Shown one piece after another: positions 1-64,000 of a stretch of DNA of 64,000 nucleotides (the first letter of the stretch is position 1; every line of letters begins with the position of its first letter). Made by a program: the position numbers and the translations under genes. Where the stretch lies: NCBI RefSeq assembly GCF_032854445.1, contig NC_088298.1, positions 14,805,504-14,869,503 of the forward strand. The letters are read 5' to 3'. The notes under the pieces were generated by a model. It had not been told where the DNA came from. It searched no databases and saw nothing but the letters and a program-made list of their open reading frames with translations. The DNA is from Liolophura sinensis. Its lineage: Eukaryota; Mollusca; Polyplacophora; Chitonida; Chitonidae.

Positions 1-41
1 GTCGAGAAAATCTAGTCTTCTCTGTTTCTCTTTTCTCTCCA

Positions 42-88
42 GATTCTTGAGTACGTCGTAAAACGTCAGCCAAATAAATAAATAGGTC
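42..88 (+). mobile_element. SINE family A, tail fragment
   Basis: AGATTCTTGAGTACGTCGTAAAACGTCAGCCAAATAAATAAATAG; only the last ~45 bases are recognisable at the window edge. Confidence 0.75.
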
Positions 89-251
89 ATCCAAACTTGT
101 ATTTCTCATCACAAATCTTCCGTGACATGGTCATACTATGTTTCTAAATATATGTTCTGATTCCAACCCTAAGTTGTACATTAAAAGCAGGCACTCGGAT
201 TGGTCAGCCTCCTGGCACCAGTACTTCATTGGCTTTATGTATGTAAAGTAT

Positions 252-450
252 ATATTCCACATCGTTTTTTTGTGGGTTCGGTTTGACGATACATTTACAT
301 AGTGGACACGTTCACATAATTTACTTCAATATTGTTTAATATGATATCTGGCCATCGCCATTTTTCTGGATTCATGGGCAAGTGGGTCCGATATGACAAT
401 ACATTTACACAGTGGACACGTCCACCTAATTTACTCCCATCGCTTTTTCT
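252..450 (+). repeat. Two-copy direct repeat, ~110 bp
   Basis: The segments near 252-335 and 360-450 share gggt(t/c)cg, gataCATTTACA, AGTGGACACGT and AATTTACT in the same order. A diverged local tandem duplication with no coding sign. Confidence 0.65.
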
Positions 451-595
451 TTGGGTCCGAAGATCGGATGGTCTGATTAGATTATATCTTAATAACTATA
501 CTTGGCACTGAATCATTAATCTGTTAGGCTACATTGAAAAGCCCCCAGTTCAAGCTCGAACTAGTTAAAAAAAAAAAAAAAATCAGCTGGATCTG

Positions 596-712
596 GATTA
601 CGTTGTGAATTTACTTGAATATACACGACTGATAGGCTGTATTATTTAGCCAAAACAAGCATTGATTGGCCTCGTAATCTTTGATTATGATTCATTTTTT
701 ATTAAAACAGCG
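596..712 (+). repeat. Interspersed repeat, copy 1 (inverted partner at 37.5 kb)
   Basis: GTTGTGAATTTACTTGAATA, CTCGTAATCTTTGATT and AACAGCGC occur in order here and, as the reverse complement, at 37512-37630. Probably an old DNA-transposon family. Confidence 0.65.
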
Positions 713-2000
713 CATGCTTAAATTATGGTCGTATTTATCGCTATGTTAAAACGGATGTTCATAGATCATGTTTTCATTTACACATGTTATTTGGCAAATA
801 AACTTATTTTAGAAGCTGCAAAAGAATTTGTTTTCTGGTTTATTCGTGACAAATACTTGTTTCGAAAGATTTCACTATGAAATTATGCTTTTCCTACGTT
901 TCTGTTTTTTTAACAGGCAAGAATTTTATGCCCCTCCACTGTTGTCGACATCATTAGAGGCGTTCAGGCAGTCTGACGTGAATTCAGTGGAGGTAAATTG
1001 ATTTCAACCAATATGGCAAACGTTAATGTAACTGGGCGAATGGCAGTCTATGCATAACACTGGTAAAGTTGGTTATTTATTTATTTAAGGCCGGTGGTTT
1101 ACCCCGAGCACTCTTTGACAAATATTCTTAACTATGTCTGAAAGCTCAAATCATCAAAAATGTTTACAAATCAAAGTGTGTATATGAAGTTTCAAGTAGA
1201 GGGGAAAGTAACACTCAATTCCTTAAAATTAATGGAGCAGAGGTCCCGATTGTTTTAAGAAATGGGGCCTTACGCGGACATTCCGCTTTTTAAAACCCAC
1301 TCTGCTGACAATCGTGTGTTTATCATGGCTAAACCACATTTGTCCCTTTAGGTCTGCATGCTAAACGACACGGATTTGTTGCCGGGACCTTTGCCTATCG
1401 CTCCGTTGCTTAAAAGTAATAAAGCCATGTAACAATAGTTTGACGTCATAGGTGGGTTTTAAATAGAAAATTGTTTTTACAAAAATAATCACAATATGTA
1501 TGCACGGTCGCATATTTCGGATTATTTATGTTTTACGTTTTTCTTTGAGGAATTCATACAGGAATTATTGCTCGGAGAGTATTGGTCAAGGAGCAGTTTG
1601 CGCCATTCGACTTCTCGTCATGAAATACGTCTGATCAGCTCCTTTCCCGCCGCATTTGAAAAATTGTTCCATTTTCAAATTTTTACCTGATTACTTTGCT
1701 GATTGACATCAGCTACAATATAATGCGTACAAACGCGGCTGGTTATTTCCTTATTAAACTTTCGGCTGTAAGTAATAGCCGTTCGGCAGCCCAGAGCATG
1801 TCTAATCTTTGAGCCAAGGTCATTTGACTTACCCAGCATTAGTGTTACTGTAACCCAATGACGATGTTCCACACTAAAATATGCAATATTTGTTTTATTA
1901 TACCGGATAACCCTTTATCTACCTTTCCATACATGAATGGGTTAGGGTAGGGAAGTATGGAGTGCAGATGGGACGTAATACAACTCAAAGGGGAGACAAC

Positions 2001-2820
2001 CTAAAGACCCGTTTACACTACCGCTTTTCAACCGGGCTCGGCCCTGATGGGGCACGGTCCGGCAAAAAATTGGGTAGTCTAAACGGGTTAAGCGTACTCG
2101 GCACCGTGCCAGATTTGACCGGGCCGAACCCCTCAACGAGAGGTAGGCTCGACCCAGCTGAAGCTCGGCTCGGCTAGCCAAACGTGTAGTGTAAACGCGT
2201 CACCGTGCCTGGCCCGCTCAGAGGACTTAACTGCGCATGCTTAAAGGCAACTTCCTCTGACCTTCCACTTCCGGCTTTTCAATTGGCGCACTTTTTTTTT
2301 ATAACAATAAGAATTTAAATATGTCAACAAATCGTGGCGCTACTTGGACAAAAGAGGGGACAGAACAGCTGTTAGCTATTTGGGGCGAGGAAAACTTGCC
2401 TTTCCCGTATAAACGATCCATATAGTGAAGCAACAAATGTCATCATAAGCATTTTTTTCCACCGCTGGTGTGCCTGCAAACGAATTCTCCGAGACTGGCT
2501 ATGAAAATAATTCAACGAGAACATCATACAGGTGGATGTATATGAGTTTCGAAAAGGCCGTCTGTATCTTTGCCTTACAACTACTGGCAGCGCCATTTTC
2601 GCAGCTGAATAAAGTGTTTGTACCTCCAATGTCTGAAGAGTGCCACAAATAAATAGCCCAACTCAACCTGAGTTGTCGTTCCTGTTTGTGATAATGGATT
2701 TGGCCCGCCAGCGAGGCGTGTAGTGTAAACGGTACTTGTCAAGGGGGCTCGGCCCTGATCAAGCGCGACCCTGCTAAAATGGGCCCGGCCCGGCAGTAGT
2801 CTAAACGCGGCTTAAGACTC
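2001..2820 (+). mobile_element. PIF/Harbinger-like non-autonomous element or relic
   Basis: The ends form imperfect inverted repeats: left aaagacccgtttacactacc, right agtagtctaaacgcggctta. Subterminal blocks rich in CTCGGCCCTGAT and GTGTAGTGTAAACG also recur inside. At 2321 an ATG opens 34 codons reading STNRGATWTKEGTEQLLAIW, the typical start of the Myb/SANT-like protein of Harbinger elements, then a stop. On the opposite strand 2372-2629 has an Arg-rich frame (RQRYRRPFR, SQSRRIRLQAHQRW) like the N-terminus of some Harbinger transposases. Both are truncated. Confidence 0.5.
2321..2425 (+). pseudogene. Myb/SANT-like fragment of a Harbinger-type element
   Basis: 34 codons with the W-x(10)-W spacing of a Myb-like helix (TWTKEGTEQLLAIWGEEN), then a stop. 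The rest of the trihelix domain is absent. Confidence 0.45.
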
Positions 2821-2829
2821 GACCAAAAA

Positions 2830-5480
2830 TAAACGTGTTGTAGCACGTTTAGCGTTGCAGAGGGCGCCTTGGTGAGTGATAACAAAAGTGATGTCTGTCT
2901 GTGCCAGTGAGAGATCACTTTTATCAGTGAAGGAAATCCTGGCATTTCACCTTTATATAAATAATAATATAACCCAACAATGAACCACACAAATAAGATA
3001 TACCAAACTATGTGAAGCAACACAAGGATTCGGAACATGTCGAAAATCTGGGAAAACAATTCCCTGGTTTACAGAGAGTACGGACCCTTTGTAGGCACGA
3101 TATTATGACGTCATCCATGTTTTAATCTTCGAAAACTATTGGTCGGAAAGCAATGCGGTTTGCGTGATTCGATTTCTCCTCAAATAATCCGTCCGATGAG
3201 AACCGCATACAGTATGACTTTTGGCCCCATGACTTAGGTGAATGACAAGAACTACATCTACGTGGTACTACGTGGTCTTCAGATGTAATTTGTACCAGCG
3301 CGGCTGGTGGCTATTATGAAGTATATCTCGAAGAGAATGAAGCTTATTTTAACGCTTGGGACAACATATAATATTGTGAAAGTAGTGAATGACGTATTTT
3401 TAAGGATACAGTGCTTGGCATTTTAGTTATATAATTGAATGAGGAATTGTATAATTTTCAGGAATATCAAACATGGATGCTGTATATCTGGCAACCTCTA
3501 TTAATTGTTTTTAATTGTTTTGAATATAACTGAATGGTTATTTTATAAAATTATTATGTTTTGAGATATGATTATTTTCTCTTATCATATGTTGTGATCG
3601 ATAAATACCATTATTTCTAAACGCAGTAGATTCTATCCATTGGTTGAGAGCAGTCACGTGTAGTGGTAGAGGGTGGAGGAAACATGTTATCCAAGTGTTA
3701 TAGAATAGCATATGGGGATTTGAACAGTGGCTGAGCAATTTTAACCCTGTGCCGCAGGCTACAATTTCAAACCCAGGGTATAAATCTCCATATGCTATTC
3801 TCAACACGTGGATAAATTATATTACGCCCTCTCACTCTTCCACTTTTGGTCCCTATGACATTTATCATACAGAGAAAGCCAGTCTCGCGTATATGTAAAG
3901 CTGAGCTAAGAAAAATCATGCTACCTATGTCAGCTGCAGACAGCGCTGGTACAGTAGAGTGACGACACAATGACGTGCCAATGAATGCAGCGTCACAAAA
4001 AGAAATGACATCAGCCTGCGCAGTAGGCCTTAATTCAGCTGAACTCTATATACCCCTTATGGGCAAGGCCCTCAACTCTAACAAGTGTATGTTAACATTT
4101 AATGATCAGCCAAACGCAATCGAGAATCACGGATGATGTACGGGCAAATGTTCACACTCATAAAGTTCATAAAGGTTGCACTCGCCTTACCCCGCTAAAC
4201 TGCTGCCAAGCCAATTTTCTCGTGATAATAAGTGCGGGCAAGTAGACAATATTATCAAAAGCAAGTAAAATGTGCCAGTATTTTGTAAAATACTTACAAT
4301 TTAATACAAGAAGGTAAGCTTGAAGTACTTTAAACTTCTGCTAAACGCAGCAGTTTTTTTTTAGAATTTTAGCGGTACATACCTACCTTAACGTTGTGAC
4401 CATGCGGTAACAGCGGTGACAGGATTTACAGTCTTTCACAGCATAACCCAGGCCAGTCTAGAAATCCGTTAGAAATCTCCCTATCAGCCTGGACTATCCA
4501 GCAGCGATAGTTACAACTTGTAAACAACAACAACTTTGCACTCGGCCTAAATTCACTGCACCTAAGTGGACAAAAAGATCGCTTTTGTGACATCAAGGGC
4601 AAGCGAGAGAAGCATATCCGTTGCCGATATTATCCGGATGAAGTTGAACATCCATTGCGACACAATTATAACATAGTCGTCTAACATGTTTCTCTCACAG
4701 AAGCTGATCTTTTCGATGTCAGTCTTTCAGTTGACCTATATTTGACGTCACGCCGTGACCTGATTTCCCACAATCTTTTCCAACTTCATTTGTTTTTTTA
4801 TTTTACACGTCAGACTCACATCGGTGAAGTTAGATCCAATAAGTTCCCAATTCCCGGTTCGACATTCAGATGTGAACTTAGCTCCCAGTTCGAACCGGGA
4901 GCTGGGTCTTTACAGCTCTTAATATTGCACCTAGAGGTATCAGACATGGTAAATGTACGCTGTAAGACATGCCGCACCTGATGGTACCAGTAGTTCCAAG
5001 TTACGACACTAGGGGGCGCATATGCAGATGAACATCGAACCGGTAGTTGGGTCTGTTCAATATATGTTGACCTTTATATATTTTGGCAAGGAAAAGTTCA
5101 GAAACGTGTCAAAGCTCTAAAACAGCGTGGAAAAAAAAATTGTCGAAAATGGACGAAACTACTCTAAACTCGAACTTTTAGCCTTTGTTGCGACTTTGTC
5201 ATGGTGAAGCTGTGCCCGAAGGCAATTGAAATACTGAAATGGGTATATATTAGTGAAAGACCATTAAACACTGTCCGTGTGATGACCTAGCCAAACCATT
5301 TCTCCGATTCTATGTGGACATGTGGCCAGTGATGTCACACCAGATACCTCAGCGGATCTTGTAACGACATACTTCAAGCAAAAATTAAGTATGGATTTAA
5401 TTTTGTTGATACCCGCTGGATAGTCTATTTGAAGGGAATAATCCTAAATAAAACAGGACTGCCCTGGATAACAGTATTCT
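2830..5480. other. No gene seen
   Basis: AT-rich DNA with only short open frames without domain features. The segment 3090-3240 shares a TGACGTCAT..TATTGGTC..CGATTTCTC pattern with 1440-1640 and 39650-39760, suggesting an old repeat family. Confidence 0.5.
4853..4903. repeat. Small imperfect hairpin
   Basis: CCCGGTTCGA at 4853-4862 pairs with TCGAACCGGG at 4890-4899; AGCTCCC and GGGAGCT form a nested alternative stem. No gene or known element surrounds it. Confidence 0.4.
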
Positions 5481-5489
5481 CCATCACAG

Positions 5490-5938
5490 TGCCTTTATTT
5501 TACTCCACAGTTTAACTCCCAGCACAGTATCTTTATTTTACGCCACAGTTTAACTCCCAGCACAGTATCTTTATTTTGCGCCACAGTTTAACTCCCAGCA
5601 CAGTGCTTTTATTTCCGCCACAGTTTAACTCCCAGCCCATTGCCTTTATTTTACGCCACAGTTTAACTCCCAGCACAGTGCCTTTATTTCCACCGCAGTT
5701 GTGGACTCCCAGCACAGTGCCTTTATTTTACGCCACAGTTTAACTCCCAGCACGGTGCCTTTATTTCCGCCACATTTTAACTCCCAGCACAGTGCCTTTA
5801 TTTCCGCCACAGTTTAACTCCCAGCACAATGCCTTTATTTTACGGCACAGTTTAACTCCCAGCACAGTGCCTTTATTTCCGCCACATTTTAACTCCCAGC
5901 ACAGTGCCTTTATTTACGCCACAGTTTAACTGCCAGAC
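5490..5938 (+). repeat. Minisatellite, ~37-bp unit, about 12 copies
   Basis: Unit CACAGTGCCTTTATTT(TA)CGCCACAGTTTAACTCCCAG with 35-38 base variants. The two variants (TTTTACGCC and TTCCGCC) alternate irregularly. A 60-codon frame on the minus strand is a by-product of the repeat. Confidence 0.9.
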
Positions 5939-6264
5939 AGTCTTTGTTGGCGGTCGAAATCACAGACTAGGCTTATACATTAACGGTCAAAAGTTACTAC
6001 ATCATCGCTAAAATTTGATACTGATATGTATCATTCACAGTGGAAATGTACATAACCGTTGGGAAAAGTTTTAACAATATTGGTCCTTTATACATTACTA
6101 TTCGTTGTAACATAATCTGCAAAAACTGTCAATAACTGGTTAGTGCAGTTACTAAAGTATTGGGTCGTCTTTCGTCTAAGTGAAACATCCTTGAGTACGG
6201 CGTAGACATCAGTCAAATCAAATAAAAACAGTATTGATATTTACTACATTATTAGTGACGACAG

Positions 6265-6440
6265 GCGTCCAGCATGAGAGGGATAGGCCAAGTCCCTGAC
6301 ATGCAGCATTGGTTCCGACTCGCTATAAGGAGACACTGTCGTCACATGCAACATTGGTTCCAACCCGCAATCAGGAGACACTGTCGTGACGTGCAGCATT
6401 GGTTCCGACCCGCTATAAGGAGAAACTGTCCTGATATGAC
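6265..6440 (+). repeat. Short tandem repeat, ~47-bp unit, three copies
   Basis: The unit contains CATGCAGCATTGGTTCC, CGCTATAAGGAGA and CTGTCGT, repeated three times with small changes. The open frame through it simply follows the repeat. Confidence 0.8.
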
Positions 6441-7669
6441 CACTATTATAGTGTTGAAAGCTGCTTTAAGTTTCGATTAGGCAAACAAATAAACAAACGT
6501 CCAAATTAAATTTAAGACTCGTGTATTTCATTTGCTCAGTATCATTTCCGGAGTATAAATATCAAATGTTCGGTTTTCTTATGTTATTTTTAAAAATGTT
6601 ATTTTTCTAAATATTTACACTTAAGAGTTACGTTTTATGAATTCTTTAAATATTATTCAGTACTTTCTAACTTCAGCTAATTTAGGTTCAAAAATCACCT
6701 TTGATTTTGAGACGGCATTTGAAAATTAAGCTGAAATATGTTTGGCAATGAACAAAGGTAGCTCACATGTAAGTACGGTTACCGTAGTCTTCCATAGCTC
6801 TGGTGAAAGTTAATTGCAGTTACCACGTGGAGAAAAAAGTAAACTATAAAACTAAAACAAGGTGAGTAATGTCGACTGTATATTAATGTGTCGTGTCCAG
6901 TTGGCAAGAAGTTGGCAAAACAAAAATGAAATTTATATGCATGGCAGTATTCAACGTTCTGTGTAAATGTGACGGACGTCAAGTGTTGGCATATCTACCG
7001 TGAACACTGCGTGAGCACAGTAAAGGATAAGACCAACACACTCAGTGTTAATCTAAATTGGACTGTATATCCAAAGAGAGCAGCAATGCACTGAAAGATG
7101 ATTCAGCATGTGAACAATTTAATGGTCAACAGGCCAAGTTAACCTTTTAAGGCTTGACTTCCTCTTACCTCCCTCGAAGATCCTAGAAACAAGAGATTGT
7201 GATCGCATTGCCAAAACTGATTAGATATTCATGACTTTCGAGTTCCTCTTTCCCATTTCTCGACGCAGTTTATTAGTGTCAGTGGAAATTTACAATTACA
7301 ACCGCAGTTCAGGGCAATCGCAGATTATGTAAATTTTCGCCAAAAGCTGTACTAATATAAATTAGCCATACGTGGTGCCTGAATTATCATGTATAATTTC
7401 TGTTATGACTATAGGCCTATACTTAAATTATCATTTAATAGCGAAAAATTGCGGAAACAGTCAAAACTCTATCTGCGTATTACCATGATTATGTGCGAAT
7501 TAGTAATCACCTCCGGGAACTAGGCCGTTTGTGAATATTTTTTTATTCCGAGAGAACAACACGGCATTTCCTCGTTAGATGAGTTTCTGTGTGAATGTTA
7601 TTGTACGTCGTAAAACCCAACGCGGTTGATGGTCTGATCCTATGCCATCCTACGCGGATCTTACACCCA

Positions 7670-7788
7670 CCATGGTTTTCCCCGGGCTCTGCCCGGTTTC
7701 TTCCCACCATAATGCTGGCCGCCGTCGTATAAGTGAAATATTCTTGAGTACGGCATAAAACACCAGTCAAATAAATAAATAAAAATAC
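7670..7788 (+). mobile_element. SINE family A, partial (body and tail)
   Basis: Has the family A body (GGTTTC..CCCACCATAATGCTGGCCGCCGTCGTATAAGTGAAATATTCTTGAGTACGGC) and the AAATAAATA tail. The head is replaced by unrelated sequence. It ends about 150 bases upstream of the TLR pseudogene. Confidence 0.85.
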
Positions 7789-7934
7789 TCATCATACGCA
7801 GATGGTACACCCATCTTGTCTGTATGATCAGCGTATGATGTGAACTTCTTCCTGTGATACAACGCCTTTCCTACGCGGATGTTTCGACAAACATCCGTGT
7901 CAGATATATCGTTAAGATCGAGCAGTATTGGTTT

Positions 7935-8680
7935 CTCTGCGAGGGATACGCATTGAAAAGTTGAACGTTCTCTTCTCTGACGAGCGGAGAAGTACTGATA
8001 CGACCATTGAGAAACTACAAAATGTAACAAAACTGTACATCGACTGTCCGGCTGACTGTCTCAGAGGACGGCTTCCGTGAGTTGATGAAACTGAGGGCTA
8101 TTGCTACTGCAAGCCAGAGAAGAAATGACGACGGGTTTAGAATAGGGGCGTTGAGAAATTCTACTTTCAGCGCCTTGTAAGAAACTAGCATCACAGAAAT
8201 TAAGCTTATCAACTGTGGTATTGTTACTCTAGAAAGCGATGCTTTTGACACCCTAACCTCTTTTCATGCAATAGATCTATCAAATAACATTGAATTAGAA
8301 CTGAACAAAGCAATGACGTCTCTAGGTTCTTTTCAAAATCGAGTATTGAAGGAAGTAATGTTAGTTCGTCTAAATAACGCTCCTTTCACAAACTGTGACA
8401 ACATTTCCATAAACTCTGATAGCATGTTTACTCTCTGCTATATATATATACTTGTGCCTATGATCTGCGGATTTGTCCGGAAACTTTATCAGCAATATGG
8501 AACTCACACAAGGCGTTCCGTTATACAACTTTTTGGAGCATTTCGACATATCGCACCATTCTTTCCGGTGTTTTCCACCCAATGTTCAAAAGAACGAGGG
8601 TTTTGAAAACTGTTGAGGTCAGCTTTGCGTACGGAATTCCGGACAGTTCCACTGCGGCTTGGAGTTAGGTGTTTTGTCAT
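7935..8680 (+). pseudogene. Degenerate Toll-like receptor fragment (LRR region)
   Basis: Translating the plus strand across frames gives LRR segments that match the TLR at 22-24.6 kb in order. At about 7935-8065 there is a segment ending in KLQNVTKLYIDCP (TLR: KLMNLTKLYIDFP). At about 8075-8150 a segment ends in GALRNSTFSAL (TLR: GALKNSTFSAL). At about 8165-8420 come ITEIKLINCGI and VRLNNA. At about 8475-8580 comes FLEHFDISHHSFRC (TLR: CLQHFNMSYHSLRC), and at about 8582-8665 VLKTVEVSFAYGIP. At least three frame changes and an in-frame TAA after FSAL show it is dead. Only the middle of the ectodomain is kept: no signal peptide, TM or TIR is seen. It is a paralogue, not a recent copy, because identity is only moderate. 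Confidence 0.85.
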
Positions 8681-8781
8681 ATAGTTCCTGCCGAAGATTC
8701 GTGGTTTTGTGCGACAATTCCTATATGTTATCCACACACAAACCTGCCTGCTGTTGTAATGACGAGAATTCGGGGGTAAAG

Positions 8782-8866
8782 TTTTTTTATTTATTTATTT
8801 ATTTGATTGGTGTTATACGCTTTACGCAAGAATATTTCACTTATACGACGGTGGCCATCATTACTG
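8782..8866 (-). mobile_element. SINE family A, 3' fragment
   Basis: TTTATTTATTTGATTGGTGTTATACGC and TATTTCACTTATACGACGG, the tail and 3' body of family A in minus orientation, directly beyond the TLR pseudogene. Confidence 0.8.
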
Positions 8867-9049
8867 GAGTAAAATACATCAATCACTAATCCAGCAAATA
8901 CGTTTAAAAACCGGAACGTTGCTTAAAATTGCGAGAAAGTTTCCATCCTTGGATTTCTAGGGCAGTAATACAGCTCGTTCATCAGGTTCAAGAGATGACT
9001 CGTGTGGTACAGCTTCAGTGCCAGTACAAGTTACAACAGATGAATGTGG

Positions 9050-9115
9050 AGGCGGCATATTTTTCTAGTTCCGTGATGTGGCGGTAGTGTGAAGCAGGAC
9101 CTTGAGCCACTGTTA
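9050..9115 (+). repeat. Interspersed repeat (inverted relative at 16.5 kb)
   Basis: See the copy at 16440-16560; about 60 bases are shared, including GTGTGAAGCAG and CATATTTTT. Confidence 0.55.
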
Positions 9116-9124
9116 CTGTTAACC

Positions 9125-9360
9125 AATAATTACTCTGTTAAATTTAAAAGAAAGCCTGTTGTCTTAGTGATGCTACAATATACTCTGTTGTTATAACAAA
9201 ATATTGTGTCATATTCAACATAATATCCTGTTAGTCTAACAAAATGGTTATGTTGAATTCATAGAATATGTGTGTTATGTTTAACAGAATAATCTGCTGG
9301 AACAGAGTACATTCTAGCCTCACTCAGATGACAGACTTTCTGTTAAATTTAACAGGTAAA
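9125..9360. repeat. Cluster of CTGTTAAA/TTTAACAG-type palindromes
   Basis: CTGTTAAATTTAA at 9134, TGTTATAACA at about 9188, TTAGTCTAACA and TGTTATGTTTAACAGAATA further on, and CTGTTAAATTTAACAG at about 9338. The two outer motifs are 200 bases apart, as in element termini. Confidence 0.45.
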
Positions 9361-10847
9361 TTTTTCGAGTGTACTTAAAAAATTATTGTAATGTAATGTC
9401 TGCAGTGTTACAATGTATGCGTTTTGACTGTAACGTCGTTCTATTCTCAATGTGGAGTCATAATGATAAGCTGGCAAAGGAACGTTTGACATCAATAAAG
9501 TGGCACAATGTCCTATTAGCGGGTGTTTGACGAGTCCCCATTGATTGATTGTTATTTAAGGTAATAGTCAAGAATTGTTTCTCCTATACGATCTATTGGA
9601 GGGCAAAGCCGAATTGCGCAGGATAAACCACCGACAATTGACAAGCTATCGACAAACTTTCTCATGTGTGACGTACACATGCAAGGGAGTTTCGAGTTCG
9701 AACTCTTTTATCGTTGAAGGTAGAAAAAGTCCACCTGTATCATGTGACCTTTCGAAATTGTTAGGCAACCATATTTTAACACCTTCACAAAAAGTGTCAT
9801 AAAATAATTTAGAGGGGGCTATTGATAGAGAAAGTTAAGAAGCTGGGTGTTTGTGACCTTGAGAAGTTTCTGAAGGAAAGGGGTGTCAAGTATGCCTCTG
9901 GAAAAAGGTGAGGGAGGTGATCAATAAGTCAGTTTCAACAAAGGTTGCTTAACAATTTTTACCAGTCACATGGTACAGTAGGACTGTTTTTACCTTATAC
10001 GACAAAAGATTTCAAACTCGAAATTCCCCTATTCCACGTCAACCGAATGTAAGTTTTCAAAGAATTTAGGACTGTGCACACGGCCTCACGACCGCCATTA
10101 GTCAGTCAGGCTCCAACGTACAGTGAGATCAGCGACACATTTACATGTTTATTTAATTGGACTTTCAGTGATAGGACGACTTTCACAGCTAACATGTCAC
10201 GGAAACAGTAAAAATATACTGAAATATGATTCCTGGAGAAACAGATGGTATCAGATCTGAAATGGAATGTGGGTGTGAAATCTAAAAGATAAAGAGGGCT
10301 TTAATGAAAGCCCACCCGGTACAGATCTTGTGCTGGGTTCTTACAGAAATATTGGTGTCGCCTTGTATTCTTGGCGAACATGTTTCACGATCTTAACCAG
10401 TTTTTGGCGAATCAGATCAGTGTGTCTGTCATAATAATTGGGCCATCTGGGTTACCGAACTAGCCTGTCTCCATGCAACATCGTTGTAGATGGCGCTCTC
10501 TTCCACGTTGTTGTATTTCCCCATACACTCCGGTTTTCAGCATGCACAGGTAAACCTGTCATAAGTGAAACAAGGCGCTTTAATCAAATAAATAAACCAG
10601 CATTATAAAAGTTCCTGATATATATGTATTGAAATTGGTCGTTCATTAGTTACGATGGTACTTTTCTTTTCCCGTACCGTTTCAGTAAATTTTGAAAGGT
10701 ATTCCATCTGTCCGTCATTCAGATGTATTCACCGCAAATCTGGCGGGTTCCTGATGCATTCGCCAGAAGTGAGTGCACAGGTCGTTGTAGCTGTCTTTAA
10801 GCTATGCAACCTGTCCATCAACAACCAGCTACCTAACCCCGAAATAG

Positions 10848-11036
10848 ATTTATTTATTTATTTATTTATTTGATTGGTGTTTACGCCGAACTCAAGAATA
10901 TTTCACTTATACGATGGCGGCCAGCATTATGGCAGGAGGAAACCGGGCACAGCCTGGGGGAAACCGACGACTATCCGCAGGTTGCTTGGAGACCTTCCCA
11001 CTTACGGCCGGAGAGGAAGCCAGCAAGACTCCGAGA
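10848..11036 (-). mobile_element. SINE family A, partial
   Basis: Tail of five TTTA units, GATTGGTGTTTACGCC, body to the CCGGAGAGGAAGCCAGCA region; the tRNA-like head is missing. The two open frames here are SINE sequence. Confidence 0.85.
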
Positions 11037-11809
11037 TAGAGCCGGACGATGAAGAAGAAAGGGATGATGATGATGACCATACCACAGGTGTTGCCCTGCT
11101 TGCAGATGGGGCACGAGCCAGAGATGACCTTGTTAGGTTCACATTTAGCTAGTAACCAATATTACATGTCGGAATATTTGCTGTTTAGATAAACCATAAT
11201 TTTTCAACACAAATTGCCCAATACTTCCCCGGTCTTCTGCATTACGTCATTTACAGCACAGGTATTTACTTAGAGTAACATATTAGTTGGTGTGGATCTG
11301 CTGAAGCAAAACAGTGGCCAAGTCTTACCAATCGCTAATTCCACTCTGGACAACAGCAAAGTTGAATCTGTGTTGCTTCAGAGTGAAACGTGCTTTCTCG
11401 ATTTCAAGTCTTTCCCACCCGACTGCCATCTGGGTAGTTGGAACTTTTTTGGTGTAGAAATATTCAGCCTGTTTCGCATAACTTTCAAAATAACACAAAA
11501 TTATACAAAATCTGCACAATACTGCTTTAGCTAAGAATCTGTAATGTTAGTACATAGTACGCCGCTAAAAGTTACACTAGGAGACAAAAAGATTTATATA
11601 TATCCCGTGATTTGCCATTCATTGATTAAGTCATCAGACAAGGATTTGCTTAAATCCAAGAAATGAAGCTTATCATAGATATTTCTGAGTCCTGCCAGTC
11701 TTTGAATAACGTTTACATTGCTTGTGTCTTGTATTTGGAATTTTTCTGGACCTTGTGCCATACTAGTTTTCATCTGAAAAAGACTTATATCACTCCATAT
11801 TTACTACAC

Positions 11810-11812
<3 letters not shown>

Positions 11813-11887
<75 letters not shown>
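11813..11887. repeat. (TA)n microsatellite, ~37 units
   Basis: Uninterrupted alternating T and A for about 75 bases. The tyrosine/isoleucine frame that crosses it is an artefact. Confidence 0.97.
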
Positions 11888-11890
<3 letters not shown>

Positions 11891-12301
11891 GGATTGGTGT
11901 ATCAGATTATATTAATTACTCAGTAACCAAGTAACAAAATCATGACGTGATAAGGTTATTGACAATGTTGTGTCAACATTCCTTTGTGACGTTGTTTCGG
12001 TAGTGTCATTGATGAGTCACACTATAACTGTTACGTCATGGCGTTCTCCCTACTGTTAAAGTCATTAGACATATCTAAGGCATCTGCTGCAGGGTGTAGA
12101 GATATACAAGTTTGCCACTTGACCATTACTGTCCAATCAAAGGCAGAGTATTTTGGCTGATGCGAGATAAGTGTATGTGTGGTTAAATACACCATTACTG
12201 AAGATGTCAGTTAACATGTTTAAAGTACAGCACTGCCTTACACTGTAGGCATGTAGTTTAATTACTGTCACTGGAATTAAAACAAACATTTCACTTTTAC
12301 T

Positions 12302-12569
12302 GGGGCCGCCGTTGCTAAGTTGGTTATCGCGCTAGCGCAGCGTAATGACCCAGGAACTCTCACCAATGCGGTCGCTGTGAGTTCAAGTCCAGCGCATGCT
12401 GGTTTCCTCTCCAGCCGTACCTGGGAGGGTCTGTCAACAGCTTGCAGATGGTCGTGGGTTTCACCCGGGCGCTGCCCAGTTTCCTCCCACCATAATGTTG
12501 GCCGCCGTCGTATAAGTGAAAGATTCTTGAGTACTGCGTAAAACACCAATCAAATAAATAAATAAAATC
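12302..12569 (+). mobile_element. SINE family A, full length
   Basis: The tRNA-like head has an A-box region (GCTAAGTTGGTTATCGCGC) and a perfect B box (GAGTTCAAGTCC). The conserved body and an AAATAAATA tail follow. Pol III-type organisation. Confidence 0.9.
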
Positions 12570-12970
12570 ACTTTCTACTGCATCTTTAAAACTGGTGCTA
12601 AGAATTGTTTTAGACAGATTACTTTCACATTCACGCACATATTTCCTCAAATTTCTTGGTGTTTTACTCATTGTAACTGATATTTAGTGAATAAGGCGTG
12701 AAGGTCTCAACCCAAGAATTCGCAACATAGGGTGACAGGTGTTCCAAACTTATGCTCATTAAGAATCAATAACAGTCGTTCTTTCTTGTGCCTTTGCCTG
12801 GCACCACTCTTATTTTCTGATAATGTTTATATGTGTTGCCTATCATGCCTGTAAGTTAAGGAAATTTGGAGAGAATTACACGTCTTATTAACTTCATCAT
12901 ACATGTGAGATTATTAATAGACTTTCCTGATAATGACAAATGGTTTTCTCTGTGAATTTCTTTACCTAAC

Positions 12971-13242
12971 GGGACCTCCGTGGCTCAGTTGGTTAGCGCG
13001 CTAACGCAGCGTAATGACCAAGAGTCCTCTCACCAATACGATCGATGTGAGTTCAAGTCCAGCTCATGCTGGCTTCCTCTCTGGCCGTAAGTGGGAAGGT
13101 CTACTAGCAACCTGCGGATGGTCGTGGGTTTCCCAAGGCTCTGTCCGGTTTCCTCCCACCATAATGCTGGCCGCCGTCGTATAAGTGAAATATCCTTTAG
13201 TACGGCGTAAAACACCAATCAAATAAATTAAATAAATAGATC
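12971..13242 (+). mobile_element. SINE family A, full length
   Basis: GGGACCTCCGTGGCTCAGTT start with A box, B box GAGTTCAAGTCC, body and AAATAAATTAAATAAATA tail. Among the best preserved copies. Confidence 0.92.
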
Positions 13243-13244
13243 TT

Positions 13245-16045
13245 TACCTAACTGTACGTGTTCAGATTACCTCTTAAACTACTGCTGCAGCACTAATTGT
13301 ATTGACCCTGCAGTGGTTAATTTTACCATAGTGATATATTACTGATACCCCATTGGCGAAAGGAGCCAATCGTCTACTATCACCTTGATCGTCCTGTAGG
13401 CATATTTCCAAAGAAGGAATCCGTTGCAAGAATAAAGCCGCGAGGAGATAATCCAGTAAGAGTGGAAATGGTTATGAATAGAACCTAAACATATAAGGCA
13501 TGAATAAGCAAGGCGACATATACAGAAGATATCAATTGCCCAGTGAAGGCTGAACGCAATTAATACTGTTCAAGTGAGAAGCGGAAATGATAACCCCACA
13601 ACATGTTCCGAGGAAGGCAAAATTCCAAATTTTAGTGAAATGTATCCAGCACAGGAGCTATGTTAATTAAGAGTAGAAATTGGATTTCTCGCTTAATTGT
13701 GTACCTGACACATCTCCTATTGTATTACCTGAATTTGTTTGCCGGGCGAAAGTGTTCATTAATATTGTATAAACAGTGAACCAGTTAATATTAGAACAGA
13801 GTAGAATAACAAAATCTGTTATGCAAATAAGAGTGGTCTGATGAAGTAGGATGTGTTGACATCAATGTACTGTACATACATTTGCACATTTTCGAACCAG
13901 TATCGTAAATATACTTATATACAATGACAATGTACCTGGTTCAGATGGTGTTGTATAGGGGCCTTCACCCATGGATGGCTCATCTTCTCGACAGTCCACT
14001 ACAAAATAAACATTTGGCACGTCATTTGCATTTGTTCAACTAAACTTGTTTTGTGTCCATTCATCAGCATTATAATGACAGACAGTTCATATGGAAAAGC
14101 ATCTGAACACTGATTGTAACAAAGATATTTAAATACATAGTATCAAAGACGTCCCTATGTGTCAGTTAGAGAGACACTAACTTGACCAGCCCAAAACACT
14201 GTGATTGATACCTAACTACACCACATGCTTATTTTATTCATTACTTCAGTATTATTTCATGCCATACTCGGAATTTTTTTTTTAATTATATGATGGCGGT
14301 CAGTTTTATGGGTGGATCAAACTGAAGTGTCTGGGTAAAGCACCCATTTTTGACAAAATGGGTGAACTTTTCCACATTTAAACTTTACAGCAAATCATGG
14401 GTATATCATAGGGATGGAAGACAAGTCCAGCGGTCTTCGGCGAAAAATTAAGAGACTGTACAAGCAGCCACACTAGCGATATCAACCACTTAATATTTTC
14501 GATAGGGCCACACAGACAGTAATGGACAGTATTATAGGATTATCTAAACTACCTTGTAGAGTGTCAATTCCCTAAAACACCCTCTCTATAGCAGTGTCTC
14601 CCAGTAAAGCTATTATCTGCAATTGAAACCATTAACTTTCCTTTGAGACACATTCAAAATATACTTTTAGGAGCTCTAAATTGTTTTTGTTTTAGCCTAA
14701 GACAGCTTAAATATATATATGCATTTTACTAACATGCATTTATCTATACTGAATTGTTCGATATGCCATAATCAACAGAAGAGTATTAAAAAAAAAATAC
14801 TACCATTTGATTGGCTGACGTGCATAGACCAGGGTTCGCCTCTTACCACGCCCCGTCTAAAATTTCCTATGATGGCTAAAATAGTGTAATTTTCCCCCAT
14901 GCCAACATAAAGAAAAATCCTGCAATTTCTATCAAATAGTGCTATATTAAATATTACTTTGAATAACACGGATACTATAAAATCTGCAGATGAGCCGTTT
15001 TCGTAATTATCAAAATCCGAGATTCTAAAGCCCCCAATATGGAATGCTGAACATCATGGCGGACTTTACAAACCACGACGAAGCGAGGTGAATCATTTCG
15101 GTCGGAAATAAATATCTAAATAGTTTCTAATTAAGGTTAGATCATAGGAGCTCCAGCAACATATACCTGTTTCATAAACTATGAGTTCTAAGCCAACAAT
15201 GAGTACATTTTTATACCAGAATTCTGTGACAATGGGTCACTGAGATTTGACTGTTGTTGTTGTAATCAATCGTCAACAACACATACCTTTATCAAAAATA
15301 ACCCCATGAAAGTCTTCTTATATTTCAATTTCGTTAACAATAAAATGTTAGACATGTTCGATAGTGGCGATTGTTTGTCTCGGGCTCGATCAGCCGATAC
15401 GAGTGTTCCTCTGAATATTCATGCAGTAATGTGTCATTATTTTAGAACTTAACAGCAGAAGTGCAAGTAAGCTGCAGACGACAGGTATTTATGAATATTT
15501 TCATGTTCGTTTCGTGATGTAGTTGTTGCTCTTATACAGATCATATATTGCATGTGAAATATTCAGTACAGTTATCACAATTACACTTCCAATGTAACAT
15601 CAGACGACCAGATTACTTTCAGGTAATATTACTCAATCTGATATGAATAAGAGATTATCCATAAGATTTCGTCACAACATGCATACCCTGAAGAAAATCA
15701 TCAGATAGCCCTCACTGACAGTGTAACAAGGCCTTTACTGTGTAAAACTTATAGTCTGACACTATTATAGTGACAACAGGGATTTATTTATTACAAATAT
15801 CGGAGTTTGTGTGATACCTTAAATTCTGTAACAGAATTGCCTCTCTACGCTTAACCTGACTGGACAGGTCGCTCCACTTTAAAAATTTCTTCCAGGGTCC
15901 TTTCAACTTTGGACACACTGTTCTCTCAGTGAAGCAATAATATTGCACAATGCATTCTAAATAGAAACATAATATCCAGATTTGATTGTACTTGTCACCA
16001 AAACTAGTTAAAGAAAATGACAAATTGAAATAGTATTCACAAATG
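13245..16045. other. No gene seen
   Basis: No open frame with recognisable domains and no clear exon. A strongly diverged SINE-like stretch may lie at 14225-14340 (GATGGCGGTCAGTTTTATGGGTGG). Confidence 0.5.
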
Positions 16046-16048
16046 TTC

Positions 16049-16165
16049 ATTTATTTATTTATTTGATTGCTGTTTTACGCTGTACTCGAGAATATTTCAC
16101 GGCAACCAGCATTGTGGTGGGAGGAAGCCAGGCAGAGCCTGGAGGAAACCCACGACCATCCAGTA
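16049..16165 (-). mobile_element. SINE family A, partial
   Basis: Tail, GATTGCTGTTTTACGC and body to CCCACGACCATCC; a short internal deletion removes the ACTTATACGACGG block. Confidence 0.8.
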
Positions 16166-16439
16166 TAATGGGGCTGAGTGGAGTGTCCTGTCTGCTATCT
16201 TCGACATGACATTTCAGTGGAGGCAGCACAATGGCGGCATGGACTCGCTTCGCCGAAGAAGATACAGTACAGTACACTCCATGACTGTTCGTTTAGTATG
16301 CACTCATGCATACATTAACACGAATGGGCACTTGTTAAACGCACGACAACAGGACCTTAACGTCATTTTCCTTTCCCAGCTCGTCATGACAACGGCACAT
16401 TAAAGACAGTGCGACGTTACAGTAGAAACTGATACACTG

Positions 16440-16560
16440 CAAAGGTGTAGGCGTTACGCTACAATCCATTTTTGACGTAACATACCTTGAGGTTCTGCTT
16501 CACACTAGCGCCACTGCACGGGATTAAAAATATATGCCCCCTCCCTACTCTGGTGAGTCT
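16440..16560 (-). repeat. Interspersed repeat related to 9050-9115
   Basis: CTTGAGGTTCTGCTTCACACTAGCGCCAC here matches the reverse complement of the segment around 9060-9110 (GTGGCGGTAGTGTGAAGCAGGACCTTGAG). It is an element end or a shared unit of unknown type. Confidence 0.55.
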
Positions 16561-16899
16561 AACCCGAGGTCTCCCGACTAAGTTAGATCCGAATCACAGA
16601 TTGATTCCACGGGAATCTACTTTTTGGTTTTGTACAGGCAATGGTCAAAAAACGCTTTAACAAGTGCCAGAGAATGTCTGCAGTGATACAAGCAAATTGC
16701 TAAAATTAGTATTAATAGAGTACAGGAAGATTGTCAGATGCAATAAACATCATGAAAGTGCGTTACCTAAGTTAGGGGTTACTTGAACTATTCATGTAAA
16801 TGCTTAAATAGTAACAAATTAAAGCTACAAATGTTGATAGGCGTGTAGGCAGGTAGACGTGTTCGTAAATCAAGTTGTCCTGGGGTTGATCGCGGGTTT

Positions 16900-17049
16900 C
16901 CCCCGGGTGTTTGGGAGGTCTAGCAGCAACCTGAGGATGGTCGTGGGTTTCTCCCAGGGTCTGTTTGTTTTACTCCCATCATAATGCTGGTCGCCGTCGT
17001 ATAAGTTAAATATCCTTGAGTACGGCTTAAAACATCGATCAAATAAATG
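16900..17049 (+). mobile_element. SINE family A, partial
   Basis: Body from GGGAGGTCTAGCAGCAACCTG to GGCTTAAAACATCGATCAAATAAAT; head missing. Confidence 0.8.
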
Positions 17050-17313
17050 CTGTAATTCTTCAAACGTTTTGGCAAATTTGCAAGGTGTTAATTCAAGCAT
17101 ATCATGAAGGCATATATTATTCTGCGTAGACAGGCAAAATTTCACTTTTTGTGAAGCCCTGAAATTGGCCAATCCAACCAATTGGCTTTGTCTCTAAACT
17201 GAACTTTAATCTTTAAACATTGCACTGCAAGTTACTCTTTCGTGAGCAAAAATGTTGTGGAAATTGGGTAAATGACTCAAACTGTCCGTTCAACACGACC
17301 TTCAAGTGTGTAT

Positions 17314-17407
17314 CTCCCGGGTTTCCTGCCGCCATAATGTTGGCTGGTTCGTATAAATAAAATATTCTTGAGTATGGCGTAAATGACCAATGAAATAAAT
17401 ACATAAA
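17314..17407 (+). mobile_element. SINE family A, 3' fragment
   Basis: CCCGGGTTTCCTGCCGCCATAATGTTGG to GAGTATGGCGTAAATGACC and AAATAAATACATAAA tail. Confidence 0.75.
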
Positions 17408-17991
17408 GGCATTAAGGTCACGAAAAGTGGACAAACTGTGACATTTCCTGTCAGTTATCGATAGCGTCAACTCCTACGCAGATTCACACTCACTGTACAC
17501 TTCACTTAGGTAACATAAAATAAACATGTTTACATCGCAAAAACATTATCTGAGCTAATTCAGAGAAATACATATCACCATGGATCCTCAAAACCACGTA
17601 ACAACGCAAGTTCTGAGCTGCCGTGACTTCCGAAACACGCGATGTCGTTTCCATGGCACCTTCGTGACACAACGAGGAAGTCGCAAAGGGCAACAACTCC
17701 CTATCTGTATTAACTACAGTAACACAAATCATCTCATGTTGAAGGGAAACTTTGCAATTAATATAAAAACTACATAGCCATAACAGATCGGCATGTATAC
17801 GTAATAACAAAATACAAACTAAAGCTGGTTGCATTGCCCTTAAATTATATCAATGCACAAGTAGTGCTGATATAGGGAATATGATCATTTTTGATTGGAT
17901 GATGTCATTATGAAAATGGATTTTACGTAACAGTATTATGATTATTGGGGTTTACACTTCCGGGTTATAGCAAATTGTCTCGGCTGAAAAT

Positions 17992-18092
17992 TGTCTGAGA
18001 CCACCCCGGGTTTCGAACCAGTGAACCCAGAGTCAGACACCTAATCCCCAGCAATACATGTCAACTGCCTGGATCACTCGACCATCCTGCCT
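17992..18092 (-). mobile_element. tRNA-like SINE head, Ser/Leu-like
   Basis: On the minus strand GGATGGTCGAGTGATCCAGG resembles an A box and CTGGTTCGAAACCCGG is a perfect B box, separated by a long variable region as in class II tRNAs. The acceptor stem does not pair well, so this is a tRNA-derived repeat and not a tRNA gene. Confidence 0.5.
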
Positions 18093-18105
18093 CCCTCACA
18101 AATAG

Positions 18106-18375
18106 GATTTATTTATTTATTTGATTGGTGTTTTACGCCGCACTCAACAATATTTCACTTAAATGACGTCGGCCAGCATTATGGTGGGTGGAAACAAGGC
18201 GGAGCCCGGGAAAAAAAAACCACGACCATTCACAGGTTGCGGAAAGACTTTCCTATATATAGTCGGAGAGGAAGCCAGCATGAGCTGGACTTGAACGAAC
18301 AGCAACCGCATTGGGAAGAGGTTCCCGAGTCCTTACGCCGCGCTGGCACACTAACCCCTTACCCGCGGAGGCCTC
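18106..18375 (-). mobile_element. SINE family A, full length, diverged
   Basis: Tail TTTATTTATTTATTTGATTGG through to the head at ACCCGCGGAGGCCTC. Several small insertions and a decayed B box. Confidence 0.85.
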
Positions 18376-19264
18376 ATTAAGTCAGTTAATGGGCGAACAG
18401 AGAGGTGGGAAGGGAGTAGGAACAAATTTCGCCTGTGTAAATCTGGCCTATGCCTTGTAGTGTGTAGTTCATTCTCGGAAATACAGAGACTTTTCGTGGA
18501 TACTAGTAACACTCAAGAGAAGAGTGGTCAGTCCAGCTTGGACCCTAGTCGCCACTGCGTAGGCAAAGGTTCCGATTTAACAGAATAACACGCAAAAATT
18601 TTCTCAAATCTTTTTTCTTTTGTATAAACAAGAAAGCAAGTAAATTGCAACATAAAACAAGCGTATTAAGCGTATGAGTTACAAAAAGGCAGAGATGTAG
18701 AAAACATGAAGAAATCAGTGCGAATGTAATTGTATAAAATAACTGTAACTGAAGACAAACAGTGACATGCATTTTGTGGCTTACATCAAAGTTAAGGTCA
18801 ACTCTCCAAAACATCCATGCAACAATGAATACCTGTGTACACTATGACACTCAAGCTTAATTATCATACAAGATAACATATTCGACAATGAATAATAATC
18901 AATTACATGAAACTATTCACTTTTTGTATTAAACAGCTGACACACTCCTGGGATCAAGAGACAGAGGGATATGAAACCCCGCTGTCAGAGCCCACGGTGT
19001 TAGACTCGCTAATGTTTTAGCCCGGGCACTGGCGCAACAAAGTCTGGGAAGCGCATAACAAGCCTAGACATGTTTACACTGCTTGGGGAACTTCGTCAGG
19101 AACTACGGGGACAGAGCCGATGTCATAACCGACAGACTTGATGAACATAGTGTTGCCATAATGCCTGCTAGGTTATGGTCAAATAGCTCGCCGCTGTTCG
19201 CTTCTTCACCTACATGGAAAAGTACCCCGACACCAACAGATAATTGTGTGAAACCATACGCTAT

Positions 19265-20222
19265 AAGAGATCCCACAAAGATACACACCGGTGAGAACAA
19301 ATTGTACAAGATATACAATGGTAAAAAAATTTTACATGATACACAATGGTGAGAACAAGTTGTGAAAGATATACAATGATAAAACTTGTCCATGACACAC
19401 ACTGGTGAGAACAAATTGTACAAGATATACAATGGTAAAAAAATTTTACATGATACACATTGGTGAGAACAAGCTGTACAAGGTATACAATTATGAAAAG
19501 AAATTGTACATGGTACACACTGGTGAGAACAAATTGTACAAGATATACAATGGTAAAAATTGTACATGATACACACCGATGAGAACAAATTGTACAAGAT
19601 ATACAATAGTAAAAATTGTACATGATACACACCGATGAGAACAAATTGTACAAGATATACAATAGTAAAAATTGTACATGATACACACCGATGAGAGCAA
19701 ATTGTACAAGATATACAATGGTAAATATTGTACATAAGACACACAGGTGAGAACAAATTGTACAAGATATACAATGGCAAAAATTGTACATGATACACAC
19801 CAGTGAGAACAAATTGTACAAGATATACAATGGTAAAAATTGTACATAATACACACCGGTGAAAGCAAATTGTATAAGATATACAATGGTAAAAATTGTA
19901 CATGATACACACCGGTAAGAACAAATTGTACAAGATATACAATGGTAAAACTGTACATGATACACACAGGTGAGAACAAGTTGTGAAAGATATACAATGG
20001 CAAAAAAATGATACACTGGCGAGAACAAATTGTACAAGATATACTATGGTAAAAATTGTACATGATACACACCGGTAAGAACAAATTGTACAAGATATAC
20101 AATGGTAAAACTGTACATGATACACACAGGTGAGAACAAGTTGTGAAAGATATACAATGATAAAAATTGTACATGATACACACCGATGAGAACAAATTGT
20201 ATAAGATATACAATGATGCATC
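19265..20222 (-). repeat. Minisatellite, 56-bp unit built from two ~28-bp halves, about 17 copies
   Basis: Plus-strand unit: ACAAATTGTACAAGATATAC AATGGTAAAA, then ATTGTACATGATACACACCG GTGAGA. The two halves both start AAATTGTACA(A/T)GATA(T/C)AC, so the 56-mer is a dimer of an older 28-mer. A few units are shortened. Because the unit has no stop on the minus strand and 56 is not a multiple of 3, long frames (374, 258 and 249 codons) run through the array in all three frames. They end in unique DNA at about 19103 and start at the array border. These are repeat artefacts unless transcription is shown. Confidence 0.92.
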
Positions 20223-20534
20223 TCCACTTGTGTAGTGCATGTCCAGTATTAAATGGCCGAATGTTTAAAAAGTCAGCTCGAGTCCAATGTAGATTTCAGT
20301 CAGGAGGCTCGTGATATGAAGTGCCTACTCACTGTTCATTGTAAGATGTACTTGTAGTCTTAACTCTTCACTTTTTAAAAACTAGCACTTATTTCACTTG
20401 GAGTTATAACTTGCCAGTTTCAAAGCTCCACATAATTTTACAGAATGTAACATTAAAATTTATCTAAGCTATAGGGCATGGGTTGTACTTCCAACCTATA
20501 CCTCTAGAAATCTTTATTGCTAAATACATCTACG

Positions 20535-20738
20535 GCAGCGCTGGTCCCTCCCAGCAATGCGGTTCCTGTGAGTTCAAGTTCAGCTCATGCTGGCTTCCTC
20601 GCCGGTCGTAAGTGGGAAAGTCTGCTACCAACCTGCGGATGGTCGTGGGTTTTCCTCCCACCATCATGCTGGCCGCCGTCGTATAAGTGAAATATTTTTG
20701 AGTACGGCGTAAACACCAATCAAAGAAATCAATAAATA
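20535..20738 (+). mobile_element. SINE family A, 5' truncated
   Basis: Starts before the B box (GAGTTCAAGTTC), with full body and tail CAAAGAAATCAATAAATA. Confidence 0.87.
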
Positions 20739-21193
20739 CAATCTTCGTGTTCTGTAAATTATATGTTCTATAGCTAAGGGTTATTTTGATGTGTTAGTTG
20801 TTGTAGACAGTGCAATAGGGTGGACTCGATTTAAAGAATAGTAACAGGTATTTCAGGATGTGTAGGGGGTGTTATCAAAACGCATTATTACAGCCACACA
20901 ACAACAACATGCACAGCAACACGCGTGTTGTTCTGTAAGTGCATTTAGAATTCAGGAAAAGCCCTTTTATTACGTATGTATCTGAGAGGTCCTCTTGATT
21001 TGCTATCACTTACCTGACAATGTATCTAACAATGTTCTTTGTGTAAAACACCACTTTGAGGACCGGTGTTTTAGGACCCACTTCGAAGAATCCGATGTAA
21101 AACATGTAGAAGAGAGTGAACACTCATAAAACGACGACGTCTTCAAATCTAAATTCAATAGTGTGGAGAATTGGTTGGAAACGACGCCAGTCG

Positions 21194-21730
21194 GAGAGTA
21201 ATTAGCTTTACAATGGCTACACCAACAAGCGGTTAGAACAAACTCCACGTAGTAACACAGCATGTACTATACTACCTTTGCGAATAGACTACATGGCGTT
21301 AATTTCCTAACATCCATCTCGCCAATCCACACAAAAAGATAAAATAAATTTTTTAAGGTTGCATCATACTAAAACATGTAAACAATTTATGGCAGTGTCA
21401 GTAAGAGGGTTTACAGTTAAGTCGATAGTAGTTTAGGTCACTGGTATCTTAATAATCTCTCCCAGGTTGAACTCCGCCCAATAACCAACATGCCATTGCT
21501 TTTTGAATAATTATGACATCACCCGAGGCAATGAGTTCTTGTCGTCGGAACAGAGCTTATGGACTTTAACATTATGAATTAGAAAAGGTCTACTAAATTC
21601 GTTTTCCTCGCAAAAATACAGATTTCGGACATATATATGTGTAGAGCTTGTATAGTTACGTGTCACTGACTAAAGGCAATTTTGATGGCGAGTATGACTG
21701 ATTTTACAGACAGCTGAATATGTGCGACTC
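21194..21730 (+). repeat. Copy of the 62-kb foldback element lacking the left arm
   Basis: CACCAACAAGCGGTTAGAACAAACTCC, CTAAAACATGTAAACAATTT, TGAACTCCGCCCAATA, AGGCAATGAGTTCTTG and ACTAAAGGCAATTTTG follow one another as they do at 62165-62712, in the same orientation. It corresponds to the spacer plus right arm. It lies immediately 3' of the minus-strand TLR. Confidence 0.8.
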
Positions 21731-22081
21731 GTTTACAAAAATAGGCTGTAATTACAAATTCGTAGTAAAATGAATTACCGCGAATGAACTCATTACATCA
21801 TGAATGATACCGAACCCTAGGCCAACGTCTAACGATCAAATGGTAAATACCAAACAATACATCAACTCACTGCAGAAGTATGACAAGTATGGAACCCTAA
21901 TTAAAGGATTTCCGGCTGACATCGTATATACAGACACCCATACACTTCATGTCATGAAGGATTACGGTCAACTGTCAAACGATAAATCAAGTTAATACAA
22001 CTTTAAAAGTGTAAAAAAAAAGCCATTACGGTACAGGAATCAGATTATAAGCAATCGCTCAAATTGGCTGTGACGTATTAC

Positions 22082-23905
22082 CTAATGTAAAGCGTTTGTA
22101 AGATTTCTCCAGAAAATGACCTGTTCCTCCAGATCAGCGCTCCACTTCAGGAAGGTGATCTTGTGCCACAGGTTTCTCAGCGCCTTCGGCATGTGACGAA
22201 CTGGAATGTCCTCCATCAGTACACACAATATAATGTCGTCCCTGCCGTCGCTCAGACATTTCATGCCGGCGTACTCGATTTCTAGTGGCCCGTAGGTCGA
22301 TTCCAGAAAATGTTGGCTGATAATCAGGAGAATTTTGCGACTTTCTCTCATTTTGTCAACGATATTTTCGTGGATCGGTTTCCCCGGTGTAAAATCTCTG
22401 TCGTGGATGCAGAGTTTGAAAGTATTCTCACGTAACTCGAGATTGGGACGTAGCTGTTGGGAAACCCATTCCCTATCTTCAGCTGTGTAAGCCACAAAAG
22501 CATCGAAGACATACTCCTGCTCAGCAAACATGTCTTTCGGAGGCTGAAGTCGTGTATACAGCCAGTACCTGAGATTTAGACGGTAGCGATATATAATAAC
22601 AAGCAACAATATCAAGATGGAAATAGTCGCAGTTGCAACCACTGATATTATTATATATGTTGAGCTCACACAGCTGACCTCAAAATTCCTAAGGCGTTTG
22701 CTGAATTCAAGAATCGCCTTCCGGGATCCATTAGACAGGAGGCATGTGTAATTTTCTGGGTTATCCAAGTTATCTTTTCTGTTTTCTATCCAGCGGATGA
22801 ACAAGACGGTGTCACAAGTACACTGTAAAGGGTTTCCATCCATGATCAGCAAAAAAGGTTTCTCTTTGCTAGCTCTGACGATCCAACGATCAATCAATGC
22901 AGTTTCGTCTGTCTGAAGATAAGTAAAGGCATTACTGGATATGTCCAACCGCTGTAACCCGGCTAAATGTGAAATGGCACTGGGCAGTCGCTGTAAACTG
23001 TTTCTTGCCAGATTTATTTTCAGAAGTCGTTTGTTGTTTTGAAAAAGTTGGGGATGTAATTCAAATATTTTGTTTCCTGACAAGTCGATGTTCTCCAAGA
23101 CATCAAGAAGTTCGAAGGATGTTAAGGACGAATTGGAAACGTCTAGTTCTAATGAGTTGGATAGCGAAAGTATTTTAAGATTTCTGAGATTCTGGAAATA
23201 CTCCTTCTTTATGTAGGAACATCTTATTCCTGAAATATCCACCTCCGTTAAATTATCAACACCCCTTATCATTGACCGTACACATTTATCGAGATTGTTG
23301 TATGCAAAGCTTAAAGACCTAAGGTTACCTCCATTATGAACTCTTACGATGACTCTCAAATCTGTCCAAGTACTGACTGCACTCAAATCGACTTTTTCTA
23401 ATGAAGATGGTATAAATAGGTTGTATGGCCTAAGGCCCACTGATTCCTGGAGGTTTGGTCTGGGATGAGAGTACTGCACATAGTGACCTCCAACTTCTGG
23501 AATGCCAAACCCATGGCTTACGTCAGCTGACTTTAAGACCTTTAAGGCCAACACAACTTTAAATAAATCTTCTGGAACGCACCGTAAAGAATGGTAAGAC
23601 ATGTTGAAATGTTGCAAACACTTGCTTAATTCAAAAACTTCAGGAACGTTGGTAAAGGAATTATAAATGTAGTTTTCAGATAAATCTAACGATTTGATAC
23701 ACGTATTTAGTAGGATAACCAAACTAGCAGAGTGTACCACGAACTGGGCATCTTTCTTACAGGTGACGTTATTTAGACGAGCTAATCTGATTTCTTTCAT
23801 CTCACGTTTCTCACTTTTCTTTTGAAAAGGATGCAGCGAATTGATGGCCTGATTCAGCCCTATATCCATATTATCTGAAAGATCAAGTGTGTCTAACGAA
23901 GTCAA
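22082..23905 (-). CDS. TLR C-terminal segment: LRRs, LRR-CT, TM, TIR
   Basis: 607 residues open without any stop. There are LRRs with regular LxxLxLSxN spacing, then the C-terminal LRR cap, a single TM helix followed by basic residues, and a full TIR domain. There is no ATG at the junction with the upstream frame (the first codon is TTG), so this is the continuation of the upstream frame and not an independent gene. Confidence 0.9.
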   Translation of the reverse strand: MTSLDTLDLSDNMDIGLNQAINSLHPFQKKSEKREMKEIRLARLNNVTCKKDAQFVVHSASLVILLNTCIKSLDLSENYIYNSFTNVPEVFELSKCLQHFNMSYHSLRCVPEDLFKVVLALKVLKSADVSHGFGIPEVGGHYVQYSHPRPNLQESVGLRPYNLFIPSSLEKVDLSAVSTWTDLRVIVRVHNGGNLRSLSFAYNNLDKCVRSMIRGVDNLTEVDISGIRCSYIKKEYFQNLRNLKILSLSNSLELDVSNSSLTSFELLDVLENIDLSGNKIFELHPQLFQNNKRLLKINLARNSLQRLPSAISHLAGLQRLDISSNAFTYLQTDETALIDRWIVRASKEKPFLLIMDGNPLQCTCDTVLFIRWIENRKDNLDNPENYTCLLSNGSRKAILEFSKRLRNFEVSCVSSTYIIISVVATATISILILLLVIIYRYRLNLRYWLYTRLQPPKDMFAEQEYVFDAFVAYTAEDREWVSQQLRPNLELRENTFKLCIHDRDFTPGKPIHENIVDKMRESRKILLIISQHFLESTYGPLEIEYAGMKCLSDGRDDIILCVLMEDIPVRHMPKALRNLWHKITFLKWSADLEEQVIFWRNLTNALH

Positions 23906-24600
23906 GGGATCAAAGGTACCGTTTCTACGGTATTAATACCACAATTGATCAGTCGTAGTTCCGTAATGTTCATTCCCCGCAAGGCGCTAAAGGTAGAATT
24001 TTTCAACGCGCCAAGTGTACACTTGTTATCTTGTCTCATCCGATTCGCGGTAGAAATTGTCTTTAGTTTAGTCAACTTACTAAATTCATTTCCGAAGATA
24101 AATTCACTGGGGAAATCGATGTAGAGTTTGGTTAGATTCATTAGTTTCCCAAAAGTCTGGTCAAGACCTTCCCATTTGTGAGTTGTTGGGACATTTTGAA
24201 TGCGTATCTCTTTCAGAGCAACAAGTGGCTCGAACAGTTCTGGTGTCATTACATCTGGAGTGATCTCAAATTCATTTCGCGACAGGTTCAAAATGGCCAA
24301 ATTACCTAGACCACGAAATGCTCCGGTTTCCAGATGAGCTATACCGTTGTCCGATAGATCCAAATATTTCAAAGCTGAGTTTTGGGAAAATGTTTCGTTT
24401 TTTATTCTCTCGAAGTTGTTGCCGCTAAGGTCGATTCCTTTGGCATTGGCGAAGTCGACATTTTCTATTGGAACATGATGAAGCGCACGAGAGCTACAGT
24501 CCAGGAAATTTCTGGTTGAATCGAAGTTGCAGGGAGAGCTAGCCACTTCCCAAGCAGATGACAACCTGACCATAAAGACTGATATTACGTGAACCGCCAT
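22082..24600 (-). CDS. Toll-like receptor, single exon, interrupted by one frameshift
   Basis: A membrane receptor of the Toll family. It would sense ligands through its extracellular LRRs and signal through a cytoplasmic TIR domain to MyD88-type adaptors (family knowledge). The ATG at 24600 opens a hydrophobic signal peptide, followed by a Cys-containing N-terminal cap and many LRRs with the LDLSxN pattern. One C-terminal LRR cap (CxC plus two later Cys) lies near 22665-22840, a TM helix rich in Ile/Val/Leu near 22580-22660, and the TIR domain at about 22082-22510. The TIR has box 1 (FDAFVAY), box 2 with the BB-loop Pro (RDFTPG) and box 3 (FW). A single cysteine cluster next to the membrane marks the sccTLR (vertebrate-like) class. 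The gene is intronless, about 838 residues in total, a normal TLR length. Frame is lost once at about 23905-23925: the first frame stops after 232 residues and the remaining 607 continue in another frame. All other domains are intact, so this is a recent null allele or a one-base sequencing error. Confidence 0.93.
23902..24600 (-). CDS. TLR N-terminal segment up to the frameshift
   Basis: This frame carries the signal peptide and the first LRRs and has 232 codons before a TGA. The last residues before the break still follow the LRR pattern, and the next LRR continues without a gap in the neighbouring frame. The stop is therefore a consequence of a one-base indel in a short T run (A run on the plus strand), not a natural end. 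If the indel is real, the product would be a secreted LRR fragment without TM or TIR. Confidence 0.85.
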   Translation of the reverse strand: MAVHVISVFMVRLSSAWEVASSPCNFDSTRNFLDCSSRALHHVPIENVDFANAKGIDLSGNNFERIKNETFSQNSALKYLDLSDNGIAHLETGAFRGLGNLAILNLSRNEFEITPDVMTPELFEPLVALKEIRIQNVPTTHKWEGLDQTFGKLMNLTKLYIDFPSEFIFGNEFSKLTKLKTISTANRMRQDNKCTLGALKNSTFSALRGMNITELRLINCGINTVETVPLIP

Positions 24601-26490
24601 CTCAGTGGTTTTTCCTATTAAAGGAATGTGTGCGTTAGACGATTGTTAGTAGCATTACCAAAGTTACATGTAAAACGCTACATTTAGTTGGGCATACTGA
24701 TTTTGCTAAATTGTCTTAAGAGGTACGTTGGACATGTGTTTAAAGAGAGACGAAAATTTTGCTGAACTTAAAAGTAACAAACACCGTGGCCTTAACTTCA
24801 GCTCCTCTAACTAATTTCCTCAATAGTGTTCATTATACTTACAGTTCTGTTCACATTCCAATTGTCATTCCAAGTGTATCGTGCCAAAAATCTCAACGCA
24901 GCTTACATACAAATGTGCCGGTAAATTTCTAACACCAGTGCTCTTTTTTGCGCATTCTTTTGGCCTGGTATTATAAATTCGTTGTCGGTGATGACGAGGT
25001 AATAAAAGAATAGTAAACTAGGAACTGTTTCCGGTTTGGTGCCTATTAACAATTGACGGGAAATAACATCGTTTTCGAGTCGTGCCGTGTCGGGCGTGCG
25101 CCACGTGATGGCAAATCAGACAATGAGTGAGTAGGTAGCGATTTGACTACACCAGGGCTCTATCAAGAGGAGGGTCATTTGAAAACTGGTTTAAGAATTT
25201 CGAGTTGTCCTACTTTCTGCGAGACCATAGGTCAGTTATCACTCTTAATGTGTTTCCCTCGCTTGATCTTTCGTTTGTACAGAGTTACTAGATGTAGATG
25301 AACGTTTACAAATGTCTTAAAAGACTCATAGTTCTATATTTCATCACTTCAGCATTTTTTTTATTTTTACCCACTTCTACGTAAACCATGGTACTAGGGG
25401 CTGGTAATTTGCTGCTGTTTTAGCACTGGCATGAACAGATGGAATAACACCATGACTGAGGTAAATTGACAATCAATCTGGCCCAGGAAGAATTTACCTT
25501 TTGTTTGTGTGATTCTTCACGTTTCCTTGTTACGGACTGTTCACGACATCGGTATATTTATAGCGGTGACTGGGGACGTGACATAATACGCCCCAACAAG
25601 TCCCACTATACTGACATCATGCCGACCGATACTTTCCTATGAAAAACAATCAAATTTGAACTATTATTTTGAATATGCGACACCTACGTTGGGTAGGGAT
25701 ATAACCTGGGGCCAATTTCATAAAGCTGCTTATATATACGGAATAAAACTACCGTGCGGAAAATTTACACAGGTGCATTTGCCAAGTCAATGCCAATTTT
25801 ACAAACCTCTCTGTGTAACTTTGCGCAAATTTCTCTGTACTTTTCTCCGTAAAAGAAGGTCCATTTTTGGATGTCTTTATAGATAGACGTGTTACGAAAA
25901 CCAGAAATGGGTTAGTGCTTACGCAAGCGAGTACATACCGCGGCAGCTTGTGCAGGGTGCTTGTATGTTAGAGGTACGCGGGGTTAATTTCATTGTCACC
26001 TGTTGGGACATTCACTTCAAATCATTGCTTTTGTACGTTCATTTTACATCCCAGCTGGTTTTGATGAAGTTTAATGTTATAGCGCTGGAAGTTCACTGAA
26101 TTTTCGTAGTGCAGGCGATGGATAACGTACTCCGATGTGACGTCAGGCGGGAAGAAAATGGCGGTCGGGAGTTGACAACACGAATTTACGACCAAGAGGT
26201 TAGAAATGTTCAGATATGGAGGACTGTAAGGTATAATTTACAACTGGATTAGGTAAAACAGATCGTCGAGGTCAGTTGCTGCTTGTATCGGTGCATTTCA
26301 TGAACTGACACTTGTTTATTTTTTTCAGTGTGAACCGTTTACTCAAGTTTTCAGATGGAAAACGAAAGGAGTCATGCAAGGCCTTATCAGATTTTCTCTT
26401 AATGTTTGCCCTCTGCTTGTTAACCGAGCAAATATTGTACTCAACAAATACAAGTGTAAAGCATACTGTTTAGCTGATGTGGTTGCATTT
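24601..26490. other. Upstream region of the TLR; no further gene seen
   Basis: Contains the TLR promoter by position, but I could not identify a TATA box or NF-kB-type site with confidence. Confidence 0.4.
25640..25870 (+). repeat. Probable interspersed repeat (GGGGCCAATTTCATAAAGC type)
   Basis: Contains GGGGCCAATTTCATAAAGCTGC, a start resembling common mollusc short DNA elements, then a low-complexity ACCTCTCTGTGTAACTTTGC stretch. A short open frame through it looks non-coding. Confidence 0.35.
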
Positions 26491-26491
26491 T

Positions 26492-26507
26492 GGGGGGGGG
26501 GGGGGGG
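26492..26507 (+). repeat. Poly(G) tract, 16 bases
   Basis: An uninterrupted G run upstream of the possible Myb-like exon. G-quadruplex capable in principle; its length is prone to sequencing error. Confidence 0.9.
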
Positions 26508-26622
26508 TCACAAGAAAATATTTTACAATCATTGTTTTGTGACATGATAATAAATCAGCTGATTAACTCGTTGCTATGAATTATGGGAAATTGATATTGA
26601 CAGTTGTCGTTTGTTACTTCAG

Positions 26623-26813
26623 TTAACAAGGCATTCGGTGTTGTAAAAAAGGCAAAGAAGCCTAACTGGGATCCCAGGGCGACCAAGGCCTTGGTCATGG
26701 CCCTTGAGGATGGTGACCAGGTTATTAAGGCAAAGTTCGGTAAAAATGTGACTAAATCTGAGAACAGAGCTTGGAGTGAGATATACCAAACGTACCGTAG
26801 GCCTAATTCGTAA
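26623..26813 (+). CDS. Possible exon with Myb/SANT-like DNA-binding domain
   Basis: After a good acceptor (ttgttacttcag) a 191-base open stretch encodes NKAFGVVKKAKKPNWDPRATK, then KFGKNVTKSENRAWSEI. The pattern of basic NPNW-like start, ALV, KFG and RAWxEI resembles the Myb/SANT-like domains (Myb_DNA-bind_5 type) found at the N-terminus of animal regulators and of domesticated transposon proteins. It ends at a TAA, with a weak possible donor (ACC|GTAGGC) just before. No partner exons were found, so it may be a transposon relic. Confidence 0.35.
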
Positions 26814-27314
26814 TGCTTCAATGGGCAGTTTCATTGTTGTGACGTAACTTGTTTCCCCAGCTTAATCGGTGTTCATTCAGAATCTACATACATATCAGTA
26901 CCTGGGTGCTGCCGTTTCTAATTTTGACATTAAAATGGATTTATGAGGGCAAAACTACGACAAAAAAAGGAGTAAATAATTAATTATGATATCCCATCCT
27001 TAGTGCCTTGGATTTTAAAAGGCTTGTCTGTCACATCTACACAGTGTCAAGTGAATAAAACATTAAAATTAAAATAAACCCGATAACCCGAATCTAAGAG
27101 ATACAAGAGTGTTTAAAAAATGTGGTTATTACATTTAGCATAGTATTTCCTGCCGTGGCTGAAGTAAAAACTCTCTACAATACATATCTTATTATTTCTA
27201 AACTAAGAACTTCTGATACAGATGTTTCGGTTAAGTGAATTGATAAATCAAGCTTCACCTTTGGAAACTGTATTTCCATTTTAATTCCCATATTTATATC
27301 TTCATGGTACATAT

Positions 27315-27741
27315 GTGAATATGGCTTACTGGCACGAAGGCAATCGTGCATGTTTCCTTCCTCCATCCTCACAGTGCTTAGCCCCAAGCGATGTATCGAG
27401 CGAGCAAGAAGGTGTTCTTGATTTGATAAAAGGTGATATACAGGAGAATGTTAATGGTTTTGTTATCTTGTTAGACAAAAGCGATCACTGTGCCAGGGAA
27501 ATCACTTCACTTCGCCAGTCACCTGGAACATCTCAATGACTTAAAGCCTCCGCCAAACGGACATGAGTTGGATTTAACCTTTCGACACTATTATCGTTAC
27601 TTTGATGCTGCAATTACACAAGGCGATTTGTCGCATTTAATCCTTGAATTCGACAGTTGGAATGAAAATAACCCAAGTCTATTCCAGAAGCCGAACTATT
27701 TAATTATAATGTCGCATGAGCGTGAACACAGGGTGTCATAG
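27315..27741 (+). other. Two overlapping open frames of unknown nature
   Basis: One frame (27315-27539) includes EGVLDLIKGDIQENVNGFVI. Another (27490-27741) includes LDLTFRHYYRYFDAAITQGD. Composition looks protein-like and the second begins where the first ends, as if one frame had shifted. No start, splice border or family could be secured. It lies between the possible Myb-like exon and the 3' end of PDE12. Confidence 0.25.
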
Positions 27742-27939
27742 CAATGGGTCAGGTTTATCATGCCTTATTCATGGCCATCGCCGCATCACTGTTGACAATC
27801 AACATACACGTGCACAAACAAAACATAACAATTTCGCATGCGCAGTTATGTCCAACAATCAGTCTGGATCCAGGGAGTATTCTGTGTACCTTGAGAACAA
27901 AAGCATTACCCACTCCACTATAACCGGTTTGGAAAAAAG

Positions 27940-27945
27940 TTTATT
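27940..27945 (-). promoter_or_regulatory. Candidate poly(A) signal of PDE12
   Basis: AATAAA on the minus strand about 160 bases beyond the PDE12 stop codon. It is the first canonical hexamer I could find downstream. Confidence 0.45.
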
Positions 27946-28104
27946 GCATATTTTTTCCTCTACCTTTTTCTGCACGAAGAATATCTGGATATTTTACAAG
28001 CAGAATCATTATCCGGAAATGCACATATGTTTGTAAAAATGCATCCGTAAATATAAGCATCAGCCAAGACGTACTATATGTAAAATAAAATTCATACACA
28101 CGAT

Positions 28105-28373
28105 CTACTTTCTAAATTCTACATCGCACACTTGTGCTATATGATCTGACGGGAACACGATGCTGGGCAGAGCTGTGTGCAATGTGACGTCTTCTTCATC
28201 AGGGTTGGGCACGACGCTTTGCACCTTAAGTCCCGATGTATCCACGTAAACATAGTCCAGGGTTCCACAGAACCCACCGACAAAGTTTGTGTACACCGGG
28301 TAGCCACATCCGCTCTCCATGACGAAAGGATGCCGGAAACCATCCTCTAGATCCAATGTTTCTTCAGCTCCCC
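28105..28373 (-). CDS. PDE12: PDE12 exon 7 (SDH motif and stop)
   Basis: The acceptor (ctcaacag) completes the split Gly codon. The exon encodes the YTNFVGGFCGTLDY segment and PSDHIAQVCDV with the catalytic His, then stops. Confidence 0.92.
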
Positions 28374-31300
28374 CTGTTGAGAGAGGGAGGCAAATCAATT
28401 CCGATCCAAACTTGACTGAGTACGTGTTCCAAACATTAACATTACAACTTTCTACGTTACCTACAGCTTCTTGTATGTATCCAAATGCAAATGATCTATA
28501 TAAATGAAAACGTTGGAAAAAATCTATACAAGAAAAAAAAGGGGGGGAAAAAAAAGGGGTGGGGGATTTTTACAAACCAAAGCTTTCACATTATTATTAT
28601 GCTGCACGTCGACAACTGTTCTGGTACATCTAAACGCACAAGGCACGCTGGGAGTAATCAGTTCTTACCTACTGTCCAGTCTGTATGGTCAGCAGAGATT
28701 TGACCCGTGGTCATGTACTCATTGACCCCAACAGGTGGGACGCTGTTAAAATCTCCACAGAATACAAGGGACACCTGCTTACCCTGGAAAACATGGAAAA
28801 ACACTGCCATTATCCAAGTGACATTTGTAATTCTTACACAACACTATACTCGTATCTGGTAAAAGGAAAAATGGAATTTGTCCTCCAAAGTTCAATGAAG
28901 TTAAAACTTCAGATAGTAACAAGATTATTAAAGATAATTCAGTGTTTTGTTAAGGTGTTCTGTGCCTTGGAGTTTACCATGATAAGGTGTTCCATGCCTG
29001 TTTTGTGTACAGTGATCTAACGTTGTTCAGGTGTTCCTTACCTGTTCTGTGCACAGGAGTTTACTGTAATAAAGTGTTCCATACCTGTTCTGTGCTCTGT
29101 TATTTACTAATGTTCCAGTGTTCCTTACATGTTTTGTGTACAGTGATTTAACCTTGTTCAGGTGTTCCTTACCTTTCTGTGCACAGGAGTTTACTGTGAT
29201 AAGGTGTTCCATACCTGTTCTGTGCTCTGTTATTTACTAATGTTCTGGTGTTCCTTACATGTTTTGTGTACAGTGATTTAACCTTGTTCTGTGTACTGAG
29301 ATTTAACTGTAGTTTAACCTTGTTCGGGTATTGCGTACAGGCTCTGTGAACCATGATTTGCCTTGTTAAGGTGTTCCATACCTGTTGCGTGTAATGTGAT
29401 TTAACCTTGTTCAGGTGTTCCATACAGGTGATGATCTGAATCAGACGAACATGATTGGCTTTTGGGTGGAAGAACAGGTGTGTGTTAGCCACACAAACCA
29501 CCTCACCAGGTACATCAAGAGACTCCAGCACAGTTACCTGCATGACAAAGGGGAACTGATTTATTAATTCATAAACATGAAAGTTATTGCTGAGGAAAGT
29601 CACATCCAGAAATTCTAACAAGCACGTGTCTACTTCCGAGAAGTACATGTTCGTCGATCTATTCATTTATTTGTCTAACTGTTGTCAGTTTTACGGGTGA
29701 TCACAAAGAGTTTCACCTGAGAAGTAGGTTGATTTATTTATGTATTCGGATGTTGTTTCACCTGTACTTTGAATATTCAGAGCGATGCCACACCCAATAA
29801 CACTTATACAACAAAATACCTACTGCAATGGCATCTTCTATGTTGTATTAGAAAGAACGTTGACTGAATTTGGATGGGTACCATGCACATATGATGTGCG
29901 AACACTTATGCTCAGACAACAAACACACCTGAAGAACGGTTGTGCGTGAGAAAACCTTCTCCGTCAAACTCTCATTAGCAGACACTTTCTCATAGAGAAC
30001 AGTCAATGCAGCATTGTTCTTCAGCTCTTCTGTCAGAGTGATGTCATGCTGACCTAACAATCTGCAGACAAAAAAGTAAATAAAACAGCTAGAATACAAA
30101 AATTTTCAGTATTTCCACATTCTATATTTGAGTGAGTGAGTCTTAAGGGTTTAACGTTGTACTTAACAATTCTTCAGTCACATGAGCATAAAGGAGTCCT
30201 TAGAGTGAATGTACGTGTAATATGCCTCCTTGTTGCAGGACAGATTTCCACCACACTTATATCTAGTGCTGCCTCACTGAAATGACTTACCGAAGGCAAG
30301 TAAGCCACCCCACCCAAGCCATTATACTGATATAGGTCAACCTGTCATTGCACTATCTTGTTAATGCTTAACGCCAAGCAATGAAGCTACAACTTCTCTT
30401 TTAAGGTTGAAGTACTGTAGGTATTGAGATCAGGGTTTGCACACGTGTAAAGTACAATAACAGGAAATTGAATATTTCCTCGTCAATTGGGTGTGTGTAT
30501 ATGGAATACTGTAAATTACTTCCTCTTTTAAGGTCATTAAGGTGCGACGCGACCCAGGATTGACCCTGGATCTACCACGCCCGAAACAGACTTATATTTG
30601 TCCACATTACTGCCACTGCAAGACCCCTGTCAATGTATCTTCAGTGCTGCTTCACTGGATAATCACACCAAAGACACCAGATATGACACCAATGATTTTA
30701 ATTTACACATTATTCCCTTACTAGAGCTACACGTATAAAAGAGATGAAAGAAGAACAAAGTTACACTGGCAGCCTCCCCACATACAGACTTGCATGCCAT
30801 ATTGCTGAACAGGTAGACTTCCAGGAACATTAAACAGTAAAAGCAGGGGAAGTCCCTGCCCAAGGCCAGGATTGAACCTGGACCTTTACTCATTGAGTCA
30901 GATACTTCCCCTGAGCCTAACAATGAAGATAACAATTTATGTGTAACCCTGTTTGATCTCACTTTTTCCATGTATCACATTACTTTTTTAATTCATCATT
31001 TCAACAGCAGGGGAAGCAATCAACCTGTTTTCACTGAATTATCTCCCCTTACTTAATCTTCACTTTCAGGCTTCGCTGTGTTTCACCCACTTTGCTCTAT
31101 AAAAGTGTACTTTCAGACGGACGTAAGGGTTTTAAAACACCATTTTATTAATTCTGATAAGAATTTAATCACAACTTCAAAAAACGTGGCCCTCTCTATA
31201 GTGGATGAATTAATCAGAATCAAGCAAAATGTATCTCTTGAATGTTGAACTTGAACCAGAGACTATTATACTTTTTGCCCATAATGAATTCCATGCAAGC

Positions 31301-34300
31301 AAGCAAACAAATTTGCACTCACTTAAACTTTGACATTCTGAAGCAGGTCACCATGCCCTCATTGACCTCACCGGCCTTTGACCTATGAAGTGACTCCAAC
31401 CCCAACATTTCAAAAAATGGCCGGATGTCATTTATGAAAACTTTTCTGTCCACTTCCTGAAGACATATCAAATCAGCGTTGTAGCCTGGAAAGACATGAG
31501 AATCCAAGACTGTAAACCCGATAGCAAACACAACATCATGCACAATTCATCATACATTAGTAAGCACTCCTACACAGTATAACATATACTATATTAATGA
31601 CACCAAACAGGACACTCTACACAGCACATGTGCAACATGTACAATTTGAATGACACCAAACAGGACACTACACAGCACATGTACAATTTGAATGACACCA
31701 AACAAGACACTCTACACAGCACATGTGCAACATATACAATTTGAATGACACCAAACAGGACCCTCCACACAGCATAACATGTAAAACGTACAATGTGAAT
31801 GACACCAAACAGGACACTCTACACAGCGCATGTGCAACGTACAATTTGAATGACACCAAATAGGACACTACACAGCACAGCATGTACAACGTAGTATTTG
31901 AACAACACCGAACAGGAAAATGTAATGTCCATGTACAACGAAACAATATAAATGACATTAAACAAGAAACCAACACAGTACGACATACCATCTGAACAAC
32001 ACAAAACTGCCACGCAGCGCAAATGAAATAAATATTTCTTTATTCATTTGATTGGGGTTTTACATCATACTCAATGATATCTCACTATTTATTTGAATAA
32101 TGTTCAACATTGTTCTCAACAGTTTTTCACTTTTATGAGGGTTGGTCAGGTTAGTAGATGGAGGAAACCCAAGCGACGGAGGAAATCCAAGTGATGGAGG
32201 AAACCCGAGTGATAGAGGAAACCCAAGTGATAGAGGAAACCTGAGAGATGGGGGAAACCCAGGCGCTTTGAGTATAAAACCACCAACCTTCCCCAGGTAC
32301 CTGACAAACCTCCCGACATTAAGCCCCAGCCAAATCAACGAGGGGTGGACTTGATAAAACAACCGGGCTGGCGAAAAGGCCTGAGAGTTGCAATGAGACA
32401 ATCCTTTAAATGAGTCTATAACACAAATAAAATTGAAGAGAAAACATATACAAATAAAGTAAAAACTTGGCTTACATTGGAGTTCCTTGACAAAAAGTTG
32501 TTTCCTGTAATCAATATGGAGAGCATATGGGGGGCAGTACGGGTAGAGAACATTTCGGGAGAAGTCAGAGTCTGCGTAGAGATCGGCCAGGATATTATAA
32601 GATACCACACGAAAACTGAAACACGAAAAAAGATATCATCTTCTAAACATTTTAACACACTGAATACTGTATTCCATTTCTGACTTACAAAGAAGAGTTT
32701 ACTCTAGAAGGCTACAAGGTATAAACAACCTATGTAAAGAAACCTTAACTTTCTGTCATCTTTACAGTGTACTTCTCTATATTTTAGATTCTGAAAATGA
32801 ACATTTAAAAATATTTCAATTAAACAATGGCAAAACAAAACAATCTTTTTTGTTTAGAGTATTACACACTTGTGACAGTGTAGATCGTTTCTTAACCTTT
32901 GTTTCTTAACCTTACGAGTGAAATACATATATTTATAACATTTTGCAACAGATTTTATGCTTGTTGGATTAGAGTAAGACCCACAGAAAGCTAAACACGG
33001 CTGTACTAGGATTCTGATAAATTACTGACCAACTGACAGTAATTTCTTGTCTGACTCCAGTTACATCCATCAGAGGATTTCTTAAGAATGGCTGTAGAAG
33101 TGTTATGTGGTAAACACCTGATGTTAAGTCACTGATCACAATATGGTCAGAAAATTTCACAGTAGAAACCAATATTTCAACTGCATTCTACTTGCTACAA
33201 AAAAAAAAAAAGACAGGAACTTATCCTTTGCTGGACACCATTGAATGGCCTTTCATATACTTCATAGTCTTATTTTCTCTGCCTTTAACATTTCAATGTA
33301 CCTGTCTTTATGACATATATACCTTCCTGATGGAGTAAGATCTTTGGTATGTTCACATCTTTTCTCAAATGGACACTTTCCAGGTCCAGCTTCAATCTCC
33401 ATCTCTGGTTCTATACTCACTTCATCCCCCGTCATTGTAGAGTTTCTGGGAGTACATGTCAGTTTTAGACGATGATTAATATGTGCGTTCAGTGGAGTGA
33501 AAACTCGCTCCGTACTAACCATAATCCACTCCTTCACCGTTTTCACTATATCTTTAGTCCCTGACTGTTTATTCTTTTTCTGTGAATTCCCTACATCACC
33601 ATTACATTTTTGGACTTCTGTATCACTCGCTTCTACGGCATTCTCAGTACAAGATTTCTTGGAATTTCCATTTTTTGTACTTTTCTCTTGATTCACCTTT
33701 CCCACATACCAACACATTTCACACGATTCCAAGTCGACAAACTCCAACTGCAGCCGCGGAAAAATTGGAAATCCTGCCATGAAACACTCTTGTAATTTCA
33801 TAGACTTGACTTTTGGTGGGTTAAAGATTATTGGTAATTTTTCAAAGGCTATTTGGAGAACACTCCCTTCTCTCCACGCGTCTTTATTTAACACTGTTTC
33901 TTCTATCCGGACATTATTTCTGAACAAGCCCAGTTCAACTAAATGCTCATCAGTTTCCTGTTCTTCTGCAGCAGCACCTGTATCATGCTCAGTGACTTTC
34001 TTCTTCTTTTTCCTCCTGGACTTGGACAGTTTATTTGTTACATTGGCTTGCAATCTTGTCAGACATTTCCCAAGTTCTTCATTTTGCAACCGATCCACGT
34101 TAAATATCCGTTCTTTTTTGCCGTCCAGACCGTACCTCAAACTGATGTGCACGCGTTCTTCGCCATCAACCATCCTTACTGTCACCCGTGATGCCATTGT
34201 CCGTTCGAATGCTAAATCAAAAAATGACAACTGTCTCTTTATATCCCGTAAAGTGCGACAAGATTTCACCAGAGTACGGAAACACATGGCAGCTGTTGAC

Positions 34301-34311
34301 ATCTCCAGCAT
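28105..34311 (-). CDS. PDE12: 2',5'-phosphodiesterase 12 (PDE12), seven exons
   Basis: In characterised animals PDE12 is a Mg2+-dependent nuclease that degrades 2-5A oligoadenylates and trims poly(A) tails in mitochondria. The exons are 33323-34311, 32476-32615, 31323-31485, 29929-30061, 29382-29537, 28669-28783 and 28105-28373. All have GT-AG borders with matching phases and sum to 1965 bases (654 residues plus stop). The EEP catalytic motifs appear in order: SYNILAD, ICLQEVD (metal-binding Glu), VANTHL, FCGDFNS (Asp and Asn) and SDH (catalytic His). The N-terminal half also follows the PDE12 layout, including FMAGFPIFPRLQLEF and EAGPGKCPF. The first ATG (34311) is followed by a basic, acid-free stretch compatible with a mitochondrial presequence. 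A candidate poly(A) signal (AATAAA on the minus strand) lies at about 27940-27945. Human PDE12 is about 609 residues. The introns hold three minisatellites. Confidence 0.93.
28669..28783 (-). CDS. PDE12: PDE12 exon 6 (GDFN motif)
   Basis: Encodes GKQVSLVFCGDFNS with the catalytic Asp and Asn. The acceptor is ttccag and the donor GTAG|GTAAG, phase 1. 115 bases. It is too short and split to appear as an ORF. Confidence 0.9.
28950..29430 (-). repeat. Minisatellite, ~44-bp unit, ~11 copies, in PDE12 exon 5/intron 5
   Basis: The minus-strand unit starts GTATGGAACACC or GTAAGGAACACC and ends in CAGAACAG or CAAAACAT. The last ~44 bases of coding exon 5 form one unit. Three unit types repeat in order, giving a ~130-bp higher period. 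At least five units carry CAG|GTATGG or CAG|GTAAGG, matching the 5' splice-site consensus. Confidence 0.85.
29382..29537 (-). CDS. PDE12: PDE12 exon 5 (ANTHL motif; 3' end is one unit of a minisatellite)
   Basis: Encodes VCVANTHLFFHP and RLIQI, then a 17-residue end (HLNKVKSHYTQQ). The chosen donor is CAACAG|GTATGG at 29381, phase 0, because only this donor joins exon 6 in frame and keeps the expected spacing to FCGDFNS. A donor-like GTATGG also occurs at 29425 but would give a TAA directly after splicing. The last ~44 bases of the exon are a copy of the repeat that fills the adjoining intron. Confidence 0.8.
29929..30061 (-). CDS. PDE12: PDE12 exon 4
   Basis: Encodes the segment starting LLGQHDITL and ending in TTVLQ. 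The acceptor is tctgcag and the donor CAG|GTGTGT, phase 0. 133 bases. Confidence 0.9.
30130..30592 (-). mobile_element. SINE family B, with an internal insertion
   Basis: Tail GAGTGAGTGAG, then GGGTTTAACGTTGTACTTAACAATT, CTTACCGAAGGCAAGTAAGCC and a tRNA-like head region (CCAGGATTGACCCTGGATCTACC). About 110 bases near 30420-30530 interrupt it and match, in reverse, the unit next to the 57-kb copy. In PDE12 intron 3. Confidence 0.75.
30720..30925 (-). mobile_element. SINE family C, head region
   Basis: Minus strand has a perfect B box (CCAGGTTCAATCCTGGCC) at about 30861-30880. The flanking CAGGGGAAGTCCCTGCCC resembles the segment at 41640-41700. Confidence 0.5.
31323..31485 (-). CDS. PDE12: PDE12 exon 3 (catalytic Glu)
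   Basis: Encodes YNADLICLQEVD with the metal-binding Glu. The acceptor is ttccag and the donor AA|GTGAGT, phase 2. 163 bases. The intron upstream (31486-32475) contains two minisatellites. Confidence 0.92.
31606..31990 (-). repeat. Minisatellite, ~51-bp unit, about 7 copies, in PDE12 intron 2
   Basis: Plus-strand unit AATGACACCAAACAGGACACTCTACACAGCACATGTGCAACGTACAATTTG with truncated variants. Cysteine/valine-rich frames on the minus strand are artefacts. Confidence 0.9.
32142..32270 (+). repeat. 18-bp tandem repeat, ~7 copies, in PDE12 intron 2
   Basis: Unit GATGGAGGAAACCCAAGC; an exact multiple of three, so it gives a GGNPSD-type frame that is not a gene. The core GAGGAAACCCGAGTGA is the body motif of family C, so the array probably grew inside such an element (32026-32350). 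Confidence 0.85.
32476..32615 (-). CDS. PDE12: PDE12 exon 2 (start of catalytic domain)
   Basis: The acceptor (tttcag) restores the codon split in exon 1 and gives SFRVVSYNILAD, the first conserved EEP motif. The donor is T|GTAAGC, phase 1. 140 bases. Confidence 0.92.
33323..34311 (-). CDS. PDE12: PDE12 exon 1 (presequence and N-terminal domain)
   Basis: The exon encodes the likely mitochondrial presequence, a Lys/Arg-rich linker (RRKKKKK near residue 103) and the N-terminal domain with FMAGFPIF. The donor is AG|GTATAT at 33322, phase 2. An open frame extends further upstream to a TTG at 34356, but the first in-frame ATG is at 34311; other ATGs at 34302 and 34287 are possible starts. Confidence 0.88.
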
Positions 34312-34679
34312 TGCCCCCTCCGTACATAGGAGAACACCAAAGGGAGATAAGCACAAACTGCATGGGCGCTTGCAAATGTGGTTGTAGGCATGTTAGAAAA
34401 AATACGAGTTAAGTTTCTCTGGAGGTCTGTGGAGTTTCTACCAGGCCTACAGATATACTTCCATGAAAGCGCATGTTACGTATTCGTCTCACTGACTGAT
34501 GGGACCTATTTTTCAGATTTATGAAACATACATTACCCGATAGTTACAGAAAAAAAGATAACTGAAATTGGGGGTACACGGACGTAATCTATGTAAATAA
34601 CTATCTGTTGTTGATCAACATAACGGCTTAGTATAAAGCCCAAAGCAAGGCTGGACGTTCCTGTCGTAACACCCAGCTT

Positions 34680-34807
34680 CTTTATTTATTTGATTGGTGT
34701 TTTACGCCGTACTCAAGAATATTTCACTTATACGACGGCGGCCAGCATTATGGTGGGCGGAAACCGGGCAGAGCCCGGGGGAAACCCACGACCATCCGCA
34801 GGTTCCC
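34680..34807 (-). mobile_element. SINE family A, 3' half
   Basis: Near-consensus TTTATTTATTTGATTGGTGTTTTACGCCGTACTC to CCACGACCATCCGCAGGTT; head absent. It lies about 370 bases upstream of the PDE12 start. Confidence 0.9.
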
Positions 34808-34809
34808 AG

Positions 34810-36725
34810 CTTCGGCCATACACACCCTATCTTATTTTTGCTATCCATCTATTCCTTAAAACGCTCGAGAATGTAATATGTCAAAGCCAGCATTAGTAAA
34901 CCATCTTTCAACAGTAATCTAGCCGTTTAAAGCTTCGAATCGGACAACTCAAATCAACGTCTGCCATGTTTGAAATTTTTTGGAACTTCGGGCAAGATGA
35001 TGGGCCACGAAAATTTTATCCCATCAAATATTTTGTTAACAGGGCATGCAATTCTTGCAGAGGATGTTGGCCAGGATAAAATTTTCAGCATATGTTGAAA
35101 TATGGTTTACCAGTGCTGGCTTTGACATATTACATTTCGGAGTGTGAATAGCAAAAATACGGTAGGTTTTTTTTTGGTGAAATTGTCCGCGTGGAAGCCT
35201 ATATGACGGAATCTGGGCGTTAGGTTAGGAACGTAGGCCTACAGCTAAGCTTTGGGCTACATCGCATGTGTAAGTATTTTGAGGTTTACCGTCGCACTTA
35301 ATGTTTCAGTCATAGGCCTACGACGAGGAAGAGTCATTAGATGTGTGTGCATGGTATAACACCTACTATATGTCTTCTTGAGGCCTGGCGAGTCCTTTTC
35401 GCCAAAGTGCAGCCACCACTGAAGTATCATGCTAAAGACACCAGACCCACCCAGTCATAATATACAGACACCAGCACAATCAGTCATGTTCTCTCAGTGC
35501 TGACCGCCAAGCGAGGCTGCAGCAAGTACCATTTTTAAAGCGGCATCATGTAAGAGAAAGTTTATTGAATACAACTTTAAAGTGAATATAAATTCAGCCA
35601 CTGAACCTGATTTAATTAATAAAGTATTATTCCAAAAATGTTCTAAAAATATTTCATATGCAGCAGACAGTGACGCTTTAGTACCTCTGCCAGCCGCCAG
35701 GGGTCGCTGCACCACAACAGCTTTACGGATCACTGACCAGACAGACTGTCGAACACAGATCACGTACACGTGTCAGTGTTAATCTCACTGCGGGATCTGT
35801 TGAGGTAAGTGTATGCAAGTGATGACTCTCTCCATGTGCAATTTCATTCGCCATTATAATAAGGCACTTTGAAAATTAATTAAATATTTCTGCTAAAAAC
35901 ACAATTTTATTGATAAAGATTTCTCGAAATATTTAAAGAAGTTCACCTTGATTTCCAGTAACATAAAACTATCCATAAAACACAACCATGTGCTCCATAG
36001 ATCGACCCCGACACTGCTTGTAGATATGTAGTCTAAAAAGATCGAGATATTGTGTCATTTTGAAAGTGGTATTATAACAGTATTTTCTGGGTGTAGCACA
36101 GATTCTACCCAGAAAGTGTAAACTCTAATAACGAAAATAATTTTATAGTCCAAAATCCATTGTTGTTTCGTATAGTAAATTGTGGCTGTATAGCACTGTT
36201 ATGCTGTCCGCCTTGAAGAGTGTTTCGGAATACTTCTGGGTAGGTCACGCAGGCGTGGTATCATTATAGACTCCATGTTTAGGATAAAAATAATTAGTCA
36301 CTTTTCATTTTACATCAAAGGAATAGGAGTTTAGAGATATGGTTTATGGTTTGACTTATTAAAAATCGATACCAACAGGCCGAAAAAGCCCACTTATGCT
36401 ACAGGCACGATAACAACGGTAAAGATAAGACACACAAGTATAAAACTGGGCAATCAGCCTAGAGATAAAGTCCTACCAACACACGCTCGTCGCCCTTCCA
36501 ACCACACACCACGGGGATCTGGGTGGGGTGAGTGTGCAGGCCCACCTGACAGCGACGGAATTCCGCCAAACCTACACTTTTGACAATTTTAAATGCCTCC
36601 GGGAACTATCTAATCAACGTCAAAAGATACGAAGATTTGAAACACAAACACTTTATATATTAGTCTAGCAGAAACTATCACGGCAACATGAGGTTTACAT
36701 TTACTTTCGAAATGACATTTGACTA
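34810..36725. other. Region upstream of PDE12; no gene seen
   Basis: AT-rich, with only short frames. The frames at 35494-35782 overlap on both strands and lack protein features. Confidence 0.45.
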
Positions 36726-36730
36726 AAGCC

Positions 36731-36996
36731 AGGGGCCTCTGTGGCTCAGTTGGTTAGCGGGCTAGCGCAGCGTAATGACACAGAAGCCTCTCTCCAATAC
36801 GATCGCTGTGAGTTCAAGTCCAGCTCATACTGGCTTCCTCCCCGGCCGTACGTGGGAAGGTCTGCCAACAACCTGGCGGATGGTCGTGGGATTCCCTCGG
36901 GCTCTGCCCTGTTTCCACCCGCCATAATACTGGCCGCCGTCGTATAAGTGAAATATTCTTGAGTACGGCGTAAAACACCAATCAAATAAATAAATT
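36731..36996 (+). mobile_element. SINE family A, full length
   Basis: GGGGCCTCTGTGGCTCAGTTGG head with A box, B box GAGTTCAAGTCC, body and AAATAAATAAAT tail. Confidence 0.93.
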
Positions 36997-37511
36997 GATT
37001 AAAACCCGTAGGTAACCTTGTTTTCAAGAAAATAACATTGCCACAAATGGACGGTTTGGTCCTTAACTTTAAACTTAGACGGAACTCTCTCAAATATTTT
37101 GTATTAATGTCTTTTATTCGATATATTGTTTGTGAGTACTGGAACTAACGAAGAGTATCACGGCACCGCCGGAATTTAGGACCGTGTGGATGAAATAAGC
37201 CACATCTCGACAGCACCAATGTTAATTTAATGGGCCGCTGAAAGAAAATGCAGCTCATAGCCAGCTCGTGGCCTAGAATTATTGCACATGTAAAAAATTT
37301 TACACCCCTTATCACACAAAAATAGTAAACAATCCTCATTATCTAGCCACTTATTTGGTGACGTCATGTTGCCATGTTATGGCTATCCAGATTGACGTCA
37401 AAAACCTAGGAGCTCTCCCGTATATGTATACATATGTATATGAAAACATGATCTTTTCACATCCTTTTAAACAACGGAAGCAATAAATACAAACACAAGT
37501 TACGCATGCGC

Positions 37512-37630
37512 TGTTTCAAAACAAGATGAGTCGCAATCAAAGATTACGAGTGACCTTATCAACCCATGCTTGCTTTCGATAATTATACAGTACATCATTC
37601 ATGTATATTCAAGTAAATTCACAACGCAAT
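37512..37630 (-). repeat. Interspersed repeat, copy 2 (inverted relative to 596-712)
   Basis: The reverse complement matches the unit at 596-712 over about 115 bases, with a diverged middle. Confidence 0.65.
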
Positions 37631-37747
37631 CCATGAAATTCACGTTAAATGTTCAACACACCAAACTATATGCACCAACCACAAGAGTTTAACATACTCG
37701 ATGTAATCCATCAATTTCATGATTATCCTCTAGCTAATTCTCTCGGA

Positions 37748-37937
37748 GGCGGTAGATCCACGGTCAATCCTGGGTTGGGTCACACCTAAGACCTTAAAAG
37801 AGGAAGCTGTAGCTTCCTAGTTTAGCGTTCAGCATTAAAGGAATGGTGCAACGACTGGTTGACCCGTATCAGTATAATGGCTTGGGTGGGGCTGCTTACT
37901 TGCCTTCGGCAAGTTCGCTCAGTGAAGCAGTACTAGA
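37748..37937 (+). mobile_element. SINE family B, partial
   Basis: GGTAGATCCACGGTCAATCC to CGACTGGTTGACCCGTATCA, CTTACTTGCCTTCGGCAAG and CAGTGAAGCAGTACTAGATT. Both the tRNA-like 5' end and the GAGTGAGT tail are missing. Confidence 0.8.
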
Positions 37938-38250
37938 TTAAAAAAAAGGGTTGGAAATCCATGCATGTGAGTAACGTGTCATTAGAGAGGCGGATTGTTT
38001 GTGTTTTCTGAAATCACTTCCTGCCTCATCATCGTGACCCCAATGACCTCAGCATTGTTAAAGATCTGTGTTCAAAATTTCCTGTTAGTGACAGTGATGT
38101 AAAAGGAAATGTAGAGAGCGAAGCATGCGCTGTAAGAAGTGTGGGTTTCACTAGGTACATGTGTCGTCAAACTGGACCCACCGAATTGACGATAGTTATA
38201 TACCATGACATCACTGATGTAAATTATGTGGACGTAAACCATGACCTGTA

Positions 38251-38368
38251 TTTATTTATTTGATTGGTGTTTTACGCCGTACTCAAGAATATTTTACTTA
38301 CACAAAGGCGGGCAGCGTTATGGTGGGAGGAAACCGAGTAGAGCCCGGGAGAAACCCACGACCACACG
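38251..38368 (-). mobile_element. SINE family A, 3' half
   Basis: TTTATTTATTTGATTGGTGTTTTACGCCGTACTC to GAAACCCACGACCACACGCA. Confidence 0.87.
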
Positions 38369-38599
38369 CACTGATGTCAGTTATGTCAGTTTCTCCACTA
38401 TTTAAATATACCATCAAACAAAAACGTCACTCAAGACTTTGGCAGAGGCATAGAAACTCAACTCTCAGTTCAAACATATAAAATAAATGGTCATGGTCAA
38501 TAGCGCAAAGAAAAGTTATAGGTAACAAGCGCCATACTAAAGTTAAATATAGAGTGCAATAATTTAAATAAGTTACCTAAACAGCACAATATCACAATA

Positions 38600-38844
38600 G
38601 TATTTATTTATTTATTTCACTTGTGTTTTACGCCGTACTCAAGAATATTTCACTTTTTCGACGGCGGAGAGCATTATGGTGGGAGGAAACCGGGCACAGC
38701 CCGGGGGAAACCCACGACCATCCGCAGGTTGCTGACAGACCTTCCCACGTACGGCCGGAGAGAAATCCAGCATGAGCTGGAACTCACAGCGACCGCATTG
38801 GTGAGAGACTGCTGGGTCATTACGCTGCGCTAGCGCGCTAACCT
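38600..38844 (-). mobile_element. SINE family A, nearly full length
   Basis: Tail to GCGCTAGCGCGCTAACC; only the extreme head is lost. Confidence 0.88.
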
Positions 38845-39055
38845 ATGACAATAGTAAACGTACACAGGACTCTCGTTACACCAGAGGTCACCCCTTTATT
38901 CCCTCCAATGCTCACGTTGGCATCTTTCACTTCAAATACATAACCAATGAAGTACTAGTGCTAGCGGGGCTGACCAATCAGAGTGCCGGTTTTTAACATC
39001 TATTCAGAAACATAGTCAGTATGGCCATGTGACGGAAGATATGTCCTGAGAAATA

Positions 39056-39110
39056 CCTATTTATTTATTTACTCATTTGACTGGCGTTTTACGTCGTATA
39101 CTCAAGACCA
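39056..39110 (-). mobile_element. SINE family A, tail fragment
   Basis: TATTTATTTATTTACTCATTTGACTGGCGTTTTACGTCGTATACTCAAGA. Confidence 0.65.
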
Positions 39111-39304
39111 TGAAAATAGAGAAAGAAAGAAAAGAGAAAGAGAGAGGACTGCACTCTGCCCTCATTACCACAAAAGACAGTCCGCATGTCATGAGGCTAT
39201 GCCCGAGATTGTTCTATGTGTCTTGGAAAATCCTTTTCACGCCTAGTCAACAGTAGACTAGTTTTTCTCGACTAGATACTAATCATCGTTGGATACAGCC
39301 ATCA

Positions 39305-39417
39305 TTTATTAATTTATTTCTTTATTCTTACTCAAGAATACCTCTCTTATATATCAGCGACCAGCATTATGATGGCGGGAAACCGGGCAGAGCCCAGGAA
39401 GATATCCACGACCATGG
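39305..39417 (-). mobile_element. SINE family A, diverged 3' half
   Basis: TTTATTAATTTATTTC, CTCAAGAATACCTCTCTTAT, GCGACCAGCATTATG and GGAAACCGGGCAGAGCCCAGG with an internal gap. Confidence 0.7.
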
Positions 39418-39874
39418 TAAGAAATTCAAAAGGCCATAAGAATCGGGACAAAATGGTCTGTGTTTGGGTAAAATAAATACTTAAATAATGACAGTTGTTT
39501 CAGCAGGTAGACTATATTAAAATACACCTCTGTTAAAAACGGGCCGATATGATACTGTTAAATGTACAATAATATATTGCATATGCCACATTTGCCCCGG
39601 ACATTGCCAAGAAAAACTTTTCTACATATCTGTTGCTGGGTACCGTATTATGACGTCAACCAAGATTTAAGCAGCCCAACAGCTAAAAGTATTGACCGGA
39701 GTGCCTACATGAATCGTAATAAAATAATATAAGCTTTTGTATCGAGCAAACGCAAGGCACTTGGTATCGTCTGCTGTAAAACAGTTAATTTAGCACTCAC
39801 CTACATAAATGAAGTGTCACTACATTCGCTCATAAAAAATAGCAGATGAATTGCAATCAACTTGATTCCCACAG

Positions 39875-40079
39875 GTATACAGGGAAACAAAACAACAACA
39901 ATGACGTTTGATACAATGGAAATCCGTACACAGGAAGTGATGACGTTTTTCTCCCACACGGAAACCCTGGCTTATCATTGGGCGATCGCGAAAATACCAT
40001 GTGACACGAATGGAGATCAGCCTTCTTGCTCACGGATAGTAGAACTTCAAAAACCTGAAATTGTCGGAAAAGGAAAACT
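39875..40079 (+). CDS. Exon of an unrecognised gene (exon A)
   Basis: Acceptor cttgattcccacag and donor CT|GTAAGTG frame a 205-base open segment encoding about 68 residues. It includes TMTFDTMEIRTQEVM, HWAIAKIPCD and a second Cys in QPSCSRIVEL. Phase 1 in, phase 2 out. It joins exon B (40307) without a frame break. I do not recognise the family; two Cys and a hydrophobic patch are all that can be described. It might start at the ATG at 39901 instead of being spliced in. Confidence 0.5.
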
Positions 40080-40306
40080 GTAAGTGATACGCAAAAAGCG
40101 TAGGAAAATGATTAACTTGTTAAACGAAAAATACCATCTGTATTTATTAATACGTAGTGAAAGCACTTGAAAAATCCAAGAAACGTAACATTAAATCGAG
40201 ATAGTGCTAAAGAAAGTGATATACTACAGAAATAAACGAAAAATGAAACCTGTATTATTTCGTTTTGATGGCATTTATATACAGTCTAGTAATTTATTTC
40301 TTGTAG

Positions 40307-40367
40307 GCTTATGTACGCTATTACCATAGTGCAGACGTTTGACCCGATTGACATGTGGTCAGCTCAG
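40307..40367 (+). CDS. Exon of an unrecognised gene (exon B)
   Basis: A 61-base exon with acceptor ttatttcttgtag and donor CAG|GTAGGT. It completes the Leu codon split in exon A and reads LLMYAITIVQTFDPIDMWSAQ. It lies less than 700 bases beyond the stop of the galactosyltransferase, which runs in the opposite direction. I could not find further exons. Confidence 0.45.
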
Positions 40368-40684
40368 GTAGGTAAGAAGGGTCTAGGTACTAGAATATGC
40401 TCTAATTCAAAGCTAGCATGCGGTGCAAGCAAAGGATTAGCTGTTCCAACAGCGTTTAGCACCTAAGATAATTCCATACCAGCAATGTACACCAGAATAG
40501 GTTTACAGCAAAAAGAGTCAGGGTGCATGATACTCTCTAACCATACACCCCCCGCAAGGTGTATTTAATCCATACATTTATTTGTTGAAAGAGACCCGGT
40601 TTTTCGATACGAGCGGGCAAATACTCGCTTGTCTTCGATTGTATACGAGATAAAAGCCTGGGCCAAAAAAAAAGACAGAGTACA

Positions 40685-40905
40685 AATTTTTAATAGTCAA
40701 AAATGGACGTGTGGAATAGAGTGCCCGGCGTAAACCACAGGCCTCGGGGCAAGTTACTGATGAACTTTCCCACATGTAATGTACATATATGGACACCGTA
40801 TTAGTGGAAGACAAGTGAACAACGGCAACAGGAGCATGGTCCACCAAGTAAAGTCACCAAGGCTCCCACAAACAGTAAAATCTGTGGAGTCTACAAATTC
40901 CGTCC
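40685..40905 (-). mobile_element. SINE family C, copy 1
   Basis: AATAGAGTGCCCGGCGTAAACCACAG, CTGATGAACTTTCCCACATGTA and GTGGAAGACAAGT match 41455-41560 in order and orientation. Confidence 0.65.
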
Positions 40906-40971
40906 GCAATGCCGGTTTTAAACCCGTACGACGTGTGTCCTGGTGACGATGACCTAGGCCATGGCCCACTC

Positions 40972-41236
40972 TCATATATGAACAGACACCCTATACTGAG
41001 TACGAACATGGCCAACAATAAAACACGTGTTTATGGAGTATACCAACCACCAAAGTGTCTCCCTTGTCGTGTCTTTGGTGGGGTCTATCATATGGTTGTC
41101 GGATGGGCCCAGGTTCACCGTGACGTTCGTGTACAGCGTTAGGTTTGTCTGCTTGATCACGGTGTAGTTCATACCATACGGCGCATTCAGACCGTCATGA
41201 TACCAACGACCACGCCAGCCTAGAAACAGCTCGTTC
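40972..41236 (-). CDS. Beta4GalT exon 6 (C-terminus, extended)
   Basis: Encodes ELFLGWRGRWYHDGLN and YTNVTVNLGP, the usual family end, then about 45 further residues to a TAA at 40972. The acceptor is ttaacag. The extension is rich in Thr/Val and overlaps a region close to family C repeats, so it may be recently acquired coding sequence. Confidence 0.88.
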
Positions 41237-44200
41237 CTGTTAAAAACACGGGCACTTATTAATTTACTTACTGATTCATTTATTCAGCAACGAATAAACA
41301 TATCATGCATATATCAAGATATACTTATTTGATTTATATTTTTATTTTATTGTTGTTGTTTTTTTTTTTTAAGAATTTCGTACATATACGGTGGAGGACA
41401 TGGTGGAGGAAACCCGAGTGACCGACGTAAATCACCAACAATGGTTGGTGTGGGGTAGAGCGCTCGGAGTAAACCACGGAGCTCTGGCAAACTGATGATG
41501 AACTTACCGACATGTGACTACAGATATGCACACCATATTATAGTGGAAGACAAGTCTTTAACATATAATAAACAACGCAACGGCCACACAAGCCTCGTTT
41601 ACCATTTACTGCAACAAAGGCACGACAAGTAGTGAAACTGGGAAAATCTGAATTCTCTGCCCATGGCCAGGGTTGAACTCTCACCTTGTGACGGTGTCCG
41701 CATACATTAAGAAACACACAGGTAGTCTATTACGGTCACGCTAAACATTTGCAATGAACAAACTAACCCAAAGAGATATATAGCGTTAGCGGATGCTTAC
41801 CCGTGCTCGGCCCTAGAGGCTTTGGTATGACGGACCATCTTATACCGGCCTATGTGCTCGGGAGGTCGTGTCAGAAGCAATCCCTTTTCTTGAGTTCTGG
41901 AAGGAGGAAAACAAGAAAACAAAAAAGGATTAGTCATTAGCTGTATTTTATTCGCGGTTATAGAAATCCAGTTACGAATAAAATTGTCCCTACTTCAACA
42001 TCTTCGAACGTCCTTTGAAGAGTCATGTATCTAAGTGTGAAAAGACTCTCGTATACCAGACGTCAACCAAAATAGAGGCTCAGGACAATAACCACAAAAC
42101 CAATACCCTAGACAACTTTCAACTCAAACCATGAAAGAACTAAGAAAGTATATAAAGTATGAAATCAAAACGAACTCATGCAAAGGGAAGATGTCAACAG
42201 TTTTCAACGATGCTGGACGGACGCAAGAAACGTTCTGGACGACTGGGTGAAATCAGTATCAAATCGTGCACCATGCCAGTTGTTAAGTCGATAATCAAAC
42301 TCAGATTCGCTTCAACGGAAATTGATCATATATCATAGTGGTAATCAATAATACATGATTCTTCTTGTGATCTTTGCGTGATACTTCAGGATCAACTGTC
42401 TAGAATTCTATTCACAGGTAAATTTGTAGGTCACAAACCCACAAAAAAGACTTTGTTCAAGGTTTTGTTAAAGTTTTAGGTTTTGTTAAGGTTTTAGATC
42501 AAAAAATGAGAATAAAACCCTTACTGAGATAACTCGACAAGGTCCGTATTTCACCAGTTACGTCTGACCAGTTGCCAGCTAACACATTGTCGTCGCTGCT
42601 CTGGTTTTTCTCTCTATCATGTACGCCTGTAATTATATTTGCTCACGCATAATGCTGCTAATCTGGATAGACGAATAATTAGAGCTTCTGTTTCATTTGA
42701 TTTGCTATTTTTCCATAACTCTGGTTCCGACCAATCAAATCCAGACTTGTACGATATTGTACGGCAAATAGTCGCAGGTAACTGGTGAAATATAGCCTCT
42801 AGTCATTCTAACGTGGCACTTTTCGTGAGCTGATTTCATACAAAGACATCCCGACCATATAAAATGTCACAGACAACATTTCAACTTGAACGAATATGAT
42901 ACGATCGATCATAAATGCTCACCATCCAATTAGCATTCGAATACGATGGGCGGCTAAGAGTGAGATTAACATCGATAATCATCAGTCCCATTTTGCACAC
43001 GTTACGCTTGTCATGTATTCTGGTACCGGAAACCGGGCAAAGACCCAGATGAAACCATTGCCAAACTCCTGATGCCTGGCAAAATGCCCAAAGCCAACGC
43101 TTGGATTTGAACCTGCGACCTCACGCATTGGCCACTACTGATGTTGTGTGTAACTGTTGTCCGACTTACTAATACATTGCAAACTTACGTCACAGCACAT
43201 GAAACTGTTCTTGAGCCTACACAAAATCTTGCACAAACAACCAATTTGAATACAAGAATATTGCTGAATTTTCGTTTGCGCGTCTCCTCTGGGGTTATAA
43301 TCCCTTAGCATACAGAGAGTGTGGTTGTTTACCTGTCTTGAGACCAGGACGATGACATGCGCACTAATGAGCTATGATGAAAGCTACTGAGGTTTGTTGA
43401 CAGCCTCAAAGTTTTAAGTTCATTGTTCTTTAAGTTGGAACGCACCTTCATGGTCTATATACGAGTGTTACAGGAATGTCGGACTTCAGGCTTATACTCC
43501 AGGAAAAATTAGAGGCAATTCAATGTGAAAAATTCAAGACAACGTACCTTGCTGATAGATCATCGTCTTCGTTTCCCCAACCCCAATACATATTGGAATA
43601 CCCGTTAATTTTTATAAAATTCTTTCGATTCATGGCAATTACTCCTCCAGCATAGTTATAATACATCACACTGCAAAGAAAGCAAAAGAAACTAAATAAA
43701 TAAGTAAATAAATAAAACAGGAGTACATGGAAGTATATCATAAACAGTTCATTTTATATACACTGAAACCTTCCAATCGACCTGGTAAACAAATAGATCC
43801 TGACCTGAGCCCGAATCGAATCATACCTAAGACTTTTTTTGCGACCTCATGGGTCAGAATAACACTACAGTTAAACGAACAAGCAAATCGAAGCAATAAG
43901 TGAAAATAATTCTGAAGGATCACAAATTGAATCTGCACACAAAATTTGATCTTATCGAAAAATATTTGGAGCAGTTATTGGATGGGAGGCTACGACCAAT
44001 CAGAATCAAGAAAACCGTTGAACATGCAAAGCTTAGGCACGGATCGGGTTAACTTTCGAGCCTGATCATAGTTTCCTCAAAGTTAAACGGTAAACAAAGT
44101 TGTACTGAAATATTTGGAACGGAAAGCGAAAGATCAATGATTTGAACGGCCATAAAATGAACTTGAGCAGAAAATTGAAATATGACAAAATTAATTAAGT

Positions 44201-47200
44201 TAATGCACAGAAACCAACAAATAGATCGCAAAACTTAATCTGAAGCTTTACAAAATGAATTTCACACAATATCTTACAAAAATCTGACAATGTCTTGAGC
44301 AGTTGTTGCACGGTCACACAAACATATTCACATCCTGTGCGTTTTAGGATTCTGCTCCAGCTACTTCTCAAGATATGGGCAAATTACAGAAAATCTGATC
44401 CGCAGATCAAGAGATAAAGTAATTTCCACTGCTCAAAAGAGGGCGAGAGCGTATAAATACATTGATGTCGATAGCAATTTATCAAGCGTCATTAAAATAG
44501 AATGACTGAAAATGCTATGTTGTTATCACACTTAAACTTACTGGTATCTCATTTCATCAATGGCAGAAGATAAATGACGGGCGTCTTGATCACAGAGATA
44601 AAGGTTTTTGTCGTTTTCAGGAATGAGATCAGTGTCATGGAAAATAAAACAGTCGAAGTGTCCTACTTTCAGGGCTTCTTTGAAACCAACGTTCATCAGC
44701 TTTCCTCTATTGAAGAGATCGTTGCCAAACTGAAACATTAAAGAGTTACTGAATGATTAAGGTGGCTTATGCTAGATACATCAGTATTATATTTTATGAT
44801 ATAGATCAATTGCCTTAAAGTATTTAATGACATTATCGCTGTGATATAAACCGCAGTTTTTAGACATCACCGGTCTAGAGTTGTCAACACATTAAACATA
44901 CAACAACAGTAGGCCAGTGTTTTCAAAATCTTCAACCATATATACGATATCTGCGTGGCAAGAAATGGTACAAATGCACCTCAGTTACGATTTTATTGGT
45001 ACTGTTCGTATAAACACTGCAGTGGTATTAAAACCGTGCTATATCTACAAAGTTCCTAGTTCCGGGTTAAGCCGAATTGGAGACATACTTGCAAAGAATA
45101 GCCTCGTAGATCTCCTCGCTATGATTACACGTTATAATTAAGGGCTGAGATGTTTTGATGAAAGTTTAGACAATTTGAATGTAGGCGTTTGACAGTGAAG
45201 AAAATGCTGCTGCTTATAACAAAACAGGTTCAGGGGCCACTTGCACGAAGCCCTCTTAACGTTAAGAGCACGTAACTACCATGGCGACGTAATGCCCACA
45301 GAGCTGGCTGCCAGGTTATTTACGTGCTCTTAACGTTAAGATGGCTTCGTGCAAGTGGGCCCTGCTGTGGTAATTAATTATTTATTTTCTGTTATTTATG
45401 TATTTATTTGGTGTTTCACCTAGTGAGCGAGATAATTTGACTTACTTGAAGGTTGTGTGATCTATGAGTTTAAAAAAGCAACTACTATTGCTAGTTACCT
45501 GAAAAACACCTTGATATAAAGCTAAAGCAGGATTCGAACCCACTACCACAAGATTCCAAAGCTCCCAGATTTTAGGCCGAATCTATGGGATAACTTGATC
45601 TGTGCGGGGATCTTTTATAGACCTCCAGATTCGTTCTGATCACGGTACAACACGCCCCACCCACCTGCTCGATTACAAATATTCGGTAGTGAATCCTCTG
45701 TTTCTGTAACATTGGATGAAGGCGATTCAACAGAATCCGAAGGTGCTGCTCACGGTCTCGGTAAGGAACAATTATTGCCACCCTCTGCAGAGATTCACAG
45801 TTGGATGGTTGCCAGGTACCGCCTTCTTTTACATCTGTGTTATTGTGTTCTATCGCACAAAAGGTGGGAGAATGGAAGATATTGATCTTGGCCAACCCTG
45901 GAACAAAGCAAAATGAATGAGTTATATATCTGAGGTGAAAAATACTCAAGGCCAGGGAAGCAAAGTTTTTACATATTTTTACTGGGTATTTCATGCTGTA
46001 CGCCTAGCCATATTAGCAAGCTAGCACATAAACTTTGTCATTTGAGCCACTGGCCACTTCATTGGTCCACGAATAGTTGATGGTCCATATAGGCGCGAAG
46101 AGCACTCGGTTGGACAATGATTAAAACTGTAGTGAGACTTATTTCGAACTTCTTCTCACCATTTCAAATTTCAACACCATGATGATGCATATAAATCTTC
46201 TGTCCTTTGTAAAACGGAAAGGCTGGCTGGCCGCCGTCGTATAAGTGAAATATTCTTGAGTACGGCGTAAAACACCAATCAAAATAAATAAAAATAAAAC
46301 GGAAAGGGGCCTCCGTGGCTCAGTTGGTTAGCGCGCTGGCGCAGCGTAATGACCCATGAGTTTCTCACCAATGCGGTCGCTGTGAGTTCAAGTCCAGCTC
46401 ATGCTGGCTTCCTCTCCGGCCGTAAGCAGGAAGGTCTGTCAGTAACCTGCGGATGGTTGTGGGTTTCCCCCGGTCTGCCCGGTTTCCACCCACCATAATG
46501 CTGACCGCCGTCGTATAAGTGAAATATTCTTGAGTACGGCGTAAAACACCAATCAAATAAATAAATAAATAAGTAAAACGGAAAAATATTTCACACAATT
46601 CATATTGTTGCAAGGTTACTTGGTCTAATGCAAATACTTCCTTTTGACCTTTGTAGAAAGGGGGAATTACAAAAGTTCGTTTCCACAAATGTCCCAGGCT
46701 ACTTATAATGATGTATATGTACACAACTTATTTCGTCCTCTGTAAAGCGGAACAGTATTTCACAGAATCCATTTCCACAGCCTTGCAAGGTTACGTCTAT
46801 AATGATGTCTATACGGCCTCTTTCCGCTATACAAGGGCGGAATTACAAAAGTTCATTTCTACGCCGTACATTGATGTTTGTTTATAATTTTGTTTTTTTT
46901 TGTTTATATTTTTCTGCTTCTTTATGTCCACACCCGGGTAACTGACTGATTATGGTTGATAATACAGAAAGGTTTATCATCTGTAATGCGAAATAGTAAA
47001 CGGCTCATTTTTGATACTTTATACATTATAATGATATATCATTGATAATGATATATAGAGAAAGGTTTATCCTCGATAATGCAGAATTACAAAATCTCAT
47101 TTCCACACACCATACATCGTCATGCTTAGACTGTTTTTATTTATGACTTCGGTTTAGCAGAATTGCTCATAGAATTCACTTCCACATCATTGCAATGCAT

Positions 47201-48048
47201 GTTCATTATTCAACATGAATCAAAACAGGCATAAAACAACACATGTTGTAGGCATATTAAGTGCACTTAGCTAACAGCTACTTAACTTGAAGTATGCTTC
47301 ATAAGAAAGACCTGATTTATCATTTTAATGCTAGGTATCTTAATGAATCTTAAACAACGGTGAAGAGTTCAAAAGTGGTACTGTAAAGATGAATGCAAAG
47401 GTAACAAATGGGTTTTAAGCGATGGTACAGCTACATGATGGTACAAGAGTTGAGACAAAGATTAAAACGTGTTAATGTGTCAGTTTTGGCATGAAGATAA
47501 AAAAAAAAGCAGATCCCAAAGGAATAAGTAAGAAATAGTGCACGACTGGTGCATAAAGCTGGTCAACAGTTTTCAGTGATGCGGGTACAACAGTCGATTT
47601 TCTAGTCATAACAGTGATCATAGTCGGTAAATAGTTTCCATATCGAATGCAAACTGATTACTACTTCTCTCTTACATGTTACTAGCCCTACTATTTACAT
47701 GTATATACTGTTTCTTGAACATTCCTTTGGGAACTTGGCATGTAAGACGGAACAAAACTCTGTACGCATTGTAGCAGGTATTGCCCATTTCCCAACTTTT
47801 CGCCTATCTCTCAGCCTTTCACTAATTCAGACAAAGATTTTTGTGCACTTACCTAAAGAGTCCAGGTCCACCAAGCATTTGCCCATGTTCGCCTGGTCTG
47901 CTCTTAAGCCTTCTGTAATGCTGTGGTAGGGCATGGAGGTTTTACATTGGCTTCGATAGTTGAAGAGGGAGAAAAGCACCAGACCCACGTAGAGACACAC
48001 CAAGAGAAAGAGCCCCAGGGCTTTCAGCCTCCCAAAACGGAACTGCAT
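40972..48048 (-). CDS. Beta-1,4-galactosyltransferase family protein, six exons
   Basis: A Golgi type II membrane glycosyltransferase (GT7 family) that would transfer Gal from UDP-Gal to terminal GlcNAc (family knowledge). The exons are 47853-48048, 45665-45897, 44542-44729, 43548-43670, 41801-41896 and 40972-41236. All have GT-AG borders and compatible phases, and sum to 1101 bases (366 residues plus stop). The ATG at 48048 precedes a short basic tail and a ~20-residue TM anchor. Motifs in order are VPYRDREQHL, FNRGKLMNVG, the metal-binding DTD (HDTDLIP), AGGV, WGWGNEDDD and a conserved MVRHTK. At the position equivalent to human B4GALT1 Tyr289, which sets Gal versus GalNAc donor choice, an ungapped alignment places Tyr. 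This favours galactosyl- over GalNAc-transferase. A tail of about 45 residues after the usual family end is unusual. Intron 1 and others carry SINEs. Confidence 0.93.
41290..41720 (-). mobile_element. SINE family C, copy 2
   Basis: TTTATTTTATTG..T-rich tail, GGTGGAGGAAACCCGAGTGAC, GTAGAGCGCTCGGAGTAAACCACGGAG, then on the minus strand a B box (GAGTTCAACCCTGGCC) at about 41663-41685. In the last intron of the galactosyltransferase. Confidence 0.65.
41801..41896 (-). CDS. Beta4GalT exon 5
   Basis: A small 96-base exon encoding the segment from TQEKGLLL to RYKMVRHTKASRAEHG. The acceptor is ccttccag and the donor GG|GTAAGC; the phases agree with both neighbours. Confidence 0.88.
42120..42300 (+). 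repeat. Interspersed repeat D (related at 47.55 and 49.96 kb)
   Basis: GTCAACAGTTTTCAACGATGC, GACTGGGTGAAATCAGTATCAAA and CCATGCCAGTTGTTAAGTCGATAAT match 50025-50140 in order. In the latter place it flanks a Penelope-like relic, so it may be that element's non-coding end. Confidence 0.6.
43030..43145 (-). mobile_element. tRNA-derived repeat with perfect B box
   Basis: Minus-strand GCAGGTTCAAATCCAAGC is a good B box, preceded by AGTGGCCAATGCGTGAGG. No clover-leaf could be drawn. Confidence 0.4.
43548..43670 (-). CDS. Beta4GalT exon 4 (WGWGNEDDD motif)
   Basis: The acceptor is tttgcag. The exon encodes the donor-pocket loop with YNYAGGV and the WGWGNEDDD signature. The donor is AG|GTACGT, phase 2. 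Confidence 0.92.
44542..44729 (-). CDS. Beta4GalT exon 3 (DxD motif)
   Basis: The acceptor tgtttcag gives EQ|FGNDLFNRGKLMNVG. The metal-binding motif is HDTDLIPEND. The donor is CA|GTAAGT, phase 2. Confidence 0.92.
45233..45362. mobile_element. Short hairpin MITE, ~130 bp
   Basis: GGGGCCACTTGCACGAAGCC and CTCTTAACGTTAAGAGCACG on the left are mirrored by CGTGCTCTTAACGTTAAG and GGCTTCGTGCAAGTGGGCCC on the right. The arms are ~43 bases with a ~40-base loop. TTAACGTTAA in each arm is itself palindromic. In intron 2 of the galactosyltransferase. Confidence 0.85.
45375..45445 (-). mobile_element. SINE tail-like fragment, diverged
   Basis: TTATTTATGTATTTATTTGGTGTTTCACC followed by weak body similarity. 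Confidence 0.4.
45665..45897 (-). CDS. Beta4GalT exon 2 (PYRDR motif)
   Basis: The acceptor gttccag joins exon 1 as LDSLGLAK. The exon encodes the end of the stem and IIVPYRDREQHL, and ends at VIEQ with donor CAG|GTGGGT, phase 0. Confidence 0.9.
46221..46290 (+). mobile_element. SINE family A, 3' fragment
   Basis: CTGGCCGCCGTCGTATAAGTGAAATATTCTTGAGTACGGCGTAAAACACCAATCAAAATAAATA, in galactosyltransferase intron 1, only 15 bases upstream of the next copy. Confidence 0.85.
46306..46574 (+). mobile_element. SINE family A, full length
   Basis: GGGGCCTCCGTGGCTCAGTTGG head, B box, body and four AAAT units. A-box and B-box spacing is near consensus. Confidence 0.93.
47853..48048 (-). CDS. Beta4GalT exon 1 (cytoplasmic tail, TM anchor)
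   Basis: Encodes MQFRFGRLKALG, then a hydrophobic anchor and the start of the stem. The donor is G|GTAAGT, phase 1. A GTG lies just upstream in frame, but the ATG at 48048 is the natural start. Confidence 0.85.
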
Positions 48049-48344
48049 CACCAGTACGCCGTCTGAACCTTATAAGGAGAGTGAAATTTTTGCCCACTTT
48101 CAAAAGAAAAAAAGAGAAAAATAAAAGAAAATATAAAAAGGCTATAGCATAGAGGGTAAAACCAGAGCAGCGACAAGTAGGCAAATGGTCACATGTAGAC
48201 GATGGAATTTTCAGTTTACCTGAATTAGGGTATTAATTGTGCTTAATTGGTACCACCTAACACGCTCCCTAGCACCATGACTACATATGCAGTGAGGATA
48301 ATTGCGATATGTTAGATGCCACTGGTCTAGAATAAAGCTGGTCA

Positions 48345-48475
48345 GCCAGCAACCTGCGGATGGTCGTGGGTTTCAGCCGGTTTTCTCCCACCATAACGCT
48401 AGCCGCCGTTGTATAAGTGAAATATTCTTGAGTACGGCGTAAAACACCGATCAAATAAATAAATACATAAATAGA
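48345..48475 (+). mobile_element. SINE family A, 3' half
   Basis: CAGCAACCTGCGGATGGTCGTGGG to AAATAAATAAATACATAAA, about 300 bases upstream of the galactosyltransferase start. Confidence 0.87.
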
Positions 48476-49869
48476 ATAAAGCTTCATGCCCCGAGTTTCT
48501 TGGAGATAAGTGTTTTATTAGTGTCAAGATCATCGCATTTCTATGACGACGATCAGATTTGTTTGAGGAAAGGCGGGATGGGGAGGGGGATGCCAAGCAT
48601 CTGACGTAAAACCGTAGCGTAATGATGGATCAGTTGGATTCACTCTAAATTTATACTATGTCAGTGACCGTTTTTCACCAACTTGTTCCTCTTGCCCGTT
48701 ACGAGTAGGAAACTGGCCTCCCAATTTCTCAATCACTACAGTATAGGTCTATCACATATACCGCTTGGACATATCAAGCAGCTTTACTTAGCCCAGTCGT
48801 ATACATGACGAGTAAAAGCAGAGCACCAACGACAGTGTGACAGTTGTCAAATGGTTACATGTACACAATTGGTGAAATCCGGCCTCCTGTCGATTTACAT
48901 CCGTCAGGGTTTTACTTTAACATTTCATGTAAGGGTTTAAAACACGGGAACTATTACGAACTCTAGCACAATGGCTTATGCAGAATTAGGTGGAAAAAAA
49001 CGCACGACCTTTACTTAAAATGTTGTTAACATGTTCAAAACCTACGCACGCCAACAAATCTCATATTTTAGTCGCTGCTATCTAGTTGACCCCCAAAAAT
49101 TCATTTCTTTAAAGGTGGACACAAATGACATTTGTCAGAAAATGTCCATATTTGTCAAAATCCTAACGTTGTCCTTATTTTTACAACACAACAAGCAAAA
49201 CAAGCACCCTCATCGACACCATCATCCGCACATAACAGCAATGTAAAATCATTTACACACCATAAGCGGATAAGATGTGCTGGAGTCATAAAGATGGAGT
49301 GTCCCATACACAAGTACACGAGATTTGTTGCACGTGATAATTTACACATGCACATGTTTTAAGCCTTATTAATCCACATTACATGTGAGCGCAACCCACA
49401 GTGCTAACAAGCTTTCATATGTGCAATGCAATTTGAGGTGCAGTGCAGAAGGTTGAAGAAAAAGCAATAAAAGTGTCTAGAAAGTATACAGCTTGGGGGG
49501 CTAATTTATAGTAAGACGTGTGGTCAAATGAACCGTTTTGGCTACAGTCGTGTTACAGAGTGTAATTAAAATAATGTACATAGATATTCTATTGACTATT
49601 TAAACAAATATAAAGTCGACATGGTGTTAATGTATATGCGAGATAGTAACTATACCTCTTTCGGGATAAGGCGTTTATTTGCAGTGACACCCAGATTGCT
49701 ATCTCCCAGCAGTAAAGTGTGGCTGTTATATCTGTCGTGTGTCCAGACGCAAATATTCCGTCTGTTCAATGTATAAATTGCAGAACAAAAAATAGTATCC
49801 AACAGTTTTACTGTTTGCACCACATAAGGATTTTGAATTGTCTGTTGGACAGTTTCGATGAATCTATGC

Positions 49870-50800
49870 ATTGAAACAGACATTCGTATACTAGCCGTCA
49901 ATCAACAAGGACGTTTTGGGTTAATAATCGCTAGGCATATTCCCAAAACGACGTTTAACACAAAACTACCAAAGAACAAAGAATTATGTAAAGTACGGAA
50001 ATAGGATGGAATCATACACAGAGAAGCAGTCAACAGTTTTGAGTGATGTAGGAAAATCGAAAGGTATGTTTTAGGCGACTGAGTGAAATCAGTATTCAAA
50101 CCCGGTACCATGCTAGAATATAAGTTGTCGATAATAAATCATGTACCTCAGTTGCAATTGTTCGCATATCCAACGTGGCCATATAATTCAACACGATGAA
50201 GATACAGCCCTTACGCAGAGGTTAGACGGAATTAGACACAATCATGAGATGCTGGAAGCTTTGTCCATATTTCCTTACCAAGAGAATTATACTCATTGTA
50301 GAACTTTAGAAACAGAGTGAAGGCGTTTGATGGAATAGTTTGACACACAAGTTTTTGCAGCAATAACTTGTAACGTTGACAGAAATCGTCGCACAACACG
50401 CAGGATCTGAGGAATGCTACATGGTGAGATATGTACATGCCTTATGTACGAGCCTTCGGTATATTGCTGTTCAAGTAAGGATAATTTACAATGTCCAAAC
50501 TGAAACTATATACCGTTTAGTGAATGAAAACGATCGGGCCTGGTGAGGATTACTCTTTAATAGTTTCTGCATATAGTCGTATTCATACGAGAACAGGTAT
50601 ATGGTCAGGCAAAATGGAGGCACAACTGGTACCCATGGGAATATACACCGTTGATATATGGTTTCCCCGAATTTGACATTGATATCTTTAATGAGAAACT
50701 CGGGAAATTCGATTAACAACGAAACATTCCATGAATGTTGCCTTTGGCGTTAATTTAACGATGACCATTTTTATGGAAAAAAAAAACACCGATACAATTA
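49870..50800 (-). mobile_element. Penelope-like retroelement relic, copy 1
   Basis: The minus strand around 50490-50790 retains RT sequence: VKFGETIYQRC, a frame-shifted PMGTxC motif, then SFTKRY in place of the FRYIDD active-site context. At 50232-50438 a second frame (MYISHHVAFLRSC, LLLQKLV, FLKFYNEYNSL) matches the C-terminal segment of the same element type. About 60-80 residues between the two are missing and the catalytic Asp pair is gone. Downstream 49870-50230 contains non-coding end motifs (GACATTCGTATACTAGCCGT; CCAACGTGG..AATTCAACACGATGAA). Confidence 0.65.
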
Positions 50801-51584
50801 GTGATGAAATTCTGTCAGTTAAATCTGTGTGGGAAATTGTAGTATAGAGACTAGAGAGCGATTAAGTAGACCGTCATTCAGTAGGTGGCAGCTGTTCATC
50901 ATGCGACAGAGTTAATTTTCAGGTCTCGTACCACAGTAGGACCACAGAGTTGGCTTGATATTTTAAAGAAGGTGATTGATTATCTTCATGTGTAACGACT
51001 CTGCGTTGTTTACAATTTTTATGTTGAGCAGAAAGGAATTCCAGTCAAAAACAGTCGCAGGAAAGAAAGTTTCTCGAAAGAATTCAGTTCTACATAGTAA
51101 AGGTGTGAATTTGTGAGAAAAACGTTGAGGATAATGGTTTGTGTCAGCTGTCGCTTGGGGCCAACGAAGGTATGGTCTATGAGTAGGCGAATCGTCTACT
51201 CATTTCTGTTAAATTGTCTCAAACATCGTCTGCGAATTCCATGCTAGGTCTTATAAATGATTTATACATAGCTCCTAAACTTTAACGATCTAATTTGAAT
51301 TTGACACGACAAAATATTGCTGATTTACTTTCGGCTGTAGTTATTATATTTTCAACGTGCATATTCCAGGAGTCATCACTGAAAAAGACAACACACAGGT
51401 GTTTATGTGTAAGCGAAATGTTTACTGCTGTAGGTCTAATGTCAACCGATCAGTTAGGAGGATATCTGCGTCTGGAAACAAGTACAGCTTTTGTCTTATC
51501 AGGGTTGAAATCGGCAAGCCACCTCTTCGACCAATCTTCAATCTGACGTAAATCATGTTGAATCTAAGCGTCGAAACAGACATT

Positions 51585-52050
51585 CGTATAACATCCGTTA
51601 ACCAATAAGGACGTATATATCCAACGTGGCGATCGCATTCAACACAATGAATATAAAGCCGATATATGAGTGTTTAAAGCCAGCAGATAATCAATATACG
51701 AAGTAGTGAATTAGTCAATCCTTAATAGCTTCTGCATATGGTCGTATTCATATGAGAACAGGTAAAAAGGGGGGAACAATTTGTACCCATCGGAATACTT
51801 ATACACTGTTGATATATGGTTTCCCCGAATTTCACATCGATGTTTTTAATGGGAAATTCAAACATCTCAATGAACATGGAAACATCCCATGAATGGTAAC
51901 CTTTGTATGTAGTGGAAGTGAAGAAGGTTTTGTTGCCTCTGACGTTGATATAGCGGTGACCGGTTTTACTGAACACCGAAACAATTAGTGATTAAGTTCT
52001 ACCTATTAAATCCCTGTGAGGAATGGTAGTATAGAGAGTGGAGAAATCTC
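51585..52050 (-). mobile_element. Penelope-like retroelement relic, copy 2
   Basis: 51722-51976 on the minus strand encodes KTFFTSTTYKGYHSWDVS, then VKFGETIYQQCISIPMGTNC. This is the RT region around the GIPMGTNCAP motif. It breaks off before the active site. 51585-51650 repeats the non-coding end motifs seen in copy 1. Same orientation as copy 1 but with a different internal deletion. Confidence 0.65.
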
Positions 52051-52054
52051 AAGC

Positions 52055-54155
52055 AGATATATCCTTATACGCTATGTGTATTAGAGCGTCTAGTATAGTA
52101 GAAAGGTCACGAGAAAGGACTGATGTTACCCAGTAAGTGTGCCACCTTAATACAGATTGGTTGACAAGAGAACAGTTGGACTGACAGTGAAAAGGCCCTT
52201 TTGTACATTACATGACTTTTTCAAGGATATATCAAAGTATATCATTATCATGTATCAAAGGCAAAAAATAATGTTCTGCTTAAAGAAAAAAATCCGCGTT
52301 TAACATACTAGACTCGCAAAACGACCTGTTCAACATAATGTAAAACCACGTACATGATCAGTAGTGTGTTTATCTTATCACACTACTGTTTTAGTTAAAG
52401 TTTTACTAAGTTTTAGTAAGAGAAAAAAAATTCAAAATCATAAATGACTTTATGTGTTTGCTCCGTTACATGCCACAGTACGAGCCAGTTATTTGTCGAT
52501 TGTAGGCAAGTCACGAGAAAGGACTGATGTTTTTTCAATAGTTCCTCCACAGTATAGGTCGTCATGGAATACGTGGTTATTACATTTTTTAGAATTTTTT
52601 CTTCAGTTCAGTTCTCTACGGTACGATGTGAATTTAAAAATGATTTGTGATGAAATGAAATGAGAACGGGAAATGTCGTCGTTCGTGATACTCACAGAAA
52701 TAGAATTCGCAGGTCGACGCGCAGCGTCGTCTGTGTTAAATTCAAGACCAGATATGCGCACTTTCCACAGCTTCATTGCTCAGGTCTATCGTATAATCAA
52801 GAATTCTTAAACTTCATTTTAATAGCTAGGGGCAACAGTGTTATTGAGGCCAGTAACTTTTGTTAGTGGCGGTGCGGTGGTAGCCTCTGTGGCGACAATA
52901 AATGTACTCTAAAGCGAGTAGGGGCGTGTGGTGGCGGGGTGGCGGGGTGGCGGTAGCCTCTGTGGCGATAATATATGTACTCTAAAGCGAGTAGGGGCGT
53001 GTGTTGGCGGGGCGGTGGATGCGGAAAGCACGTCTTTGGGCTGGTGCCCTTTACCCCTTCGTTGGCATATCAATATACCAGGTCAATGTATGTTATAATA
53101 CATTTCCGAAGCTTTCAAAAACTTGCTCCCAACACCGTCAACATCCCAGGAGTGCGTGAAGCTGACCTGCTCGCAGTCTCTCTAAACCAGGCCGTCCTAA
53201 CCTACAGTTGAGTAGGCTTACGGCTACGGTCCCCTGCTTAAGGAGAGTAATCAGGTGTCAGATTCATTCGTGGAGCTAGCTCTCCTATAGTGTGTATTGA
53301 GATGCCTAATTGTTGTGCGATTAGAAGAAAGCTCCGGATGACAGAAATGAGTCCAAATTTAAAATTAAATGAAAGGAGGTGAAACATTTTCACGAACAGC
53401 TAAACATTGCTTAAAATAAGAGGGAAACTAGGTCATGTAGGTTATAGATGCATATGGCTATAGCTGCGTTAACAAGCTATAGCTGGTAGTGCGTGCAAAC
53501 GTTGTGCCGTGTTAGCTTACCACGTCGACAGGCCGGAAACGTAGCTCTATATGGAACTAGGATGCCAACAAACCATCGTGTAGCCTTCCAAGAGATTTAA
53601 TGATATTTGACACCAAAACATCAGGTCTTTCAAACCGAATACAAAAACATCCGTCACCTGTACAGATCGCGTCCACCCAACCTCCATTGTATGCCGTCCT
53701 ACTGCCTTACTTTCACACCGCCCTGGTTGAATGACTGATGCATCCACTTGTGCCAAGATTTACCTCCCCTATCAGAAAACTATTACTGGAATTTCACCGG
53801 TCACCGTTTGTTAACTATCACACTGTCGTCGTAACCACGGTTTTTCTTTGCTGTAGTATCTTATATTCAACCTGAGGTAGAAATTATCCAAGTAAATGTT
53901 TAGCATTATTCTAATTATAAGGCCATCTGTCTGTTTTCAGATAATTTCGCTAAACAACATTATGAAAAGGGACACAATGTAGTATGTTACATGGCTCATA
54001 TAATAATGTCTCAGTGATTAGAGAGCTATGTCCGTAAATATACTAGGGTCGAAATACGAGCCAAAATGACAAATTCAAACCTTCTCCAGTTGTATTGTTC
54101 AGTGTTACATTCCTTTTGATATTTTTATCATTGAAGATTCAGATTTCTGCAAAAC
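52055..54155. other. No gene seen apart from the GC-rich tandem
   Basis: Short frames only; none has a recognisable domain or consistent splice borders. Confidence 0.45.
52865..53010 (+). repeat. GC-rich two-copy tandem repeat, ~73 bp
   Basis: GGTAGCCTCTGTGGCGA, ATGTACTCTAAAGCGAGTAG and GGGGCGTGTG(G/T)TGGCGGGG occur twice; between them GTGGCGGG is itself repeated. Much more GC-rich than its surroundings. Confidence 0.85.
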
Positions 54156-54159
54156 AGTT

Positions 54160-54537
54160 GAGTGAGTGCTTGGGGTTTAACGTCGTACTCGACAATTTTT
54201 CAGTCATATGACGACGAAGGAATCATTAGGGTGCATGCACGTGTAATGTGCCTCCTTTGTTGCAGGACGGATTTCCACCGCTCTTTTATTTAGTGCTGCA
54301 TCACTGAGACGACTTACCGAAGGCAAGTAAGCCGCCCCGCCCGAGCCATTATACTGATACGGGTCAACCAGTCGTTGCACTATCCCCTTCATGCTGAACG
54401 CCAAGCGAGGAAGTTACAACTTCCTCTTTTAAAGTCTTAGGTGTGACTCGACCAAGGATTGATCCGATTGATCCTGGATCTACCGGTCCCGAAGCGGACG
54501 CTCTACCAACTGTGCTATCCGTGCCGGTTAAAAAAAC
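54160..54537 (-). mobile_element. SINE family B, full length
   Basis: On the minus strand GGCACGGATAGCACAGTTGGTAGAGCG is a clear A-box half of a tRNA-like head. A body with CAACGACTGGTTGACCCGTATCAG and CTTGCCTTCGGTAAG follows, ending in the ACTCACTCA tail. This is the reference copy for the family in this window. Confidence 0.85.
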
Positions 54538-54699
54538 AGTTGAAAAGTTGGATAATAAATCAGGGTCACGTTACACTATGGATAAATAAACAGAGGCTAT
54601 TGCACAGTGAAGGCTGAACACCATAAATAGTTTTCGAGAGAGAGATGTAAATGATGACCAAGTTAATGTTTTTAGCTGCAAGCATATACAATACATGCG

Positions 54700-54815
54700 G
54701 TATTTATTTACTTATTTATTTATTTATTTGATTAGTGTCATACGCGGTACTCAAGAATATTTCACTTATTCGACGGCAGCCACCATTATGGTGGGAGGAA
54801 ACCGCGCAATGGGTT
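54700..54815 (-). mobile_element. SINE family A, 3' half
   Basis: Tail of six TTTA units, GATTAGTGTCATACGC to GGAGGAAACCGCGCA. Confidence 0.85.
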
Positions 54816-55271
54816 AGAAATATCAAAATGTAACAACATAGGTGGGATTTAGCATGTCACGGGAGATAACACTCCTATCCAACGAAGAAATACTAACATT
54901 TCAGCCATATATAAATAATCAAATATGTTTACGCTTTGATAAGCGGATGGCACAGACTTTCGAATGGCACAGGCTATTTGCAAAGGTAACAAATCAACAT
55001 CTCTTGGATTCAACTTCCTAAAACCATTTTTCGTAACTATATTTAAAATGCACTAACTATAACAAAACAACTACCGGTACTTAAAGAAATAAATGCGTGT
55101 TATGTCGCATTCTGCTCCATTTGAATTTACATTATGGTCCATAAATCTTTGCTACCTTAAAAATCAAACATTTGAATCAAATAAAATAATGTCAGAATAA
55201 CTTGGAATCCGTGCCTCGTTTAAGACATTCGAATACCAATCGTCATTCATCCAGCTATGGCAACTATGACT

Positions 55272-55286
55272 GGGGGGGGGGGGGGG
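55272..55286 (+). repeat. Poly(G) tract, 15 bases
   Basis: The G run abuts the head of the next SINE and may have grown from its GGGG start. Confidence 0.9.
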
Positions 55287-55530
55287 AGGCTCTGTGGCTC
55301 AGCTGATTAGCGCGCTTGCGCAGCATAATGACCCAAGAGCCTCTCACCAATGCTGGCTTCCTCTCCGGGTTTAAATGGGAAGGACTGCAGCAACCTGCGG
55401 TTGGTCGTGGGTTTCTCCTGGGCTCTGCCCGGTTTCCTCCCACCATAATGCTGGCCGCCGTCGTATAAATGGAATATTCTTGAGTACGGCGTAAATCACC
55501 AATCAAATAAATAAATAAATATTAATTACC
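55287..55530 (+). mobile_element. SINE family A, internal deletion
   Basis: AGGCTCTGTGGCTCAGCTG head with A box; about 25 bases including the B box are deleted (CACCAATGCTGGCTTCC); body and tail intact. It cannot be Pol III-competent. Confidence 0.88.
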
Positions 55531-56379
55531 GTAAATTACCAAAATGTTAGGGGTGGTAAGTCAAAAAAATACAGCATATACTGAATTGAAATTTTACATG
55601 CATATCAAGCACAATGAGACCAAATTCATGATTTCAGTACTTAATGGATTGAGTTGAAGGTTTGCATCCATGTGTCTCCTACAGGCGAGCTCTTAAATTG
55701 GCAGCCTTCAAGGAGGGCTACCAAATCTACATTTGAACAATTACATGTAATAAGGCCCCTTCTTTTAAAGAATATAGATCTGTAACAACAGTAGCTTTCC
55801 AGTACTTATATCAACAGTAGCTATAGTGCGGATTTCCTTTCAGGTCAGTTGATGGACACAGTTCAAACATTGTTGGATTTAAAGTCATTATGACGTTCTT
55901 CAGAAGCCCTCGGGATAATATACTATTTAAACTGATTATAATCTTTATAATCAGGGCCACTACCTAAAACTTGACGCAAATTCTTTAGCTTTTAATACAC
56001 TTTTGAGCAGTCGTACGTAATTGTGTGTACAAGTAACACGATCGTGTGTGCTGTGTGGTAATGTAAAGCAATGTCAAGTTACTACAAAGAAAGCCTATAG
56101 TGTGTTACGGATATCTCGATAAACATCGTCCCTCTAGCTTTCTTGAACTTTACAATGGATATATTTCTCTTGTGAGTAAATATAGACGGAGAGTTGAGAA
56201 TCTCCCGCACCCTGCCCCATGATTGTGAATAATCCCAATTATCCTGGAGTTAGGCGATGAAGACAACTTTTAAACTTGCATCATACACGATTTGGGTACT
56301 GAATAAATCCGCGCGCCCATAACAATCCTTGCATCTTTCTGCTAACGGGTACATGTCTTGACGGGACTCCGTCATAGTT

Positions 56380-56642
56380 ATTTATTTATTTATTTCATTG
56401 GTGTTTTACGCCGTACTCAAGAATATCTCTCTAATACGACGGCGGCCAGCCTTGTGGTGGGATGAAACCGGGCAGGGCCCGAGAAAAACCCATGACCATC
56501 GCAGGTTCCTTGCAGATCTTCTCATGTGCGGTCGTAGAGGACGCCCACATGAGCTGAATTTGAACTCACAGCGACCGCATCGGCGAAAGGCTGATGGGTC
56601 AATCGGCTGGTGTGCTAACCCCCTTGACATCGGAGGCCCCAC
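56380..56642 (-). mobile_element. SINE family A, full length
   Basis: Tail TTTATTTATTTATTTCATTGG to head CCTTGACATCGGAGGCCCC; B box GAATTTGAACTCAC on the plus strand. Frames on both strands are SINE sequence. Confidence 0.9.
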
Positions 56643-57047
56643 GGTAATTAATATTCAAACAGAGCATCAGCGATGAAACATCCCCCTTGTGCTGTTTTGC
56701 TTTATACACATGTAAAACTTCTGGTCAGTACATGCTGTACTTTTTATGATACAATCCCTAGCAATACACCAAGTCAGGAGTTCAGTAATTTTTGATACTT
56801 AATATGTACATCCCCTCGTGCTATTGTGCTCTACATATGTGAAAACCCAAGGTTTCATATACATGCTGTAATTTTTGGGATACCACTCCTAACATTTTAT
56901 TTAATTCTAATACAAAATACACTAAGTCAGGAATTGAGTAATTTACACTATTCGAGAGACACACATCCAACTGACGAGGAAATATCCCATTTCGTATTAT
57001 TGTACTCTACACGTGTGCAAACCCTGATCGCAATACCTGCAGTACTT

Positions 57048-57530
57048 CAATCCTGGGTCAAGTCACACCTTAAAAGAGGAAGTTGTTACTTGCTTGTTTG
57101 GCGTTTAGCGTGATGGGGATTGTGCAACGACTGGTTGACCCGTATCAGCATAATGGCTCGGGCGGCGCGCCTTACTTGCCTTCGGTAAGGCGTCTCAGTG
57201 ATTTATTTATTTATTTATTTGATTGGTGTTTTACGCCGCACTCAATATTATTTCACTTATACGACGGAGGCCAGCATTATGGTTGGAGGAAACCGGGCAG
57301 AGCCCCGGGGGAAACCCACGACCATCCGCAGGCTGCTGATAGACCTTCCCACTTACGGCCGGAGAAGAATCCAGCATGAGCTGGACTTGAACTCACAGCG
57401 ACCGCATTGGTGAGAGACTCCTGGGTCATTATGCTGTGCTAGCGCGCTAACCACCTGAGCCACAGCGTCTCAGTGAAGTAGCTGAAAAATTCTTAAGTAC
57501 GACGTTAAACCCTAAGCACTCACTCACTCA
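57048..57530 (+). mobile_element. SINE family B with family A nested in it; 12-bp TSD
   Basis: Starts CAATCCTGGGTCAAGTCACAC and ends GCACTCACTCACTCA. It is flanked by CCTGCAGTACTT at 57036-57047 and 57531-57542, a perfect target-site duplication. The 5' tRNA-like head is truncated, as expected for incomplete reverse transcription. Confidence 0.9.
57202..57464 (-). mobile_element. SINE family A inserted into family B; 12-bp TSD
   Basis: Full-length element from TTTATTTATTTATTTGATTGG to the head (ACCTGAGCCACA). GCGTCTCAGTGA is present at 57190-57201 and again at 57465-57476. The family B element reads through once the insert is removed. Confidence 0.93.
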
Positions 57531-57699
57531 CCTGCAGTACTTTATAAGATACTCCCTCCAACATTTTATTTAACACTGCCTTCCGTGCCGAGGCCCTAGA
57601 TGCAATGTAAGTACAGGCGAGCTGATATGGGCATGTTGAAAGTTATCTCCCCTTGACAGCGTTTCCTTTGTTTGTTATGTCACCCAATGATATTTATGT

Positions 57700-57785
57700 A
57701 CTTAAATAATTGGTGTTTTACGTCGTAACTCAAGAATATTTCACTTATACGACGGCCGCCAGCATTATGGTGGAGGGAAGCCTGG
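57700..57785 (-). mobile_element. SINE family A, 3' fragment
   Basis: AATTGGTGTTTTACGTCGTAACTCAAGAATATTTCACTTATACGACGG to GGTGGAGGGAAGCC. Confidence 0.8.
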
Positions 57786-58013
57786 TTACCCCATGATAAG
57801 ACTAGACAGTATGGAGACTGAGCAGCGACGAGAGTGTTATAGTTGCAAAGTGGTCACACGTTGCCGGTGAAATCGAGTCTGTCGTCAGTTTACCTCAGTC
57901 AGAGTTTTAATCTAACTGTCAATGTAATTGTCTTGTCAATTCCTTGTACTCCCGGTGTTAATTGTAGATTAATTTCTACAAATTAGTACATGCACAAGAT
58001 GACATGGGCGCAA

Positions 58014-58160
58014 GTAGGAAGGTCCTTCAGCAACCTGCGGATGGTCGTGGGTTTCCCCCCGGGCTCTGCCCGGTTTTCTCCCACCATAATGCTGGCCACT
58101 GTCGTATAAATGAAATATTCTTGAGCGGCGTAAAACACCAATCAGATAAATGTATTGATA
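58014..58160 (+). mobile_element. SINE family A, 5' deleted, inside the left arm
   Basis: TAGGAAGGTCCTTCAGCAACCTG to CACCAATCAGATAAATG. Shares CACTGTCGTATAAATGAAATATTCTTGAGCGGCG with its inverted partner at 60020-60222. Both carry the unusual GAGCGGCG shortening, so the SINE was present before duplication. Confidence 0.87.
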
Positions 58161-58204
58161 AAATTTCCCACTTGTTACGTACAGATATGCAGATATTAAT
58201 GGTC

Positions 58205-58480
58205 CAGGGGGCCTCCGTGGCTCAGTTGGTTAGCTCGCTGGCGCAGCGCAATGGCCCAGGAGTCTCTCACCAATGCGGTCGCTGTGAGTTCAAGTCCAGC
58301 TCATGCTGGCTTCCTCTCCTGCCGTACGTGGGAAGGTCTGCAAGCAACCTGCGGATGGTCGTGGGTTTCCCCCGGGCTCTGCCCGGTTTCCTCCCACCAT
58401 AATGCTGGCTACTGTCGTATAAATGAAATATTTTTGAGCGGCGTAAAACACCAATCAAATAAAATAAATAAATAAAATTG
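58205..58480 (+). mobile_element. SINE family A, full length, only in the left arm
   Basis: CAGGGGGCCTCCGTGGCTCAGTTGG head, A and B boxes, full body, AAATAAAATAAATAAATAAA tail. It interrupts the sequence that is continuous in the right arm. It also has the ATAAATGAAATATTTTTGAGCGGCG variant, so it is closely related to the first SINE of the arm. Confidence 0.92.
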
Positions 58481-58581
58481 TGTCTAATTCTGCTCAACCC
58501 GGGGCTAGGAGGCGTATGTTCATCATGTTGAATTAGATCCCACGTTGGATGTATCAAAAGTTGCGATCAAAGCATAACTGA

Positions 58582-58605
58582 TTTTTTTTTTTTTTTTTTT
58601 TTTTT
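58582..58605 (+). repeat. Poly(T), 24 bases
   Basis: A homopolymer that replaces the usual TTTATTTA tail of the adjoining minus-strand SINE. Confidence 0.95.
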
Positions 58606-58733
58606 GATTGGTGTTTTACGCCGTACTCAAGAATATTTCACTTATACGACGGCGGCCAGCATTATGGTGGGTGGAAACCGGGCACGGCCCGGGGGAAACC
58701 CACGAGCATCCGCAGGTAGCTGACAGACCTTGA
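58606..58733 (-). mobile_element. SINE family A, 3' half, near consensus
   Basis: GATTGGTGTTTTACGCCGTACTC to GCAGGTAGCTGACAGACCTT, with poly(T) tail. It lies between the two arms. Confidence 0.9.
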
Positions 58734-58944
58734 AAGCACAACTGAGACACATACATTATTATCCACGACTCTTACACTAGCATGGTACATGGGTTGCATG
58801 AATGCTGATTTCACTCATCTAGAACGTATCATACGCCTTTCCAGCATCATTGAAAACTATTCACTGCTTCTCTTTGCATGATTCCGTCCAGTTTTCGTGC
58901 TTTATGTACTTTTTTAGTTCTTTGGGAGTTTGTGTTGAACTTAG

Positions 58945-58970
58945 TTTTTTTTTTTTTTTTTTTTTTTTTT
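58945..58970 (+). repeat. Poly(T), 26 bases
   Basis: An uninterrupted T run between the arms of the inverted duplication. Confidence 0.95.
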
Positions 58971-59763
58971 GGAATTGGTCTGGAATGTCTATCTTGACTG
59001 ATGTCTGGTATACGAATATTTGTTTCGACGCATAAATTCAAATAACTACGCAAACAGATCCACAAGCTTCGTTGACCGCGTTTTCTGCCCCAGAACGAGA
59101 GTGAGTTAAGGAATCTACAAACTCCCTGTCAAAGGCTGGGACTGAACCCACAGTTTACAATTATGTTAATATAAAGAATGTGTAAATATTTGAGACAAGA
59201 AAATCTAATTCAAATGCCAACCATGGTGCTTCAAACACCTTACCGACTATTATAAAACAAGCGGGCCCAAATCGTTTTTGTTTTTGTTCCATCTCTTTAG
59301 TGTATTGACTCACCATTTTAGTATATCCGGTCACCTTTATATTTGCGAAAACAGGCTCATCTACTCTGAGCTCTGGTTTTACTCTCTATGATGTACGTCT
59401 TTACTTACACAGTATTCCTGCATGAACCAGGATTCTGCTGGTGGACTAAGCATCCCCGAGGCCTGGTCCCTTTGCATTGTTTTAGTGTTAGTGTATGTTA
59501 ACTATGATAACACAACATTTGGGAGGATTCTGTACCGGTAACGTTAAAAAATTGGAATTAACATCACTGCGGTTTCTATCCACCTAACTCTGCCTAGGCC
59601 ATTGTGCTAGAGGGTGTGTAGTTCGTCACTATGTATGCATTTACATGACCAGTTATAATTAGGCCGTGATTGAGGAAAATTGACAAGGCGCCGTGTTTAA
59701 CTGGTTACCAGTTCGACAATTGCTTACTATTATACTCTCGTCACTGCTCTGGTTTTACTCCCT

Positions 59764-59840
59764 ATGTTTCCATCCACCATAATGCGGGCCGCCGTCGTAT
59801 AAGTGAAATATTCTTGAGTACGGCGTAAAACACCCATCCA
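59764..59840 (+). mobile_element. SINE family A, 3' fragment
   Basis: TTTCCATCCACCATAATGCGGGCCGCCGTCGTATAAGTG to CACCCATCC, then an A-rich stretch that borders the right arm. Confidence 0.85.
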
Positions 59841-59861
59841 AAAAAAGAAAAGAAAAAAATC

Positions 59862-60342
59862 AGTTGCGCTTTGATCGCAACTTTTGATACATCAACGTGG
59901 GGATCTAATTCAACACGATGAACATACACCTCCTAGCCCCGGGTTGAGCAGAATTATGAAATTCAACCATTAATATCTGCATATCTGTACGTAACAAGTG
60001 GGAAATTTTATCAATAACTACATTTATTTGATTGGTGTTTTACGCCGCTCAAGAATATTTCATTTATACGACAGTGGCCAGCATTATGGTGGGAGAAAAC
60101 CGGGCAGAGCTCGGGGAAACCCACGACCATCCGCAGGTTGCTGAAGGACCTTCCTACGTGCGGCCGGAGAGCATGAGCCGCACTCACAGCGATCGCATTG
60201 GTAAGAGGCTCCCATGTCATCTTGTGCATGTATTAATTTGTAGAAATTAATCTACAATTAACACTGGGAGTACATGGAATTGACAAGACAATTACATTGA
60301 CAGTTAGATTAAAAATTAAAACTCTGACTGAGGTAAACTGAC

Positions 60343-60344
<2 letters not shown>
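59862..60344 (-). repeat. Right arm of the long inverted duplication
   Basis: Reverse complement of 57880-58590 without the second SINE. ATTATGAAATTCAACCATTAA is the undisturbed site into which, in the other arm, the extra SINE inserted. The arm ends where a (TA)n run starts. Confidence 0.9.
60020..60222 (-). mobile_element. SINE family A inside the right arm
   Basis: TTTATTTGATTGGTGTTTTACGCCGCTC to GATCGCATTGGTAAGAGGCTCCCATG; lacks only the extreme head. It keeps the ~50 bases missing from the left-arm copy. Confidence 0.88.
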
Positions 60345-60345
<1 letters not shown>

Positions 60346-60439
<94 letters not shown>

Positions 60440-60440
60440 A
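60346..60440. repeat. (TA)n microsatellite, ~45 units
   Basis: An AT dinucleotide run at the outer edge of the right arm. The left arm has none, so it is either a breakpoint or later growth. Confidence 0.95.
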
Positions 60441-61182
60441 ACTATGAGTTAAAATTCTTTTCCTTTTTTTATTTCGGGGGCCAGAATTATGATGAGAGGA
60501 AAGCGGGAAGAATCTTTGCTTCGAAATAGACATTCGTATACTAGCCGTCAACCATCAAAGGAAGTTCCGAGTCAATAATAGCAAGACCATAGAGGAGACC
60601 CAGACCACGACCACTGGAAGATCTCCCCACGTCCTAACGGAGAAGATGCCAGGATCAGCTGGATTTGAACTCAGAGTGATCTAATGCCAAAGACACGATG
60701 ACGTCAATGTTATAAGTCTGTCTGGCGATACTGAATTTTCATTAATGTGTTCCGTTAAAAACCCTTGAGTTTCAGCTGTTATAATAGTATTTCAGAATAA
60801 ACAGAAATTGCTCTTGACTGTGTCATAAATGGGGCATGTGTTGATCTATTCTCAGTGTATTTAGTGTAATGTTGGATGTAAAGCGTAGACTTGGGAATCT
60901 CCCGGTGAAGACAAACGTAGAAACACAAAAAGTAGCACAGACCACAGTCTTTTATGGCTTTATGGGTGCGAGTAATTCATACTGAGCCACCAAATTGAGT
61001 CAGTCAATTAAGTTAATCGATGAGTCATTGACTTAGTTTGTGCAGCGGGTAATGAGGACAAGGGCCCCAATCGCAAAGTCACGAGACTTGTGTTCAGTCC
61101 TCTGAACGGTACTTTAGGATTTCTCCTTCTTACATTGTTCTCGTAGACAATGGAATAAGTAAAAAGTTCCTGATGACGTTTA

Positions 61183-61270
61183 GTTACTTATTACGTTGAT
61201 GTTTTACGCCGTTGTCGACAATATTTCACTTATACGACGGCGGCCAGCATTACGGAGGGAAGAAACCTCC
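61183..61270 (-). mobile_element. SINE family A, 3' fragment
   Basis: GTTGATGTTTTACGCCGTTGTCGACAATATTTCACTTATACGACGGCGGCCAGCATTACGG. Confidence 0.75.
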
Positions 61271-61900
61271 TAATTATGGCATTGATGTTATTGCATGGTA
61301 AATGTGATGACAACATGGCAATGTGATTGGTTTGATTGGTTTGATAACTGGTAAATGGTGACACATATTATATCGGTGAAACATGACCGCTTGTCAATTT
61401 ACCTGAGTTATGGTATTATTCCAGCTAGTCCTGTACATGCTTAAAAAGTAGCAAATTAGACGTCCCCTTGACCCATGGATTCAGAAGAATTAGGTAAAAA
61501 AGCAATGCAGGCATGATAGTCGAAAATTATTAGACGTCTCTAAGGATAAGGGTTTTATTCGAAATGTTCCTCATTATATGGTTGATATATAACAACCTAC
61601 ACGTCCCTAACAAAATGGCCTGAGCAGAATTAGTTAAAAAAAAAAGGGATGTTGGTTGCAATTTATTATTATAAAAATGCTGTGTTGTCATCACATTTAA
61701 TATACAATGGCATTAAAACAATGCAAATGGACCAGGCCTCATGCAGGGCGCTTAGTCCAGCAGCAGAATTCCGGCTCATGCAGTTTTTATAATGACGCTG
61801 TTCTTCCAATCTTAACACAATAGTACCGAAAATCTGTCCTATAACGGCAGAATTTTGATATGATATCAACTGAATATTATTATAGTATATTTCTTTTAAA

Positions 61901-62712
61901 CAGTCGTTTGTATTCAGCTGTAAAACCAGTCATAATCGCTACTAAAATTGCCTTTAATTACTGACAAGTAACAACACAAGCTCTACATATGGATATGTTC
62001 AAAAGTTCCTATTCTTGCAAAGAAAATCAAATTAGAACACTTTTTTTCTGATTCACAATGTTAAAGTCCATAAGCTTAGTTCGACACCAAGAACTCAATG
62101 CCTCGGTGACGTCATAATTATTCAAAAACTAGTGGCATCCTGGGGAATGGGCGTTGAGGGTAATTTGTTTTACAATAGGTGCACCAACATGCGGTTAGAA
62201 CAAACTCCACACAGTAACACATCCTACACTACACTCTCAGCGAAAAGACTACATTGTTTTCTGCAACAAAATTTCCAAACATCCAGCTTTAAAACCATAC
62301 TGCCGTGAGATAATATACTACAACAGATAAAATTATATTCATTTGTTAAGGTTATATTATACTAAAACGTGTAAACAATTTCTAATATGGCAGAGGCAGA
62401 AACAGGGTTTACAGTAAGATCGATAACAGTTCAGGAAACTGGTGTCGCCCTCCGTCAAAACATGCTGAACTCCGCCCAATATCCAGCATGCCACTGTTAT
62501 GACGTCGCTCGAGGCAATGAGTTCTTGCCGTCGAAAGGCTTATGGACTTTAACATTATGAGTTAGAAAAAGTGTTCTAACTTCATTTTCCATGCAACAAT
62601 GTGAAGTTCAAATATGTCAGTGTGTAGATTTATGTTGTTAGGTGTCAGTGACTAAAGGCAATTTTGGTAGCGAGTATGACTGATTTTACAGGTAGCTGAA
62701 ACTAGGCGACTC
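61901..62712. mobile_element. Foldback-type element with ~215-230 bp inverted arms
   Basis: The left arm (61901-62129) is the reverse complement of the right arm (62498-62712). Both contain AGGCA(A/T)TGAGTTCTTG, CTTATGGACTTTAACATT and AAAGGCAATTTT. The outer ends are CAGTCG and CGACT(C). The spacer of ~370 bases has no coding frame. A relative without the left arm lies at 21194-21730. No clear target-site duplication was found. Confidence 0.8.
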
Positions 62713-62764
62713 TCTAAAAGAAATAGACAGTAGCAACCTGTACCATATCAACAGAATATAACCT

Positions 62765-62965
62765 ACCTGTCCACCTACTCAGTGTTAACGGAATACTATC
62801 GGCGATATGCCCCGTGTTAACAGAATACATGTATTTCCATCCACGTATCTAATGTCAACGGAGTATCATTGACAACATGTCTTCTATGTCAGAATATTTT
62901 CGTTTACCTAGCCCTTGTCAACGGAGTATAATGGGCAATATGTCCTAATATGTCAAATGACTATT
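62765..62965 (+). repeat. Diverged tandem repeat, ~67-bp unit, three copies
   Basis: GTTAACGGAATACTATCGGC, GTCAACGGAGTATCATTGAC and GTCAACGGAGTATAATGGGC mark three units, each followed by (A)ATATGTC or similar. Confidence 0.65.
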
Positions 62966-62969
62966 TTCG

Positions 62970-64000
62970 TCAACTTATTTGTCTTATTTGTGCCAATGTC
63001 GGTACCATTTCTGTTCTATGCTATATTCAGGTGCTCACACAGATTATTCTTGCGACGCATTACGAATTACCCCCATTGAACGCATGAAGAACTCATGTCC
63101 AATATTTTATTACTCTTCATTGATGTTTTACGGCGCGGTCAAGGTGGTGTTCACTTAACACACAACAGCGGACAAGCTATTAACACTATCAGATAATTCT
63201 ATCGTCATCAGTGGAGCAAAACTTTCAGTCTGTGTAATTTGTTGAACTTTTCACCCATAGCATTGCGTCAAGTATCCTGGATGTCACGTTAATTGCAGAA
63301 TATCGACTCAGTGACTCCTCGATAAGTGAGATTAAAATGAATCTGCCACGAAACTCCGTTTGTTTCGGCTTTTCATTGCCAAATAACTACGAGTAACGAG
63401 ACAACCAGTCCCCAGAATATCACAGAGGCTAATCAAACTGCTAGGAACTCCAACTGCATGTATGTTTATCCAACAGCGGGGTTAATAGTAGGCCAAGCTA
63501 TGATACTAATCGCTCTCAAAAGTATCCAATCATCTCGGTAAATTATACCCCGATTTTATTTAACAGTGTAATCGTTATATAACATGCATCTATTATCATA
63601 CTGGTCCACCGTTATAATTATGGGTATTTTTACAGTAATTTACGAGCATCCCGCAGTATTCATTATAACAGCGTCATGTATTAAATACAGCCATCGTTTT
63701 TTCTTGTGCGGCATAGCAACAACAACAACAACAGCAACGTCTCCACGTGTGCCCGTAACACGCAGCAACAACCTGTACACGTAAACGACAAAATAAACAA
63801 TTAACGTCAATACATGCAACGTCGAATACGGTCATTGCATCCTACATAAATATACATGTATCTTCGTATTATGACGCTCAAACATTTAAACGCTAACAAG
63901 AGTTAACTCTACCCTTAAATAAAGAGATATAGCATGTTAATTTAGCCGAAAATAAAACAACAAAATATGCTTTGCCTGTACAGTATAACACAAACACACA
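62970..64000. other. No gene seen at the right edge
   Basis: AT-rich; the 66-codon frame at 63584-63784 has a hydrophobic start but ends in a CAA-repeat tract and looks non-coding. Confidence 0.4.
63115..63160 (-). mobile_element. SINE tail-like fragment
   Basis: ATTGATGTTTTACGGCGCGGTCAAGGTGGTGTTCACTT, weak similarity to the 3' body of family A. Confidence 0.4.

Follow-up and report, generated by a model that had tools for sequence, protein, structure and literature searches.

How does a gene fare when the end of one of its exons, together with the splice donor that follows, is repeated in tandem along the adjoining intron? The question is raised by a PDE12-like gene on the minus strand of the window, the 64,000-nucleotide stretch of Liolophura sinensis DNA analysed here, in which a minisatellite with units of about 44 bp takes up about 430 nt of the 598-nt intron 5. 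An earlier note on this DNA had proposed that the array grew out of the exon end, laid down a ladder of competing donors, and could thereby tune the amount of functional enzyme. Such tuning is no more than possible; most likely, the array is a tolerated by-product rather than a selected regulator.

The PDE12-like gene and the array in its fifth intron

The gene extends over 28105..34311 on the minus strand and comprises seven exons with GT/AG borders (34311-33323, 32615-32476, 31485-31323, 30061-29929, 29537-29382, 28783-28669, and 28373-28105), the joined frame of which encodes 654 amino acids. The exon borders are those indicated by reading frame and homology, and the start codon was chosen within the frame of exon 1. 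Pfam places a PDE12-like_N domain in exon 1 and an Exo_endo_phos domain in exons 5-7, and comparison of the product of exons 5-6 with human PDE12 chains gives an E value of about 1e-18. The predicted protein has the make-up of a PDE12-like protein, an N-terminal domain followed by an exonuclease/endonuclease/phosphatase catalytic domain, and its best solved relative is human PDE12. A pattern search of viral contigs for relatives matched five stretches, none of which encodes a relative. Exon 5 (29382..29537, minus strand) is 156 nt long and in phase 0 at both ends, and intron 5 (29381..28784, minus strand) closes with a putative acceptor, CCAG, ending at 28784. Use of the first donor, at 29382|29381, gives a frame encoding a single uninterrupted PDE12-like protein.

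The array consists of head-to-tail units within the range of 10-100 bp that characterizes a minisatellite. At 28985-29425, Tandem Repeats Finder detects a period of 44 bp with 10.3 copies and 66% matches, which bears out the earlier description of an array of about 11 copies opening intron 5, and a higher-order 130-bp period with 2.3 copies and 94% matches at 28987-29289. The units were delimited by hand as U0, U1, U2a, a short U2b, and U3 to U9, ending at 28954. U0, the exonic unit (29381..29424, minus strand), joins the final 43 bases of exon 5 to the base that opens the intron, while the intronic part of the minisatellite (28945..29380, minus strand) holds U1-U9 and a short remnant of a unit at 28961-28945 (minus strand). 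With three or fewer mismatches allowed, a 17-base core of the unit matches the window eight times where 0.62 matches would be expected, and all eight fall within 28945-29421. Local alignment of exon 5 with intron 5 yields a score of 61, compared with a mean of 19.5 and a maximum of 30 for 300 dinucleotide shuffles and with no more than 25 for any of the 41 other exon-intron pairs in sense orientation. This result confirms the proposal that the end of exon 5 and its donor form one unit of the array.

Pairwise identity of the full units ranges from 27/43 to 42/44, and by eye and from the match table the units sort into three types, A, B, and C, with U0 belonging to type A. Arrays are generally error-prone in assemblies, and the one described here might be an assembly error or a collapsed repeat; the units are nonetheless diverged and distinguishable, which argues against artificial duplication, and an error of this kind is considered highly improbable. 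The true copy number may differ from that of the assembly. Two copies of a three-unit block of about 130 bp lie at 29289-29159 and 29159-29029. They are identical at 126 of 130 aligned positions, which marks the duplication of this block as the latest visible step in the history of the array.

Origin of the array and direction of copying

Alignment with homologues indicates that the array was likely derived from the end of exon 5. Human PDE12 aligns without gaps through the V of HLNKV, which covers half of U0 (22 of 44 bases); past HLNKV a low-confidence alignment follows, and after it a gap of three residues. For ANGEL2 and CNOT6, too, the alignment extends as far as this V before gaps set in. 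Because these homologues have coding sequence aligned at residues encoded by U0, copying from exon to array is favoured. The homology of the tail encoded by U0 is modest, in that its score is equalled by 383 of the 82,137 8-mers of the window, the tail included, and exceeded by four peptides translated from the intronic array; as a test of direction, this score speaks weakly for copying from exon to array and is not decisive.

U0 matches U5 at 38/44 positions and U8 at 37/44, compared with 32/43 for the adjacent U1. Since U0 is nearer to units in the middle of the array than to its neighbour, growth was not a simple outward march from the exon. The claim that the array grew from the exon end is partly supported, U0 being coding and aligned in the homologues. 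The same resemblance of U0 to mid-array units would suit the opposite course of events, in which a minisatellite of the intron spread into the exon, the donor moved, and the present exon end is an exonised unit. This course would also fit the stretch right after the aligned helix, which exceeds its human PDE12 counterpart by three residues. Coding sequence is nevertheless found in the homologues at the same place, gap-free across the first half of U0, and copying from array to exon is improbable. The second half of U0 could, from its alignment, be new.

The exon itself, 44 nt upstream of the first donor, reads CCT|GTATGG. The present donor seems to be a duplication junction, with CAG|G contributed by the exon end and TATGG by the coding bases 44 upstream. 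A short tandem duplication across the border of exon 5 and intron 5 would have copied the last ~44 bases together with the donor, slippage or unequal exchange would have extended the array into the intron, and the doubling of the ~130-bp three-unit block would be the most recent visible event.

Donor-like sites along the array and their predicted products

Donor-like sites were scored at the 508 sense-strand GT dinucleotides of the gene with a matrix of human donor frequencies that gives approximate ranks, and array sites scoring above 2 were counted. The first and putatively productive donor, CAG|GTATGG (29376..29384, first intron base 29381, minus strand), has a score of 4.95 and a U1 duplex energy of -7.7. 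Six further sites on the minus strand lie downstream of it: CAT|GTAAGG at 29253..29261 (first intron base 29258, +123 nt), CAG|GTATGG at 29209..29217 (29214, +167 nt), AAG|GTAAGG at 29167..29175 (29172, +209 nt), CAT|GTAAGG at 29123..29131 (29128, +253 nt), CAG|GTATGG at 29079..29087 (29084, +297 nt), and CAG|GTAAGG at 29036..29044 (29041, +340 nt). The ladder of donors postulated earlier is thus present as a row of donor-like sites from 29381 to 29041. Five units with good donors can be recognized, as had been stated, if the exonic unit is included, but strict CAG is found in four of them and the fifth reads AAG|GTAAGG. Two weaker sites on the minus strand stand outside the six, CCT|GTACGC at 29338 (+43 nt, leading to a stop in exon 6), which scores below 2, and AAG|GTTAAA inside U0 (first intron base 29405, -24 nt).

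The matrix and U1 duplex energy agree on the two best sites, and by both measures 29041 ranks first and 29172 second of the 508 GT. The first donor shares 7th place by the matrix and 13th by U1 duplex energy with the two sites of identical sequence at 29214 and 29084. Donor density is high, with five sites scoring at least 4 in 432 nt, the first donor included, against 0.36 expected; 0.2% of windows are equally dense, the background windows including the array itself. The putative donors of the gene are often weak, with matrix ranks of 5, 7, 10, 21, 22, and 58, so that rank alone is no predictor of use. As a separate observation, the putative acceptors of introns 5 and 4 directly abut donor-like sequence on the minus strand, AG|G|GTAAGC at 28782 and CAG|GTAACT at 29537, which rank 6 and 12 of the 508 GT and resemble stepwise-splicing sites.

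Use of five of the six downstream sites is predicted to truncate the protein, with loss of the C-terminal catalytic part. The expectation that a unit whose length is not a multiple of three would make donor choice shift the frame holds for four of the six sites but not for those at +123 and +297, which keep it; the latter runs into a stop. After splicing at 29214 or 29172, the shifted frame reaches a stop in exon 6 that lies 45 nt ahead of the last junction, while the extensions produced by splicing at 29128, 29084, or 29041 contain a stop 158 to 245 nt before that junction. Nonsense-mediated decay follows a rule that relates the position of the stop to the last junction, with a threshold of 50-55 nt. 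The last three sites would fit such decay.

These predictions bear on the proposal that the array acts as a rheostat, in which strong downstream donors would take a sizeable share of splicing and yield products without the catalytic C terminus. It draws on the location within the array of the gene's two top-ranking donor-like sites, both of them protein-breaking, on the fit of three downstream sites to nonsense-mediated decay, and on the donors of the IFI6 array, which are reported as used. Against it, the stops reached from 29214 and 29172 lie short of the 50-55 nt of the decay rule, so the products of two of the five truncating sites may escape decay. Competition of this kind is unlikely on the whole. 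No greater likelihood attaches to its extension, in which copy number would set the amount of PDE12 and alleles of differing length would differ in output; the product of the first donor is unaffected by array length, so length could act only through competition. Still less probable is a more specific version, in which the exon end multiplied its own donor to form a length-variable device for unproductive splicing, the strongest sites giving dead products. Its corollary, that copy number changing in steps of ~130 bp sets the amount of PDE12, is to be viewed with the same strong doubt.

An array that diversifies the protein has also to be considered. The site at +123 nt is in frame and open to the normal stop, and its use would create a working isoform beside the normal one, extended by 41 residues ahead of the catalytic GDFN strand. 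The site itself (CAT|GTAAGG) has a T at -1, with a score of 3.81 (rank 16 of 508) and a U1 duplex energy of -4.9 (rank 64 of 508), and 41 open codons are by our estimate not rare by chance. A functional isoform from this site is very doubtful.

Two other mechanisms were rejected. If splicing proceeded recursively or stepwise from one AG|GT of the array to the next, acceptors would be called for, and the 20 nt upstream of five array AGs contain 6 to 10 pyrimidines, compared with 15 to 16 for the six putative acceptors of the gene; lacking a pyrimidine tract, the AG|GT sites of the array resemble donors, not acceptors. Masking of the donors by RNA structure was set aside as well, since the RNA of the array shows no more structure than its shuffles (z = +1.67; an equal or better fold in 96 of 100 shuffles) and no obvious structure hides the sites.

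The explanation preferred here, with a probability of roughly 0.6, is a neutral minisatellite that would have been seeded by duplication across the exon/intron border and that leaves the first donor productive at the cost of some mis-splicing. The normal mRNA would be made with the donor at 29382|29381, and the downstream donors, two of which have a better consensus, would serve a minority of transcripts with mostly truncated or unstable products. That their use is confined to a minority is a guess, because these two sites outscore the first donor on both measures. Such arrays are common here, as several other minisatellites in the window attest.

Precedents and other features of the window

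The closest precedent is the human gene IFI6 (6-16, G1P3), for which Turri, Cuin and Porter (1995, NAR 23:1854) reportedly described a minisatellite with multiple splice donor sites. According to one account, two downstream repeat units of IFI6 act as donors, giving rise to three mRNA species (PMC4526556). The two loci share a tandem array at an exon end with donor sites in downstream units and differ in that donor use is reported for IFI6, while the PDE12-like array is known from its sequence. The IFI6 repeat unit is short and keeps the frame, whereas the unit of the PDE12-like array, at ~44 bp, is not a multiple of three and five of its six downstream sites are predicted to break the protein. 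The PDE12-like array belongs to the IFI6 kind in its anatomy, with units carrying a donor consensus beside the exon end.

Introns are documented to arise when a segment that spans an exon/intron border, or one that contains AGGT, is duplicated in tandem (the Rogers model), with potato RdRp (PMC4974935) and Drosophila near intron pairs (PMC2891723) as examples. The model resembles the present case in that exon sequence is copied into an intron and what was once exon sequence provides a donor. It differs in that no new intron is seen at the PDE12-like array and about ten copies are present instead of one. The model has a duplicated AGGT supply both donor and acceptor; in the PDE12-like gene, the putative acceptor of intron 5 lies outside the array and the array AGs are pyrimidine-poor. 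Intronic VNTRs are also said to affect splicing in a paper on an hTERT VNTR, which cites Turri 1995 (PMC2915984). That case is likewise a minisatellite inside an intron, and the part of the paper at hand does not state whether an exon end lies in the repeat (PMC2915984).

A search of an open library of papers found none joining PDE12 with a minisatellite. The earlier remark that no such case was known for PDE12 agrees with this, but the array is not new in kind, given IFI6. Its anatomy is of a known type, and what sets it apart is the position within the array of the gene's two strongest donor-like sites, which are predicted to be unproductive. If the downstream donors are used, the locus offers a natural experiment on donor choice, with similar exon ends in series and of graded strength, and a route from minisatellite mutation to altered gene output. 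If they are unused, the spliceosome can hold to an upstream donor despite better-scoring copies 209 and 340 nt away.

Two further minisatellites lie in intron 2 of the PDE12-like gene, at 31581-31917 (~53 bp units) and 32157-32261 (~18 bp units), and comparison of the exons with intron 2 gave no match above the chance level of the exon 5 shuffles. Elsewhere in the window, minisatellites occur at 19280-20215 (56 bp), 5481-5941 (38 bp), and 6299-6430 (45-bp units). The unit length of the last is a multiple of three, and one plus-strand frame is open throughout for about 70 codons. A dispersed repeat is found at 7671-7787 and in at least 26 further places, e.g., 12455-12567, 34678-34786, and 58364-58472. 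Among the matches listed, its copies are about 70-115 bp long at these positions and up to 181 bp elsewhere (10849-11028), 79-94% identical, and on both strands, a SINE-like size. A search of the whole window against Rfam at gathering scores returned 0 matches. A Toll-like receptor gene with leucine-rich repeats and a TIR domain occupies 22082-24645 (minus strand) in two overlapping frames (23902-24645 and 22082-23932), a split to be explained by an intron, a sequence frameshift, or a pseudogene. An exon-like frame at 45572-46003 (minus strand) matches Pfam Glyco_transf_7N (E 9.7e-29), the N-terminal region of group 7 glycosyltransferases, and presumably belongs to a beta-1,4-galactosyltransferase.
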